64,000 nt of DNA from Bacillota bacterium (GTDB lineage Bacteria; Bacillota; Clostridia; Oscillospirales; Acutalibacteraceae), in the NCBI GenBank assembly GCA_021769885.1, contig JAETSA010000001.1:165963-229962 (forward strand), written 5' to 3'. Below the pieces are notes generated by a model, which saw only the letters and a list, made by a program, of their open reading frames with translations, was not told the DNA's origin and did no database searches. The position numbers and the translations under genes were made by a program. Positions 1 to 64,000 of this stretch are shown here, piece after piece (positions within the stretch are counted from its first letter, which is position 1; every line of letters starts with the position of its first letter).

Positions 1-1502
1 GTGTCACCGAACGCGGCAATCTGTGCCAAGTGTGTCACGCATATGACCTGATGATTCTTAGATACCTGCTTTAATTTAATGGCGATTTTTTGTGCCGCTC
101 TGCCGCTGACACCTGTGTCAATCTCGTCAAAAATCAAAGTACCGATATCGTCTTTCTCAGCAAGAACGCTTTTGATAGCCAACATAATACGCGACAGCTC
201 ACCGCCTGAGGCAATTTTGGCAAGCGGCTTCGGTTCTTCGCCGGCGTTTGCCGAGAGTAGAAATTCAATCGTATCTATGCCGTTTTCAGTCAGCTCCCCT
301 GTTTCATTTTGTACCAAGAAGCGCACGGAAGGCATATCTAAAAAGCTCAACTGTGCACGAACGCTTTTACAGAATGCATCTGCGGCACGTACACGTGTTT
401 CGTGTAAAACTTTAGCTGCTCGCATAGCCTCGGCATATTTTTCCTGCACTTCGAGCGACAGCTGTGCCTTTATTTCATCGGACATCTCAATTGTATCGCG
501 TTCTTCTTTCGCTTTTTCCAAAAAGCTGAGCATTTCCTGTTCACTGTCACCGTATTTTCGTTCCAGTGTATACAAGAGGTCTAACCGTTCCTCTAAAGCG
601 TCAATTTCCTTCGGGTCATATGCATCGGAAAACAATCTGTCGCGCAAATCATCACAAGTTGCAGAAAGTGTATATGCTGCCTCGCGAATCTGACTGCACA
701 GTTCATTGTACTCCTCAGAAAACTGTGCGATTTCTTCCAACGCACTTGCCGCATCAAACGATGCACTGACCGCGCCGTCGACATCTTCTTCGCCGTTTAA
801 ATACGCGTGAGCGCGTTGTAAGGCATCTGTAATCCGCTCAGCATTTCGAAGCAAAGCAAGACGCTCCTCGGTTTCGGCAATCTCACCGACACGAATATCG
901 GCGTTCTCCAATTCGTCAATCTGATAATTCAAAATATCCAGTCGGCGTAATTTTTCATTTTCATTTGTGTTGAGTGACTGCAAATTGCGGCTGGCGGACA
1001 AATACTCTCCGTATGCCGACTGAAACACTTCCATTTCATTTTCGTTTTCCGCCAGTCGGTCAATATACGCACAGTGATATTCCGGTGCGAGCAGCATTTG
1101 ATTATCTGACTGCCCGTGAATATTTACAAGCTGTTTTGCAATTTGACGCACGGTGGAAACCGTTACGGTCATACCGTTGATTTTGCACTGATTTCTGCCG
1201 TCTGCATACAAACGGCGCTGAATCAGCAGTTCCCCGTCCTCAGAAGCAGGCAAGTCCAAATTTTCCAAGGCTGTGCGGATATGGATACGGTTGTCGTAAA
1301 ACAACGCAGAAACGAATGCGCTGTCACACCCTGTACGAATCAGTTCACGTGAAGTTCTGACGCCGAGTACAGCATTCAAAGAATCAATGACGATGGATTT
1401 ACCCGCGCCTGTTTCACCCGTCATTACATTGAAGCCCTTTTGAAACGTAATGACAGATTTTTTAATGATGGCAATGTTTTCGATTTGTAATTCGCAAAGC
1501 AT
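1..1502 (-). CDS. recN: DNA repair protein RecN, N-terminal part (3' end lies outside the window)
   Basis: Reverse strand from 1502 reads MLCELQIENIAIIKKSVITFQKGFNVMTGETGAGKSIVIDSLNAVLGVRTSREL, the RecN N-terminus with Walker A. Missing from the ORF track because it runs off the window. Sits next to argR as in the conserved locus. Confidence 0.93.
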   Translation of the reverse strand, partial: MLCELQIENIAIIKKSVITFQKGFNVMTGETGAGKSIVIDSLNAVLGVRTSRELIRTGCDSAFVSALFYDNRIHIRTALENLDLPASEDGELLIQRRLYADGRNQCKINGMTVTVSTVRQIAKQLVNIHGQSDNQMLLAPEYHCAYIDRLAENENEMEVFQSAYGEYLSASRNLQSLNTNENEKLRRLDILNYQIDELENADIRVGEIAETEERLALLRNAERITDALQRAHAYLNGEEDVDGAVSASFDAASALEEIAQFSEEYNELCSQIREAAYTLSATCDDLRDRLFSDAYDPKEIDALEERLDLLYTLERKYGDSEQEMLSFLEKAKEERDTIEMSDEIKAQLSLEVQEKYAEAMRAAKVLHETRVRAADAFCKSVRAQLSFLDMPSVRFLVQNETGELTENGIDTIEFLLSANAGEEPKPLAKIASGGELSRIMLAIKSVLAEKDDIGTLIFDEIDTGVSGRAAQKIAIKLKQVSKNHQVICVTHLAQIAAFGD

Positions 1503-1963
1503 CAGTTTTCCCCGCTTAACATAGTTTCAATTTGTGTTCGGAACGCCGCCGCACTTTTTTCATCTTTACAGAGTACAAACAGTGTGTCATCCCCTGCAAG
1601 TGTGGCTAAGACTTCGGGCATCTGCATAGAATCAATCGCCGCGCACGCTGCATTCGCTGTACCCGCATAGCACTTGATTGCCGCCATATTCCCGGCGGCC
1701 ACCACTGAAACAACAGATTGAGAGAATATATTATAAAACTTTTTCGCGTGCTTATTTTGCGTTTCGTGCGGGCTGACGGTATATTTTGTCGGACCGTTTT
1801 TCACAGAAGATTTGACAAGCTGTAATTCCTTGATATCGCGGGAAACGGTTGCCTGCGTGACCTGAAAGCCGTTCGCCTGGAGCAATGACATCAATTCATC
1901 CTGTGTCGAGATTTCGTTCTCCGCTATAAGCTTTAAAATAAGTGCATGGCGTTTCTTTTTCAC
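1502..1963 (-). CDS. argR: Arginine repressor ArgR/AhrC
   Basis: 153 aa; winged-helix N-terminus (ISTQDELMSLLQANGFQVTQATVSRDIKELQLVK) and C-terminal GTANAACAAIDSM...LAGDDTLFVLC. Confidence 0.95.
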   Translation of the reverse strand: MKKKRHALILKLIAENEISTQDELMSLLQANGFQVTQATVSRDIKELQLVKSSVKNGPTKYTVSPHETQNKHAKKFYNIFSQSVVSVVAAGNMAAIKCYAGTANAACAAIDSMQMPEVLATLAGDDTLFVLCKDEKSAAAFRTQIETMLSGEN

Positions 1964-1964
1964 T

Positions 1965-2831
1965 TTACGCCCTCCTTTGTGAGAGTTTGCTGTTCAGCAC
2001 ATCGATAAATGAATCATTCTTGATTCGTATAAAATCAGCATAATTTGTGGATTTTTTGACGGTTAGGCAACTGTTCGGCTGTAAATGCACAGACGGATCA
2101 CCGTCACAGGACAGGAAGATATCTTCTCCGTCTTTCGGAATCTGCACGCAAATTTCCGCATCGCTTGCAAAAATCAAGGAGCGTGCAAATAACGAATGCG
2201 TACAGATGGGGGTTAAAAGAATGCTTTCAATCTTCGGGTCGACCACAGGCCCGCCCGATGATAAGGAATACGCAGTTGAGCCTGTGGGCGTGGACAGGAT
2301 GATTCCATCCGAATAATAGTGATTGACGCGTTTGCCGTCTGCAAAAACATCCAAATTAATGAGCTTGATTTGTTCGCCGCGCGCAACCACAACATCGTTC
2401 AAACAAATGGTTTGCACAGGTGTCGTGTTCTCGCCGTAGGCTTGATAGCGCACTTCCAGCATCATACGCGGATCGATTACGTAAGTACCGTCCATCAAAT
2501 TTTTCAGCAAATGCAATTCATTTTTTTCCACGCCCGCCATAAACGCTAAATTGCCTGCATTCACGCCTAAAACGGGCTTTTTATAAAGCACGGCTTTTTT
2601 AGCGGCGTGTATCAACGAACCGTCGCCGCCGATGGCGATTACGGCGTCACACCACTCCAAAAGCGTCGGCACTGATAAAAATGCGGCGGCTGAAAAACAC
2701 CCCTCTAACTGTGCACTGAGGCTTTCTTCAAAGGCGTATGAAATTTTCAGCGTATCTAAGTATGCGCACACTTCTTCCGTAACGCTGAGCGCGTGCGTAC
2801 GTGTTAAATTCGGTAGCAATGCGATTTTCAT
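1965..2831 (-). CDS. nadK: NAD(+) kinase
   Basis: 288 aa; AIGGDGSLIHAAK, GVNAGNLAFMAGVE and SDGIILSTPTGSTAYSLSSGGPVVDP motifs. Confidence 0.96.
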   Translation of the reverse strand: MKIALLPNLTRTHALSVTEEVCAYLDTLKISYAFEESLSAQLEGCFSAAAFLSVPTLLEWCDAVIAIGGDGSLIHAAKKAVLYKKPVLGVNAGNLAFMAGVEKNELHLLKNLMDGTYVIDPRMMLEVRYQAYGENTTPVQTICLNDVVVARGEQIKLINLDVFADGKRVNHYYSDGIILSTPTGSTAYSLSSGGPVVDPKIESILLTPICTHSLFARSLIFASDAEICVQIPKDGEDIFLSCDGDPSVHLQPNSCLTVKKSTNYADFIRIKNDSFIDVLNSKLSQRRA

Positions 2832-2839
2832 AAACCCAC

Positions 2840-3661
2840 CTACTTTAATTCTGTGTGTGAACGTGTGACCAATTCATATATGTCGGTATCCGTAAATAAC
2901 GGCTCAGTATCTTTTTTTAGATGCATCAGATACTCGATATTCCCCTCGGGCCCTTTGATAGGCGAAAAATCAAGATTTAAAACGGAAAATCCGCTTTTGT
3001 ACGCAAAATCGGTAATTTGCCGGATGACATCCTCGTGCACCTGTGCATCGCGCACAACACCTTTTTTCCCGACATTTTCTTTGCCGGCTTCAAATTGCGG
3101 CTTGATTAAGCAAACCGCCTCACCGCCGTCTTTTAATAACGAAAACAGCACGGGCAAAATAATTTTTAAAGAGATAAAAGAAACATCTACACTTGCAAAA
3201 TCCAACAGCGTTTCAATATCCTCCGCAGTCAAATAACGGAAGTTGGTGCGTTCCATATTGACTACGCGTGCATCTGTCCGCAATTTCCAAGCAAGCTGAC
3301 CGTATCCAACATCTACGGCATATACCTTTTTTGCACCATTCTGCAACATACAATCGGAAAATCCGCCTGTAGAAGCACCGATATCCATACAAACACAGTC
3401 CGTCAAATTTAGAGAAAAGGCTTTGATTGCCTTGTCCAGTTTATATCCGCCGCGGCTGACAAAGGGCATTTTTTCACCGCGTACTTCAATTTTATCGGTA
3501 GGCTTTACGGGAACCCCTGATTTCAGCACTTTTTGCCCGTTTACATAAACCTGCCCCGCCATAATCAGTGCACCGGCTTTCGCGCGGCTCTCCGTAAATC
3601 CCTGCTCAAAAACTGCAATATCCAATCTGGTTTTATTCTCTGCCATTTGTAATGACCTCAA
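2840..3661 (-). CDS. tlyA: TlyA family rRNA 2'-O-methyltransferase (S4 + FtsJ-like)
   Basis: S4 domain (TESRAKAGALIMAGQVYVNGQKV) and FtsJ-like CMDIGASTGGFSDCMLQNGAKKVYAVDVGYGQL. The true start is probably MAENKT near 3646. Confidence 0.92.
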   Translation of the reverse strand: MRSLQMAENKTRLDIAVFEQGFTESRAKAGALIMAGQVYVNGQKVLKSGVPVKPTDKIEVRGEKMPFVSRGGYKLDKAIKAFSLNLTDCVCMDIGASTGGFSDCMLQNGAKKVYAVDVGYGQLAWKLRTDARVVNMERTNFRYLTAEDIETLLDFASVDVSFISLKIILPVLFSLLKDGGEAVCLIKPQFEAGKENVGKKGVVRDAQVHEDVIRQITDFAYKSGFSVLNLDFSPIKGPEGNIEYLMHLKKDTEPLFTDTDIYELVTRSHTELK

Positions 3662-5489
3662 TCATTCCGTCACAATCTAATTTATAGCGCTTTAACTGCG
3701 CCGCTACAGACGCATGAACCACAAATTCATTCGGTACAGCGGTTAAGGAATAGATGCCTTGATAGCCGTTTTGCAAAAGGCCTGCACCGAAGGTTTCGCC
3801 GATTCCGCCCGATTCAATGCCCTCTTCAAAGAAAAAGACGGATTTCGCATGTAATACGCTTTTAATTGTATCGGGGTCTAAAGGCGTGATTTGATTCAGC
3901 TTTAAAACCGCATATTGTGACGGCGACTCTTTGTTGAGCGCATCACATGCCGCAGCCGCCGCAGAAAAGGTTCTGCCGTAGGTTACTAAAAAATTCGGTG
4001 CGTCCGCATTGCCGTAAATTTCAAAGGTGGAAAAAACATCCTCGGTGTTCTCAGGAACTGTCGCTTCGCAGCCGCGCGGATAGCGGATGGCTACAAAACC
4101 GTTTTCGTGGTAAATCGCCTGAATAAAGGCGTGCTTTAGCCCCTTGTAGGTGCTGGGCGCAAATACGGTGATATTCGGTATGCCGTTTAAAAATGCCGTA
4201 TCCAAAATACCTTGGTGGGAAACACCGTCTTCCCCCACAAATCCCGCGCGGTCAATCGCAAGAATCATATGCAGCTCCTGCAACGCGCCGTCGTGCACAA
4301 GCTGATCATAGCCGCGCTGTAAAAATGAGGAGTATACGGCAAATATCGGAATCATACCGCCGCGCGCAAGACCGGATGAAAACGTGATGGCGTGTTCCTC
4401 GGCAATACCGACATCAAAAAAGCGTGTCGGATATTGCTTCCGAAAATCCTCAAGTCCCGTGCCCAAGGACATTGCCGCAGTTACCGCGCAAACGCGCTTG
4501 TCTTTTGCGGCAATCTCACATAAAAATTTGCCAAATTCACCCGAGAAATTTGCACCTGAAAACAACGGCTCACCTGTATCGATATTGAATTTGGAAATAC
4601 CGTGGTATTCGCTGGGCGCTTTTTCGGCATAATTGTAGCCCTTGCCTTTTACGGTGTTAATATGTAAAAGCACAGGTGCATTAACGAGCTTTGCGCCCTC
4701 TAACGCTTCCGAGAGCTGTTCAATATTGTGCCCGTCAATCGGTCCCATATAGCGAAAGCCGAGGTCTTCAAAGAACGTACTTTTATAAATCAAATTTTTG
4801 ATTTTCGTTTTAAGTTTAAATATATGCTCAGACAGCGTTCTTCCGATAAACGGAATGTGATTTATGGCTTTTTCTGTACCGGCTTTTAACCGAAAGTACG
4901 CAGGTTTTGTGCGCAGAACCGCTAAATAACGCGCAACAGAGCCCACGTTTTTAGAAATAGACATTTCGTTGTCGTTGAGAATCACAATCAGCCGTTTCCC
5001 GGAGCGCCCTGCATTATTGAGAGCTTCATAGGCAAGACCGCCCGTTAAAGCCCCGTCACCGATTACGGCAATCGCCGTATGTTTATCGCCCGAAATGGAA
5101 TTTGCAGTCGCTACACCGAGTGCCGCAGAAATCGAGGTGCTGGAATGTCCGCTGAAGAAAATGTCGTGATCGCTTTCACGCGGGCAGGAAAAGCCCGAAA
5201 GACCGTTTTCTTTTCGAATCGAAGAAAAATCCGCATAGCGACCCGTAAGCAGTTTGTGCGTATAGACCTGATGCCCGACGTCCCAAATGATTTTGTCCTT
5301 CGGCGAATCAAAAACACGGTGCAATGCAATAGAAAGCTCCACAACGCCCAAATTGGACGCCAAATGTCCGCCGTTTTGCGACACCGTATCAATCAGTACT
5401 TTACGCACTTCGCCTGCGAGAATATCCAGTTCCTCAAAGCTTAACGATTTTATATCGGACGGAGCCTGGATTTTATCTAAATACTTCAT
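3633..5489 (-). CDS. dxs: 1-deoxy-D-xylulose-5-phosphate synthase
   Basis: 618 aa; DVGHQVYTHKLLTGR, GDGALTGGLAYEALNNAG and FDVGIAEEHAITF motifs. Confidence 0.97.
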   Translation of the reverse strand: MKYLDKIQAPSDIKSLSFEELDILAGEVRKVLIDTVSQNGGHLASNLGVVELSIALHRVFDSPKDKIIWDVGHQVYTHKLLTGRYADFSSIRKENGLSGFSCPRESDHDIFFSGHSSTSISAALGVATANSISGDKHTAIAVIGDGALTGGLAYEALNNAGRSGKRLIVILNDNEMSISKNVGSVARYLAVLRTKPAYFRLKAGTEKAINHIPFIGRTLSEHIFKLKTKIKNLIYKSTFFEDLGFRYMGPIDGHNIEQLSEALEGAKLVNAPVLLHINTVKGKGYNYAEKAPSEYHGISKFNIDTGEPLFSGANFSGEFGKFLCEIAAKDKRVCAVTAAMSLGTGLEDFRKQYPTRFFDVGIAEEHAITFSSGLARGGMIPIFAVYSSFLQRGYDQLVHDGALQELHMILAIDRAGFVGEDGVSHQGILDTAFLNGIPNITVFAPSTYKGLKHAFIQAIYHENGFVAIRYPRGCEATVPENTEDVFSTFEIYGNADAPNFLVTYGRTFSAAAAACDALNKESPSQYAVLKLNQITPLDPDTIKSVLHAKSVFFFEEGIESGGIGETFGAGLLQNGYQGIYSLTAVPNEFVVHASVAAQLKRYKLDCDGMIEVITNGRE

Positions 5490-5517
5490 TGTGTTCTACT
5501 CCAAAAGTTTGTCCGTT

Positions 5518-6402
5518 TTATTTTTGGCGGACGGCAAGCTGATTTGCCAATGTTTCCAAAAATTCTGTATTATTGGGAATTGCAGATAAAGCCTGAACAG
5601 CATCAGCCGTCAGTTTATCTGCAAGTGTTTTACACGCTTCAAGCCCCAAGAGACTGACAAATGTGCTTTTTGCATTTTTTTCGTCACTGCCGACAGGCTT
5701 GCCGAGGGTTGCAGTGTCACTTGTAACATCTAAAATATCATCCACAACCTGGAATGCAAAGCCGATATTTTCGGCATATGTTTTCGCGGCAGAAAGAATC
5801 GTTTCATCCTGCACGCCTGCCGCAATACAGCCAAGCAACGCGGCAGATTTAATCAAAGCGCCCGTTTTCAGTTTATCAATACAATGCAAGGTACTATAAT
5901 CCACCTGCTTTTCTTCCGAAAGCAAGTCGATTACCTGACCGCCAATCATTCCGTTTACACCTGCAAGATCAGACAGCACGCGCACGGCACGAACAATATC
6001 CGACGGCGCGACATCCGTCGCTTTTGTTAGTGTTTCGAAGGCGAGCGTCAAAAGACCGTCTCCGGCAAGCAAGGCGTAGCTTTCGCCGAACTGCTTGTGG
6101 CAGGACGGTTTGCCGCGCCGCAAATCGTCATCATCCATACACGGTAAATCGTCGTGTATGAGTGAATAGGTATGAATCATCTCTACCGCACAGGCAAACG
6201 GCAATGCGAATTGCGGATTGCCGCCGCATACGCGGCAAAATTCTAAGGTCAGCATTGGACGGATGCGTTTTCCGCCGTTTTGAATGCTGTAGCGCATGGC
6301 GTCCGCAACAAGTGCCTGCCCGTCGTTTACAGGATAGATATATTGTGCTAAAGCCGCTTCAATCATTTCAAGATACGTATTTTGTGTATAATTCATATTC
6401 AT
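5518..6402 (-). CDS. ispA: Polyprenyl (farnesyl/geranyl) diphosphate synthase
   Basis: DDLPCMDDDDLRRGKPSCHK and FQVVDDILDVT aspartate-rich motifs. Confidence 0.95.
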   Translation of the reverse strand: MNMNYTQNTYLEMIEAALAQYIYPVNDGQALVADAMRYSIQNGGKRIRPMLTLEFCRVCGGNPQFALPFACAVEMIHTYSLIHDDLPCMDDDDLRRGKPSCHKQFGESYALLAGDGLLTLAFETLTKATDVAPSDIVRAVRVLSDLAGVNGMIGGQVIDLLSEEKQVDYSTLHCIDKLKTGALIKSAALLGCIAAGVQDETILSAAKTYAENIGFAFQVVDDILDVTSDTATLGKPVGSDEKNAKSTFVSLLGLEACKTLADKLTADAVQALSAIPNNTEFLETLANQLAVRQK

Positions 6403-6605
6403 TTCGCCTCATTCTCAAAATCTGCCTGTGTGATTGTGCGGATTTTTTGCTCGGCTGTATCTAAAGCCTTTTGACAATACGCGGCAAGCTTTGTGCCCTC
6501 TTCAAAAAGCTTTAAGGACTCATCCAAAGATGCTTCGCCGCTTTCCAATTTTGTAACAATATTTTCTAAAGCCGTAATCGCTTCTTCATAACTTTGTTTT
6601 TTCAT
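6399..6605 (-). CDS. xseB: Exodeoxyribonuclease VII small subunit
   Basis: 68 aa; SYEEAITALENIVTKLESGEASLDESLKLFEEGTKL; adjacent to xseA. Confidence 0.95.
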   Translation of the reverse strand: MKKQSYEEAITALENIVTKLESGEASLDESLKLFEEGTKLAAYCQKALDTAEQKIRTITQADFENEAK

Positions 6606-7813
6606 AATATCTCCTTCACAACACAGTTTGCTTTTCCGTCCGCAAGTTGTAACAAAAAGGAATCCCCTTTTTTTAATTGTGCCACGGATTGCAAAACGGT
6701 TTTATCGGGAAGCTCTGCAACGGTGTAGCCTCGTGCCAATACAGCTAAAGGACTTAGTGATTGCAGTTTCGCCGCATTTTCCTGCAAGCGTATATGCGCA
6801 TCGTGCAAAATACGCTGCTGTGAAGCTTCAAAGGTGTTATTGACCGTCAGCAAACGCATACGCAACGAGTCAAAGTACACAGACGGATTTTGCAGTACGC
6901 TCTTTCCTGCCAAAAAAGCAAGTTCCTGACGCTTTGTCTGCAAAGCACCGTAAACCGTATTTTGCAAGTGTGTTTGCAACACGGAAAGTTGCGTATACAA
7001 TTCATGGATATTCGGTACTGCCAGCTCTGCCGCGGCAGATGGCGTCGGGGCGCGCAAATCTGCAACAAAGTCACAAATTGTAAAGTCTGTTTCGTGCCCG
7101 ACTGCGGAAATAACGGGGATATTCGAACGGTAAACCGCGCGTGCAAGACCTTCGTCGTTAAACGCCCACAAATCCTCTGCAGACCCGCCGCCGCGCCCGA
7201 TAATCAAAACATCGGCACAGCTCAACCGATTAAACTGATCAACCGCAGAAATCAGCTGATTTGGTGCTTCCTCGCCCTGTACCAACACAGGCGCAAGAAT
7301 CACTTCGGCTAACGGATAACGCCGCCCCAAAACATTCAGAATATCTTGAATTGCCGCACCTGTTTCCGAGGTAATCACGCCGATGCGCTCTGGATATTTG
7401 GGAATCGGCTTTTTGTGTGCTTCCGCAAATAAGCCTTCGCTTTGAAGCTTTTCTTTCAGCTGTTCAAAAGCCAACTGTAAAGCACCAGTGCCGTCGGGCT
7501 GCATATCGTCGACAAATACCTGATAGGACCCTGCCGCCTCATATAGGGACACTCTGCCGCGAATAATAACACGCAAGCCGTTTTCTACACGGAACTTTAC
7601 TTTTGCGGCGTTGCCGCGAAACATAACTGCTTTGATTTGCGCTTCTTCGTCTTTTAAAGAAAAATAAAAATGCCCTGTTTTGTAATGATTGGTAAAATTG
7701 GATATTTCGCCGACTAAAAATACGTTATATAAGTTTTCATCGGCATCCATACGGGATTTTACATAACGGTTTAATTGGGAAACCGTTAAAACCAAAGGTG
7801 CGTTATACATCAT
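6602..7813 (-). CDS. xseA: Exodeoxyribonuclease VII large subunit
   Basis: LTVSQLNRYVKSRMDADENLYNVFLVGEISNFT; IGVITSETGAAIQDILNVLGRRYP; IGRGGGSAEDLWAFNDEGLARA. Confidence 0.96.
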   Translation of the reverse strand: MMYNAPLVLTVSQLNRYVKSRMDADENLYNVFLVGEISNFTNHYKTGHFYFSLKDEEAQIKAVMFRGNAAKVKFRVENGLRVIIRGRVSLYEAAGSYQVFVDDMQPDGTGALQLAFEQLKEKLQSEGLFAEAHKKPIPKYPERIGVITSETGAAIQDILNVLGRRYPLAEVILAPVLVQGEEAPNQLISAVDQFNRLSCADVLIIGRGGGSAEDLWAFNDEGLARAVYRSNIPVISAVGHETDFTICDFVADLRAPTPSAAAELAVPNIHELYTQLSVLQTHLQNTVYGALQTKRQELAFLAGKSVLQNPSVYFDSLRMRLLTVNNTFEASQQRILHDAHIRLQENAAKLQSLSPLAVLARGYTVAELPDKTVLQSVAQLKKGDSFLLQLADGKANCVVKEIL

Positions 7814-8756
7814 ACAGCTTGCCCTCCGCCTGTAAAGCGGTCAAAATTGCAATCCCTGCGGCATTGTCCGCAGAAAACTCAGGTTCGGCGAAATATGCGT
7901 TATACTTTTTGGACAAAACCGTCCGAAGCATTTTATTGGACGCTACGCCGCCTGAAAACAGAAACGGCAAATGCGGATATTGCGCCTGCAAGGCATCTAC
8001 CATACCGATGAGTGCCGCCAGCACGCCCAACATACAGAATTGCGCAATATTTTCGGGCGTTTCGCCGTTTGCAAGCATTTTTTGACATTGATTCTCAAGT
8101 CCGGAAAGACAACAGTCCGCCCCTTTCATAGTGGGACGCAAGTGATACCGCTGTGTGCTTTCGTCGGACAGTTTTTCGAGTGCTTTTCCGCAAGGAAAAC
8201 GAAGTCCTAAAGAAACACCGACACGGTCAATCAACTGCCCAGCTTTTAAATCCAAAGATCGTGCAACACATTGCACCCGAAACATCTGCTTCGAGTCAGG
8301 TGTTACAAGCAAAGCTTCCGTTGTTCCGCCCGAAATGTGAAATGCAAAGAAAGGCACAGTCAATAATTGCAATTGCTTTGCGGAATACAGTGCCGCCGCA
8401 ATATGTCCTTCCTGGTGCGAAAACTCTGCACAGGAAACCCCTGTTACAGCACTTATCGCGTGTGCAGTTGCTTTGCCTGTTAAAAAGCAGGGCATATAGG
8501 AGCCTGTTTCTCGGCGCGGAAAAACCGAAACGCCGATACCGTCTACCGAACCTTTGCTCTCTGCAAACAGGCTTTCCATAATTTGCGGCAACTGTACGGT
8601 ATGGTGAAAAACAGCGTCACTTTGGCGCAAACCGCGTTCCCCTGCTTTCACCGGTAAAAGCATCTTTTTCTGCACAACCGTTCCAGAATCAGAATCATAA
8701 ATTGCGGCAGAGGTCGTGTAGTTGCTTGTATCAATCCCCAGATACCGCATTGTCAA
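7803..8756 (-). CDS. TsaD/Kae1-like (peptidase M22 family) paralogue
   Basis: YLGIDTSNYTTSAAIYD; HQEGHIAAAL (HxxxH-type metal site); FHISGGTTEALLV; FSGGVASNKMLR. Location inside the xseA-nusB operon suggests a paralogue rather than canonical TsaD. Confidence 0.8.
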   Translation of the reverse strand: MTMRYLGIDTSNYTTSAAIYDSDSGTVVQKKMLLPVKAGERGLRQSDAVFHHTVQLPQIMESLFAESKGSVDGIGVSVFPRRETGSYMPCFLTGKATAHAISAVTGVSCAEFSHQEGHIAAALYSAKQLQLLTVPFFAFHISGGTTEALLVTPDSKQMFRVQCVARSLDLKAGQLIDRVGVSLGLRFPCGKALEKLSDESTQRYHLRPTMKGADCCLSGLENQCQKMLANGETPENIAQFCMLGVLAALIGMVDALQAQYPHLPFLFSGGVASNKMLRTVLSKKYNAYFAEPEFSADNAAGIAILTALQAEGKLYDV

Positions 8757-9147
8757 AGCTCCTTATAAACGACCCTAAAATGCCGTTGATAAATGCCGCA
8801 TCGTCTGCCGTTGCGTATTTTTTGGCGAGTTCGACTGCTTCATTCGCGGAAACACCCTGCGGGATAGAATCCACAAACAAAATCTCACAAATTGCCAAGC
8901 GCAGAACCGAAAGGGTGACCTTGGAAAGACGGTCAATTTTCCATCCGATTGCATATTTTTCAATTACTGCATCAATTTCAGACAGCTTTTCATATGTTTG
9001 CTTAAATAAGGATACAGAAAAAACAGAGGGCTCTAAAAGCCTTGCCTCCACCGCATAACCAATGATATCATCGGCATCAACATCCATATTAAATGCTCTT
9101 TCGAAAATCAAAATAAATGCCTGTTCTCTTTCCTGTGCACGTGTCAT
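8731..9147 (-). CDS. nusB: Transcription antitermination factor NusB
   Basis: 138 aa; AREQAFILIFERAFN-like N-terminus; PQGVSANEAVELAKKYATADDAAFINGILGSF. Confidence 0.93.
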   Translation of the reverse strand: MTRAQEREQAFILIFERAFNMDVDADDIIGYAVEARLLEPSVFSVSLFKQTYEKLSEIDAVIEKYAIGWKIDRLSKVTLSVLRLAICEILFVDSIPQGVSANEAVELAKKYATADDAAFINGILGSFIRSFDNAVSGD

Positions 9148-9208
9148 TTTTCGTCCTCCATAAAAGCCAAATAAGCCCTCCGCGCTTTTACGGCGGAGAG
9201 CTATTGAA

Positions 9209-9577
9209 TTAAGACTTTGCGTTCAATTCATTAGGTGCGGTAAAATCAATGCCTTGTATGCTGACGCTTACTTTAGAAACGACTTTGCCGGTCATACTTT
9301 GCACGGCATTTTTGACGCTTCGCTGTATTGCTGTGCTGACCGTTTGGATATTTGTACCGCTTTTCACACGGATGTAAATATGCAGTCGCACGTCATTGTC
9401 GATGGAAGTGACCTTAACAGACTTTGCAGTTCCTGCCCCCGTCTGTAATCCGGGGGTTTTTGCAGAAAAGGCACTGAAACCCTCAACATCCTTTACAGCA
9501 TTAGCGGCAATTGCCGCGATGACTTCATCTGAAATGATAATTTCGCCGTTTTCGGCAGTTCTCTCGTTTGCAGTCAT
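9209..9577 (-). CDS. Asp23/Gls24 family envelope stress response protein
   Basis: ISDEVIAAIAANAVKDVEGF...RLHIYIRVKSGTNIQTVSTAIQRSVKNAVQSMTG. ORF-track start is TTG at 9622; ATG at 9577 follows GGAAGGTAGG. Confidence 0.9.
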   Translation of the reverse strand: MTANERTAENGEIIISDEVIAAIAANAVKDVEGFSAFSAKTPGLQTGAGTAKSVKVTSIDNDVRLHIYIRVKSGTNIQTVSTAIQRSVKNAVQSMTGKVVSKVSVSIQGIDFTAPNELNAKS

Positions 9578-9616
9578 TGGGGAAAACCTACCTTCCGTGA
9601 TTTGGTGCGAACCTAA

Positions 9617-9780
9617 ATACAATGTTCTCCGAAACTCTTAAAATCTTTGATTTTTTAGAGGTTCGTGAGGTTATTATACCATTTCTGCGGAGCGCGCAAG
9701 TGCGCAGCAGGTATGATACAATGTTCTCCGAAACTCTTAAAATCTTTGATTTTTTAGAGGTTCGTGAGGTTATTATACCA
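9617..9780 (-). repeat. Two 68-bp repeat copies (9617-9682 and 9713-9780) separated by a ~30-bp GC-rich hairpin module
   Basis: The string acaatgttctccgaaactcttaaaatctttgattttttagaggttcgtgaggttattatacca occurs twice, 99 bp apart. Same family, opposite orientation, at 34534-34765. Confidence 0.95.
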
Positions 9781-9799
9781 CAAACAAGAAAATTCTCAA

Positions 9800-10324
9800 C
9801 TATTTTACTTCAACTAATGTAATTTTTTCTGCGGAAATTTCGGTTTTATTCACAATAATCTCTTTAATTTGCACAGCACTTTGTTCGTTTAACGTGCCTT
9901 TCGCCAATACAACCTCCGCAGTATCTCCCAAAGATACCAACGCTTTTCCGCCGGTTTTTGCCGTAATCAAGTTTTCTATTTCCGCCTCTGCCTTAATATT
10001 TGCCGACAGCTTGCTCAGTGCATCCCGTGCACTTTGCTTATCTTTTTCATCCGCCTCTTTATTTTCAATGACCTGTGTCAACGCAGATTGTGCATCTGCG
10101 TGCGCCTGTGTACGCTTCAGCTCTGCTGCTTCAAAATAATCACTGCTGCCTGCATTCACATATTGTGCCGCACCCAAATTTTCTGCGGCGGTTGTATCCG
10201 CAGGGACACCACGGTCGATTTCGCTCATTGGCTTTGTGTAGTACCAATTCACATACACTGCCGCCGCAAGTGCAACAATCAACCCGAAAAAAATAATTTG
10301 CTTTTTGCCGATAATTTTTGACAT
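9800..10324 (-). CDS. spoIIIAH: Stage III sporulation protein AH
   Basis: Single TM then YFEAAELKRTQAHADAQSALTQVIENKEADEKDKQSA; position in spoIIIA operon. Confidence 0.92.
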   Translation of the reverse strand: MSKIIGKKQIIFFGLIVALAAAVYVNWYYTKPMSEIDRGVPADTTAAENLGAAQYVNAGSSDYFEAAELKRTQAHADAQSALTQVIENKEADEKDKQSARDALSKLSANIKAEAEIENLITAKTGGKALVSLGDTAEVVLAKGTLNEQSAVQIKEIIVNKTEISAEKITLVEVK

Positions 10325-10326
10325 AC

Positions 10327-10878
10327 TTATTCCTCCGCTGATTTCATTTTTAATACACTGACACGGTTCGCGCCGACGCCGAGTGCCGCGCTTACCGCAT
10401 TTGTGATTTGATTTGCTACTGTCGGATTTTCTCCGCCGTCACACACAATAATTACCCCTTTTATCTTTGGCGCATTTGTTTTTAGGAGAATGCCTGTATC
10501 CCCGGAATCGCCGTCTACCAAAACATATTGGGAGTCGTAGCTTTTTTGTTCGGCATCGCCGTCGGTTTTGGCATTGGTTTTTTCATCGGCGGCATATATC
10601 TTTTCGTCTGAGCTTTCTATGGTCAGCATCACCTGTACCCGTCCTGCGCCCTCAACTTGCGCAATCAATTCGGATAGCTTTTTTTCGGTTTGTGTGCAAA
10701 AATCGTCCACATCTGTTTGCATATTCGCTTTTTGTGCAGCTTCCTTTTGGTCGGAATGCATATTCGGCAAAAGTTCAGAAAGGCACAAAAGCAAAATCCC
10801 AAGCGCACCTAAAGCTGCTAAAATTCGTACACGCTTTTCTGCTTTGAACAGTTCTTTTAGCTTCGAAAGCTTTTGCAT
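10327..10878 (-). CDS. spoIIIAG: Stage III sporulation protein AG
   Basis: TM; GAGRVQVMLTIESSDEKIYA; PKIKGVIIVCDGGENPTVANQITNAVSAALGVGANRVSVLKMK. Confidence 0.93.
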   Translation of the reverse strand: MQKLSKLKELFKAEKRVRILAALGALGILLLCLSELLPNMHSDQKEAAQKANMQTDVDDFCTQTEKKLSELIAQVEGAGRVQVMLTIESSDEKIYAADEKTNAKTDGDAEQKSYDSQYVLVDGDSGDTGILLKTNAPKIKGVIIVCDGGENPTVANQITNAVSAALGVGANRVSVLKMKSAEE

Positions 10879-10881
10879 ATT

Positions 10882-11322
10882 TCACGCCCCAATTTCTACA
10901 ATTTCTTTCGGAATACCGAGTTCTTCCAAACACGGAAGAACTTCTGTTGCATCCGCCTCTGTTTTTATTTTGAGTTCTGTCAATACGAGGTATTGCTCGT
11001 TATCCCGATTGGTTTGCAGTTGTATGTCATCAACTTGAATATTATGTTGTAAAAGTGCTTCGCAAATCACCTGTTCAAGTGCTGAGTTGTAAACAGTGGT
11101 TTCTTGTATCGCTTCATAGTTGAACAGATCATCTTTCGGCACGAGCGTTTCTGCATTCAAATCCATTTTGGCAAACGGCTGCAGCATAACAAGAAGCATC
11201 AACAGCACCATAACCGTTTCACCTGTTTTTTTGATATTTCCTTTCGGGAACATCGCTTTAAACAGCACTATGATTACGGAAAACATACAAACCGCCGCAC
11301 CCCATAAGCTGATTTTTTCCAT
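10882..11322 (-). CDS. spoIIIAF: Stage III sporulation protein AF
   Basis: Two N-terminal TMs; position in spoIIIA operon. Confidence 0.87.
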   Translation of the reverse strand: MEKISLWGAAVCMFSVIIVLFKAMFPKGNIKKTGETVMVLLMLLVMLQPFAKMDLNAETLVPKDDLFNYEAIQETTVYNSALEQVICEALLQHNIQVDDIQLQTNRDNEQYLVLTELKIKTEADATEVLPCLEELGIPKEIVEIGA

Positions 11323-11325
11323 AAA

Positions 11326-12465
11326 TTATCCTCTGAATTGTAAAATGATGCCCGTGGACACAATAAATAAAAATGCCGTAAATATTACAAAAACATTGAC
11401 AAGTGACACTGTAGCGGCAATGCCATCAAGCATCTTTTTGATGGATGTCAGCCCCAAGGCGCCACTGACGGTCGCTGAAAAAGAAATTGCAAAGTACCAT
11501 AACAGTAAATCCAAAACAACCGGCACGTTGATGAGTGCAATAACCAAGATTCCGAAAATGCCGACAGTGCTTTTGATAAGCGATATACTGCCGAGCACGG
11601 AGGTCAGACTGTCGCCGAGCGCACTGCCGACAATCGGCACGGTACTGCCGACAAGTGTTTTTATGCCTTTAACCGTAACGGAATCGCCTGAAGCCGCGAG
11701 TGAGCCTTTTATAGCAAGCAAGCCTGTAAACACTGCGGAAAAAACGCCCAAGGTGATTTGTATCAGCTTTTTAAAGCAAGCGGCGATGCTGTCAAATGAA
11801 AATTTGCTTTCTATGCCGTTTAAAATATTCAGCATAAAAAATACTTGCGCAATCGGGAGCAAGGCGTGCATCTGCACCGCAGAAAAGAGGTTGGACAGCC
11901 CGACCATCACCGAGCTGTATGCGGCGGAGGTCAAGGGTTTTCCGCTCATCGCAATGATTCCCGCAAACCCGGGAATATACACCAGCATAAAATCTGCGCA
12001 AAGCTGAATTGCCGAGAAGGCGGCAACAAGGGTTTCGGATACAGAAGGCAAAATCAACATCACAATCCACAACGTCGAAAACAAAGAAAAAATTGTATGA
12101 ATGTCTCCTTTTTGCTGTGTAAATCCGGATAAAACTGCATACAATACCACAAAAGCCAGCATTAAGCCTGCCGCGCGAAGCGGTTCTTGCAGCTTACCTG
12201 TGAGAACTTCCAATAATTCTGTGATGACTGCGCGCGGAGAAAGAGACAGCAAAGATTCGTAGCTGATTTCATCTAAGCCTAAATCTGCAATCGCAGACTT
12301 TGTATCTGCATCAACAGCTTCGTAAATTTCCGAAAATACAGCTTCTGCATCTGTCTGTTCTTTTGATTCTTCAGCGGCAAAAACAGATAAGCAACAACTG
12401 CTCAACAGCCATATTAAAAGAAATGCAAACGCGAATGCCTTTCTGCGATTCATACATTTAACCAT
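11326..12465 (-). CDS. spoIIIAE: Stage III sporulation protein AE
   Basis: 379 aa polytopic; signal peptide; operon position. Confidence 0.92.
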   Translation of the reverse strand: MVKCMNRRKAFAFAFLLIWLLSSCCLSVFAAEESKEQTDAEAVFSEIYEAVDADTKSAIADLGLDEISYESLLSLSPRAVITELLEVLTGKLQEPLRAAGLMLAFVVLYAVLSGFTQQKGDIHTIFSLFSTLWIVMLILPSVSETLVAAFSAIQLCADFMLVYIPGFAGIIAMSGKPLTSAAYSSVMVGLSNLFSAVQMHALLPIAQVFFMLNILNGIESKFSFDSIAACFKKLIQITLGVFSAVFTGLLAIKGSLAASGDSVTVKGIKTLVGSTVPIVGSALGDSLTSVLGSISLIKSTVGIFGILVIALINVPVVLDLLLWYFAISFSATVSGALGLTSIKKMLDGIAATVSLVNVFVIFTAFLFIVSTGIILQFRG

Positions 12466-12833
12466 CCCAAAGAAATTTCCACAAGCTGTTTTGCGGCAGG
12501 CAGTGCCATCAGCAAAATCGAGAGCTTAGCAGTCATTTCGACTGCTGAGGCAAGTGTTTGCTCGCCGCAGTCTTTGCAAATATCCGCCGCTAACTGTGCA
12601 ATGACAGACAGTCCCAGTGCTTTGAGCAGAATTTTAACCAACGCACCGTTTTCACCGAATAGATTTTGTATATCTTGAATTTCGGAAGCAACTGAGGAGA
12701 ATGTAAGCAGTACCGCAACACCGATGAACGCTAAAACAGACAGTTTCAGCAGTAATCCAAATTCGGGTCGGCTCTGCTTGAAAAAGACAAGAAAAGCGGC
12801 ACCGATTACGCAAAGCGCGATAAGTTTTATCAT
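12450..12833 (-). CDS. spoIIIAD: Stage III sporulation protein AD
   Basis: 127 aa; ICKDCGEQTLASAVEMTAKLSILLMALP. Confidence 0.93.
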   Translation of the reverse strand: MIKLIALCVIGAAFLVFFKQSRPEFGLLLKLSVLAFIGVAVLLTFSSVASEIQDIQNLFGENGALVKILLKALGLSVIAQLAADICKDCGEQTLASAVEMTAKLSILLMALPAAKQLVEISLGWLNV

Positions 12834-12838
12834 AGTAT

Positions 12839-13033
12839 CTACAAATCAAAAACAGACTGCATCATATCATAAAGTGAACTTAAGTGTGGTAACAGCATAA
12901 CCGTAACCACTAAAATTCCTGCGAGCACAGTCAACATAGCATATTCATCCCGCCCGGATTTGGAAAGCACCTGCTGTAAGACGGCAACAATGATTCCGAT
13001 TGCGGCAATTTTAAAAATAAATGTAATTTCCAT
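12839..13033 (-). CDS. spoIIIAC: Stage III sporulation protein AC
   Basis: 64 aa; IFKIAAIGIIVAVLQQVLSKSGRDEYAMLTVLAGI. Confidence 0.94.
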   Translation of the reverse strand: MEITFIFKIAAIGIIVAVLQQVLSKSGRDEYAMLTVLAGILVVTVMLLPHLSSLYDMMQSVFDL

Positions 13034-13045
13034 ATATTCCCAGCC

Positions 13046-13558
13046 TCAAAGCAGCAAAATTGTAAAAAATATGCCGGAAAGGATGCCGAGTGCATAACAC
13101 AATCGCGATTTACTTTGCACAGATTTTTGCAATTCCTCCGCCCAAGCTTCCAACTGTGTGATAAAAAATGTGCAATTGGCACTTTGTCCGTTCTTATCTG
13201 TAGAACCAAACGCTTCGGAAAATGCGGATATCCACTCTTTTTCACGCGATTGCAGTGCGGACGTTGCCGCATATTTTTGCAGTGCGCAGTTCCAGGCGAA
13301 CTCTAATGGCTTTTCGGAGTCAAATTCTTCTTTCACAAAGTGAATAAAGGAAAAATCCCGAAACTCCGCACTTTCCGAAAGCTTTTGCAGTAATACATCC
13401 GTGGGTGTCAGAGCATATTCAATCTGCCTTTGAATCGACGTGAGTAAGCGAATAAATTTTTCAATTTCCCGTACACGCTTACGCACCCGCGCGGACAAAT
13501 AGATTCCCGTCCATATGCAAAATCCCAGAATCAGCAGGATTCCCGCCGTTTTCAGCAT
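13046..13558 (-). CDS. spoIIIAB: Stage III sporulation protein AB
   Basis: 170 aa; MLKTAGILLILGFCIWTGIYLSARVRKRVREIEKFIRLLTSIQRQIEYALTPTDVLLQKL. Confidence 0.92.
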   Translation of the reverse strand: MLKTAGILLILGFCIWTGIYLSARVRKRVREIEKFIRLLTSIQRQIEYALTPTDVLLQKLSESAEFRDFSFIHFVKEEFDSEKPLEFAWNCALQKYAATSALQSREKEWISAFSEAFGSTDKNGQSANCTFFITQLEAWAEELQKSVQSKSRLCYALGILSGIFFTILLL

Positions 13559-14501
13559 CGTCTTCCCCCGCTTTTATAATTTCTGTCACTTTGCCGACTC
13601 GTTCTTTTGTTCCGAGAAACAGCAATGTATCAAAAACACGGTCGGCAAACAGCGGCTTTAACTTTTGTCTTTGATATAACGCCTGCGAGGTATTTGCGTG
13701 TGCGGTTGCCACAAAATGCACACCGCACCGAACGCCTTCCGTAATCGCGTTTACATCTTCACGAGAGCCAATTTCATCACAAAAAATGATATCCGGTGAA
13801 AGCGCACGAACCGCCAAGGAAATGCCGTCGGATTTTGAATACCCGGAAAGTACATCCATAGTGCATTGGTTGTTTTGTACACTGCCGTCTGACGGAAACA
13901 GCTCTCCGCGCTCATCAATTACGGCACATTTCACGGGCGTGCCGATATAACCGCTTGAAATCTCTTTGGCAAGCGCGCGCAAAACCGTCGTTTTTCCCGA
14001 CATCGGTGCGCCGACAAGCAAAAGATTTTGCAGACCGCTTTGGAAACAGATGCGAAGTGTTTCTTCTGCCGCGTGCGGGATTTCCTTTGCGATACGGATA
14101 TTCAAAGCGGATATCTCCCGAATGCCGACCGTTTGTCCGTTTTCGGTTACGGCTGTACCGCAAAGACCGATACGATGTCCACCCGTCACGGTCAAATATC
14201 CGTTTTTGAAGTCCTCCTGATGGCTATGCACGGAATATCCACAGGCGTGGGTGACGATGTCCTGAATCTCGTGCTGGGTTATGTAGAAAAGATGCTCAGA
14301 GGGCATATAGGTCGGTTTGCCGCCGACTGTGATGTAAAAGCTTCGTGTGGGACTGACCATCAGCATCGGACCGTTCGCCCGAAGCCGCAGTTCTGTAAGC
14401 GTATTTAAAAGATTCGGCGGCAGATTCAAAAGCAGTTCCCGTATTCTTTTCGGAAGAAGTGCGACAATCTGCAGAACCTCTTTTTTGATTTGTTCGTCCA
14501 T
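13479..14501 (-). CDS. spoIIIAA: Stage III sporulation protein AA (ATPase)
   Basis: LLVGAPMSGKTTVLRALAKEISSG; VIDERGELFPSD; DIIFCDEIGSREDVNAI. Confidence 0.95.
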   Translation of the reverse strand: MDEQIKKEVLQIVALLPKRIRELLLNLPPNLLNTLTELRLRANGPMLMVSPTRSFYITVGGKPTYMPSEHLFYITQHEIQDIVTHACGYSVHSHQEDFKNGYLTVTGGHRIGLCGTAVTENGQTVGIREISALNIRIAKEIPHAAEETLRICFQSGLQNLLLVGAPMSGKTTVLRALAKEISSGYIGTPVKCAVIDERGELFPSDGSVQNNQCTMDVLSGYSKSDGISLAVRALSPDIIFCDEIGSREDVNAITEGVRCGVHFVATAHANTSQALYQRQKLKPLFADRVFDTLLFLGTKERVGKVTEIIKAGEDDAENGGNPADSGILHMDGNLFVRAGA

Positions 14502-14519
14502 TGTTTTTCACCTCAGTTC

Positions 14520-14547
14520 AATATATGGTTACTTGTCCTTAAATAGA
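14520..14547 (-). promoter_or_regulatory. Candidate sigma-E-type promoter of spoIIIAA
   Basis: Reverse strand TCTATTT - 13 nt - CATATATT, just upstream of the GAGGTGAAA SD and spoIIIAA ATG at 14501. Confidence 0.45.
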
Positions 14548-14558
14548 ACAACTATTTC

Positions 14559-14587
14559 TTGAAACGGCAAGAGCACTATGCTATACT
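14559..14587 (+). promoter_or_regulatory. Housekeeping promoter of the yfhO-like gene
   Basis: TTGAAA - 17 nt - TATACT, just ahead of the ORF at 14600. Confidence 0.6.
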
Positions 14588-14599
14588 ATAAATACTGAT

Positions 14600-17458
14600 A
14601 TGCAAAGGAATGTGGATATGAAAGCGATAAAAGCAAAAAAACAAAGTTCATTTTTTAAAGAAAACAAATTTATTTTTATTTCCGGTCTATGTGCACTTGC
14701 CGTTATGGTATTGGTATACTTTTGTTATGATTTGATTCCGTTCGGCGATATGACCATTTTGCGTATGGATCTTTACCATCAATACGGGCCTTTGTTTGCC
14801 GAGCTGTATGACCGTATAACTTCGGGCGGGTCACTTCTGTATTCTTGGGAATCGGGACTCGGCGGCAGTTTTTTGGGCAATTTCTTGAATTATATGTCCA
14901 GTCCCCTTTCGTGGATTATATTGCTGTTCGGGCATGAAAATATTACCGAAGCAATTTCGACGATGATTCTTTTGAAGGCAGTCCTGTCCGCCTGCACCTT
15001 CTCGTATTATTTAAAGCATTCTTTCCGCAGAAACGATATAACCATTTCCGCATTCGGCGTTTTATATGCGTTTTGCGGATATTTTGTCGCATATTACTGG
15101 AATGTAATGTGGTTGGATGCGATGTATCTCTTCCCGCTGATTATTCTCGGCATTGAAAAGATCATAAAAAAAGGCCGTCCTACGCTGTACTGCGTCACAT
15201 TGGCACTGATGTTCCTTGCAAACTATTATATGGCGTATATGGTTTGTGTATTTTCAATTTTGTATTTCCTTACCTATTATTTTGCCAATTATCCGTTGTC
15301 CAAAAAATTCGAAGAACCGCTTGCGGACACGCCGAAAAAGCAGGGTCTTATTAAAAAACTGAAAAATTCCGTCTTTTTCTGTGCCGGGTGGAAATTCGCT
15401 TTTTATTCGGTTCTTGCAGTCGGCTTGGTTGCTGTCATTCTTCTGCCGCTTATTGAAGTGCTTTCGGCAAGCTCTGCAACCTCGGGGAACGCGCCGACGG
15501 ATTATAAAAAATACTTTACGGCTTTTGACTTTTTGGCAAATCACCTTTCCGCAACCGAACCGACCATCCGAAGCAGCGGTTCTGATGTGTTGCCGAATGT
15601 GTATTGCGGTATTCTGACTTTACTGTTGGTGCCGCTGTATCTGTTCTGCAAAAAAATTCCCGTGCGCGAGAAGATTGCGTACACGGCTTTACTTGCCGTT
15701 CTGTATTTCAGTTTTTCAATCAATTATCTGAACTTCTTCTGGCACGGTTTCCACTTCCCGAACGATTTACCCTACCGTTTCTCGTTTATGTATTCCTTTG
15801 TGTTACTGCAAATGGCATACAAGGCTTTTATCCATCTGAAAGAGTTCTCGGGCAAACAGATTTTGACTGTCGGTATTTCGCTCGTCGGCTTTATTGTATT
15901 GGCAGAAAAGCTGACATCTAAAAATGTTGACAACGTTACGCTGCTAATCAGCTTGGTTTTTGCGGTCGGCTATACGGTGATTCTGCATCTTTTCCAAGAT
16001 AAGCGATTTACAGCTTCGGTAGTTTCCGTATTACTGCTTTGCGCGGTCGTATCGGAAGTTGCGCTCGGCAATACCAACAAGTATTCAATGAATCAGTCGA
16101 AAACGAATTATACATCGGATTATGCGGCATTCCGCGAGGTCAAGGATAAGCTGGATATCGAAAATCATAACGCTTTTTACCGTATGGAATTGACCCACTT
16201 ACGCACTCGAATGGATCCGAGCTGGTACAATTACAACGGTGTTTCCGTCTTTTCTTCTATGGCATATGAAAAGACGGCGAATTTACAACAAGACATCGGT
16301 ATGTTCGGAAATTATATCAACAGCTACACCTACAATCTGCAAACGCCCGTATACAATGCTATGTTTGGGCTGAAATACATTGTAGATAATGAAGATACCT
16401 CGATGAACACGCTTTTATATAAAGAATTGTTTACGGTAGATAAATTTACCGCCTACGAAAATCTTTATGCACTGCCGATTGCGTTTGCCTGTAACAGCGA
16501 TGTGGCAGATTGGACCTCAAATACGTATACCGACCCGTTTTTAGCACAGCAACAGTGGTTCTATTTTGCAACAGGCGTTGACAACGTATTTCGCAAGCTT
16601 CCGATTCAGTATGCAGATTATGAAAATGTTTCGGAGTTTTCCGACAATGAGTTGGCTACGGGCGATATGACTTTTAAAAAGTTGAACCCCTCAGCAAACG
16701 GCAAAATCACATTTGAAATCACTCCCGAACGCTCGGAAAATGTTTATGTATATATTAAATCAAGCAAAATGGATGCCGCCACGGTTACATCGAATCTATT
16801 TACAAAAACCATAAATACTGCCGACGGCTACATCGCTGATTTAGGACTCCGTTCTGCGGGTGAAACCATTACGGTTGAAATGCCTGTAAAAAGCACGGAA
16901 AGCGAAGGCAGTTTGGAGTTTTATGCATATTCTTTAGACGCTTCCGCATTCAAAAAAGGCTACAGTCTTTTGGCGGATGACGGTCAATTCGAAATCACCT
17001 CTTTCAGCGACACAGAATTGATTGGCTCTCTGACTGCCAAGGAAAACGAGATTGTGTTTACCTCTATCCCCTATGACGAAAATTGGTATGTCTATGTCGA
17101 CGGCAAACGTGTGTTCCAAGAGGATGTGTTCTCGGTTTCCGAAGGACTTTTGGCATTCCGTGTGGGTGCGGGTGCGCATACAATCACGATGCGTTACGCT
17201 TCCGCCGGGCTGAATGCAGGAAGTACGGTCACAATCGTTTCCATTCTTTTGGCAACTCTGTTGATTATTTTCCGCCGACGTGAATGGCTTTTCTATAAAC
17301 CGAGCCGTATAGAAAAATGGAAGTCTTTCAGCACAGAAGAGAACTTGATTCAACAAAGTAATCCCCCGGAACAAAGCAAAGAGGAAAATTCTCTTGCGGA
17401 GTACCTGGACTTGGATATTATTGTAGAGGAAAAGCGAAAGCCCTCAGACGAAGAATAA
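14600..17458 (+). CDS. YfhO family membrane protein (putative GT-C-type glycosyltransferase/lipid carrier)
   Basis: 952 aa polytopic; LRMDLYHQYGPLFAELYDRITSGGSLLYSWESGLGGSFLGNFLNYMSSPLSWI; C-terminal SIPYDENWYVYVDGKR typical of YfhO. Confidence 0.9.
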   Translation: MQRNVDMKAIKAKKQSSFFKENKFIFISGLCALAVMVLVYFCYDLIPFGDMTILRMDLYHQYGPLFAELYDRITSGGSLLYSWESGLGGSFLGNFLNYMSSPLSWIILLFGHENITEAISTMILLKAVLSACTFSYYLKHSFRRNDITISAFGVLYAFCGYFVAYYWNVMWLDAMYLFPLIILGIEKIIKKGRPTLYCVTLALMFLANYYMAYMVCVFSILYFLTYYFANYPLSKKFEEPLADTPKKQGLIKKLKNSVFFCAGWKFAFYSVLAVGLVAVILLPLIEVLSASSATSGNAPTDYKKYFTAFDFLANHLSATEPTIRSSGSDVLPNVYCGILTLLLVPLYLFCKKIPVREKIAYTALLAVLYFSFSINYLNFFWHGFHFPNDLPYRFSFMYSFVLLQMAYKAFIHLKEFSGKQILTVGISLVGFIVLAEKLTSKNVDNVTLLISLVFAVGYTVILHLFQDKRFTASVVSVLLLCAVVSEVALGNTNKYSMNQSKTNYTSDYAAFREVKDKLDIENHNAFYRMELTHLRTRMDPSWYNYNGVSVFSSMAYEKTANLQQDIGMFGNYINSYTYNLQTPVYNAMFGLKYIVDNEDTSMNTLLYKELFTVDKFTAYENLYALPIAFACNSDVADWTSNTYTDPFLAQQQWFYFATGVDNVFRKLPIQYADYENVSEFSDNELATGDMTFKKLNPSANGKITFEITPERSENVYVYIKSSKMDAATVTSNLFTKTINTADGYIADLGLRSAGETITVEMPVKSTESEGSLEFYAYSLDASAFKKGYSLLADDGQFEITSFSDTELIGSLTAKENEIVFTSIPYDENWYVYVDGKRVFQEDVFSVSEGLLAFRVGAGAHTITMRYASAGLNAGSTVTIVSILLATLLIIFRRREWLFYKPSRIEKWKSFSTEENLIQQSNPPEQSKEENSLAEYLDLDIIVEEKRKPSDEE

Positions 17459-17470
17459 GAAAGCAACAAA

Positions 17471-17512
17471 AAACACCGACTAATCCATTTTGAGATTAGT
17501 CGGTGTTTTTAT
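17471..17512. terminator. Bidirectional intrinsic terminator
   Basis: aaaaacaccgactaat ccattttg agattagtcggtgttttt between convergent yfhO and nanE. Confidence 0.85.
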
Positions 17513-17523
17513 ATTTCTGTAAA

Positions 17524-18213
17524 TTATTTGCCTTGTGCTTCGTCGGTTACTTTACGGAAACGCGCGGTGATATCCTTGGGTCTGGTAACTGCCGAACCGA
17601 TTACAACAGCATAAGGCTTCGCTTGCCAAACCTTTTTCAACTGTTCTGCTTCCCAAATACCGCCCTCTGCAATGATTTTTGCGTGCAGGGTATTTACCAT
17701 TTCTGCAATGAAGCTGTAATCGGGAATGGCAATGCCCTTTGTGCTTTCTGTGTAACTGCGCATTGTGCATCCGATGTAATCAAAGCCTAAGGAATCTGCC
17801 CATTTTGCTTCATCCATATTGGAAATATCCGCCATAATTTCGACCTGAGGTTTGTTCTCGCGGATGTATTTTACCAAATCCTCCAGCTTTTCTCCATTGG
17901 GACGTGCACGAAGCGTAGCATCCAGTGCAACGACCTCTGTATCGGTTTCTTCCAACAGTGCCTGGACCTCTTTGAGCGTCGGTGTGATGTATACGTCGCT
18001 GTCGGGATAAACCGCTTTAATGATACCGATGGTCGGCAAATCGACTTCCTGCTTGATGCTGTTGATATCCGATACATAATTGCACCGAATGCCGTCCGCA
18101 CCGCCCGCTTTTGCCGCTTTTGCCATTAAATGCATAATGTTATACCCGTAAAGCGGCTCGCCCTTGACGGCTTGACAGCTGATAATCAGACTGCCCTCTT
18201 GAATATGTGCCAT
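17524..18213 (-). CDS. nanE: N-acetylmannosamine-6-phosphate 2-epimerase
   Basis: SLIISCQAVKGEPLYGYNIMHLMAKAAKAGGADGIRCN; DYIGCTMRSYTESTKG; IIAEGGIWEAEQLKKV. Confidence 0.95.
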   Translation of the reverse strand: MAHIQEGSLIISCQAVKGEPLYGYNIMHLMAKAAKAGGADGIRCNYVSDINSIKQEVDLPTIGIIKAVYPDSDVYITPTLKEVQALLEETDTEVVALDATLRARPNGEKLEDLVKYIRENKPQVEIMADISNMDEAKWADSLGFDYIGCTMRSYTESTKGIAIPDYSFIAEMVNTLHAKIIAEGGIWEAEQLKKVWQAKPYAVVIGSAVTRPKDITARFRKVTDEAQGK

Positions 18214-18227
18214 AAAATACTTACCCC

Positions 18228-19103
18228 TTAGTTCTGCAATGCTGCGGCGATTTCTTTCGCTTTATCCCTGCCCTCTTGTGACAGCGGCAGGAAAGGCTTT
18301 CTGCATTCGCCTACAGGTACACCGAGATTTTTGAGAATTTCTTTTTCCATTTGGAACACACCGAACGGAATAATTGCTTCAATAAACCGATTCGCCTTTT
18401 CCTGCGCCTGCTGTGCGCCGCGAATATCGCCTGCGTTAAATTTATTGTAAACATCCAAAATAATCTGCGGCATAAAGTTGTAGGTACTGCCGATACCGCC
18501 GTCTGCACCCATGGACAGACCCGCTACAAGCATTTCATCAAAGCCGTTAAAAACAAACAAATCGCGCGGCAGATGCTTGAACATTTCAAGCTCGAACAGG
18601 TTCTGCGAAGTGTGTTTAATGCCGAGCAGCTTTTCATCGTCTAAAAATCCGCGCACAACGTCCAGCATACCGTTAAAGCCACCCGCATTCGGGAAGTTAT
18701 ACATCAACATCGGCAAGGAGGTTGCGTGCATAATGTCCGCATAATAGGTTTTGATTGCTTCCAGCGGAAAAGCATAATAAAACGGCGCAACCGCGCTGAC
18801 CGCGTCAAATCCGCTTTCTTCCGCAACCTTCGCCATACGAATCGCACTGTCTGTAGAAATTGCGCCGACATGTGCAAACAAGTTGCATTTGCCGCCCATT
18901 TCCTTACCGACTACACGGAATACTTCCATACGCTCTTCTTCAGTAAGCAAAAAGCCCTCACCGGTACTGCCGCCGACATAAAGACCCGTAAGCCCTTTGG
19001 AAATACAGTGCTGTGCCAACGCCTTCAGCGCCGCATAATCTACACTGCCGTCCGCATTGAACGGGGTCATTAAAGCGGAGTACACACCCTTAAAATTTTT
19101 CAT
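18228..19103 (-). CDS. nanA: N-acetylneuraminate lyase (DHDPS family)
   Basis: KGVYSALMTPFNADGSVDYAALKAL; GLYVGGSTGEGFLLTEEER; MYNFPNAGGFN; adjacent to nanE. Confidence 0.92.
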   Translation of the reverse strand: MKNFKGVYSALMTPFNADGSVDYAALKALAQHCISKGLTGLYVGGSTGEGFLLTEEERMEVFRVVGKEMGGKCNLFAHVGAISTDSAIRMAKVAEESGFDAVSAVAPFYYAFPLEAIKTYYADIMHATSLPMLMYNFPNAGGFNGMLDVVRGFLDDEKLLGIKHTSQNLFELEMFKHLPRDLFVFNGFDEMLVAGLSMGADGGIGSTYNFMPQIILDVYNKFNAGDIRGAQQAQEKANRFIEAIIPFGVFQMEKEILKNLGVPVGECRKPFLPLSQEGRDKAKEIAAALQN

Positions 19104-19348
19104 TGTTCTGCTTCCTTTCTATTTTCAGCTGCATCCAGCTTTTCGCCGACGGATGCAAGCAGTTTATCGTTATTTAAAACAAATTTATCAAAAGCATACT
19201 CTGCGATTCCCTGATAATTCACAGAAAAGCCGTGATGCTTTTCACCGTATTTTTTGCGCACAAGCTTTATGCAAAGCGCGACACATTCGAGCGTAACACC
19301 CGCCAAAACTGTGCCGTAAAAATTTGACCATTTTTGTTTTTGCATCAT
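19100..19348 (-). CDS. Hypothetical 82-aa protein
   Basis: ORF tightly coupled (4-nt overlaps) to nanA and the downstream-frame gene; no recognised domain. Confidence 0.6.
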   Translation of the reverse strand: MMQKQKWSNFYGTVLAGVTLECVALCIKLVRKKYGEKHHGFSVNYQGIAEYAFDKFVLNNDKLLASVGEKLDAAENRKEAEQ

Positions 19349-20103
19349 AATCCCTCCTGCTGGAATAGCGGAATAAAGCTGCCGATGTCCGTTAAAGCTC
19401 CATTTGTAAGTGATTCGGGGAAAATATGATAATTGCGGAGAAAAGCAATTATCGAGTCCGCATTGGCGTGATTTTGCACATTACCTGTGAAAAGCATACA
19501 GTCATTTGAAATCAGCGAGGCACATCCGCCGATAAATCCATACGGATAGCCTTGCAAACGTACACTGCCTTTGTCCACATATAAAACATCCAGCTTGTCC
19601 GCATTTGCAGTGCGCGCAATTCCAATGTCATCCGTAATCAACGCACTTTCCGTAACAGCAATGACCGAACATTTCGTGTAGCCCTGTTTTACACAGCAAA
19701 ACGGCAGTGCTTTCTGCGCACACCATTTTAAAATATGTGTATCTGCAGTTTTCGGATTCCCGAAAAGTCGGTCACCGATGCGCACACAATTTAAGCTCGC
19801 TTCCTGCGGATAGCCGTTTTCAACACGGCATTGTGCATATTGCGGCTGTGCGCCGAGCGAAAGCAGCTGAGCGAACAATCGGTGCTGTGTTCTCTCTAAA
19901 AGAAAATCTTTGCCGCCGAACGGAAAAACCGCTAAATCAATATGTGCCTTTACAGAACCTGTAATTTTGGAAATCGGTTTGGAATACACACAAGCGATAT
20001 TTAAATCCGAAAGCACTTTTTCATAAGACTGCATCCCTGTGCCCGCAAGAATGTGCGTTACCTTTGCCGTTGGTAAATACGGGAGCGTCACAAACTGCGG
20101 CAT
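19345..20103 (-). CDS. DUF6873-like protein (arginine deiminase/GME-like fold)
   Basis: 252 aa; IDLAVFPFGGKDFLLERTQ...KQGYTKCSVIAVTESALITDDIGIA...GGCASLISNDCMLFTGNVQNH. Family name from memory. Confidence 0.65.
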   Translation of the reverse strand: MPQFVTLPYLPTAKVTHILAGTGMQSYEKVLSDLNIACVYSKPISKITGSVKAHIDLAVFPFGGKDFLLERTQHRLFAQLLSLGAQPQYAQCRVENGYPQEASLNCVRIGDRLFGNPKTADTHILKWCAQKALPFCCVKQGYTKCSVIAVTESALITDDIGIARTANADKLDVLYVDKGSVRLQGYPYGFIGGCASLISNDCMLFTGNVQNHANADSIIAFLRNYHIFPESLTNGALTDIGSFIPLFQQEGL

Positions 20104-21485
20104 TATATAATTGCCTCAAACGCCTGTCGGATATTGTTGACGCCGACGACCTCAATATTCACCTTAAGTGAGGATTTTATCTTCATCAAATTATAGCGCG
20201 GCACAACGCATTTTTTAAACCCGAGCTTTTCTGCTTCACGAATCCTCTGTTCACACGCGCTGACAGCACGAATTTCTCCGCCTAAGCCGATTTCGCCGAA
20301 CGCAAGCACGTCCGCCGGCACGGGTACATCCTTAAGCCCTGAAACGATTGCAAGCGCTACAGAAAGGTCACAAGCAGGCTCATCAATTTTTAAACCGCCG
20401 ATAATATTCACATAACAATCCATATTGCCGACAAAATACCCTGCACGTTTTTCAAGAACCGCTAAAAGCATAGACATTCTGCCGTAATCCACACCGGTCG
20501 CCATACGGCGCGGCGTGCCGAATCCTGTGGGGGTAACTAAGCTTTGCACTTCTGCTAAAATCGGACGAGAGCCTTCCATAATACAGGCAACACAAATACC
20601 GGATGTATTTTTAGGACGCCCGGAAAGCAACATCATAGATGGGTTTTCGACCTCGAAAAGTCCTTTGTCCTCCATTTCGAACACGCCGATTTCATTAGTA
20701 GAGCCGTAACGGTTTTTTACTGCGCGCAAAATGCGGTAAGATAAATTGCGGTCGCCTTCAAAATACAAAACGGCGTCTACAATGTGTTCTAAGACCTTCG
20801 GGCCTGCGATGTTACCATCCTTGTTGACGTGACCGACGATTACAATCGGGATGTTTAAAGTTTTTGCCGTGCGCATAAATAAATTGGTCGTTTCGCGCAC
20901 CTGGGTTACACTGCCGAAGGATGAGTTCAAATCGGTAATGTTCATCGTCTGAATAGAGTCAATCATCACAATATCGGGCTTTTCAGCCGCAATTGTTTCA
21001 CAAATATACTGTGCATCCGTTTCGCAAAGCAAATAGAGATTTTCGGTGGAAACGCCGAGCCTTGAGGCGCGCAATTTCAACTGATGTGCCGATTCTTCGC
21101 CCGAAACATACAGAATACGCATATTTTTCCCGAGGTGCTCGCAAATCTGTAAAAGCAATGTAGATTTACCGATGCCCGGGTCGCCGCTCAAAAGCACCAA
21201 CGAGCCTTTTACAAGTCCGCCGCCGAGCACACGGTTCAACTCGCGAAGCCCCGTGTCAAAACGGTGCTCCGTATTCGCTTTGATTTCATTCAGTTTTTGT
21301 ACGGCGGCACGGTTTTCATAATGCGCAGTACGCATTTTCTTTTGCGAGCCACTTTCCACGGTGCGCATTTCCTCTTCCATGGTGTTCCATTCCTGGCAGG
21401 AAGGACATTGCCCGTACCACTTGGAAGTTTCATATCCGCACGCGGAGCAAACGTAAACAGACTTTGTTTTTGAAGCCATTTTCAA
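20103..21485 (-). CDS. radA: DNA repair protein RadA (Sms)
   Basis: Zinc finger CSACGYETSKWYGQCPSCQEWNT; LLSGDPGIGKSTLLLQ; KNRYGSTNEIGVFEM; Lon-like C-terminus. Confidence 0.97.
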   Translation of the reverse strand: MKMASKTKSVYVCSACGYETSKWYGQCPSCQEWNTMEEEMRTVESGSQKKMRTAHYENRAAVQKLNEIKANTEHRFDTGLRELNRVLGGGLVKGSLVLLSGDPGIGKSTLLLQICEHLGKNMRILYVSGEESAHQLKLRASRLGVSTENLYLLCETDAQYICETIAAEKPDIVMIDSIQTMNITDLNSSFGSVTQVRETTNLFMRTAKTLNIPIVIVGHVNKDGNIAGPKVLEHIVDAVLYFEGDRNLSYRILRAVKNRYGSTNEIGVFEMEDKGLFEVENPSMMLLSGRPKNTSGICVACIMEGSRPILAEVQSLVTPTGFGTPRRMATGVDYGRMSMLLAVLEKRAGYFVGNMDCYVNIIGGLKIDEPACDLSVALAIVSGLKDVPVPADVLAFGEIGLGGEIRAVSACEQRIREAEKLGFKKCVVPRYNLMKIKSSLKVNIEVVGVNNIRQAFEAII

Positions 21486-21491
21486 TATTCC

Positions 21492-22205
21492 TTATGTGTT
21501 CATATAACTCAAAATTCCCGCCGCAATTGCAAATGCCATTTGCTTCTGATACTGCGGGTCTTTTAATTTTTTTGTTTCAGACGGATTGGAAACGAATCCG
21601 CACTCCACCAAAACCGCCGTTTTTTTCGCATAATACAGCAAGTAAATAGAGCTGTCTGATTTTTTAATCATACGCTTATTATCGGGCTGCATCGTCGAAA
21701 TGACTGACGATTGAATGCATTCGGCAAGCTGTGCACTGGAGGTCGTATTCGGTGAATAAAACACCTGCGTCCCCCACTGCGAGCTGTTTTCATATTTATT
21801 TTGATGGATGCTTACAAACATACAGTTTTCGGTATTCTCCATAATGCGCATACGATTGTGGATATCGGATACCTTTCGCTCACGGATGGTATTCGCCTCT
21901 GCGCTGTGAATGGAATCCTCAGTCGTTCGGGTCATTACCGTCTGCACGCCGAACGCGTTCAGCTGTGCTTCCAAAATTTTAGCGATTTCTAAATTAATTG
22001 CCTGTTCGGCAGTGCCGTCTGTAGCGACTGCGCCGCCGTCCTCCCCGCCGTGACCGGCGTCAATGACGACGACCGATTCTTTGACAGGTGCACCGGAAGC
22101 TTCTCTCGCCTGCCGCGCTGCATAGTACGATTCCAAATAAAAGCCGATACAGACAATTAAAATCAAGCCTGCCGAAAATATTTCGAAAAACACATTCTTT
22201 TTCAT
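21492..22205 (-). CDS. cwlD: N-acetylmuramoyl-L-alanine amidase (CwlD-like, amidase_3)
   Basis: VVIDAGHGGEDGGAV; FVSIHQNKYENSSQWGTQVFYSPN; VLVECGFVSNPSETKKL. Likely start MKKNVFF at 22205. Confidence 0.88.
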   Translation of the reverse strand: MKKNVFFEIFSAGLILIVCIGFYLESYYAARQAREASGAPVKESVVVIDAGHGGEDGGAVATDGTAEQAINLEIAKILEAQLNAFGVQTVMTRTTEDSIHSAEANTIRERKVSDIHNRMRIMENTENCMFVSIHQNKYENSSQWGTQVFYSPNTTSSAQLAECIQSSVISTMQPDNKRMIKKSDSSIYLLYYAKKTAVLVECGFVSNPSETKKLKDPQYQKQMAFAIAAGILSYMNT

Positions 22206-22275
22206 AAGACCACCCCATTGAATATATGAGGTGAAGCTTAAGAATATTATAGTGTAATTTGTGCTGTTTGGCAAG

Positions 22276-22312
22276 AAAAAAGTGCATCGAAAATGAACTT
22301 TCGATGCACTCC
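22276..22312 (-). terminator. Intrinsic terminator downstream of tsf
   Basis: agtgcatcgaaa atgaac tttcgatgcact hairpin flanked by an A-run (U-run on the minus strand). Confidence 0.8.
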
Positions 22313-22326
22313 GAATCGCTTAAAGC

Positions 22327-23247
22327 TTATTTCAGCATACTTGCAATTTCTGCTGCGAAATCTTCTTCTTTCTTTTCAATGCCTTCGCCCTTTGCGTAGC
22401 GAACGAAGCCTGTGACTTTAATGTCAGCGCCAAGCTCTTTCGCAACTTTTGCGACGTACTGAGAAACGGAAAGGTCGCCGTCCTTAACAAACGCCTGATC
22501 AAGCAAGCAGTTCTCTTTGTAGTACTTGCCGATTTTGCCATCGACAATCTTTGCGAGCACCTGATCGGGCTTGTTTGCCATTTTCGGGTCTTCTTTCATC
22601 TGTGCAACAAGAATTTCCTTTTCGTGCGCAAGCACTTCTGCCGGAACAGAAGCTTCGTCGAGATAAGACGGGTTCATAGCCGCAACCTGCATAGCAACAT
22701 CTTTGCCCATCAGGTCAAATTCGGGCTTTGCAGCGGTTGCATCGTCGGTATCGAAGGAAACCATAACACCGACTGTGCCGCCTGCGTGGATGTAAGTCGC
22801 AACGTGACCTTCCGAAACAACGAAACGGCGGATTTTCATATTCTCACGAAGCGCAAGGAAAACTTCCTGTACGCACTCTTCCACAGTGCAGTTGCTGTCT
22901 GCCGCAGTTTCTTTCAAAAGTGCATCAACATCAGCGGGTTTGGTCGCAACAACCGTTTTTGCAACTGTGTTTGCAAGTTTTACAAAAGGCTCACCCTTCG
23001 CAACGAAGTCTGTTTCGCAGTTGATTTCAACCAATGCGCCGCAGGTTGCATCGCTGTAAGCCGCAACAACACCTTCCGCCGCGACTCTGCCGGCTTTCTT
23101 TGCCGCAGAAGCAAGACCCTTTTCTCTCAAGATATCAATTGCCTTGTCCATATCGCCATCGGATTCAACAAGTGCCTTTTTGCAGTCCATCATACCGACG
23201 CCTGTTTTTTCACGAAGCGCCTGAACGTCTTTAGCTGTAAATGCCAT
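22327..23247 (-). CDS. tsf: Translation elongation factor Ts
   Basis: FTAKDVQALREKTGVGMMDCKKAL; EINCETDFVA; C-terminal EF-Ts domain. Confidence 0.98.
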   Translation of the reverse strand: MAFTAKDVQALREKTGVGMMDCKKALVESDGDMDKAIDILREKGLASAAKKAGRVAAEGVVAAYSDATCGALVEINCETDFVAKGEPFVKLANTVAKTVVATKPADVDALLKETAADSNCTVEECVQEVFLALRENMKIRRFVVSEGHVATYIHAGGTVGVMVSFDTDDATAAKPEFDLMGKDVAMQVAAMNPSYLDEASVPAEVLAHEKEILVAQMKEDPKMANKPDQVLAKIVDGKIGKYYKENCLLDQAFVKDGDLSVSQYVAKVAKELGADIKVTGFVRYAKGEGIEKKEEDFAAEIASMLK

Positions 23248-23324
23248 TATAAATTCCTCCCAAATATTTTTTCAAAATATGCCCGCACCAAATTCAGCAC
23301 GGGCATAAAACCTACAAACTGTTT

Positions 23325-24059
23325 TTATTCAGCAGTTTCTGCTTCGGGCTCAGCTTCCTCTGCCGCAGCACCCTGCATACCCTGTCTGCCTTCGATTACA
23401 GCATCTGCCATTGCGCCTGCAATCAGCTTAACTGCGCGGATAGCGTCGTCGTTACCCGGGATAACGTGATCGATTTCGTCGGGATCGCAGTTTGTGTCTA
23501 CGATTGCGATAATCGGAATACCGAGCTTCTTTGCTTCTGCAACAGCGATTCTTTCCTTGCGCGGGTCAACAATGAACATTGCAGCAGGCTGTTTTTTCAT
23601 TTCGGTGATACCGCCCATAAATTTCTCGAGCTTTTCGATTTCAAGCTCAAGCTTAGCCGCTTCTTTTTTCGGCAGCATTTCAAAAGTGCCGTCTGCCTGC
23701 ATTGCCTGCAACTGACCAAGTCTTCTGATTCTTCTCTTAATTGTGCTGAAGTTTGTAAGCATACCGCCGAGCCAACGTGCGTTGACATAAGGCATACCGC
23801 AGCGCTGTGCTTCCTCTTTAATAGATTCCTGCGCCTGCTTTTTGGTGCCTACGAACAAAATTTCATCGCCCTGTGCCGCGATGTCGCGAACAACCATATA
23901 AGCATCTTCCAGCTTTTTGACCGTTTTTTGCAGGTCAATGATGTAAATCCCGTTTCTTTCGGTGAAGATATACTCCGCCATTTTGGGATTCCATCTTCTG
24001 GTCTGGTGACCGAAATGGACGCCTGCTTCGAGCAGTTGTTTCATGGATACGACTGACAT
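23325..24059 (-). CDS. rpsB: 30S ribosomal protein S2
   Basis: [41 protein letters not shown]. Confidence 0.99.
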
Positions 24060-24195
24060 AATTTTTTCCTCCTTATTTTGCCACCGCGCGGTTCAGCTTA
24101 CAGCAAGACATATAAAATGCAATTTTGCTGTAATCCCCGTGCGTGCGAATTGCGAAAGCATTATACCATTACAAAGCCTATTTTGCAAGCATTTT

Positions 24196-24420
24196 TTACG
24201 AATCCGAAAAGATTTTTTTTTGCAAATCAAATAATTCCCGCTTTTTTTCGGCAGTTTTTTCGAAATCCACTGAAAACTTTTCAGGAGCCTGCCGAATCAC
24301 AACGTTGCCCTCGGCAATCGGCTCCGAAAAGAAAGAAATCGGCACGTCCAAAATTTTCTTTTCGGAATTGATTAGAATCACTGTATTTCCTTCAATGCGG
24401 TCTACAGACCAAATTTCCAT
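24196..24420 (-). CDS. DUF3006-type small protein
   Basis: 74 aa; WSVDRIEGNTVILINSEKKILDVPISFFSEPIAEGNVV; upstream partner of an MBL-fold gene. Confidence 0.75.
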   Translation of the reverse strand: MEIWSVDRIEGNTVILINSEKKILDVPISFFSEPIAEGNVVIRQAPEKFSVDFEKTAEKKRELFDLQKKIFSDS

Positions 24421-24424
24421 AAAG

Positions 24425-25366
24425 CTATTTCTCCGTTTCTACTGAAATTTCTTTGCCGTCGCTGATGACTACGATATTGCCGTTTCTGTCTGTTCTTCTG
24501 TAATCAATGCCGAGCGCGGAAAGTCTTTGCAAAGTGGATTCGCTCGGCAGCTTATAGCTGTTGTTTTCGCCGCAGGAAATGATTGCAAGTTGTGGGGACA
24601 CAGCGCGCAGATATTTCTCCGTTGAAGAGGTTTTGCTGCCGTGATGTCCCAATTTGATGACATCCGCCTGTACAGGAAAGCCCGCTTCTAAAATATCGGT
24701 TTCGGAAGCTTTTTCCGCATCTCCCTGGAATAAGAAATGATTTTCACCGTAGGTGACACGCACAACCACAGAAGAATCGTTCATCTCTTTGTAATCCTGA
24801 TTCGGCGCATATACAGTAAAACTGCATCCCGACAGAGCATAATCGTTCCCGGGTTTAGCGGCAATCACCTTCGCGCCGCTTTCAGACAGTGCATACAGCA
24901 AATCTTCATATACCTTGGACGTCGGCATATGTGCTTCGCTGTATTTCGGCATAATCACATTGGAGATTGGATAATTACGGATAATCTCATCCGCACTGCC
25001 GATATGGTCAGCGTGGGCGTGTGTCAATATCAGATAATCGAGCTTTTGGACATTCTGTGATTTTAAGTAGGCGTCGATGGCTGTATAGCTGTCCACTTCG
25101 CCTGCATCGATTAAAATCGATTCATCGCCGCATAAAATCAATGCACAGTCTGCCTGCCCGACATCCATATAATGCACCGAAAACGGAAATTCCGACGCAG
25201 CAACAGTCTGATTGCCGCCTGTCAGGCGAAAAAGTGTGCTCCAGGACGGCAGTCCGAGCTTTGGGAAATAAGTAATCAGGACGGCTAAAACGGCAACACA
25301 AAGCATCACTGCAATCTGCGCAATACGGATTTTCTTTTTATCGTTTGCGCTTTTTGGCTTTGCCAT
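24425..25366 (-). CDS. ComEC/Rec2-like metallo-beta-lactamase fold hydrolase (soluble MBL domain)
   Basis: VHYMDVGQADCALILCGDESILIDAGE; LTHAHADHIGSADEII; LGHHGSKTSST. Confidence 0.88.
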   Translation of the reverse strand: MAKPKSANDKKKIRIAQIAVMLCVAVLAVLITYFPKLGLPSWSTLFRLTGGNQTVAASEFPFSVHYMDVGQADCALILCGDESILIDAGEVDSYTAIDAYLKSQNVQKLDYLILTHAHADHIGSADEIIRNYPISNVIMPKYSEAHMPTSKVYEDLLYALSESGAKVIAAKPGNDYALSGCSFTVYAPNQDYKEMNDSSVVVRVTYGENHFLFQGDAEKASETDILEAGFPVQADVIKLGHHGSKTSSTEKYLRAVSPQLAIISCGENNSYKLPSESTLQRLSALGIDYRRTDRNGNIVVISDGKEISVETEK

Positions 25367-27215
25367 TAGACTTTCCTCCGGGATTCCTTGATTTTGCGTA
25401 ACGAGTTGCTGACGAGCTCACACCGCACAACGGCCGAATCAGACACTTCTCCGCTGTTCCGATTAAATCCGCGCGCCCTGCGCGCTTCAAGGCTTCTTCC
25501 ACCAATGCGTGATTCTTCGGATTGAAATACTGCATCAGTGCACGCTGCATTGCTTTGTCGTGCGGATTTTTCGCAACATAAACAGGTTTTAATGTATAGG
25601 GGTCTAATTCCGTATAAAACATTGCGGTCGCGATTGTCCCCGGCGTCGGATAAAAATCCTGCACTTGTTCGGGATGTAAATGCTCTTTTTTAATAAAAAT
25701 TGCAAGTTCCACAGCGTCCTGTAATGTAGCACCCGGATGTGAGGACATCAAATACGGAACGAGATACTGTTCCTTGCCGATTTTCTTGGTATAATCAAAA
25801 TACTTTTTGGAAAATCGAATATACGCTTCAATATGCGGCTTGCCCATTTTGTCTAAGACAGCCGCTGAGCAATGCTCCGGTGCAACCTTCAGCTGTCCGC
25901 TGATATGATGTGCAACAAGCTCTTTAAAGAAGGCGTCAGAAGAATCCTCCAGCATATAGTCATAGCGTATGCCTGAGCGGATAAAAACCTTTTTCACCTT
26001 CGGCAGTTCGCGCACGGCACGCAGAATATCCAAATACTCCGATTGGTCGGCTTGCAGTGCCGGACACGCTGTCGGTGCTAAGCATTTTTTGCCTTTGCAG
26101 AGTCCTGCTTTTTCTTGCTTCGCGCAGGACGGATAACGGAAATTCGCTGTTGGTCCACCAATGTCGTGAATATATCCTTTAAAATCGGGCATCTGCGTAA
26201 TGCGTTTTGCTTCTTCCAGAATAGATTCCTTGCTTCTCGAAGTTACATAACGCCCTTGGTGAAATGCAAGCGAACAAAAGTTACAAGCCCCAAAGCAACC
26301 GCGATTGTGCGTAATGGAGAATTTCACTTCTTCTATGCCCGGAACACCGCCGTCTTTTTCATAAATCGGATGATACTGCCGTGTATACGGCAACGCATAG
26401 ACCTCGTCCAATTCTGCACGCGTCAGCGGCGGCATCGGCGGATTTTGCACCAGCATCATTTTGCCGTGCCGTTGTCGCAGCATTTTGCCGCGGATATGAT
26501 CCTGCTCATCCTGCTCTATGCGACAGGATATTGCATATTCCCGTTTGGATTTCACCACGTTTTCATAAGACGGGCATTCCGTGCAAAACGGCGTTTCCTC
26601 CACCGGGACAGCGTAGCAAGTGCCGAGAATATCATGCAGGGTATGTATGCTCTCCCCTGCGTTCAAGCGTTTTGCAATTTCAAGGGTCTGTTTTTCGCCC
26701 ATACCGTAAGAAATCAAATCCGCACCGGAATCGAACAAAATCGACGGACGGATTTTGTTATCCCAATAGTCATAATGTGCAAAACGGCGCAAAGACGCCT
26801 CCAATCCGCCGATGACAATCGGAATATCCCCAAAGGCTTCCCGAATCATTTTGCAATATACAATTACTGCACGGTCGGGACGTTTACCGATTTTACCGCC
26901 CGGAGAATAAGCGTCCGTGTTCCGTCTTTTTTTGGCGACGCTGTAGTGCGCAACCATAGAATCGATATTACCCGAAGAAACAAAAAATCCAAGACGCGGA
27001 CGACCAAACCGCTGAAAATCGGTTTGGCTGTCTGTGTGCGGCTGAGAAAGAACGGCTACTTTGTATCCGCCCGCTTCCAACACACGGGTAATAATTGCCG
27101 CGCCAAAGCTGGGGTGATCGACATATGCATCGCCCGTAACATACACAAAATCCACTTGATCCCATCCGCGCGCCTGCATATCCTCACGCGAAATCGGCAA
27201 AAACTGTGTCTGCAT
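25338..27215 (-). CDS. YgiQ family radical SAM protein
   Basis: HNRGCFGACNFCSLAFHQGRYVTSRSKESILEEA (CxxxCxxC); QDFYPTPGTIATAMFYT. Confidence 0.92.
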   Translation of the reverse strand: MQTQFLPISREDMQARGWDQVDFVYVTGDAYVDHPSFGAAIITRVLEAGGYKVAVLSQPHTDSQTDFQRFGRPRLGFFVSSGNIDSMVAHYSVAKKRRNTDAYSPGGKIGKRPDRAVIVYCKMIREAFGDIPIVIGGLEASLRRFAHYDYWDNKIRPSILFDSGADLISYGMGEKQTLEIAKRLNAGESIHTLHDILGTCYAVPVEETPFCTECPSYENVVKSKREYAISCRIEQDEQDHIRGKMLRQRHGKMMLVQNPPMPPLTRAELDEVYALPYTRQYHPIYEKDGGVPGIEEVKFSITHNRGCFGACNFCSLAFHQGRYVTSRSKESILEEAKRITQMPDFKGYIHDIGGPTANFRYPSCAKQEKAGLCKGKKCLAPTACPALQADQSEYLDILRAVRELPKVKKVFIRSGIRYDYMLEDSSDAFFKELVAHHISGQLKVAPEHCSAAVLDKMGKPHIEAYIRFSKKYFDYTKKIGKEQYLVPYLMSSHPGATLQDAVELAIFIKKEHLHPEQVQDFYPTPGTIATAMFYTELDPYTLKPVYVAKNPHDKAMQRALMQYFNPKNHALVEEALKRAGRADLIGTAEKCLIRPLCGVSSSATRYAKSRNPGGKSNGKAKKRKR

Positions 27216-27218
27216 AGC

Positions 27219-29759
27219 TTATTCTCCGTTTGTATCGGCGGTTGTTTCTGCGCTGTCGCTGTAATCCCGCGATGCACCGCCCTGTGCCAATGCATTCATT
27301 TCGTACCACTGTTGCTTGGAAATCAATACCTTACGCGGTTTGCTCCCTTCATAAGGACCGATGATGCCGCGTTCTTCCAAATTGTCCACAATTCGTGCCG
27401 CACGTGCATAACCAAGCTTTAATTTCCGTTGCAATAAGGTTGTAGAAGCCATTTGCGCATCTACAACGACTTCGATTGCCTTTGGAATCATTTCGTCGGC
27501 TTCGCGGTCATCGTCGCCGTCGTCAGCAGAAGAAGCGCTTCCCTTTTTCTTATCTTGCACAGCCTGGCGTTCAATCTCCTGCATAACATCATCGTCGTAA
27601 GCGGACTGTTCCTGCCCTTTGATGTAGTCTACCACGGTTTCCACTTCTTTATCGGAAAGGAAACAGCCCTGCACACGAATCGGCTTTGCGATACCGACAG
27701 GGTAAAACAGCATATCACCGTTGCCGAGCAATTTCTCCGCACCCGCCGCATCAATGATTGTGCGGGAGTCGATTTGTGAAGAAACCTTTAAGGAAAGTCG
27801 GCTCGGAATATTCGCTTTAATCAAGCCTGTAATAACATCGACAGACGGACGCTGGGTCGCAATGACCAAATGCATACCCGCCGCACGTGCCATTTGCGCC
27901 AGACGGCAAATAGAATCCTCAACCTCGTGCGGTGCCGCCATCATTAGGTCGGACAGCTCATCAATAAAAATCACGATTTGCGGCATCTTTTTTTGCCCGA
28001 TGCTTTCGCAAATACTGTTGTAACCGCTGATATCGCGGACATTGTTATCTGAAAATGTTTTATAACGTGTCAGCATTTCGGTAACCGCCCACGCAAGCGC
28101 GCCCGAAGCCTTTCGCGGGTCGGAAACCACGGGCACAATCAAATGCGGAATACCGTTATACACTGTAAATTCCACCTGCTTCGGGTCAATCATCAAAAGC
28201 TTGACCTCATCAGGCGTTGCGTTATATAAAATGCTTACAATCATAGCATTTAAGCAGACAGATTTACCTGAACCGGTTGTACCTGCAACCAATAAATGCG
28301 GCATTTTGGCGAGGTCTGCATATGTACAGTTGCCCGCGATATCTTTACCAAGCGCAACAAAAAGCTTGGATTTTGCCGATTTATACTGCGGCGTATCCAC
28401 TATTTCACGCAATGTGACCGTTGCACGGTTTTTATTGGGGACTTCAATGCCGACCGCCGCTTTGTTTGGAATCGGTGCTTCGATACGAATGCCGCCTGCC
28501 GCAAGATTCAGGGCAATATCGTCCGCAAGATTCGTAATACGGCTGATTTTGACACCTGCCGCAGGTTGAATTTCATAACGTGTGACCGACGGACCACGGC
28601 AAATGTCTACAATACGTGTTTCTACGCCGAAGCTTTTTAAGGTATCCACCAATTTGGTTGCATTCGCCTTTAATTCGTCTTCATATTTTAAACTGCGTGA
28701 GTTCGTATTGACCGCAAGGCACGAAAGCGGCGGTTTTTCATATACCTTTGCCGTCTGTTCTTCCTCTGCATCATCCGTTTCGGCAGATTCGTCCGCCGTT
28801 TTGGTTACTTCGGACTTGTCCTTTGCAAGCTTTTCCGTCGGAGTCAGTACAGAGGTTTCTTCTGCCGCCGCCACGGGCTTCGTCTCGGGTGCTTTCATTT
28901 TATTGATAATATCATCCAGCAAAATCGGTTTCTGCGTTTCCGGCTCTTCTATGGGTTCAATCAACGTACTTTCGAGTTCCGTGGGATCTATCGTTTCTTC
29001 GAGGGATTCTTCTTTTGGCGCCTCTTTTTTGCGTGGGAACTTTTTAACTACCTTTTCTTCCGTGGGTACTTCGGGACCTAAATCCACATCCACATTAAAT
29101 TCACGTTCACGGCGTTTGGTGATTTGCTCAATTTTTTCTTCGCGGTATTCGTTCGCTTTTTGCACGGGCTTCGCCACACCGCGAAACAGACGAATCAGCG
29201 TTGTACCGGTCATTAGCATCAAACAAAGGAAAATCAAAATCAGCACAAGTGCAATTGCCGCTGCCTTACCGCTGCCTGTAATCAGCAAAATAAGACCGCC
29301 GAAAAACGCGCCGACAGCCCCACTGCCAAGGCAGGAATTGTCATAACGGAATACATCATATGCATCTACAATATCCGCCCAAAAATCAACTGAGCCCTCA
29401 AACGAAAAAATATGTACTGCGCCTGCAATTAACACAATCAGCGTAATTGCTTCGCCAATCTTAAAGCCAACCTTTGTACCGACCTTGTCCAGCGTTGTCA
29501 TAACCGCAACATAAATCAGAAGCAACGGAATAACAAATGCACAAAATCCGAACAGGCCAAAGGAAAGATTTCGAACCCCGCCCCAAAGACCGCCGCCCGG
29601 AATGAAGGTAATGCACAGCCCAAACAGAGCTACGCAAAACAATACAATTGCGGCAACTTGTTTTTGCGCCGCAGTCCGCTCGGTATTGTTGCGCGCACCT
29701 GTTTTGCCGCTTTGCCCCTGCGGTTTCCTTTTTTGCGGCGTTTTTTTCTTTTCTGCCAT
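27219..29759 (-). CDS. DNA translocase FtsK/SpoIIIE
   Basis: [80 protein letters not shown]-terminal winged-helix gamma domain. Likely start MAEKKKTPQ at 29759. Confidence 0.95.
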
Positions 29760-29791
29760 ATGAATTTCTCCTCCGAATATCCTAAACAATT

Positions 29792-30550
29792 CTATTTTTC
29801 TGTTATCATACCATACAGACAGTGCAGTGCGTCCGAAAGACCGCCGAGACAATCAATCATACCGGATTCTACAGCTGTTTTTCCGTCTAAAACAGAGCCA
29901 ACATCTGTCGCAAGCTCGCCCGTTGCCAACATATATTCCCGAAATTTTTCGGCGGTCATTGCGGAATTTCGCGTTACAAATTCCACAATGCGTTCCTGCA
30001 TTTTTTGAAAATACGAAAAGGTTTGCGGCACACCGAGCACCAAGCCGTTCATACGGACAGGATGCACGGTCATTGTCGCTGACGGTACGATAAACGATTT
30101 TTTTGCCGACACAGCAAGCGGTACACCAATGGAATGTCCACCGCCGAGCACCAAAGAAACCGTAGGTGTTTCCATACCGCTGATAAGCTCTGCAATGGCA
30201 AGACCTGCTTCGATATCGCCGCCAACCGTGTTTAAAATGACAATCAGCCCCTCAATCTCACTGCTCTCTTCAATAGCAACAAGCTGTGGGATGACGTGTT
30301 CGTATTTTGTTGTTTTATTTTGTGCGGGAAGTATATAATGCCCTTCAATCTGCCCGATAATTGTTAAGCAGTGAATCAAGTGCCCGTCCTTGGACACTGT
30401 AATAGAGCCTGTTTCCACGATTTGCCGTATAGCAGAGTCCGCGGGCAAATCCTCACTGTCGTCCGTTTCCTCTTCGGATGCATCTTCCTGCAAATACAAA
30501 GAACGGTTCATTACGGTGTGAAACAATTCATTTTTCTTGCTTTTTTTCAT
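29792..30550 (-). CDS. tepA: ClpP-like serine protease, TepA family
   Basis: [68 protein letters not shown]; next to ftsK/spoIIIE. Likely start MKKSKKNE at 30550. Confidence 0.85.
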
Positions 30551-30762
30551 TACTGATCCCTCCGCCGTGAATATATTTAGTATGTGCGGAAAAATCAGCA
30601 ATTATTTTGCGCAAAATATTGTATCATAAAAAAAATGAATTAGCAATATCCCGATAAACAGAAAAAATTCATTGTTAGTTTATTGACAAGCGCGTCTTGT
30701 AGTATTAAAATACCAATATAACTTTGTTAAAAATTTGAAAAAGTTAGGAGATAATCAAAACA

Positions 30763-32694
30763 ATGGGACTCACTGTTGCACAAAAATTGATTAAAAACCA
30801 TTTGGTCAGCGGCGATATGACCGTCGGCAGCGAAGTTGGTCTGCGCATCGACCAGACCCTGACACAGGATGCCACAGGTACAATGGCATATCTCGAATTT
30901 GAAGCCATGGGTGTGGAGCGCGTAAAAACAGAGCTTTCTGTTGCGTATATTGACCACAATACACTGCAAACGGGATTTGAAAATGCCGACGACCATCGCT
31001 TTATTCAGTCTGTCGCCAAAAAGCGCGGGATTCGCTTCTCCCGCCCCGGTAACGGCATTTGCCACCAAGTGCATTTGGAGCGTTTCGGCAAGCCCGGTAA
31101 GACCTTAATCGGTTCAGACAGCCACACTCCCACGGGCGGCGGTATCGGTATGCTTGCGATGGGCGCAGGCGGGTTAGATGTTGCCGTCGCAATGGGTGGC
31201 GGTACATACTATATCACTATGCCGAAAATCGTCAATGTGCATTTGACGGGCAAGCTGAATCCGTATGTTGCTGCAAAAGATGTTATTTTGGAAGTCCTTC
31301 GCCGTATGACCGTAAAAGGCGGCGTCGGCAAAATTATTGAATACACAGGCGAAGGCGTAAAAACGCTCTCCGTTCCCGAGCGCGCAACCATTACCAATAT
31401 GGGCGCAGAGCTTGGCGCGACCACTTCTGTATTCCCCTCCGACGAAGTGACCAAAGCTTTCTTGGCGGCACAAAGCCGTGAAGAGGATTGGACGGAACTG
31501 AAAGCAGACGAAGATGCTGTTTATGATGAAACCATCGAAATCGACCTGTCTTCCCTTGCTCCGATGGCGGCAATGCCGCATATGCCCGACCGCGTAAAAT
31601 CCGTAACGGAAATCGGCGCAATCAAAGTCGACCAGGTTTGCATCGGCTCGTGCACAAACTCCTCATTGATGGATATGCTCAAGGTTGCGGCAATTCTGAA
31701 AGGTAAAACCGTTTGTCCGACCGTCAGTCTGTCTATTGCGCCCGGTTCGAAGCAGGTGCTCAATATGCTTGCAAAGAACGGTGCGCTCGCAGATATGATT
31801 GATGCAGGTGCACGTATTTTGGAAAGCGCCTGCGGTCCGTGTATCGGTATGGGGCAGTCGCCCAATTCCGCAGGCATTTCACTGCGCACATTCAACCGTA
31901 ACTTTGAGGGGCGTTCCGGTACAGCCGACGCCGGTATTTATTTGGTCAGCCCTGAGGTTGCCGCTTATTCGGCACTCACGGGCGTGCTTTCCGATCCGCG
32001 TGAGCTCGGCGATGCACTGAACATCCAAATGCCTGAAAAGTTTGAAATCAACGACAATATGGTGGCGCTCCCCGCCTCTCCCGATGAAGCAGATACTGTA
32101 GAGGTGCTGTACGGACCAAACATCAAACCGTTCCCGACTACCGAAGCTCTGCCGGATGCACTGACCGCCAAAGCGGTTCTGAAAGTCGGCGACGACATTA
32201 CGACCGACCATATTATGCCTGCGGGCGCAAAAATCCTGCCTTACCGTTCCAATATTCCGCATCTTTCGCAATTCTGTTTTGCAGTGTGCGACACAACCTT
32301 TGCAGAGCGTTGTAAAGCCGAGGGCAAAGGGTTTGTCATCGGCGGTGCGAACTATGGTCAGGGCTCTTCACGTGAGCACGCGGCACTTGTTCCGCTGTAT
32401 CTCGGCGTAAAAGCGGTCATTACAAAATCCTTTGCAAGAATCCACTGTGCGAACCTGATTAACGCGGGCATTTTGCCGCTGAACTTCAAAGACGAAGCCG
32501 ATTATGACAAGATTTCGCAAGGCGATGAGTTAAGTATGCCGAACATCAAGAATGAGATTTTGGCTGATAAGCCTGTTATCTTGCAGAATCTGACGACAGG
32601 TGAAAGCTACGAATTGAAATACGAGCTTTCCAAACGCCAGAAGGATATTATTTTGGCGGGCGGTCTGCTCAATTACACACGGGAATCTTTATAA
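30763..32694 (+). CDS. Aconitate hydratase
   Basis: 643 aa; GSDSHTPTGGGIGMLAMGAGGLDVAVAMGG; IGSCTNSS; ACGPCIGMG; C-terminal swivel GGANYGQGSSREHAAL. Confidence 0.94.
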   Translation: MGLTVAQKLIKNHLVSGDMTVGSEVGLRIDQTLTQDATGTMAYLEFEAMGVERVKTELSVAYIDHNTLQTGFENADDHRFIQSVAKKRGIRFSRPGNGICHQVHLERFGKPGKTLIGSDSHTPTGGGIGMLAMGAGGLDVAVAMGGGTYYITMPKIVNVHLTGKLNPYVAAKDVILEVLRRMTVKGGVGKIIEYTGEGVKTLSVPERATITNMGAELGATTSVFPSDEVTKAFLAAQSREEDWTELKADEDAVYDETIEIDLSSLAPMAAMPHMPDRVKSVTEIGAIKVDQVCIGSCTNSSLMDMLKVAAILKGKTVCPTVSLSIAPGSKQVLNMLAKNGALADMIDAGARILESACGPCIGMGQSPNSAGISLRTFNRNFEGRSGTADAGIYLVSPEVAAYSALTGVLSDPRELGDALNIQMPEKFEINDNMVALPASPDEADTVEVLYGPNIKPFPTTEALPDALTAKAVLKVGDDITTDHIMPAGAKILPYRSNIPHLSQFCFAVCDTTFAERCKAEGKGFVIGGANYGQGSSREHAALVPLYLGVKAVITKSFARIHCANLINAGILPLNFKDEADYDKISQGDELSMPNIKNEILADKPVILQNLTTGESYELKYELSKRQKDIILAGGLLNYTRESL

Positions 32695-32727
32695 CCAGCA
32701 ATCTTTCTTAAAGGAGCGATACAAGCT

Positions 32728-33897
32728 ATGACAGAAGAAAATTTACAGGCGGCAGTCAAAAAATTTGAAGAACTCGTGCGCGAGCAATCCGCACGTTCCG
32801 ACCGCATTAAAGCAGAAAAAGAGTTTTTGGATTTTGAAGCTCTCGACAAAATCATTATCGGCGTTTGCGGCGGCGACGGCATCGGTCCGATTATTACCAA
32901 GGAATCGGCAAGAGTGTTGGAATATATGCTCGCAGATGAAGTTAAAAACGGCAAAGTCGAGTTCCGTCAAATTGACGGGCTGACAATTGAAAACCGCGTT
33001 GCGGTGATGAAAGCCATCCCCGACGATGTGTTGGAAGAGCTGAAAGCCTGCCACGTTATCCTGAAAGGGCCGACTACCACCCCGCAGGCAGGCGATCCGT
33101 GGCCGAATATCGAAAGTGCAAATGTTGCCATGCGTAAAGCGTTGGATTTGTTTGCAAATGTACGCCCTGTTAAGGTCAAAGAGCAAGGCATTGACTGGAC
33201 TTTCTTCCGCGAAAATACCGAGGGTGCTTACGCGGTTGGTTCAAAGGGCGTGAATGTAGACGATGACCTTTCGCTGGACTTTGTTGTCACGACCAGCGAA
33301 GGCAGTGAGCGTATTGCAAGACTTGCGTACGATTATGCACGCAAAAACGGCAAAGAACGTGTATCCATCATCAACAAGGCGAATGTCATTAAAACCACAG
33401 ACGGCAAATTCCTGCGCATTTGCAAAAAGGTCGGCGAGGAATACCCCGAAATCACAACGGATGAATGGTATGTAGACATCACCACCGCAAAGTTGATTGA
33501 TGAAAAACGCAGAAAAGATTTTAAGGTATTTATTCTGCCGAATCTTTACGGAGATATCATTACAGACGAAGCCGCAGAATTTCAGGGCGGTGTCGGCACG
33601 GCAGGCAGTGCAAATCTCGGCAAGCGGTATGCAATGTTTGAAGCGATTCACGGCTCTGCACCGCGTATGGTACGCGAAGGCAGAGGGCAATATGCAGACC
33701 CCTGCTCTATGCTTCGCGCAAGCGTTATGCTTTTGTCGCACATCGGCAAGCAAAAGCAGGCAGATTTGTTGGAACGTGCATTAGACATTTGTATGTTCGA
33801 GGAAAAGAAGCTGAAGATTACCGGCCGTGAAGACGGCGCAACCTGCAGTGCATTCGGCGATTATGTTATGGAAACCGTAAAGCGGTTATCTGAATGA
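32728..33897 (+). CDS. Isocitrate/isopropylmalate dehydrogenase family protein (probably isocitrate dehydrogenase)
   Basis: GVCGGDGIGPIITKESARVLEYML; FFRENTEGAYAVGSKG; NLYGDIITDEAAEFQGGVGTAGSANLG; EAIHGSAPRM; coupled to aconitase. Confidence 0.9.
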   Translation: MTEENLQAAVKKFEELVREQSARSDRIKAEKEFLDFEALDKIIIGVCGGDGIGPIITKESARVLEYMLADEVKNGKVEFRQIDGLTIENRVAVMKAIPDDVLEELKACHVILKGPTTTPQAGDPWPNIESANVAMRKALDLFANVRPVKVKEQGIDWTFFRENTEGAYAVGSKGVNVDDDLSLDFVVTTSEGSERIARLAYDYARKNGKERVSIINKANVIKTTDGKFLRICKKVGEEYPEITTDEWYVDITTAKLIDEKRRKDFKVFILPNLYGDIITDEAAEFQGGVGTAGSANLGKRYAMFEAIHGSAPRMVREGRGQYADPCSMLRASVMLLSHIGKQKQADLLERALDICMFEEKKLKITGREDGATCSAFGDYVMETVKRLSE

Positions 33898-33908
33898 GGT
33901 GAATAACA

Positions 33909-34538
33909 ATGGCGAAGAGTGATGTATCCCCCTCTGTGGTCAAGCGTCTTCCCCGCTATTACAGATTCTTAGGCGAAATCAAACGCGCCGGTATTCAGCG
34001 TGTTTCCAGCGGCGAGTTGTCCAAAAAAATGGGCTTTACCGCTTCTCAGATTCGGCAGGACCTCAACTGCTTCGGCGGATTCGGTCAGCAGGGCTACGGC
34101 TACAACGTAGAACAGCTGTATGATGAAATCGGCAAAATTCTTGGCGTAAATCAGAAGGCAAAAACCGTTTTAATCGGTGCAGGCAATCTCGGCAGGGCTG
34201 TTGCCTCACATATGTCGTTCGAAGAGCGTGGATTCAATCTGATTGGTATTTTTGATAAAAATCAAGCACTCGCCGGTCAGCTTGTCCGCAATATGCCGAT
34301 TCGCCACATTGACGGTCTGTACGATTTTTGCAGGGATAACACCCCTACAGTTGCCGTGCTGTGTATTCCAAGTGAAAGTGCAAAAGAAATCACCGATGAG
34401 CTTGTGAAGCTCGGCGTGAAAGGCTTTTGGAATTTCAGTCATTATGACATTGCCGTCAATCACCCGGAGGTTGCGGTTGAAAATGTGCATTTGTCTGACA
34501 GCCTAATGAAATTAAGCTTCCACGTCAACAATTTATAA
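33909..34538 (+). CDS. rex: Redox-sensing transcriptional repressor Rex
   Basis: VKRLPRYYRFLGEIKRAGIQRVSSGELSKKMGFTASQIRQDLNCFGGFGQQGYGYNV; VLIGAGNLGRAVASH. Confidence 0.96.
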   Translation: MAKSDVSPSVVKRLPRYYRFLGEIKRAGIQRVSSGELSKKMGFTASQIRQDLNCFGGFGQQGYGYNVEQLYDEIGKILGVNQKAKTVLIGAGNLGRAVASHMSFEERGFNLIGIFDKNQALAGQLVRNMPIRHIDGLYDFCRDNTPTVAVLCIPSESAKEITDELVKLGVKGFWNFSHYDIAVNHPEVAVENVHLSDSLMKLSFHVNNL

Positions 34539-34765
34539 TAACCTCACGCACTTCTAAGGAAGCAAAGCTTCCAAGAATTGCGGAGAACATTGTATCATCA
34601 ATTTGGGCTGACGCCCTGCGGCTTTGCCGCCCATTGCGCGGATGCGCAATGAAATTGTGGTATAATAACCTCACGAATCTCTAAGAAATCATAGATTTCA
34701 AGAGCTTCGGAGAACATTGTATCATGCCTGCTGCGCACTTGCGCGCTTCGCAGATATGGTATAAT
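34534..34765 (+). repeat. Two 65-68-bp repeat copies (34534-34598 and 34658-34725), each followed by a hairpin module, ending in a third TGGTATAAT
   Basis: tataataacctcac.ca.t.ctaag..agc/atc...gcggagaacattgtatcat; same family as 9617-9780. The first copy begins inside the rex stop-codon region. Confidence 0.93.
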
Positions 34766-34773
34766 ACGGGTTA

Positions 34774-34817
34774 AAAATCAGAACCGACTTTCTGAAATAC
34801 GAAAGTCGGTTCTAATG
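34774..34817. terminator. Intrinsic terminator hairpin between rex and yaiI
   Basis: agaaccgactttc tgaaatac gaaagtcggttct, a 13-bp perfect stem. Confidence 0.75.
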
Positions 34818-35255
34818 TTTTTCTGTTTCCTTGAGCAATTGAATCAGCGCGGCCTCAAAATATTGATTCTGTACTGCATCGCGTTTTTTTGCTCCCTTCA
34901 AATGTACGCCTGCCATACGCTGTTTTTTATGAATGTGACGGCTCAACAGCAAGCTGTCCATATTCTGTTTGTCAAAAATCAAGCCATTCTGATTCAGCGC
35001 ACGTGCACCTCGCGCCAAGCACATCGCGGCAAGACCGTAATCTTGTGTAACAACAATATCCTTTGGATTCAGCAGATTGACAATTCGAAAATCAGCACTG
35101 TCCGCCCCTTTTGAAACCGTAATCACCTGTGCATCCAATTCCGGAAAGCTATGTGCAGTATCACATACAACTGTACACGGAATACGGTAGGACTTTGCTA
35201 TTTGCAAGGTCAGATGTACCACAGGGCATCCGTCGGCATCAATCACGATTTTCAA
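34812..35255 (-). CDS. YaiI/YqxD family protein (DUF188)
   Basis: MKIVIDADGCPVVHLTLQIAKSYRIPCTVVCDTAHSF...KGADSADFRIVNLLNPKDIVVTQDYGLAAMCLARGARALNQNG. Confidence 0.93.
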   Translation of the reverse strand: MKIVIDADGCPVVHLTLQIAKSYRIPCTVVCDTAHSFPELDAQVITVSKGADSADFRIVNLLNPKDIVVTQDYGLAAMCLARGARALNQNGLIFDKQNMDSLLLSRHIHKKQRMAGVHLKGAKKRDAVQNQYFEAALIQLLKETEKH

Positions 35256-35274
35256 AACTACAACTCCTCAAACA

Positions 35275-35553
35275 TTATACCTCTTCCAAAGCAGATTGTG
35301 CTTCAACTGCGATATGATTCATTTTCTCAAGACAGTTCTTACAAATTTTCATACCGCCGTACTCAATCATATCATCCGCGCTGTCACAGAAAACGCAAGC
35401 GGGTGCATATTTTTTTAAAATTACAGTATCGGCCTCCGTGTAAAACTCAACATAGCTTTTGTCATCAACCAAATGTAATAATCTACGAATCTCCATCGGC
35501 AATACGATTCTGCCCATTTTGTCTAACCCGCGGACAATTCCCGTTGACTTCAT
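35275..35553 (-). CDS. AbrB/SpoVT-like DNA-binding protein
   Basis: MKSTGIVRGLDKMGRIVLPMEIRRLLHLVDDKSYVEFY (start at 35553) with C-terminal CVFCDSADDMIEYGGMKICKNCLEK. Confidence 0.88.
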   Translation of the reverse strand: MKSTGIVRGLDKMGRIVLPMEIRRLLHLVDDKSYVEFYTEADTVILKKYAPACVFCDSADDMIEYGGMKICKNCLEKMNHIAVEAQSALEEV

Positions 35554-35664
35554 AGAAAACACCTCGTTTACTTTAATATGGCTAATTATTGCATTTTTTG
35601 ACATTTTTGTCAATAACAGACATAGAATGTTTTTCTTCTCCATATATATATAGCGGTGGTACAT

Positions 35665-36246
35665 ATGATGAACTATATTTGGCCGTGTTTAATCTTGTTT
35701 TCAATTGTATTTTCGGTTTTTTCAGGAAATGTATTACAACTCGGCGATGCTGTATTTACCTCGGTCACAGAAGCCGTAACACTGACCATTAAAATGCTCG
35801 GGATGTTTTGCTTTTGGAGCGGTATTATGCAAATTGCAAAGGTTTCAGGGTTAACAGATAAAATTTCAAAACTGCTTTCCCCTATTTTGAATCGAATTTT
35901 TCCGAGTATCCGAAACGATGTGGAAACGCGGAATGCTGTTGCTATGAACGTTACTGCAAATTTATTGGGGCTCGGAAACGCCGCAACACCGCTCGGAATT
36001 GCAGCGATGCGGCGTTTGCAAGCACATTCCGAAAATAAAAGCGTTGCCAGTAACGATATGGTTTTATTTGTCGTTTTAAACACTGCCTGCATACGCTTGA
36101 TTCCGACAACTGCCGCTATGCTTCGGCACGAAGCAGGTGCCGCCGCACCCATGGATATTCTGCCCGCGACCGTCTTGACATCATTACTTTCCTGTACCAT
36201 TGGCTTAATTGCGGCACGCGCATTTGAGGGACGGCATTATGAATAA
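35665..36246 (+). CDS. spmA: Spore maturation protein A
   Basis: MMNYIWPCLILFSIVFSVFSG...AVTLTIKMLGMFCFWSGIMQIAKVSGL; NLLGLGNAATPLGIAAMRRLQ. Confidence 0.9.
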   Translation: MMNYIWPCLILFSIVFSVFSGNVLQLGDAVFTSVTEAVTLTIKMLGMFCFWSGIMQIAKVSGLTDKISKLLSPILNRIFPSIRNDVETRNAVAMNVTANLLGLGNAATPLGIAAMRRLQAHSENKSVASNDMVLFVVLNTACIRLIPTTAAMLRHEAGAAAPMDILPATVLTSLLSCTIGLIAARAFEGRHYE

Positions 36247-36760
36247 TCTCGGCACTTATGTACTTTTACTGTTTATCAGCGGCATTCTTTTGTTTGCTTT
36301 GATTCGGAGAACTGCAATTTTTGACTGCTTTTTAGAGGGTGCAAAAGACGGTATGCAAAACGCAATCAGCATTCTGCCCGCTTTGATTGCTCTGCTGTTT
36401 GCCGTAAAGCTGCTGACTGCCTCGGGGATTACTGAAGCATTGACTCATACTCTCTCACCGCTTCTAAAAAAAATCGGGTTTCCCGCTGAGGTTCTCCCCC
36501 TTTGTATTTTAAGTCCGCTTTCCGGAAGCGGTTCTTTGAGCGCATTTCAGGATATTTTGGCGACCTACGGCGCAGATTCCTATATCGGCAGAGTTGCATC
36601 TGTTATAGCAGGTGCAACCGAAACAACCTTTTATGCGGTTACGGTTTACTACGGCGCAATCGGCGTCAAAAAAATACGGCACACAATCGCCGCTGCGCTG
36701 TGTGCCGATATTTCGGGATTCATTTTAGCAAGCTTTTTTGTACGCTTATTTTTCGATTAA
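36239..36760 (+). CDS. spmB: Spore maturation protein B
   Basis: FLEGAKDGMQNAISILPALIALLFAVKLLTASG...LSPLSGSGSLSAFQDILATYGADSYIGRVASVIAGATETTFYAVTVYYGAIGVKK. Confidence 0.92.
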   Translation: MNNLGTYVLLLFISGILLFALIRRTAIFDCFLEGAKDGMQNAISILPALIALLFAVKLLTASGITEALTHTLSPLLKKIGFPAEVLPLCILSPLSGSGSLSAFQDILATYGADSYIGRVASVIAGATETTFYAVTVYYGAIGVKKIRHTIAAALCADISGFILASFFVRLFFD

Positions 36761-38290
36761 GGATACACCTTTCATTTCAGCGGGCTTTTCAATTCCCATA
36801 ATGTCCAGCATTGTCGGGGAAAGGTCGCAAAGCCTGCCGCCCTCTGCTTTCAGCTTGCATTCCTTACCGACAACAACCAACGGTACGGGATTGGTCGTAT
36901 GTGCGGTGAACGGCGAACCGTCCTCCTCATACATCTTATCCGCATTGCCGTGGTCAGCCGTAATCAAAATGACACCGCCCATCTGCATAACTGCATCCAC
37001 AAGCTTGCCGACACAAGTATCGACAGCTTCGACAGCTTTTACAGCGGCATCAAAAATACCTGTATGCCCAACCATATCGCAGTTTGCATAGTTGAGAATG
37101 ACAACGTCATACTTACCGCTTAAAATCCGCTCACAAGCCGCGTCGCACACCTCATACGCACTCATTTCAGGCTTCAAATCAAAAGTAGAGATTTTCGGCG
37201 AGTCAATCAGTACACGATCCTCACCGGGATAAACTTTTTCTTCCCCACCGTTATAAAAGAATGTAACGTGCGCATACTTTTGCGTTTCGGCAATACGAAG
37301 CTGTGTTTTGCCAAGCTTAGAAAGGTATTCACCCATTGTGTTTTTCAGCACTTCAGGTTTGAAAGCAACCGCAACGTTGGGCATTTCGGCATCATACTGT
37401 GTCATACAAACATAATACAGCGGGAAAAATGCTTTTCTTTCAAAACCGTTGAAGTCGGGATCGACAAATGTACGGGTGATTTCACGTGCGCGGTCGGGAC
37501 GGAAATTGAAGAAAATCACAGAATCATTTGCGCCGATTGCCGCACCGTCTTTTAGAACCGTCGGCAATACAAATTCATCCGTCAGGTTTTTGCCGTCTGC
37601 ATCAATTGTTTCGTAGGAGGCTTTCACAGCGGTCAATGCGTCGTCTGCGGCAATGCCTTCGCGATTCACCATTGCATTATACGCCATACCGACACGATCC
37701 CACATATTGTCACGATCCATCGCGTAAAAACGACCCATAACCGTCGCAATCTTACCTACGCCGATTTCCTTGCACTGATTTTCAAGCTCTTCAATAAACT
37801 CCACACCCGAGGTCGGCGGCACATCGCGGCCGTCCAAAAGCGCATGCACATAGACCTTTTTAAGTCCATTCTGCTTTGCCAGCTCGAGCAATGCATACAA
37901 ATGGGTGTTATGGCTGTGCACACCGCCGTTGGATAATAAACCAATCAAATGCAGTGCCGAATCGTGTGCTTTACAATTTTCGATTGCCTGTACGAACGCT
38001 TCGTTTTGGAAAAAGTCACCGTCGGCAATGGATTTTGTAATTCTTGTCAGTTCCTGATATACAACGCGGCCCGCACCTATGTTGGTATGACCAACCTCGC
38101 TGTTGCCCATTTGCCCGTCAGGCAAACCGACATCCATACCCGATGCGCCGATATAGGTCATCGGGTTGTTTTTCATAATTTCGTCCAATCTCGGGGTGTT
38201 TGCCGCCGTAATGGCGTTACCGTAATCCGATGGATTGTAGCCGAAACCGTCCATAATACATAAAACAACGGGTTTTTTCATTGATTTCAC
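36746..38290 (-). CDS. gpmI: 2,3-bisphosphoglycerate-independent phosphoglycerate mutase
   Basis: PVVLCIMDGFGYN; GLPDGQMGNSEVGHTNIGAGRVVYQ; ITADHGNADKM. Confidence 0.97.
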   Translation of the reverse strand: MKSMKKPVVLCIMDGFGYNPSDYGNAITAANTPRLDEIMKNNPMTYIGASGMDVGLPDGQMGNSEVGHTNIGAGRVVYQELTRITKSIADGDFFQNEAFVQAIENCKAHDSALHLIGLLSNGGVHSHNTHLYALLELAKQNGLKKVYVHALLDGRDVPPTSGVEFIEELENQCKEIGVGKIATVMGRFYAMDRDNMWDRVGMAYNAMVNREGIAADDALTAVKASYETIDADGKNLTDEFVLPTVLKDGAAIGANDSVIFFNFRPDRAREITRTFVDPDFNGFERKAFFPLYYVCMTQYDAEMPNVAVAFKPEVLKNTMGEYLSKLGKTQLRIAETQKYAHVTFFYNGGEEKVYPGEDRVLIDSPKISTFDLKPEMSAYEVCDAACERILSGKYDVVILNYANCDMVGHTGIFDAAVKAVEAVDTCVGKLVDAVMQMGGVILITADHGNADKMYEEDGSPFTAHTTNPVPLVVVGKECKLKAEGGRLCDLSPTMLDIMGIEKPAEMKGVSLIEK

Positions 38291-38301
38291 CTGAATTTAA
38301 A

Positions 38302-39069
38302 TTATTTAGAAGCCGCCGCAACGATTTTTGCGAAATCTGGTGCTTTCAGAGATGCGCCGCCGATCAAGCCGCCGTCCACATTAACTTTTGCGACCAATTC
38401 ATCCGCATTGCCTGCATTCATAGAACCGCCGTACTGAATCGTAACGGTTTCTGCAACATCTGCACCGTATGCTTCGGCAATTGCCGTACGAACGTAACCG
38501 TTGCCCTCATCGGCCTGCTCCGCTGTTGCGGTAACGCCTGTGCCGATCGCCCAAACGGGTTCATAAGCGATAATTACATTCTGAAGCTGCTCCTTCGTCA
38601 CGTTTGTCAATGCCATTTTGGTCTGGAATTTCAAAAGTGTTTCGGTGTAGCCAAGCTCTCTCTGCTCTAAGGTTTCACCCACACAGATGATGGCTTTTAA
38701 GCCTGCATTCAATGCCGCCAAAGAACGGAGATTCACGGTTTGGTCGGTTTCACCGAAATAGGTTCTGCGCTCGCTGTGACCGATGACAACATATTCTACA
38801 CCTGCTTCTTTGAGCATATCTGCAGAAACTTCGCCTGTGTATGCACCGCTCGCTTTGAAATGGACGTTTTCAGCACCGATTTTGATGTTCGAGCCTTTTG
38901 CCGCCTCAACAGCTGCGGGAATGTCGATAAACGGTACGCAAAGAACGACGTCGCATTTTGCGTCCGCGACCAACGGTTTCATTTCTTCAATCAAGGTTTT
39001 TGCTTCTGCGGGGGTTTTGTTCATTTTCCAGTTACCTGCGATAACCGCTTTACGAACTGCCTTATTCAT
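38302..39069 (-). CDS. tpiA: Triosephosphate isomerase
   Basis: [54 protein letters not shown]. Confidence 0.98.
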
Positions 39070-39135
39070 AATGATTACTCCTATTCATATGCCAAATCCC
39101 GATAGGGAGCGTTTCCCTATCGGGGTTCGGTTAAA

Positions 39136-40329
39136 TTATTTCTTTTCGTTCAGTGCCGCAATACCGGGAAGCTCTTTGCCTTCCAAATACTCCAAAGATG
39201 CGCCGCCGCCCGTGGAAATGTGCGACATCTTATCAGCAAAGCCCAATTTCTGAATTGCCGCTGCAGAATCGCCGCCGCCGATAATGGAGATTGCACCACT
39301 CTCAGCGATTGCGGTTGCAACTGCAACAGTACCGGAAGCAAAGTTCTCCCATTCGGAAACACCCATCGGTCCGTTCCAAATGACGGTGCCTGCATCCTTA
39401 ACCGCTTCAGCAAAAATCTTTTGCGTTTCCGGCCCGATGTCAAGACCCATCCAACCGTCGGGAATCTCATCGGAATTGACAACCATCGCTTCGGTATCAG
39501 CTTTGTACTCCTTGCCAACCTTGTTATCTACAGGAATCAGGAATTTAACGCCTTTTTCCTCAGCCTTTTTCATCATTTCAGCCGCAAGTTCAACCTTATC
39601 AGCTTCCAAGAGGGAGTCGCCGATCTTATGGCCAAGTGCTTTCATAAAGGTATATGCCATACCGCCGCCGACAATCAAGGTGTCACATTTGTCAATCAAA
39701 TTGGTGATAACGCCGATTTTATCAGAAACCTTTGCACCGCCGAGGATTGCAACAAGCGGTCTTTTCGGATTTTCCAATGCGCCGCCGATAAACTGAATTT
39801 CTTTTTGAATCAGATAACCGCAAGCCGCAGGCAGGAACTCTGCAACACCCGTTGTGGAAGAGTGCGCTCTGTGTGCAGAACCGAATGCGTCATTGACATA
39901 CAAATCAGCCAAAGCTGCGAACTTTTTGGAAAGTTCCACATCGTTTTTGGTTTCGCCGGGTTCAAAACGAACATTCTCAAGCAACAGCACTTCGCCATCC
40001 TTGAGGGAAGCCGCAAGTGTCTGCGCGCTTTCACCGACAACGTCCTCAGCCATTTTCACTTCTTTCCCGAGCAGTTCGGAAAGTCTTGCCGCGACGGGCT
40101 TCATAGAAAATTCGGGATTGACTTCCCCTTTCGGTCTGCCGAGGTGCGAGCAAAGGATCACTTTTGCGTTGTGGTCGATCAAATACTGAATCGTGGGCAG
40201 GGACGCAACAATGCGCTTGTCGCTTGTGATGACACCGTCTTCCATTTTTACATTGAAATCACAGCGGACAAGAACGCGTTTGCCTTGAACGTCAAGATCC
40301 TCTACAGTCATTTTGTTGAGTGCGCTCAT
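39136..40329 (-). CDS. pgk: Phosphoglycerate kinase
   Basis: [46 protein letters not shown]; start [12 protein letters not shown] at 40329. Confidence 0.98.
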
Positions 40330-40466
40330 AAAATTCATCCTTTCAAAAGTGTGTAATCTAAAAAATAACATTGATTATTTTATAACAATATGCCATTTTT
40401 TTCAAGTATCCGTGCAGATAAGGCAAAAAAAATTTTTTTATTTTTTTGTTTATTATGCACAAGTCG

Positions 40467-41459
40467 CTATATCTTATATGCTTTGCGTATTTCTTTAATT
40501 TTATCCGTCAGCATTGACCGCAATGTTTCCGGGTTGCGAATTTGAATTTTTGCGCCGAATTGCATAATCCACGCAAGAAGCCCTTCCCCAACTGCAACCT
40601 CAGCTGACAAAATGAATCGGTCATCGCCGAAGCGCGTGATATGAACATCCTCGCCGAACCGATCCAGTATCGGTTCAATGAGTTCGTTTTTACACACCAA
40701 CTCGATATTTTCGATTGTACCCGAAAACATATTGAAATGTTTGTGGGCATAATCCGCAGAGTCAAAAAAATCGGTATAGGGTGACACCTCGGAAAAAGGA
40801 CGGGCATCTTCTTCAAGGACGGATAGCTTACGGATTCTGTCTACCCGAAGAACCATCAAATTGTCGTACTTTGCATTGTTGCCGACGAGGTAATAGTGGT
40901 CATCCGACCAAATCATCGCATACGGACTGACCGTGTGCTCACGTTCCTCATACTCTACGGCATTGGAGTTCCCGATTACACGCCTGCGATACAATACCGT
41001 GACTTTTTTTTCATCCCGAATGGCACGTTTTAAATCGGTAATATGATTATAAATTTGCTCGTTCGTGGATTTGGAGGCGTTTTTTACGTGTGCAATATGC
41101 TTTGCATCCTCAGCCTGATTTTGGTTCAGCAGTCCGACGAGTTTTTCCGTCAACTGCGTACTTTTGCTCGGTGAAATAAAATTTGCCGAGCCGACTGCAT
41201 CACAGAGCAACTGAATTTCTGTCGGTTCAAAATGCCGAGTTGCCAAAACGTATCCGCTGCACGGCTGTTTTGTATAACAGATATCATACCCAAATTCCTT
41301 CAAAACGGCAATATCGCTGTAAACGGATTTTCGCTCACACGCGATTCCGTGCTCAGAAAGATTCTGTAAAATCTGCTCTGCACTGATTGGATGCTGATCG
41401 TCGCTTTCGTCCGTCAGCTGTTTGAGAATATACAAAAGCTTCAGCTTGTGGTTTGCCAT
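40467..41459 (-). CDS. WYL-domain transcriptional regulator (HTH_11 + WYL)
   Basis: Winged-helix N-terminus (ISAEQILQNLSEHGIACERKSVYSDIAVLKEFGYDI) and WYL region (VSPYAMIWSDDHYYLVGNN...LRVDRIRKL). Confidence 0.85.
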   Translation of the reverse strand: MANHKLKLLYILKQLTDESDDQHPISAEQILQNLSEHGIACERKSVYSDIAVLKEFGYDICYTKQPCSGYVLATRHFEPTEIQLLCDAVGSANFISPSKSTQLTEKLVGLLNQNQAEDAKHIAHVKNASKSTNEQIYNHITDLKRAIRDEKKVTVLYRRRVIGNSNAVEYEEREHTVSPYAMIWSDDHYYLVGNNAKYDNLMVLRVDRIRKLSVLEEDARPFSEVSPYTDFFDSADYAHKHFNMFSGTIENIELVCKNELIEPILDRFGEDVHITRFGDDRFILSAEVAVGEGLLAWIMQFGAKIQIRNPETLRSMLTDKIKEIRKAYKI

Positions 41460-41479
41460 GCCCCGGTCTCCTCACGCGT

Positions 41480-43231
41480 TTATAATGTCAGCTGCTTGTT
41501 CAGTGCGATAACGGTATCTTCCTCTAACTTCAACACAGCTCTGTCGTAGGTATAAATACCGTTCACCTCATTTTCAACGTCGCTGACCTGGGTATAGATT
41601 GTACCGCTCAAGCCTTTTTCCACAAGCGGAATCACCTGCTTTTTCATCAGCTTTCCATAGGCGGCTGTCAAGGACGCTTTGTCCTTAAACATCAAATATC
41701 CGAATGCCTTTTTCGGATTCCACATATGGCCTTCTTCTTTTTGCGAGTAGCCGCCGAACTCCGTAATGACAAATGCGCGGTGATCAGGTTTGCGCATACG
41801 AATCGGCAAAATGTATTTGTGCATACTCTGCACATCGCCGCCGCCTTGGTCGTACCAGCCGCTCGCGTGGTCAATGACGCGTGTGTCATCCAGCTTGCGC
41901 ACATATGCACAAATGCGAAGCGCATCAAACTGCCCCCATGCCTCATTAAACGGTACCCAACAATACAGCGAAACCGTATTATACAAAAGGTCAATCATTT
42001 CCGTAAGCTCGCGCTCGAAATCATCGCGCCAGCTTTTTTCGGTACGGCTGAAAACATTGTATTTATTATCCTTCACGTGCAGAATGCCGATATTCGGCAA
42101 AAATCCCGCATAGAAATCACCTATGTATTTGCCGCCGCTCATCATATCCTGCCACACAATCATACCCAATCGGTCACAGTGATAATACCAGCGGAGCGGT
42201 TCGATTTTGATGTGCTTGCGGAGCATATTGAAGCCCAATCGCTTCATTTCGGCAATGTCAAAAATCATTGCCTCATCCGTCGGCGGGGTCATACCGCCGT
42301 CAGGCCAATAGCCCTGATCCAAAAGGCCTTTTTGGAAGTACGGCTTGTTGTTTAAGAATAGGCGCATAACGCCTTTTTGGTCCTTATCCACGTGGAACTT
42401 GCGCATACCGAAATAGCTGGTAACCGTATCGGTAAGTGCGCCGTCCACTTTGATTTCTAAAGAAACATCATACAGATTCGGTGTTTCGGGCGTCCAAAGT
42501 GCCGCATTCGGCAAAGCGATTTCGGTATCTTTTTCAATCGCGCCCGAAAATACAACATCCCCCGCAAAAGTAACTGTTGCGTAAATTTCAGCCTCTGTAT
42601 CTGTATTTAATTCCGTCTTGACCCGAATGACTTCGCGGTCAATGTTCGGCACAAAGCGAAGCTTCTGCGCGTATACATCCGAAACAGCTTCTAACCAAAC
42701 TGTTTGCCAAATGCCCGAAGTTGCAGTATACCAAAATCCGTGGGTATCATTCACCTGCTTGCCGCGCTGTTGCCAACCGCTTTCGGTTGGGTCGTATACG
42801 CAAACAACCAGTTCATTTTCACCCTCGGTCAGATATTCGGTGATATCAAAGGAAAATGCGCAGTATCCGCCTGTGTGCTTGCCGACGGAATGATGGTTGA
42901 TAAAAACTTCGCACTGCCAATCCACTGCGCCGAAATGCAGCAGGATGTTTTTCCCGAGCATCGCGGTCGGCACGGAAAAGCGCTTCCGATACCACAAACG
43001 GTCACTTGGTGAAAGCGGCTTTTCTACGCCGGAAAGTAGACTTTCCACTGCGAAGGGCACTAAAATTTCGCCGTCGAAATTTTCCGCCCATTTTTGAGCG
43101 GCAGGTAAAATCGCATAATCAAATTTCCCGTTTAAATTCAGCCAATTTTCACGAACCAACTGCGGACGCGGATATTCGGGCAGCGGACAGGCCGTATCTA
43201 CCTTGTCGTACCACACAGAGCGCATAGACAT
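41480..43231 (-). CDS. Glycoside hydrolase family 2 protein
   Basis: YPRPQLVRENWLNLNGKFDYAI; LHFGAVDWQCEVFINHHSVGKHTGGYCAFSFDIT; FNMLRKHIKIEPLRWYYHCDRLGMIVWQDMMSGG; WVPFNEAWGQFDA. Confidence 0.9.
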   Translation of the reverse strand: MSMRSVWYDKVDTACPLPEYPRPQLVRENWLNLNGKFDYAILPAAQKWAENFDGEILVPFAVESLLSGVEKPLSPSDRLWYRKRFSVPTAMLGKNILLHFGAVDWQCEVFINHHSVGKHTGGYCAFSFDITEYLTEGENELVVCVYDPTESGWQQRGKQVNDTHGFWYTATSGIWQTVWLEAVSDVYAQKLRFVPNIDREVIRVKTELNTDTEAEIYATVTFAGDVVFSGAIEKDTEIALPNAALWTPETPNLYDVSLEIKVDGALTDTVTSYFGMRKFHVDKDQKGVMRLFLNNKPYFQKGLLDQGYWPDGGMTPPTDEAMIFDIAEMKRLGFNMLRKHIKIEPLRWYYHCDRLGMIVWQDMMSGGKYIGDFYAGFLPNIGILHVKDNKYNVFSRTEKSWRDDFERELTEMIDLLYNTVSLYCWVPFNEAWGQFDALRICAYVRKLDDTRVIDHASGWYDQGGGDVQSMHKYILPIRMRKPDHRAFVITEFGGYSQKEEGHMWNPKKAFGYLMFKDKASLTAAYGKLMKKQVIPLVEKGLSGTIYTQVSDVENEVNGIYTYDRAVLKLEEDTVIALNKQLTL

Positions 43232-43334
43232 GGATATTTCCTCCCGTTTTTAGAATAATATGGATATATTTTACCATATAAGAAGAAAAAAATCTATAGA
43301 AATTATGAAAAAGACGACGCACTCCCGTTGCAAC

Positions 43335-43376
43335 CAATAAGAAAAGCCTTACCGACTTTGCAGTAAGGCTTTTCTT
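43335..43376. terminator. Intrinsic terminator hairpin
   Basis: aagaaaagccttac cgactttgca gtaaggcttttctt. Confidence 0.75.
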
Positions 43377-43403
43377 AAGATTCTTCACTATCGCCATGAA
43401 AGT

Positions 43404-43943
43404 TTATGGACAATCTGCACCCTTCGTGTGATTCGGCAAATACACGTGCTCCATCTCGATACAATTCCAAGTTTCCCCCATACACAAATAACTTTCTACC
43501 TTTTCAGCGGAAACCTCTGTAAAGCCACAGGCACGATAACAATGCAATGCGGTCTGATTATTCTCAAAAACGCCTAAGGAAACTTTTTTGACCTTTAGGA
43601 AATCAAACGCATACTGTACGGCCAGCGTAACCATTTCTTTTCCGTAGCCCATTCCCCGCTTTTTATCGTCCACAATTACAAATCCCAATCGAACCTCATC
43701 AAGATTTTCAGATTGCGGATAACGCATCGTAAAATGTCCGACGAGTCCTGTTTCATCAAATGCAGTCATCGCAAAAAGATTTGCGTTGTTGCGTTCCTTG
43801 TCATAATACATATTCATATCATCAGCACAAATCGGATAGTTATCATAACGGTCTGCACTCCATTGGCGAAACGCATACTCACTTTTCAACCAAGCGGTTA
43901 TGATTTCTGCGTCACAGGCTTTATACGGTCTTAATCTCAGCAT
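43404..43943 (-). CDS. GNAT family N-acetyltransferase
   Basis: LGFVIVDDKKRGMGYGKEMVTLAVQYAFDFLKVKKVSLGVFENNQTALHCYRACGF. Confidence 0.9.
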   Translation of the reverse strand: MLRLRPYKACDAEIITAWLKSEYAFRQWSADRYDNYPICADDMNMYYDKERNNANLFAMTAFDETGLVGHFTMRYPQSENLDEVRLGFVIVDDKKRGMGYGKEMVTLAVQYAFDFLKVKKVSLGVFENNQTALHCYRACGFTEVSAEKVESYLCMGETWNCIEMEHVYLPNHTKGADCP

Positions 43944-44010
43944 AAAATACCTTCTTCCGTTTTTCTCTCCGCAACAAAATATTATTTTCAGGATTTAGAC
44001 AGCTGCAAAA

Positions 44011-44556
44011 TCATTCAAACCATATTTCGGGAAAGTGACTTTTAATAAATTTGCTCATCGGATTGTTCACATGGCTTCTTAATTGATATTGTTCAATGGT
44101 TGTTTTTATATCATTATAAGCAAAAAGTAATTCTTTTTCAGGAACAGCACAGAAAGGCTTTATATCAAACAGCCCGTTTTCTTTGTAATCCATAAATTTG
44201 TTGTATACATCCCTTATCTCCGTACAGTTACATACATTTATCGGAATTTCACAAGTATACGCACAATGGATTGCCGTGGGGTTTTCGGTATGCTCTATGC
44301 TTTCACATTCATATAAATAGCCTTTTTTACCCTTGTATATATCCCTGAAACAGTCTTCATAGTATTCACTATATACGACTATATTTTTATCAAAACCGTA
44401 TGGATAAAAGCTGAAAGGCTTAGGCACAGGTTTTACTGCATAAAGCAAGGCAACTACAGGATTACTTGATAAATACACGTACGGCTTCTGATGTTCAGAC
44501 AAAAAAGGCTTTAGCTGTGTAAGACCGCTGACAGAAGAACCATGATATAAAAGCAT
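44011..44556 (-). CDS. Hypothetical protein, possible ADP-ribosyltransferase-like fold
   Basis: N-terminus MLLYHGSSVSGL...KPYVYLSSNPVVALLYA resembles LYHGS/VYLS motifs of ART/Tpt1-type folds; clear RBS (GAGGAG). Inference only. Confidence 0.5.
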   Translation of the reverse strand: MLLYHGSSVSGLTQLKPFLSEHQKPYVYLSSNPVVALLYAVKPVPKPFSFYPYGFDKNIVVYSEYYEDCFRDIYKGKKGYLYECESIEHTENPTAIHCAYTCEIPINVCNCTEIRDVYNKFMDYKENGLFDIKPFCAVPEKELLFAYNDIKTTIEQYQLRSHVNNPMSKFIKSHFPEIWFE

Positions 44557-44572
44557 TTTTTATTCTCCTCGT

Positions 44573-45121
44573 ATATCATTATGTTTTTTTGCATCGAAAG
44601 AAGAAAAAATCCGGACGGTGCAAGGCACCACCGAACTGTGCGGGTGTAACGATCATATGTCCCGTCCCATGCTGTTGCCATCGGGTGAGACATACTGAAT
44701 ACGAACTGCGCTTCATCTTTCATAAGTTGATATACGTTTCGCATCAGCTTATCCAAATCTTCGGCATAATCAAAAACCAAGGAACTTGTAACTAAATCAA
44801 ACTGTTCATCAAGCACAGATATGTTTTCCAATGCCAATTGCTGGTAAGTGATGTTTTTCGCACAAAAATTCTCGTTTGCATATTTTAGCATCTTTTCAGA
44901 GATATCAATGCCCAGCACGGATTTTGCGCCCATATCCGAATACTGCTTTGCATGTTGTCCCATGCCGCAACCGATATCCAAGACTCTTTTGTCCTTTACT
45001 TCCGGAAGCAGAGAAAGTAAAATTGGCGTTTCTATACAATCATTAAAATTGATTTTTTGCTCCGTATATCTTTGAAATTCTCAAAAAAGGCTTCATTGTC
45101 GTATATATTTTGCATTGCCAT
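44573..45121 (-). pseudogene. Class I SAM-dependent methyltransferase, frameshifted near the 5' end and truncated at the 3' end
   Basis: N-terminal MQNIYDNEAFFENF is out of frame with QRYTEQKINFNDCIETPILLSLLPEVKDKRVLDIGCGMGQHAKQYSDMGAKSVLGIDIS; the C-terminus changes after MSHPMATAWDGTYDRYTRTVRW into the next gene's leader. Confidence 0.75.
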
Positions 45122-45186
45122 ACCTTTACTTTCACTATAGTTTAGAATCTATCATCCATTTTGTAGAAAGTGAAATGCAATAAATC

Positions 45187-45274
45187 CACCCACGCCCGCA
45201 GGCATTTCATATGCCGCAGGCGTATTTCACGTGCAAAGCGCATTTCACAAATCCCGCAGGGATTTATTTCATTG
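45187..45274. repeat. Mini-array of small hairpins punctuated by ATTTCAY
   Basis: ATTTCAT/C at 45204, 45224, 45242 and 45266, with self-complementary spacers (ATGCC-GCA-GGCGT, GTGC-AAA-GCGC, AAATCCC-GCA-GGGATTT). Confidence 0.7.
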
Positions 45275-45302
45275 AAAAAAGCACGCTTTCGCGTGCTTTT
45301 TC
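45274..45302 (-). terminator. Intrinsic terminator of tRNA-Ser
   Basis: aaaaaagcacgc tttc gcgtgcttttt directly downstream of the minus-strand tRNA. Confidence 0.75.
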
Positions 45303-45303
45303 T

Positions 45304-45395
45304 TGGCGGAGAGCAAGGGATTCGAACCCTCGAACCGTTTTAGGCGGTTACACGATTTCCAATCGTGCTCCTTCGACCAGCTCGGACAACTCTCC
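45304..45395 (-). tRNA. tRNA-Ser(GGA)
   Basis: Reverse strand GGAGAGTTGTCCGAGCTGGTCGAAGGAGCACGATTGGAAATCGTGTAACCGCCTAAAACGGTTCGAGGGTTCGAATCCCTTGCTCTCCGCCA; anticodon GGA, long variable arm, encoded CCA. Confidence 0.95.
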
Positions 45396-45533
45396 AAATG
45401 TCAACGATTGGTATTATAGCCGACATTGCAAAAAAAATCAAGATATTTTTTGCAATCTTTAAAAAATAATTTATTTTGTCTGTTGTTTTTCGAAAAAGTA
45501 ATTTATTCAGTCGATATTCTTAAACAAATTGTG

Positions 45534-45572
45534 TCGGTACGGCAAAGTTCTCCTTTGCCGTACCGACAGTTC
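45534..45572. terminator. Hairpin terminator of copA
   Basis: gtcggtacggcaaag ttctc ctttgccgtaccgac, a 15-bp perfect stem. Confidence 0.75.
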
Positions 45573-45579
45573 AAAAGAT

Positions 45580-48081
45580 TCAGTCGATAACCGTATAGCC
45601 CTGCGCTTCGACTGCCTGCTTCAAAACATCATCCGCAACATCTTTCGACAGTGTAATTACAGCGTTTTTCGCCGTATGACTTGCCACAACAGATTCTACA
45701 CCGTCAATTGCTTCCAATGTTTTTTTCACTGTTGCTTCGCAGTGCGGACACATCATACCTTCGATTTTCAAAGTTTTTTCCATTTTTACCTCCTTGGACT
45801 TTTTTGCTCGTATTTTCATATTTTTTCCCGCATCGTGCAGCTTAAAGAAATTCAAGCGTAATGCGTTAGAAACTACACAGAAGCTGGACAAGCTCATTGC
45901 CGCCGCACCGAACATCGGGTTTAGCGTCCAGCCGAATATCGGAATCCAAACGCCTGCCGCAAGCGGAATGCCGATCACATTATAAATAAATGCCCAAAAC
46001 AGATTTTCGTGAATATTTCGAAGCGTAGCACGGCTCAAACGAATTGCCGCAGGCACATCGCACAGCGAATTTTTCATCAAAACAACATCTGCCGCATCAA
46101 TCGCGATGTCCGTACCTGCACCGATTGCGATGCCGATATCCGCACGCGTAAGCGCCGGTGCATCATTAATACCGTCACCGACCATCGCCACGCGTCCCGT
46201 TTTTTGCAAAGAACGAATTACACTCTCTTTGCCGTTCGGCAACACGCCCGCAATGACTTCATCCACGCCCGCCTGCTTCCCGATAGCTTGCGCAGTTTTC
46301 TCATTATCTCCCGTCAACATAACCACGCGGATGCCCATCGCTTTCAGCTGTGCGATTGCCTCGGGGCTGTCTGCTTTTATGGTATCCGCTACAGCAACTA
46401 CACCAATGAATTTTTTCGCAGTGCAGAAGAAAAGCGGTGTTTTGCCTTCAACCGAAAAGGCGTCTGCCTGCGCCAGCATATTTTCGGGCACAGAAACAAA
46501 TTTTGTAATAAACGTACGGTTGCCCGCATAACATTCCGTATCATTTATCCTTGCGCGGACTCCGTTGCCCGGCAAAGATTCAAAATCGCGAATCTCCTGA
46601 AATTCGATTTTTCTTTCCTCGCCTTTTTTCAAAATCGCCTTAGCCAGCGGATGCTCGCTTTGCCGCTCCATTGTACACGCAAATTGCAGAAGCTCGTTTT
46701 CGGAAACGTCGTTGTTGGGCACAATGTCCGTCACAAGCGGTGTGCCGTTGGTAATCGTCCCGGTTTTATCCAGAGCTACAATTTCCACTCTGCCTGCGCT
46801 CTCTAAAGACGCAGCTGTTTTAAACAAGATCCCGTTTTTTGCCCCCACACCGTTGCCGACCATAATCGCCACCGGCGTAGCGAGCCCCAATGCACACGGA
46901 CAGCTGATGACCAAAACCGATATGCCGCGTGCCAGAGCAAATCCAAAAGACTCGCCTACCAATAGCCAAACAATGGTCGTAACAACGGCAATCGCAATTA
47001 CAATCGGTACAAAAACGCCCGATACCTTATCGGCAATCTTGGCAATCGGCGCTTTCGTAGCGGCGGCGTCCTCAACCATTTTGATAATCTGTGAAATCGT
47101 GGTATCTTCGCCGACGCGTGCAGCCGTACAGCGCAAAAATCCCGATTGATTCACGGTAGCGGCTGAAACAGAGTCGTTGACCGCCTTGTCTACGGGGACA
47201 CTCTCTCCCGTCAAAGAAGATTCATCCACAGCGCTGTGCCCTTCTAATATCACGCCGTCTACAGGGATGCTCTCCCCCGGGCGCACCACAAAGATATCCC
47301 CTTTTTTCACTTGCGAAACAGGCACAACGCGTTCTTTGCCGTTTGACAGAACCGTAGCGGTTTTGGGGGAAAGGCGCATCAATCCCTTTAATGCGTCGGT
47401 CGTTTTGCCTTTGGAACGTGCCTCCAACATTTTGCCGACGGTAATCAGCGCCAGAATCATTGCGGCGGATTCAAAATACAACTCGTGCATATAGTGCATA
47501 GCGACTTCTGTGCTGCCCGCAGTCATCGCAAACAATGCATAGGTACTGTAGACAAACGCGGCACTTGAGCCGAGCGCGACCAATGTATCCATATTCGGCG
47601 CACGGTGCAACAGGCTTTTAAATCCGCTGATGAAAAACTTTTGATTGATGACCATAACCGCGGCTGTCAGAAGCAGTTGAATCAATCCGAGTGCAACATA
47701 ATTTTCGGATAACACAGCGGGCACAGGCCAGCCCCACATAGCGTGTCCCATTGAAAAATACATTAAAACAAGCAAAAAACCGACAGATGCGATTAAACGC
47801 TGTTTTAAAATCGGTGTATCACGATCTTTCAGTGCTTCTTCTGCGCTTTGATGATCAACATTCTCTGCGGTATGCACATCTTTCAACGCCGCGCCGTACC
47901 CTGCCGCTTCTACGGCAGAAATAATCTCCGCCGCCGAAGCAGACCCTTCCACGCCCATTGAATTTGTAAGCAAACTGACCGAACAGGCAGTCACGCCCTC
48001 TACTTTTTCAACCGCTTTTTCCACACGCGCACTGCACGCGGCACAGCTCATTCCCGTAACTGAATATTGCTCCATAAGCAC
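45580..48081 (-). CDS. copA: Copper-translocating P-type ATPase with N-terminal HMA and C-terminal CopZ-like HMA domain
   Basis: [76 protein letters not shown]-terminal [27 protein letters not shown]. Confidence 0.94.
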
Positions 48082-48084
48082 CCC

Positions 48085-48387
48085 TTATTTCATTAGCTTT
48101 TGCAAAGTTGCCAGCAAATCCTCCAAAGAATCTTCTTTGCCCTGCTTGATATCCTCAGCAACGCAGGTTTTAATATGTGAAGCCAGCAATTCTTTATTAA
48201 AAGCGTTCAATGCGGCATTTGCCGCCGCGACCTGCACAATAATATCCGTACAGTACGCATTTTTTTCGACCATTCCTTTAATGCCGCGAATCTGCCCTTC
48301 GATACGATTCAAACGATGGATCAGCTTTGTATGCTCTTCCTCGGAACGGATTTTTGTCTTGTGACTTTGACAGCAGGTTTCTTTCAT
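48085..48387 (-). CDS. csoR: CsoR-type metal-sensing transcriptional repressor
   Basis: HTKLIHRLNRIEGQIRGIKGMVEKNAYCTDIIVQVAAANAALNAFNKELLASHIKTCV (C/H/C ligand arrangement). Confidence 0.93.
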   Translation of the reverse strand: MKETCCQSHKTKIRSEEEHTKLIHRLNRIEGQIRGIKGMVEKNAYCTDIIVQVAAANAALNAFNKELLASHIKTCVAEDIKQGKEDSLEDLLATLQKLMK

Positions 48388-48406
48388 TTGCGCACCTCCG
48401 TTTGTA

Positions 48407-48455
48407 TACCCCTATCGGGTATAATCATTATATACCCGATAGGGGTATATGTCAA
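48407..48455 (-). promoter_or_regulatory. csoR-copA promoter with two palindromic CsoR operators
   Basis: Reverse strand TTGACA - TATACCCCTATCGGGTA (17 nt) - TATAAT, then TATACCCGATAGGGGTATA. One palindrome spans the -35/-10 spacer, the second overlaps the start region. Confidence 0.9.
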
Positions 48456-48456
48456 G

Positions 48457-48490
48457 ATAAGCGGCAGAAAAATCTTCTTCTGCCGCTTAT
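48457..48490. terminator. Hairpin terminator of the 48511-49527 gene
   Basis: ataagcggcagaa aaatcttc ttctgccgcttat, a 13-bp perfect stem. Confidence 0.7.
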
Positions 48491-48510
48491 CATTTGTCAT
48501 TTCTTTTAAA

Positions 48511-49527
48511 TTATAATTTAAACATCAATCGCAACACTCGATTGATTTCCGATTCTAATTCAGACGCAGCTAAATTCGGAATCTGCGCCTCAAAGACATC
48601 CGCTTCCGCTTTCATTTTCTTCAAATACGCTGCCCCATCTGCAAGCTTCGCTTTGTATTCTGCTTCTAACGCGTCTAATTCGTTTCGGAATTTCTCATCC
48701 GTTCCGGGTACAACACATTCTTGATACAAATCTATAATCTCATCATTCGGACGCGTTGGAAAATATTCGTGCGGTGCGGTACTGTCGAACAGACAAGCAT
48801 CGAGTTGCGGTACAATGACCATATCCAAGCTCTTCGGATCAAAGGAGCAGTGATACACATAGACATCATATCCCCTTTTAGAGACTTCAGAAGCAATTCG
48901 TTTTAAAAAGGTGGATTTGCCGGTACCCGGGCGGCCTTTTATAAAATAACGCTTCGATATATTCTCCGTAAGTTCAGGAATATAGCAGATATTCCCGTTT
49001 ACTGTCGGCGCGCCGAAAAATCGGTTAATTTGCTTGCCCGCCGCCGTATTGCTATTCGAAGGATGCGGCAGCAGTCGATTCAGCAGGGCTTCACATAAAA
49101 TATTTGCAAAATCAAAATCCATACGTGAAATGTAGATTTCTTCCTGTCGATCATGCACTTCATGTGCACGGGAGAAAATTTGCCGCGCAGAAAGCAAATT
49201 GCGTTCCATTACATCCGTATGCGCACAGTCTTTTGCCGTGAAACAGGTTCGGATATTAAAGTCGAACGGCTGTGTGCGCATAGCACCTGTTTTCAAGCTC
49301 GGCAACATCCAACCGCACACTACACCGTCTAACGGACTGTGCACTATTTGAATGGGTATGTTTGATTTCTTTGTATGTTCCTGCACAGCTTTAAAAATTT
49401 GCAAAAACGATTCTTTCGGGAACGCGTTATAATGCAAAAAGGTATCCGCGCCCTCGCAAAAGTCCTGCCAATAGGATACAGGCATCGGTGCAATGGTTTC
49501 TGTAAAAAAGTGTTCCTCGTTATACAT
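48511..49527 (-). CDS. P-loop ATPase, PRK06851-like
   Basis: RYFIKGRPGTGKSTFLKRIASEVSKRGYDVYVYHCSFDPKSLDMVIVPQLDACLFDSTAPHEYFP. Confidence 0.75.
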   Translation of the reverse strand: MYNEEHFFTETIAPMPVSYWQDFCEGADTFLHYNAFPKESFLQIFKAVQEHTKKSNIPIQIVHSPLDGVVCGWMLPSLKTGAMRTQPFDFNIRTCFTAKDCAHTDVMERNLLSARQIFSRAHEVHDRQEEIYISRMDFDFANILCEALLNRLLPHPSNSNTAAGKQINRFFGAPTVNGNICYIPELTENISKRYFIKGRPGTGKSTFLKRIASEVSKRGYDVYVYHCSFDPKSLDMVIVPQLDACLFDSTAPHEYFPTRPNDEIIDLYQECVVPGTDEKFRNELDALEAEYKAKLADGAAYLKKMKAEADVFEAQIPNLAASELESEINRVLRLMFKL

Positions 49528-49642
49528 ATTTTTCAGTCATCCTTTCAAAAATAATCAAAATTGCTCCACAGTCAGTTTATGCATATGTGGGCAGATTCAA
49601 CACAGAATTTTCTGATTCAAACAGAATTTATCCTTTCGCACT

Positions 49643-49676
49643 ATTGAAATACACAATTATGTTTGTTATAATAATA
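49643..49676 (+). promoter_or_regulatory. Promoter of the disrupted tRNA-Leu gene
   Basis: TTGAAA - 17 nt - TATAAT immediately upstream of the tRNA 5' half. Confidence 0.65.
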
Positions 49677-49683
49677 CCCACAC

Positions 49684-49718
49684 GCGGATATGGTGGAATT
49701 GGCAGACACGCCAGATTT
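49684..49718 (+). pseudogene. 5' half of a disrupted tRNA-Leu(UAG) gene
   Basis: GCGGATATGGTGGAATTGGCAGACACGCCAGATTT. Acceptor strand GCGGATA pairs with TATCCGC at 62259-62265; CCAGA pairs with TCTGG at 62225-62229. Confidence 0.93.
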
Positions 49719-49789
49719 CGCTGATGATACCTCGGTGTAAAATTTAATAATGAAAAAATCAGACTCAAACAAGCCTGATTTATATAAAT

Positions 49790-49874
49790 GCAGGTATGGT
49801 GAAACTGGCAAACACGCTGGATTTAGGATCCAGTGGAGCGATCCTTGCAGGTTCAAGTCCTGTTACCTGCACCA
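49790..49874 (+). tRNA. tRNA-Leu(UAG), complete, carried by the element
   Basis: GCAGGTATGGTGAAACTGGCAAACACGCTGGATTTAGGATCCAGTGGAGCGATCCTTGCAGGTTCAAGTCCTGTTACCTGCACCA; acceptor GCAGGTA/TACCTGC, anticodon TAG at 49824-49826. Confidence 0.95.
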
Positions 49875-49881
49875 AACAATA

Positions 49882-49922
49882 TAAATCCGAACCCTTTCCT
49901 TGTTGGAGATGGGTTTGGATTT
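49882..49922 (+). terminator. Hairpin terminator after tRNA-Leu
   Basis: aaatccgaaccc tttccttgttggagat gggtttggattt. Confidence 0.65.
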
Positions 49923-49993
49923 GCTGTTATTTGTATTAATCGCATTGTAAGAAATACGATTTAATTTTTGCAGACGATATTACCTAAATATAA

Positions 49994-50689
49994 ATGGAGG
50001 TCTGTATGGACAAAAAGCAACTAATAACTGAGCAAGATAAATTTAAAGATCTTTCAAGAAATATTGTAGTAGCAGCCAGTAGCATTATACCTGGAATAGG
50101 TGGTGTTTTGTCGCTCTTTTTAGATAAATATCTGCCCAATTCAATAGAGAAAAGGCGGGATGATTTTTTGCTTTCTCTTTCTAATGATTTGGAACAGTTT
50201 CCAACACACATTGTTGAAAAACTTGCTGTAAGTGAAGAATATCATTCTCTGATATTAAAAGTTTTTAAATCAATAACTCAAGAAGAAAAAGAAATAAAGA
50301 TTACAGCTTTTAGAAACATTCTAATAAATGCTGCACTATCTGACCAAAATATTGATGAACAAGAATTTTACATAAAATTACTGACAGATCTCACGACTGA
50401 TCAAGTTAAAATACTTCATCTTTTTTATTTGAGGGATAATAAACATGAGATCAGTTTTACAAATATTTATAAATACATTTCTGATAATTGGAGCAAAGTG
50501 GATGAATCATACCGATTTGCTTTAATTACAGAATTGATAAGATATGGATTGATATCTGGTGCCCAGAAGTATCAAAAGAAAAAAGGTGAAGGACATCATC
50601 TATCTCCTTTTGGAGAAAGATTTATTTATTATATTTTTCAACCGTGTGAAACTAATGAGTCAATAGAAACATTAAACAATGATGAATAG
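49994..50689 (+). CDS. Hypothetical protein with an N-terminal Gly-rich hydrophobic segment
   Basis: 231 aa; RNIVVAASSIIPGIGGVLSLFLDKYLPNSIEKRRDDFLLSLSNDLEQ; good RBS; no recognised family. Confidence 0.75.
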   Translation: MEVCMDKKQLITEQDKFKDLSRNIVVAASSIIPGIGGVLSLFLDKYLPNSIEKRRDDFLLSLSNDLEQFPTHIVEKLAVSEEYHSLILKVFKSITQEEKEIKITAFRNILINAALSDQNIDEQEFYIKLLTDLTTDQVKILHLFYLRDNKHEISFTNIYKYISDNWSKVDESYRFALITELIRYGLISGAQKYQKKKGEGHHLSPFGERFIYYIFQPCETNESIETLNNDE

Positions 50690-50701
50690 AATGATCTATC
50701 C

Positions 50702-50749
50702 TAATCACAATCAAGGCAGGAAGTGAAAACTTCCTGCCTTGATTGTGAT
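50702..50749 (+). terminator. Long perfect hairpin terminator
   Basis: aatcacaatcaaggcaggaag tgaaaa cttcctgccttgattgtgatt, a 21-bp perfect stem. Confidence 0.8.
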
Positions 50750-51022
50750 TTAAGTCATCCTAGCGGCTCTCTGTGCTTTTAATTTAGCTTATTGCCTCTC
50801 CATGTCATATTCCTTTCTGCCGGCTTCGCTCTCGAAAAAGGTCTGAATATTGGGGAGAAATCATCTTTGCAATACTTCTAATTCGTGTTTTGAAATATTT
50901 CTTTTTGTCGCATAAGCCAACACAGCGATTATTCTGTTGCCTGTCATTTTCCATAACATATTATTGTTATCTTGGCTTTCTTGAGTGTATAACAAGTTTA
51001 AAATTTGTATTTTTTCTGTCTG

Positions 51023-51051
51023 TTGACAAATGTATACATTTGTGATATTAT
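51023..51051 (+). promoter_or_regulatory. Promoter with an 18-bp perfect palindromic operator in the spacer
   Basis: TTGACA - 17 nt - TATTAT; ACAAATGTATACATTTGT (51026-51043) is a perfect palindrome. Confidence 0.8.
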
Positions 51052-51079
51052 GTTTACAGATTTAAGGCGGTGATAGTCT

Positions 51080-51262
51080 ATGAAGGAAAAACTTGTAATT
51101 GAAAAAAAGAACTATAAAGGAGAAACAGCAGTTATTTCTGCACGTATTCCTAATGATTTAATAGCAAAAATTGACGAAATTGCGTCCATTACGGGTAGAA
51201 ACCGTAATGAGATTATCCAACTGTGCTTAGAATTTGCAGTTGATAATTTGGAAATAAAATAA
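51080..51262 (+). CDS. Ribbon-helix-helix (CopG-like) regulator
   Basis: 60 aa; AVISARIPNDLIAKIDEIASITGRNRNEIIQLCLEFAVDNL. Confidence 0.8.
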   Translation: MKEKLVIEKKNYKGETAVISARIPNDLIAKIDEIASITGRNRNEIIQLCLEFAVDNLEIK

Positions 51263-51277
51263 AGGATGGAATAAGAG

Positions 51278-52129
51278 ATGAATAAACTGATATGTGATAT
51301 TTGCGGCGGTGCAATCGTTGTGCAGGCAGGTGGAAAATACGGAATTTGTGACAGCTGCGGAGCGAACTATACCCTTGACCGTATGCGTGAAATCGCAAGC
51401 GGTATTAAAGTGAGCCAAACTGGCTCAAAGGAAGATGTAGAACAGTGGAAAGCCTTGCTCAATACATACCTTACTGCTTTTGATTGGGAAGCGGCAGAAT
51501 CAACAGTGAAAAAAATCCTTGAAGCAGTTCCCACCGACGAATATTCATTAGATGTTTATAAAAAGCTTCAAAGCTGGAAAGACTATGTCATTAAAGAAGG
51601 AACGATGTTGGAATATAAAGGTATTTCAAATGCTATTGATATACCTTATGGAGTAAAATGTTTAGATTTTTATGCCATAAATTTGGCTTATGTAAAAGGT
51701 AAAATTACAATAACAATACCTGAAACTGTAATAAAAATTAAAGATTTTGCATTTAGCCATAGATACCTTGATTTACAAGAAATTTTTATACCAAATAGTG
51801 TGCAGGAAATAGATGAAAGAGTATTTTATGTTTCTGATCCGTACAGGAATTACTGGCCTAAAATATATCTACCAGAACGTTTTATGGATTGCAAATTCAT
51901 TATGAAAGAGGGCTTTGACACAGGACCACTTGATTTTTATAATAAAGATGATTTTATTTTTTACAGCGGAGAGCAAACCTTAGAAGGCGTAAGGGAAATT
52001 GAAATAAAAAATAAAAAAGAGCAAAGCGCAAACCGCCGTGCCTTAGGCGTTTGCCAACATTGCGGAGGCGTATTTAAGGGTTTCTTTAATCCGAGATGCA
52101 CTTCTTGCGGGAAAGAAAAAGATTATTAA
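51278..52129 (+). CDS. Protein with N- and C-terminal zinc ribbons and an LRR/BspA-like middle
   Basis: MNKLICDICGGAIVVQAGGKYGICDSCGANY...ITITIPETVIKIKDFAFSHRYLDLQEIFIPNSVQEID...CQHCGGVFKGFFNPRCTSCGK. Confidence 0.75.
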   Translation: MNKLICDICGGAIVVQAGGKYGICDSCGANYTLDRMREIASGIKVSQTGSKEDVEQWKALLNTYLTAFDWEAAESTVKKILEAVPTDEYSLDVYKKLQSWKDYVIKEGTMLEYKGISNAIDIPYGVKCLDFYAINLAYVKGKITITIPETVIKIKDFAFSHRYLDLQEIFIPNSVQEIDERVFYVSDPYRNYWPKIYLPERFMDCKFIMKEGFDTGPLDFYNKDDFIFYSGEQTLEGVREIEIKNKKEQSANRRALGVCQHCGGVFKGFFNPRCTSCGKEKDY

Positions 52130-52140
52130 GGAGAATTAAA

Positions 52141-53034
52141 ATGGGGAAGTTAGTTTGTGAAATCTGCGGCGGTTCTTTGATAATGAATGCAGACAATGTG
52201 GCTGAATGTGAAAGCTGCGGTATGAAATATGCAAAGGAAAAAGTCGCTTCTATGGTCAAAATTGACGGTGCTGTTGAAATAACTCAAGGTGAAGCTGAAA
52301 AAGAGCGTCTGCTCAAAAACGCGGAAACCTTTGTGAACTTGGGTAAGCATATAGAAGCAGAAGATTTGTGCAAAAAAATTGTTGATGAATATCCTGATGA
52401 TTACCGTGGCTGGTACTTACGCTTCAAGAATGTTGTTTTGGCAATGGATTGCAATATAGATTTATATGGACACAATTATAATACCTTTATGCTAAAAGAA
52501 GCGAATATGTACCTCGAAACATCATTAAAATTAGCTCCTGATAAAACTTCCTTAGAAAAAGAAGCAATTTTATTTTGGCAGGACGCTTTACAGAAAGGAA
52601 ATGCAGATTTAGGTCAGTTTCATAATAGGTGTAGTGTTTTAGGTGATGTTTTGGAACTTAAAGATAATCATATCGTAAAAAAATTTGTAAGTGAATGCGA
52701 CCTTGTTATATGTAATTTGGTAAAGCAATTAAACGATTTTCCAAATAAGACAGCATTATTAAACCTATTAGATTTTCAATCAGTCGGTAATTGGGAAGAA
52801 TGGGGCGACGAACTTGTATCAATACAATCTTTTTATTGCCGTTTAGGAAATGAAATTTTGGTGAATGGAATTGTAATGCATAAGGAATTTGACGGTTTAA
52901 CTTTTTGGGGAGGAAAAACTAAATATAAGTATGTAGAAATTCCGAGAAATGATATGTATTCTCTTCACATTAATTCATATAACGATTTAAAAAAACTTTC
53001 AGAAACGGTTAATCAAATAGTGAATGAGGTTTAA
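52141..53034 (+). CDS. N-terminal zinc-ribbon protein with TPR-like helical region
   Basis: MGKLVCEICGGSLIMNADNVAECESCGMKYAKEKV, homologous to the previous protein's N-terminus; ETFVNLGKHIEAEDLCKKIVDEYPDDYRGWYLRF. Confidence 0.75.
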   Translation: MGKLVCEICGGSLIMNADNVAECESCGMKYAKEKVASMVKIDGAVEITQGEAEKERLLKNAETFVNLGKHIEAEDLCKKIVDEYPDDYRGWYLRFKNVVLAMDCNIDLYGHNYNTFMLKEANMYLETSLKLAPDKTSLEKEAILFWQDALQKGNADLGQFHNRCSVLGDVLELKDNHIVKKFVSECDLVICNLVKQLNDFPNKTALLNLLDFQSVGNWEEWGDELVSIQSFYCRLGNEILVNGIVMHKEFDGLTFWGGKTKYKYVEIPRNDMYSLHINSYNDLKKLSETVNQIVNEV

Positions 53035-53036
53035 TT

Positions 53037-54104
53037 ATGTCAATTTTAAATATTATAAAATACGAAGGTAATAACGACACTTTTATATGGAAGCACCCTT
53101 GTGAGGATTTCAACACACTTTCACAACTGATTGTACACGAATCGCAGGAAGCGATTTTATTTAAAAACGGACAGGCTCTCGATTTGTTCGGTCCTGGTAA
53201 ATACACATTAACCTCAAAAAATATCCCCTTGCTTTCCAAGCTTATCAATTTGCCTTTTGGCGGAGAATCACCGTTTCACTGCGAAGTTTATTTCATCAAC
53301 AAAGCGATGCCTTTAGATATGAAATGGGGTACACAAAGCAGAATCCAGGTACTTGACCCCCGTTTTAACATATTGCTTCATGCAGGTGCAAGCGGCGGAA
53401 TGGGTGTGCAAATAGACAATTCACGCAAATTCCTAACAAAGCTTATCGGCACGGCAAATGCATTTGATAAAGAAAGCTTAATTACATATTTCCGTGAAAT
53501 GATAATCACAAGAGTCAAAACCTATTTGACAAAAGCAATGTCAGATATTTCATTTATCACGATAAATGCGCATTTAGATGAAATGTCAACCGCTATGCAG
53601 GGAATTTTAAATGAGGATATATCTGAATTCGGCGTTAAGCTTGTAAAATTCTTTGTTTCTACGATTCAGCTTGAAGAAAAAGACTATGAACAGGTACAGC
53701 AGGCTCTTTCAAGAGTATCAAGCCGTTCAATTGAGGGTTATAATTGGGTGGACGAGCAAATCTCCGATGTTATGAAACGCTATGCTTCAAATGAAGGCAA
53801 CCAAAACAATGTGGGCGGTATGGCGGCACAAATCCCGCTTGCAATGGCGTTTGGCAATATGCTTCGCGGCACGGTTGCTCCGTTGACAGGTGTTGAGTTT
53901 TCTAACACACCGCAAGCTTTGCAAAAAGAGGAACCCCACGGATTTTGCACCAAATGCGGTGCGCCGTTGAAAGAGAATGCAGAATTTTGCGCAAAGTGCG
54001 GGACACCAATTAAAGTTACACAGAATGTCTGTATGCATTGCGGGACAGCTTTAGATGAGGACGATTTATTTTGTGCACATTGCGGAAAGAAACGTGGTGA
54101 ATAA
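53037..54104 (+). CDS. SPFH/Band-7 domain protein with C-terminal double zinc ribbon (YdjI-like)
   Basis: LIVHESQEAILFKNGQALDLFGPGKYTL...MIITRVKTYLTKAMSDISFITINAHLDEMSTAMQGILNEDISEFGVKLVKFFVSTIQLEE; C-terminal CTKCGAPLKENAEFCAKCGTPIKVTQNVCMHCGTALDEDDLFCAHCG. Confidence 0.85.
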   Translation: MSILNIIKYEGNNDTFIWKHPCEDFNTLSQLIVHESQEAILFKNGQALDLFGPGKYTLTSKNIPLLSKLINLPFGGESPFHCEVYFINKAMPLDMKWGTQSRIQVLDPRFNILLHAGASGGMGVQIDNSRKFLTKLIGTANAFDKESLITYFREMIITRVKTYLTKAMSDISFITINAHLDEMSTAMQGILNEDISEFGVKLVKFFVSTIQLEEKDYEQVQQALSRVSSRSIEGYNWVDEQISDVMKRYASNEGNQNNVGGMAAQIPLAMAFGNMLRGTVAPLTGVEFSNTPQALQKEEPHGFCTKCGAPLKENAEFCAKCGTPIKVTQNVCMHCGTALDEDDLFCAHCGKKRGE

Positions 54105-54106
54105 TT

Positions 54107-54412
54107 ATGTTGAAGAGAAATAAACTGATTGAGGATAACCGTCAAGAAATTCGGAACTTTTGCTCAAATGTAAATGATTTGATTGCTAAAACAAAATATT
54201 TACCGATGTCTGCAAGGCCAGAAGCACAGACGGCACTAACGAATTTGCATGATTATATTGCTTATTTAGACCCGACACAAGAGGATATCATACAAATCGT
54301 ACATCGGACATATCCTGTGATTTCTCAGCTTATCAAGGAATTAGAACACCTAATTGATATTGAAAGCGATACGGCAGAAAGCATCACATCAATTATAAGG
54401 AATTATATTTAA
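54107..54412 (+). CDS. Small helical hypothetical protein
   Basis: 101 aa ORF 3 nt after the SPFH gene; same strand and composition. Confidence 0.65.
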   Translation: MLKRNKLIEDNRQEIRNFCSNVNDLIAKTKYLPMSARPEAQTALTNLHDYIAYLDPTQEDIIQIVHRTYPVISQLIKELEHLIDIESDTAESITSIIRNYI

Positions 54413-54552
54413 TGTGAGTGATAAAATGGGGACGAAATAGTACCCAGAGTAATCGATGCCCGGTATTCTTCCGATAATCAGCATAAAGAATTGATTGACG
54501 AGTAACTGAGAGAATGTATAGCAGTTGCTTCGTATTATACTTTGAGGAAAAT

Positions 54553-55575
54553 ATGAAAACATACGCATTTGCAACGAATAGAATAACAAATGATACAAAT
54601 TTTATGTGCGCATTTGATGCAATAAGACTAAAAGAAAAGGATTATAAAGGTTATAAACTTTTAGATTTTTATTATAAAATAAGTGAAGAAAAGTATCCAG
54701 TATATCCTAGGTTTAATTCATCAACGCAAAGAGCATATTTTGTATTTTATAATAGACCGGATGGGATAAAGGCTGATGGAGATGGTGAAACATTAACACA
54801 TTATGTCGCAAAAACCGCCTTATTGAATCTATCGAAATTGCATTTAGTAAATGATAAGAAAGAAATTGATTTATGTATTAGTGTTAATAAAGAAAAAAGT
54901 TGTAATGAAAAAAGATTTGATTTTGAAGATACATTCTATGCAGATGTATATTATGAATTAGATAAACATCAAGAGTATTATTACAAATGGTATGGAATTT
55001 TAGTCTTAGAGGTTGAAATAACGCACAAAGTTGATAACAATAAACGTTTCTTATTTGAAAAAAATAATGTTCCGATTTTTGAGGTGAAAATAAGCAAGAA
55101 AATGATAGATGAATTTGGTTTAGAAACTTCTGGTGCTAAAATTTCTGAAGGCAGAATAGAAAAAGCTATAGTAAATATGACAAAAATATTTGAAAAAAAT
55201 ATTTATGGTGATTTTATTTCAAATCCATCTTCCAAGGAGTATGAATTGATGAATAAATATAAAAACGAGATAAAGCAGTTCAAAGATAGAAGAGACCGAG
55301 AAGAAAAAGACTATTTAGTTGCTCGCTCTAAAAGAATTGAAGAAGAAAGATTATTGAATGAATACCAATTACATAACAATTATTATGAATCAATAATTCA
55401 AGAAAACGAGGATGTTAAAAATATCAATGAAAAGTTATCACAAGAACTTGATATTGCAAAAGAAAAAAATATTAAGCTGTCTAATGAAAATAAACGATTT
55501 AATGAATTAAATTATGCTTTTAAACATTTTCTTGTACTTTTGTGGAACAAGATAATAATGAAAATGAAAAAATAA
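54553..55575 (+). CDS. Hypothetical protein with a putative CoiA-like nuclease motif and C-terminal coiled coil
   Basis: DTFYADVYYELDKHQEYYYKWYGILVLEVEITHKVDNNKRFLFEKNNVPIFEVKISK, similar to the motif in 61149-62192. The ORF-track start at 54514 is probably too long; MKTYAFATNR at 54553 is likelier. Confidence 0.65.
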   Translation: MKTYAFATNRITNDTNFMCAFDAIRLKEKDYKGYKLLDFYYKISEEKYPVYPRFNSSTQRAYFVFYNRPDGIKADGDGETLTHYVAKTALLNLSKLHLVNDKKEIDLCISVNKEKSCNEKRFDFEDTFYADVYYELDKHQEYYYKWYGILVLEVEITHKVDNNKRFLFEKNNVPIFEVKISKKMIDEFGLETSGAKISEGRIEKAIVNMTKIFEKNIYGDFISNPSSKEYELMNKYKNEIKQFKDRRDREEKDYLVARSKRIEEERLLNEYQLHNNYYESIIQENEDVKNINEKLSQELDIAKEKNIKLSNENKRFNELNYAFKHFLVLLWNKIIMKMKK

Positions 55576-55587
55576 ACAACATAACAA

Positions 55588-55618
55588 AATAGCAAGCTTT
55601 TTATGGCTTGCTATTTTA
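55588..55618. terminator. Bidirectional terminator hairpin
   Basis: aaaatagcaagc tttttatg gcttgctatttt between convergent genes. Confidence 0.75.
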
Positions 55619-55640
55619 CTTTTACCGTATTGTTTTAGAA

Positions 55641-57242
55641 TCAAGATACTAAATTCAGTATTTGAATTTCATTAAAATTAAATGTGTGTTCTCTAAATTT
55701 ACCATTAAGAGCAATGCTTATATCTAATTTGCCGTCTTTTTCTGATATGATTATTTTATCAATTAACATTCTTAAATCCGAATCAGATATTGTACCCTCA
55801 TCAATAATTCTGTTAAATATTTCAATACTGCTTGATAGTTCGGCTTTTCGCTTTTTGATTGTATTATCTATATTTTCAAGTTCGGCGATTCGATTTGATA
55901 ATGTTTCAATATCGCTTTCGCATTTCTCAAGCATTTGTGTATAAATATCAGCCCTTTCTTTATCTCTCAACCTTTCAAGCAGAATCTCTTGCTGATCTGA
56001 TTTTCTTTGAGACAATTGTTCATTCAACAACTTAATGCTATTCTGACTATGGCTTTTATTTTGTTTCCAAACATTTAACTTTACATCAATCTGTTTGAAT
56101 TTTTCTATTGCCTGTTCTCTGACATTTAACAGTTCTGCATAGATTATCTCATCAAGTACAGTTTCATTGATCCTATGAGGTGTGCAATGCTCTTTGCCAT
56201 ATCTGTGATAACTGTTGCAAACATATTCAACTCTATCAGGCTTGTCTTTCCACTTACGTATTTTGCACGAAAATGATGAACCGCAGTCAGCACATTTAAT
56301 TAATCCCGTATATCTATGATACGGTTTACTGAATGTCGCCCTTACATTATCTTTTTTCTTGCTTTCAAGCAGCATCTGAACTTTATTAAAATCCTCTTTG
56401 CTGACGATTGCGGGAACTGCATCATCGTGTCTGATTTGCTCATCTGCAGAATAAGTCTTTCTCCGCCTGTTAATTTTATCAAGCATATATTTATGATTTA
56501 CCAGATTGCCACAATAAAATTCATTAGTCAGCACCCTTTTTACTGCTGTGCCGTTCCATAAATATCTTGTTGTAATTTCAGGTTTGTTATATCCCTGATG
56601 TTTATTAAGATATTTTAATTGGTAATATGCCGGAGTTCTATAACCCTCTTCATTTAATTTGTGAGCAATATTTTTAAGCCCATATCCGTCAAGATACATT
56701 TGAAATATTCTTCTGACAATATTTGCAGGCTCTTCCATTATTAGAATTTCACCAGTGTTCTTGTCTTTGAAATATCCCATAGGCGGTATCATTACAAGCC
56801 CTTCTTTTTGCTTTTGAAGAAATCCTGCACGAACCTTTCGGCTGATATCACGGGCATACATGTCGTTGAACAAACCTTTGAAGCCAATAATCAAATCATC
56901 ATTTTCATTGCTTGTATCAAGATTTTCGGTGACAGATAGCACCTTAACATCATTCTCACGAAGGTAGTCAATGAATAGTGCCGTTTGCGTTTTGTGTCTG
57001 CCAAGTCTTGACAGATCCTTAACGATAACTGCGTCAATCTTTTTTCTTTCCACAGTTTCATAAATTTTGCTTATGCCTTCACGATTAAAGTGCATACCGC
57101 TGACATTGTCATCAAAAGATTCACCAACGATATTAAAACCGTTTTTATCAGCAAATTCTCTGATGATGTTCTGTTGGTTTGTCAATGAATTTAACTCATC
57201 ATCTTCATCTCTTGAGAGTCGCGCATATAACCATACTCGCAT
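55641..57242 (-). CDS. Large serine recombinase (resolvase + recombinase + zinc beta-ribbon)
   Basis: MRVWLYARLSRDEDDELNSLTNQQNIIREFADKNGF (catalytic Ser); VIVKDLSRLGRHKTQT; YTGLIKCADCGSSFSCKIRKWKDKPDRVEYVCNSYHRYGKEHCTPHRI; coiled-coil C-terminus. Start 57242 after GAAAGGGG. Confidence 0.95.
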   Translation of the reverse strand: MRVWLYARLSRDEDDELNSLTNQQNIIREFADKNGFNIVGESFDDNVSGMHFNREGISKIYETVERKKIDAVIVKDLSRLGRHKTQTALFIDYLRENDVKVLSVTENLDTSNENDDLIIGFKGLFNDMYARDISRKVRAGFLQKQKEGLVMIPPMGYFKDKNTGEILIMEEPANIVRRIFQMYLDGYGLKNIAHKLNEEGYRTPAYYQLKYLNKHQGYNKPEITTRYLWNGTAVKRVLTNEFYCGNLVNHKYMLDKINRRRKTYSADEQIRHDDAVPAIVSKEDFNKVQMLLESKKKDNVRATFSKPYHRYTGLIKCADCGSSFSCKIRKWKDKPDRVEYVCNSYHRYGKEHCTPHRINETVLDEIIYAELLNVREQAIEKFKQIDVKLNVWKQNKSHSQNSIKLLNEQLSQRKSDQQEILLERLRDKERADIYTQMLEKCESDIETLSNRIAELENIDNTIKKRKAELSSSIEIFNRIIDEGTISDSDLRMLIDKIIISEKDGKLDISIALNGKFREHTFNFNEIQILNLVS

Positions 57243-57271
57243 AATTTCACCCCTTTCGCAAGCACACATTA

Positions 57272-57448
57272 TCACAACTTCTTTTCAAAGTCCAGCTCAT
57301 TTGGAATATTACTTTTACAAACTAAAATACCATTATCGAACACATAATTTTTAATAATTGATTCTAAAAATTTATTAAATTCTTCTTGTTTTCCGTTGTA
57401 GGAAATATTAACACTGTTAATGTTATTTTTAATTTGTTTTGCTGACAT
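57272..57448 (-). CDS. Possible 58-aa small protein just upstream of the serine recombinase
   Basis: Reverse strand MSAKQIKNNINSVNISYNGKQEEFNKFLESIIKNYVFDNGILVCKSNIPNELDFEKKL*; below the ORF-track length cut-off; weak RBS. Confidence 0.4.
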   Translation of the reverse strand: MSAKQIKNNINSVNISYNGKQEEFNKFLESIIKNYVFDNGILVCKSNIPNELDFEKKL

Positions 57449-57571
57449 ATGGCAGCAACTCTAACTATGATTCCCCCCATTCCTAAATAAAATATTTAAT
57501 GTTTATTAAAACGATTAACCTTGCTGTGGTATAATATAATTTACAAAGCGATTTTTCGTATTCTTTTTTTG

Positions 57572-58009
57572 TCATTCAAAGTCCTCCGTATAATTTTTAT
57601 CTTGTGAATTTCCGTCAAGCAATTTTTTCAAATCAATGTTACCGCGTGTCTTTGCCATTCTAACACCCGCTTGTTTTCTTACAAATTCTAACTCGTGCGG
57701 TGACCATTCGGTGTCCTGATAAGCAATGATTTGGCAAAGCATATCAAGAATTACGGCGTAGCGGTACAGTCCTTTTGACATGCGAGATGCGATGGGACGA
57801 ACCTCGTTCTGAATTGCTTTTACTAATTCTTTCGTAATAAACGGGCTGTGATTTTCACAAATCAAGCGGTCAATATACGTTTCAAGTGCCTTTGTAACGA
57901 ACTGAGAAAAAGATGACACATCTGCTTCACCGAACAGAATTTCGCACCTTTTTGTCAATTCTTCATCGAGATATACGGTTTTTCTTATTGCGTTATTTGT
58001 TTCATTCAT
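57572..58009 (-). CDS. RHH-domain protein, possible mobilisation accessory
   Basis: 145 aa; NAIRKTVYLDEELTKRCEILFGEADVSSFSQFVTKALETYIDRL. Confidence 0.6.
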   Translation of the reverse strand: MNETNNAIRKTVYLDEELTKRCEILFGEADVSSFSQFVTKALETYIDRLICENHSPFITKELVKAIQNEVRPIASRMSKGLYRYAVILDMLCQIIAYQDTEWSPHELEFVRKQAGVRMAKTRGNIDLKKLLDGNSQDKNYTEDFE

Positions 58010-58267
58010 TTTTGATTTCTCCTTATTGTTGTAGTAGCGTGCCGAGTCTCACACCTAAAATACGGCGGAACAGTCGGCGATTTCGCTTTATTCGCACACA
58101 TTCCGTGTGTGATATTCGGTTTGCGACACCCCTGTGCAATTTACACAAGCGGTGTCAGGAAATGGCTTAACATAGCGGTTTTCCTCGGTCGGCTCTGCCG
58201 TCCGATGTGACCCGGGTCGGTGTGACGGCACCGTCCCTTTCTCCTGCTTTATTTTCGACCCTGTATT

Positions 58268-58462
58268 TTAGGTGGAAATTTTTGCCTGTTCGTCAATATG
58301 CACAGGGCGAAAATTATTTGCGTTGCCCTGTTTAAGAGCCGAAAGTAAAATATAGTCCGTCATGCTCAAGTGCTTGTCATTAGCACGGCTTTGAAGCATT
58401 TTCTTTTCTGCCGGTGTCAGCCTGATTGTCAGGCTTTGCGTTCGGTTTCGCTTGTATTTCAC
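58268..58462 (-). CDS. MobC-like plasmid mobilisation protein
   Basis: 64 aa; RTQSLTIRLTPAEKKMLQSRANDKHLSMTDYILLSALKQG. Confidence 0.65.
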   Translation of the reverse strand: MKYKRNRTQSLTIRLTPAEKKMLQSRANDKHLSMTDYILLSALKQGNANNFRPVHIDEQAKIST

Positions 58463-59613
58463 ATTTGCCTCACGTCGCCGAATTTCGCCGTTTCATTCTG
58501 CTGTCGGGTACTTTCCGCAGTTTTTGCCGAAAGAGCCACACGTTCGCTTACAGGGGCGCAAGTGACGGCAGGAACGCAGGATTTAGCACCCAATATCTTT
58601 ACGTCACTTACGGCACTTTCGTCACGGTCAGAAGAATAAGAAATATCCACAAGCCGTTGACCGTTGCTTCTGCGGTTTGTAAATTGCACGCCCTGTTCTT
58701 CAAGCGAATACCGCCAGCGGTTCATCATCTGTTTAAGACTTTTTGCAGACAGTTTTTTACCGTAGTACGAATTAAAAAGTTCTGTGAATTCGCTGTTCGT
58801 TCCGCTAAAGGATTTTTGCATTTTCATAAATTCAATCAGTGCTACCATTTCATCGGGCAGTATCAATTGCGGATTTTCAAGGCTGTCTGACACAAGACGC
58901 CAAACACAATCTTCCTTTGACAACCGCATCTCCATTTCACGGTATTCAATATCTCTGCCTGTGCAAACAAGCGTTGCCGTATCTGCGTTCCGTTTGCTTT
59001 TGTCAAGCACAAAAATTGCATCCATCGCTCCGCTGATTCCTGTTGTACCGGAAATTTTATTAAGCGGGTCGCCGTCACCCTGTTTTCGCAAATGATGCAC
59101 AAGCAGAATAGAAATTTCCAATTCATCTGCAAGCTGTTTCATCTGCCGTACATCATCGTAATCGTTTGCGTAGGATGTGTCGGTGTTGCTTGCACGGACA
59201 ATTTGAAAAGTATCAATCGCAACCAATACCGTATCGGGATGCTCTGAAACAAAATTTCGTATCTGCTCGCACAGCCCGTCTGCCAGCGCACCTGCGGCAG
59301 TTGCGAAGTATGCATTCTCAGGTACTTCATCTGTGAGCATACAAAGTCTTTGCTGTATTCTGTTCAATGGGTCTTCCAAACAGAGGTACAGCGTTGTGCC
59401 TTTTTTGGTGGGCAGATTCCATATTGCATCGCCTTTTGCAATGCGGACGCACAAATCAAGCACCAACCAGGATTTTCCGATTTTCGGTGCGCCGCCGAGT
59501 ATTGAGATACCCTGTGGCAAAAGTGTTTCAACACAAAACTTCGTCGGCGGAAGTTTCATGTCCATCAGTGTTTCACCGTCTACCACGGTGAGCATATTTT
59601 TTCTTTCGTTCAT
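58459..59613 (-). CDS. RecA-like/RepA-type AAA ATPase (replicative helicase-like)
   Basis: GISILGGAPKIGKSWLVLDLCVRIAKGDAIWNLPTKKGTTLYLCLEDPLNRIQQRL; VAIDTFQIVRASNTDTSYANDYDDVRQMKQLADELEISILLVHHLRKQGDGDPLNKISGTTGISGAMDAIFVL. Confidence 0.88.
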   Translation of the reverse strand: MNERKNMLTVVDGETLMDMKLPPTKFCVETLLPQGISILGGAPKIGKSWLVLDLCVRIAKGDAIWNLPTKKGTTLYLCLEDPLNRIQQRLCMLTDEVPENAYFATAAGALADGLCEQIRNFVSEHPDTVLVAIDTFQIVRASNTDTSYANDYDDVRQMKQLADELEISILLVHHLRKQGDGDPLNKISGTTGISGAMDAIFVLDKSKRNADTATLVCTGRDIEYREMEMRLSKEDCVWRLVSDSLENPQLILPDEMVALIEFMKMQKSFSGTNSEFTELFNSYYGKKLSAKSLKQMMNRWRYSLEEQGVQFTNRRSNGQRLVDISYSSDRDESAVSDVKILGAKSCVPAVTCAPVSERVALSAKTAESTRQQNETAKFGDVRQM

Positions 59614-60027
59614 ATAATTTCACTCCTTTATTCTTTTTGATTGATGATTTCAGAACAATCATATACCACTCCTACCTTTCAAATATCAAAATTCAGCAGT
59701 GTCAGTTTCCGTGCAAGAGGAAGTTTGCATTTCCCCTGATTGCCGATTTTGTCTGTACATCTGTTTTGTTCCTGCGCTCTTTTCCTGAACGCGTATTTCA
59801 CAGCTGCCTTCTTCGCTCGTCCGTCCTTTCGGGAGCAATCCGCCCCTTCCTCCTGAACACATCAACAATATGATGCTGTCATCGCAAAGTGCACACTGTG
59901 TATCGTCACAGCAGACTATTCAATTTTACAGGCTTTTCTTTTTCTGCCTGTTCTGGTACAATAATACTGTAATTTTTAATTCTTCTAAATATCAAAGTGT
60001 TAATGCTGAAAATCACACAAAAGCACT

Positions 60028-61032
60028 TTGAGACAAGGCGGTGAAAATACTTTGCAGAATATATGCGGTTTGTATGTAGAGATAAATAAGGGCGGAACTA
60101 TAAAAAGAAATCTCACCGTAAAAAGCGGTGAGACAATAAAATTGGAACGTACTACGGTCAATGATGAAATCATAGCGTTTTCCGAATTAAATTTTAAATA
60201 CTACGCAGAGTTATTGGAGCATATTGAGAATATGTGCGAGGACTCGTACGTTGAAGTGACGGACGGCGACTTCGGAGAAGCAGGCATAGATGTTGATGCT
60301 TATGCAGAAATACTGAAAACGGTTCATAAACTAATTGAGGCTTTGGAAGAGTCAAATCCTCTGCACGGGACACTCCTGCGAACGCTTTTAGAAGACCAAA
60401 TCCCGCCCGATGACGGCTCGGCAATGTATTTGATAAACAGCGAGGCAAAGATTACCGACTGCTTATCATCGGTAATGCGACTGCAATTCCTTATCAACGA
60501 CATACTGTATGATTTGCGAAGCGGAGCATCGCTTGATATGGAGCAGAAATACAGTATTTTTAAGACTGCTGAGTTTACCCAAATACAAATACTTGACAAA
60601 AGAATTACCAGTCAATACCGTTTTCGCTCGCTGATAGATTACTATATTTTTCTGATGATGCGGTTTATTGAAAATCAGCCGAGCGTTACCCTTTGCCAAT
60701 GCTGCGGAAAATATTTTATCCCCAAAACAAAACGGACAACCCTGTACTGTGACAGAATTATCCGTGATAATAAGACCTGTAAACAAATTGCTCCTGTATT
60801 AAAGCATAAGCGTGACGCCGCCCAAGATTCGGTTATACAAACCTTCGACAGGACAAAGAAAAAGATGTACAAACGCTTTGAGCGGACGAATGACTTTTCC
60901 AACGCAACCGCAAACAGCCTTTCTCTTACGCAATATTACGATTGGCTGAGCAGAGCTGAACGGGCAAGGAAAGCATATCTTGCCGGCAGAATGTCAGCAG
61001 AAGAAGCACTTGAAATTATTACAGTAGAATAA
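60028..61032 (+). CDS. DUF6076-type mobile-element protein with zinc knuckle
   Basis: CQCCGKYFIPKTKRTTLYCDRIIRDNKTCKQIAPVLKHKRDAAQDSVIQTFDRTKKKMYKRFERTNDFS. Family name from memory. Confidence 0.65.
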   Translation: MRQGGENTLQNICGLYVEINKGGTIKRNLTVKSGETIKLERTTVNDEIIAFSELNFKYYAELLEHIENMCEDSYVEVTDGDFGEAGIDVDAYAEILKTVHKLIEALEESNPLHGTLLRTLLEDQIPPDDGSAMYLINSEAKITDCLSSVMRLQFLINDILYDLRSGASLDMEQKYSIFKTAEFTQIQILDKRITSQYRFRSLIDYYIFLMMRFIENQPSVTLCQCCGKYFIPKTKRTTLYCDRIIRDNKTCKQIAPVLKHKRDAAQDSVIQTFDRTKKKMYKRFERTNDFSNATANSLSLTQYYDWLSRAERARKAYLAGRMSAEEALEIITVE

Positions 61033-61148
61033 AAACATGCCTCGAACAAGACCGATTTTAGTTGATTTGAAATGCTTATTAATATTGAAGTTACTTTTTA
61101 TTTGAATTATAATTTTTAAATAATATATATATTTTGTAAGGAGACATT

Positions 61149-62192
61149 ATGAATTCAAATAATTTAATTTATGCTTTAAAAGATGGAGTACTTACACATA
61201 TTTCTAATGTTGAAAGCGGATTAAAATGCGGATGTATTTGTCCCGGATGTGGTGAAGAGTTAATTGCTAAAAAAGGTAATAAAATGACACATCATTTTGC
61301 TCATAAAGCAAATAGCGAATGCTTGAGCGGCTATCAAACATCGTTGCATTTATTAGCTAAAGATATTCTGTTGGAAGAAAAAAGAATATTATTACCAAAA
61401 GTAAAAATTCGTTTTAGCGATCACGGCGGCTCATATAAAGAAGTATTGATTTCCAATGAAACTTTTATTGAAATAGATAATGTTGTTCTTGAGAAAAAGC
61501 AAGGCGAAATAATACCAGATGTTATTGCTTATTGCGGAGATAAAAAATTATATATTGAAATTTATGTTACTCATAAAATCGATGATAACAAAAAGATAAA
61601 AATTGCTGAAGAAGATATATCTACTATAGAAATCGATTTGAGTGAAATTGATAGATACATTTCAAAAGAAATGCTAAAAGATATTCTTCTTGAGGGAACA
61701 AAACAGAAGCACTGGATATATAATTCCATTGAAAATCAATGGTATAAAAAATTTATTAATTTTTCCGATTTTATTGAAATTAATGGAAGCCGAATTAAGA
61801 ATTGTCCAATAAAAGCAAGGGTAGATAAATACGGAAATCCTTACGCAGTTTTCATCAGGGATTGCATGTACTGCAATTATTGCGTTGATGTTATTGATAG
61901 TGAAGATGGTTTTACACAAGGCATTAAATGCACAGGAAAGCAAAGATTGTCAGAGATATCCGATTTTAATTTAACTTTAGCAGAAAGAATTACTGATAGC
62001 AATGAAAAATTATATACAATACGGATGGAAAATTTGTGCAATGGTTATTGCCCGTTTTGTCAAGTGGAATTAGTTGAAAGAGTAGGAAAATATGGAACTT
62101 TTTATGCTTGTTCAAACTCCACATACTGTAACTTTACATTTTCAATAGATGAAGAAACCGGTGAATTAAAATTAAGATATCCATTGATATAA
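61149..62192 (+). CDS. CoiA-like putative nuclease with N-terminal CxxC finger and C-terminal topoisomerase-type zinc finger
   Basis: CICPGCGEELIAKKGNKMTHHFAHKANSEC; IIPDVIAYCGDKKLYIEIYVTHKIDDNKKI; CPFCQVELVERVGKYGTFYACSNSTYCNFTFS. Confidence 0.8.
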   Translation: MNSNNLIYALKDGVLTHISNVESGLKCGCICPGCGEELIAKKGNKMTHHFAHKANSECLSGYQTSLHLLAKDILLEEKRILLPKVKIRFSDHGGSYKEVLISNETFIEIDNVVLEKKQGEIIPDVIAYCGDKKLYIEIYVTHKIDDNKKIKIAEEDISTIEIDLSEIDRYISKEMLKDILLEGTKQKHWIYNSIENQWYKKFINFSDFIEINGSRIKNCPIKARVDKYGNPYAVFIRDCMYCNYCVDVIDSEDGFTQGIKCTGKQRLSEISDFNLTLAERITDSNEKLYTIRMENLCNGYCPFCQVELVERVGKYGTFYACSNSTYCNFTFSIDEETGELKLRYPLI

Positions 62193-62218
62193 TTTGCTGC
62201 ACCAAGGTAACGCTAGCA

Positions 62219-62269
62219 TTAGGATCTGGTGCGTAATGCGTGCAGGTTCAAGTCCTGTTATCCGCACCA
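62219..62269 (+). pseudogene. 3' half of the disrupted tRNA-Leu(UAG) gene
   Basis: TTAGGATCTGGTGCGTAATGCGTGCAGGTTCAAGTCCTGTTATCCGCACCA; completes the 5' half at 49684-49718. Confidence 0.93.
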
Positions 62270-62271
62270 AA

Positions 62272-62317
62272 AAAGACAACCGATTTTGATACAAAGTCGG
62301 TTGTCTTTCTTTTTGCC
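62272..62317 (+). terminator. Original terminator of the disrupted tRNA-Leu gene
   Basis: aaagacaaccga ttttgatacaaag tcggttgtcttt ctttttg directly after the CCA end. Confidence 0.8.
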
Positions 62318-62441
62318 TGAAAAGCCCTTATTTCAAGGGATTTCTCATACTTTGGAGTAAAAAGCAACAGCCGCTGTGAACATTTTCACGGCGGCTGCTT
62401 TGCTTTCTTGGAAGTTTTTAGCCCTGCTTCAAACTTCAAAT

Positions 62442-62491
62442 CGTGTGATTTATGGGGTTTCGTGTGATTATTGGGGTATCGTGTGATTTTT
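62442..62491. repeat. Three 19-bp tandem units
   Basis: cgtgtgatttatggggttt / cgtgtgattattggggtat / cgtgtgatttttgatattc at 62442, 62461 and 62480. Confidence 0.8.
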
Positions 62492-62532
62492 GATATTCCG
62501 ATAATACTCCTTATGAGAAAATCGGCGATGAA

Positions 62533-63873
62533 GTGCGGTCGTTGGCTGTTCCTTTTGATATTCCCGATGGTTGGGTATGGGTACATCCAACGGACATCGG
62601 CTTCTTTGGCTCTGGAAAAACACCAGCACCAGATCAATTAAGCAAATTTGGAACGATCCCATATTTTAAGGTCGCAGATATGAATGCTACCGGAAATGAA
62701 GTCTATTTGTGCAATTCTAATTCGTTTTTGAAATTGCCAAATTCGATGAAGCTATTTTCAAAGGGTGCAGTGGTGTACCCCAAAAACGGTGGTGCGGTGT
62801 TTACAAACAAGAAACGGATATTAGGACAAGATTCCTTGGTTGACCTTAATACGGGTAGCTACACGCCATTTTCTCAAATGGATGAGAAGTTCTTCTATTA
62901 TCTGTTTTCAACAGTTGACTTTCAAAAGTATTACAAGGGAACTGCACTGCCCACGGTGGATATGGACGCTGTGCAGGAAATTGTCTGGGGGCTACCCTCT
63001 CTGGCTGAGCAAAAGCGCATAGTGACGGCAATCGAATTAACTTTGCCGTTGATCGACAAGTACGAAGAAACGCATAGTCAGTTATCTCGTTTGCAGAACT
63101 CTTTTCCAGAAGCCCTCAAGAAGTCGATTTTGCAGGAGGCAGTTCAGGGCAAGCTGGTACCCCAAGACCCGTCTGACGAGCCTGCAGAGGCTCTGCTGGA
63201 GCGTATCCGGGCGGAAAAACAGCGGCTCATCAAGGAAGGCAAAATCAAAAAGGACAAGCACGACTCTGTCATTTTCAGACGGGATAATTCTCATTATGAA
63301 AAGCGTGGCCCAGAAGAGGTCTGTATTGACGAGGAGATTCCGTTTGAAATCCCCGAAAACTGGGCCTGGTGTCGGGCTTCCAGTTTAGGAACAATGATCA
63401 GAGGGCGTGGCATCAAACGAACAGAAACTGTTGCCCAAGGGCGCCCGTGCATTCGATACGGGGAGATTTACACCACCTATGAAACCTCCTTTGATTCAGC
63501 AGTTTCCTTTGTCCCCGAAACGCTCGATAAGGATTGCTTGCATTTCTCCTCCGGCGATGTAGTGTTCACATTGACGGGCGAGAACAAAGTGGACATTGCT
63601 AAAACAGTGGCGTTTCTCGGAGAAGGACAAATTGCGGCAGGTGGCGATTTGGCTTTTTGGACGCATCATGGAATGAATCCGCTGTATCTGGTGTACTATA
63701 TGGCTTCGCCGTATTGCATCGAGCTTAAACGCAGGACGGCGACAGGTGACATTATCGTACACATTTCGACATCAAAGGTCGGCGATTTCCTTGTTCCCAT
63801 TCCTCCGATTAAAGAGCAGAACCGAATTGTATCGGCGATTGAACAGCTTTTTGCTGTGGCTTCTACTTTGTAA
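62533..63873 (+). CDS. hsdS: Type I restriction-modification specificity subunit HsdS with two TRDs, 5'-truncated
   Basis: VPFDIPDGWVWVHPTDIGFFGSGKTP...LPSLAEQKRIVTAIE...FPEALKKSILQEAVQGKLVPQDPSDEPAEALLERI...IPFEIPENWAWCRASSLG...PIPPIKEQNRIVSAIEQLFA. HsdS-like frame extends upstream to DNTPYEKIGDEV but meets a stop. Confidence 0.88.
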   Translation: MRSLAVPFDIPDGWVWVHPTDIGFFGSGKTPAPDQLSKFGTIPYFKVADMNATGNEVYLCNSNSFLKLPNSMKLFSKGAVVYPKNGGAVFTNKKRILGQDSLVDLNTGSYTPFSQMDEKFFYYLFSTVDFQKYYKGTALPTVDMDAVQEIVWGLPSLAEQKRIVTAIELTLPLIDKYEETHSQLSRLQNSFPEALKKSILQEAVQGKLVPQDPSDEPAEALLERIRAEKQRLIKEGKIKKDKHDSVIFRRDNSHYEKRGPEEVCIDEEIPFEIPENWAWCRASSLGTMIRGRGIKRTETVAQGRPCIRYGEIYTTYETSFDSAVSFVPETLDKDCLHFSSGDVVFTLTGENKVDIAKTVAFLGEGQIAAGGDLAFWTHHGMNPLYLVYYMASPYCIELKRRTATGDIIVHISTSKVGDFLVPIPPIKEQNRIVSAIEQLFAVASTL

Positions 63874-64000
63874 AGTTCTCATTATGAGAAGTTGGACGGT
63901 GTGGAGCGCTGTATCGACGATGAACTGCCCTTTGAAATACCCGAAAACTGGTGCTGGTGCAAGATTGGCACTATCTTTACTCTTCAAGCTGGTAAAAACA
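63874..64000 (+). pseudogene. hsdS: Third hsdS TRD cassette, in frame after the TAA stop, truncated by window end
   Basis: SSHYEKLDGVERCIDDELPFEIPENWCWCKIGTIFTLQAGKN, paralogous to 63283 onward (NSHYEKRGPEEVCIDEEIPFEIPENWAWC). Confidence 0.8.

Follow-up and report, generated by a model that had tools for sequence, protein, structure and literature searches.

The window, a stretch of 64,000 nucleotides from a member of the Acutalibacteraceae, contains a tRNA-Leu(UAG) gene whose two halves are separated by an inserted element. The 5′ half (49684..49718, + strand; GCGGATATGG...CCAGATTT) ends in the dinucleotide TT (49717-49718) and the 3′ half (62219..62269, + strand; TTAGGATCTGG...TATCCGCACCA) starts with it, both sequences lying exactly at these coordinates. 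As the original prediction had proposed, the halves, when joined with the TT counted once, produced a complete tRNA, which ARAGORN folded into an 84-nt tRNA-Leu(UAG) with full acceptor and anticodon stems. The TT is the only overlap of the two halves and represents the shared 2-bp crossover core, corresponding to tRNA positions 33-34 (T33-N34), wobble base included. The element thus spans approximately positions 49717-62220, in agreement with the predicted size of 12.5 kb. Neither half was called as a gene, and both stay broken, as the 5′ half is followed by the P′ arm of an attachment site and the 3′ half is preceded by the P arm. The tRNA-Leu(UAG) that ARAGORN did call in this region is located inside the element (49790..49874, + strand), starting 71 bp from its left end. 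This carried tRNA is complete, with CCA, and its anticodon stem (CTGGA/TCCAG) differs from that of the host gene (CCAGA/TCTGG).

The element encodes a large serine integrase of 544 aa (55641..57275, - strand). The Resolvase, Recombinase and zinc ribbon domains found in large serine recombinases were all detected above the Pfam cut-off (PF00239, PF07508 and PF13408), and its relatives, 51-85% identical, are mostly found beside tRNA-Leu genes. For integrases of this type, a short dyad attP with equal spacers and a 2-bp core is expected. The attP reconstructed from the element ends, CACCAAGG-TAACGCTAGCA-TT-CGCTGATGATA-CCTCGGTG, is a dyad centred on the TT with equal 11-bp spacers. Its P′ arm, CGCTGATGATA-CCTCGGTG, lies at attL (49719..49737, + strand), its motif being conserved in relatives, and pairs as dyad partner with the P arm, CACCAAGG-TAACGCTAGCA, at attR (62200..62218, + strand), which keeps the exact spacing to the core. 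When the genomes of the relatives were searched for the P-arm motif followed by the core and AGG, 15 sites were found, 11 of them continuing into a genuine tRNA-Leu 3′ half, while the reversed control pattern gave 2. A 58-aa ORF (57272..57448, - strand) overlaps the start of the integrase and is kept directly upstream of it in relatives, being a candidate directionality factor or regulator. Neither a free attP nor a circular form was found in pattern scans of IMG/VR, where none of the 33 hits lay close to a tRNA, or of 396 genomes of the family, which gave no hit; likewise, no integrase relatives were present in viral contigs (IMG/VR) or phage records.

The remaining genes are mostly cargo. 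On the + strand, the carried tRNA is followed by a 231-aa ORF without family match (49994..50689), a 283-aa ORF with zinc-ribbon-like cysteines and a weak LRR_5 match below the Pfam cut-off (51278..52129), a 312-aa ORF without Pfam match (52096..53034), an SPFH/band-7 protein with a double zinc ribbon (53037..54104; PF13421, 1.9e-42, and PF13240) and two further ORFs of 101 and 353 aa (54107..55575). Beyond the integrase, the - strand encodes a 145-aa ORF without convincing family match (57572..58009), a NikA/MobC-like mobilization accessory protein (58268..58462; PF21983, 8e-10) and a RepA-like AAA ATPase that is common to several relatives (58459..59613; PF13481, 4e-23). Two cargo ORFs on the + strand, one with a DUF6076 domain (60028..61032; PF19553) and one with a CoiA-like N-terminus and a topoisomerase-type zinc ribbon (61149..62192; PF25164 and PF01396), complete the element. 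Pfam searches detected no relaxase among the ten element ORFs tested, and Pfam and NCBIfam found no virion or packaging genes in the ORFs searched, so that the element does not classify as a prophage. A search for defence functions in the cargo returned nothing convincing.

In order to locate the empty site, 39 genomes of the same genus were compared, and one of them (G005) carried the corresponding uninterrupted gene. The left flank of the window was collinear with G005 over 2.9 kb at 73.6% identity, and this alignment ended exactly at the crossover; past it, the G005 alignment went on into the 3′ half, with 53 out of 53 positions identical. Over both halves, the G005 tRNA did not differ from the rejoined window tRNA (100% identity); its identity with the carried tRNA was 82%. 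On the right flank, no conservation with G005 was found beyond the tRNA. The empty site therefore joins as had been predicted. With an intact gene in G005 and the recurrence of the same arrangement in relatives, the geometry of the split tRNA is, as judged from these comparisons, not due to chance.

The position of the carried tRNA relative to the host promoter indicates how it could be expressed. A host tRNA-Leu promoter, TTGAAA-17 bp-TATAAT, matching 11 of the 12 consensus positions, lies upstream of the 5′ half (49644..49672, + strand), and no promoter-like site was found between this half and the carried tRNA, for which no promoter of its own could be recognised. We extended the promoter scan (at least 10 of 12 consensus positions, 16-17 bp spacing, within 400 bp upstream of the outermost 5′ half) to 15 arrangements, namely 14 loci of the integrase clade and one unrelated element (L080) described below. 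A strong promoter preceded the outermost 5′ half in all 15, and the linker between that half and the carried tRNA was devoid of promoters in 13. Since the promoter is upstream and none is found in the linker, transcription of the carried tRNA is expected to start at the promoter of the host tRNA. The original prediction had the replacement supplied in trans; this part did not hold, and the arrangement suggests instead that the replacement acts in cis via promoter capture.

The carried tRNA is also the only intact tRNA-Leu(UAG) found in the genome. Forty tRNA genes were detected and all of them were read; the leucine anticodons were UAA, CAG, CAA, GAG and UAG, the last one represented by the element's copy alone, with the reservation that the genome is 97.6% complete and a second UAG gene could have been missed. 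In standard decoding, CUA is read only by the UAG anticodon. This codon accounted for 23 of the 11,990 codons in the host ORFs of the window, and in the element ORFs its frequency was about twice as high (4.1 versus 1.9 per 1000), in a small sample. When 16 element-bearing genomes were searched by pattern for intact tRNA-Leu genes of the CUN type, the carried tRNA proved to be the only intact copy of its isoacceptor in 14, the exceptions being G431, with a second intact UAG gene, and G438, with a second intact CAG gene.

The same arrangement recurred in the relatives of the integrase. We found 17 relatives with at least 51% identity in named genomes, and a family search gave 5 matching genomes, some of them representing the same loci. 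Most relatives came from metagenome-assembled contigs, several of which lacked one end of the element; one relative was located in the closed record of the cultured Subdoligranulum variabile TSDC17.2, and a 354-bp integrase fragment at a contig end in G003 (L081) was left out. Among 21 distinct integrase loci, the window's included, an intact tRNA-Leu(UAG or CAG) was present at the attL end of 18, and the full series of 5′ half, P′ arm (CCTCGGTG-like) and whole tRNA-Leu was kept in 14. No clear 5′ half was seen in L061, L062 and L075, and the carried tRNA was broken in L070 and L073. The targets were either tRNA-Leu(UAG) with a TT core or tRNA-Leu(CAG) with a TC core, and the anticodon of the carried tRNA always equalled that of the target. 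Six targets could be rebuilt from paired halves, and all of them folded as tRNA-Leu with the expected anticodon. An integrase tree, rebuilt without the distant outgroup that had made a first tree unreliable, required 4 UAG/CAG changes, at least 3 of which were forced by well-supported branches. As a control, only 1 of 8 distant serine recombinases of the genus (~30% identity) lay by a tRNA-Leu, and that tRNA was intact and had its own promoter.

Some genomes showed signs of more than one layer of insertion. In G445 (L076), two 5′ halves, GCGGATA and GCGGTTA, stood ahead of the whole tRNA, and two 3′ halves preceded by P arms lay 9.9 kb apart, the inner one ending in TAACCGC and the outer one in TATCCGC. 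GCGGATA pairs with the outer TATCCGC and GCGGTTA with the inner TAACCGC, and the older integrase, which sits behind its own displaced 3′ half, is decayed. From this double pairing G445 is evidently a nest, with a younger element inserted into the tRNA carried by an older one, and the carried tRNA would thus be a renewable target. In G438, two 5′ halves were accompanied by a 3′ half fitting the outer one, and an element of the same clade at a CAG site was found ~7 kb away. The repeated 5′ halves of L065 and L066 were very alike, and local duplication is an alternative to nesting there. The 3′ halves of G433, G434 and G436 had no clean counterparts among the observed 5′ halves, which suggests more layers or recombination. 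In addition, the same tRNA-Leu(UAG) was split in its anticodon loop in G019, a genome of the same genus, by the unrelated 4.7-kb element L080, which encodes two tyrosine recombinases together with a CRESS-type Rep (PF02407) and whose overlap is AGATTTAGGAT. There too, a whole tRNA-Leu(UAG) lies immediately behind the 5′ half. No relatives of the L080 integrase were found in 300 family genomes or in viral contigs, so that this convergent case is represented by one locus.

Altogether, these results make it very probable, on the evidence of the sequences, that a serine-integrase element has split the tRNA-Leu(UAG) gene and that its promoterless tRNA takes over behind the captured host promoter. 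According to this model, the integrase would recombine attP (CACCAAGG-N11-TT-N11-CCTCGGTG) with an attB lying within the anticodon loop of the sole tRNA-Leu(UAG) gene. The host promoter and the 5′ half would be kept at attL while the 3′ half would be displaced 12.5 kb to attR, and the complete same-anticodon tRNA-Leu just behind attP would be placed behind the host tRNA promoter. The host would survive because the element tRNA, presumably expressed and processed, takes over, and would then depend on it. As the carried tRNA would hold a new attB, the site would be regenerated and further elements could nest, and relatives would follow the same scheme at tRNA-Leu(CAG) with a TC core. The original prediction that the target is destroyed and not reconstituted, with a complete but divergent same-anticodon tRNA taking its place in a mode unlike the standard one of tyrosine integrases, is upheld in this model.

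Among the alternatives, the best surviving one is that the tRNA at 49790 is a native second tRNA-Leu(UAG) and that the element only disrupted a redundant copy, which we consider improbable. In its favour, there is little or no difference between the carried and the disrupted tRNA in S. variabile and L136, and when the carried tRNA was looked for in element-free genomes, as had been suggested, a resident tRNA 89% identical to it was the closest match (G034/G035); the exact tRNA was found in none of them. Element-free sister genomes, however, mostly have one UAG gene directly behind its promoter, the carried tRNA invariably lies at attL, inward of the P′ arm within the element, and has the anticodon of the target, and a 97.7% identical relative of it travels with an 85% identical integrase. 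Slightly less probable still is that the carried tRNA serves mainly as cargo with a different benefit, for instance protection from host anticodon nucleases or improved decoding of the element's codons, and that its place at attL is incidental. The differing anticodon stems and the higher CUA frequency in the element ORFs, small as that sample is, would fit such a role, but the whole clade conserves the attL position, the missing promoter and the agreement in isoacceptor with the target, and some elements carry a tRNA that is the same as the host's. It is very improbable that the element is a switch turning the host tRNA on by excision, a form of regulated gene integrity; excision would restore the host tRNA perfectly, but with a same-anticodon replacement already behind the same promoter there is nothing obvious to regulate, and the site was reused even though the older element had a decayed integrase. 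Finally, an ordinary Campbell-type island, in which a tyrosine integrase inserts the element and a tRNA fragment in attP restores the gene, as is the known rule for tRNA-targeting islands (PMC4383910), can be dismissed with near certainty, since the integrase is of the serine type, neither half is completed by the sequence at either end and the acceptor and anticodon stems of the whole carried tRNA are its own.

The replacement behind a captured promoter can be compared with several known systems. Large serine integrase elements include the Tn4451/Tn5397-like elements, phiC31, Bxb1 and the Ccr recombinases of SCCmec. The window element shares with them the Resolvase-Recombinase-zinc ribbon layout, the short dyad attP and the 2-bp core, and differs in targeting a tRNA anticodon loop and in bringing along a substitute for the gene that it destroys. 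The tRNA and tmRNA islands with tyrosine integrases catalogued by Islander/TIGER (PMC4383910) likewise insert site-specifically into tRNA genes, often in the anticodon loop, and the host keeps a working tRNA while the target is renewed, tandem arrays being known. In contrast, the window element uses a serine integrase and a 2-bp core, discards both target halves and, where those islands bring a completing fragment, supplies a whole tRNA behind a captured host promoter. Tycheposons, in the description given by a citing article (PMC10872708), also have a whole tRNA gene at one border, but there the recombinase is a XerD-type tyrosine recombinase. The IMEs in Streptococcus tRNA-Leu genes (PMC7168690) resemble the present elements in tRNA-Leu targeting and element accretion, whereas their tyrosine integrases act at the tRNA 3′ end. 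L080 has the same arrangement, with machinery unrelated to that of the window element. Searches of the open-licence literature gave neither a report of a serine integrase acting on tRNA-Leu nor one of a complete replacement tRNA placed downstream of a captured promoter; such systems may have been described before in other sources.

These comparisons lead us to favour, with some reserve, a renewable landing-site strategy in which elements repeatedly take over the CUN-leucine tRNA genes of the host. The choice of isoacceptor would be set by the two core base pairs (TT for UAG, TC for CAG), always with a matching carried tRNA, and would have changed three times or more. Judging from the stacked 5′ halves and fossil leaders, many of the tRNA-Leu genes found today in these gut-type Clostridia may derive from earlier elements, and the same arrangement would have evolved independently in a tyrosine-recombinase element. 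The Islander study of 2014 stated that serine integrases were not known to target tRNA genes (PMC4383910), a rule that the present elements contradict. They would represent a new solution to the use of an essential gene as a landing site, in which the gene is replaced behind its captured promoter and not repaired. They also provide serine integrases with a highly conserved attB and a wobble base in the core dinucleotide, which makes core-specificity experiments direct. The implication is that core tRNA genes may be horizontally exchangeable, leaving behind a readable stack of past insertions.

Five tRNA-Leu(CAG) loci of sister species (L049, L051, L052, L054 and L056) presented fossil scars resembling 5′ halves and/or repeated leader units in the interval between the promoter and the tRNA; two other sister loci, L048 and L028, were clean. 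These scars and leader repeats were present although no close relative of the window integrase was detected in the genomes concerned, and they suggest former elements of which only the tRNA remains.

In L049 and L054, as well as in L063, L068 and L137, the 5′ scars broke at GGCAG, and a hairpin repeat (..CAGCGGTCAAAATTT...GGGCACCGCAAGAGT) came next; this repeat may be a MITE or represent another type of element that uses the tRNA D-loop. In L070 and L073, the carried tRNA was reduced to its 3′ end near the integrase and joined to unrelated sequence, possibly having been struck by yet another element.

Directly upstream of the carried tRNA, a two-hairpin leader (GYGGATTAAGC...GCTCCRCC-TCGG...CCGTGTAAAA...) was conserved with compensatory changes in L062, L065, L066, L068, L071 and L072, and it perhaps plays a role in RNA processing. 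A 58-aa ORF overlapping the integrase start (window 57272-57448, minus strand) was kept across relatives and constitutes a candidate directionality factor.

The 4.7-kb L080 element (G019:C3, 2384-7145), which encodes tyrosine recombinases and a CRESS-type Rep, also splits tRNA-Leu(UAG) and contains its own whole tRNA-Leu(UAG). Its machinery is unrelated to that of the window element; the target and the whole-tRNA cargo are shared. Finally, a 39-kb element of the window-integrase clade occupies tRNA-Leu(CAG) in cultured Subdoligranulum variabile (OY725838.1, 16507-55841; record labelled plasmid 4) and is useful for bench work.
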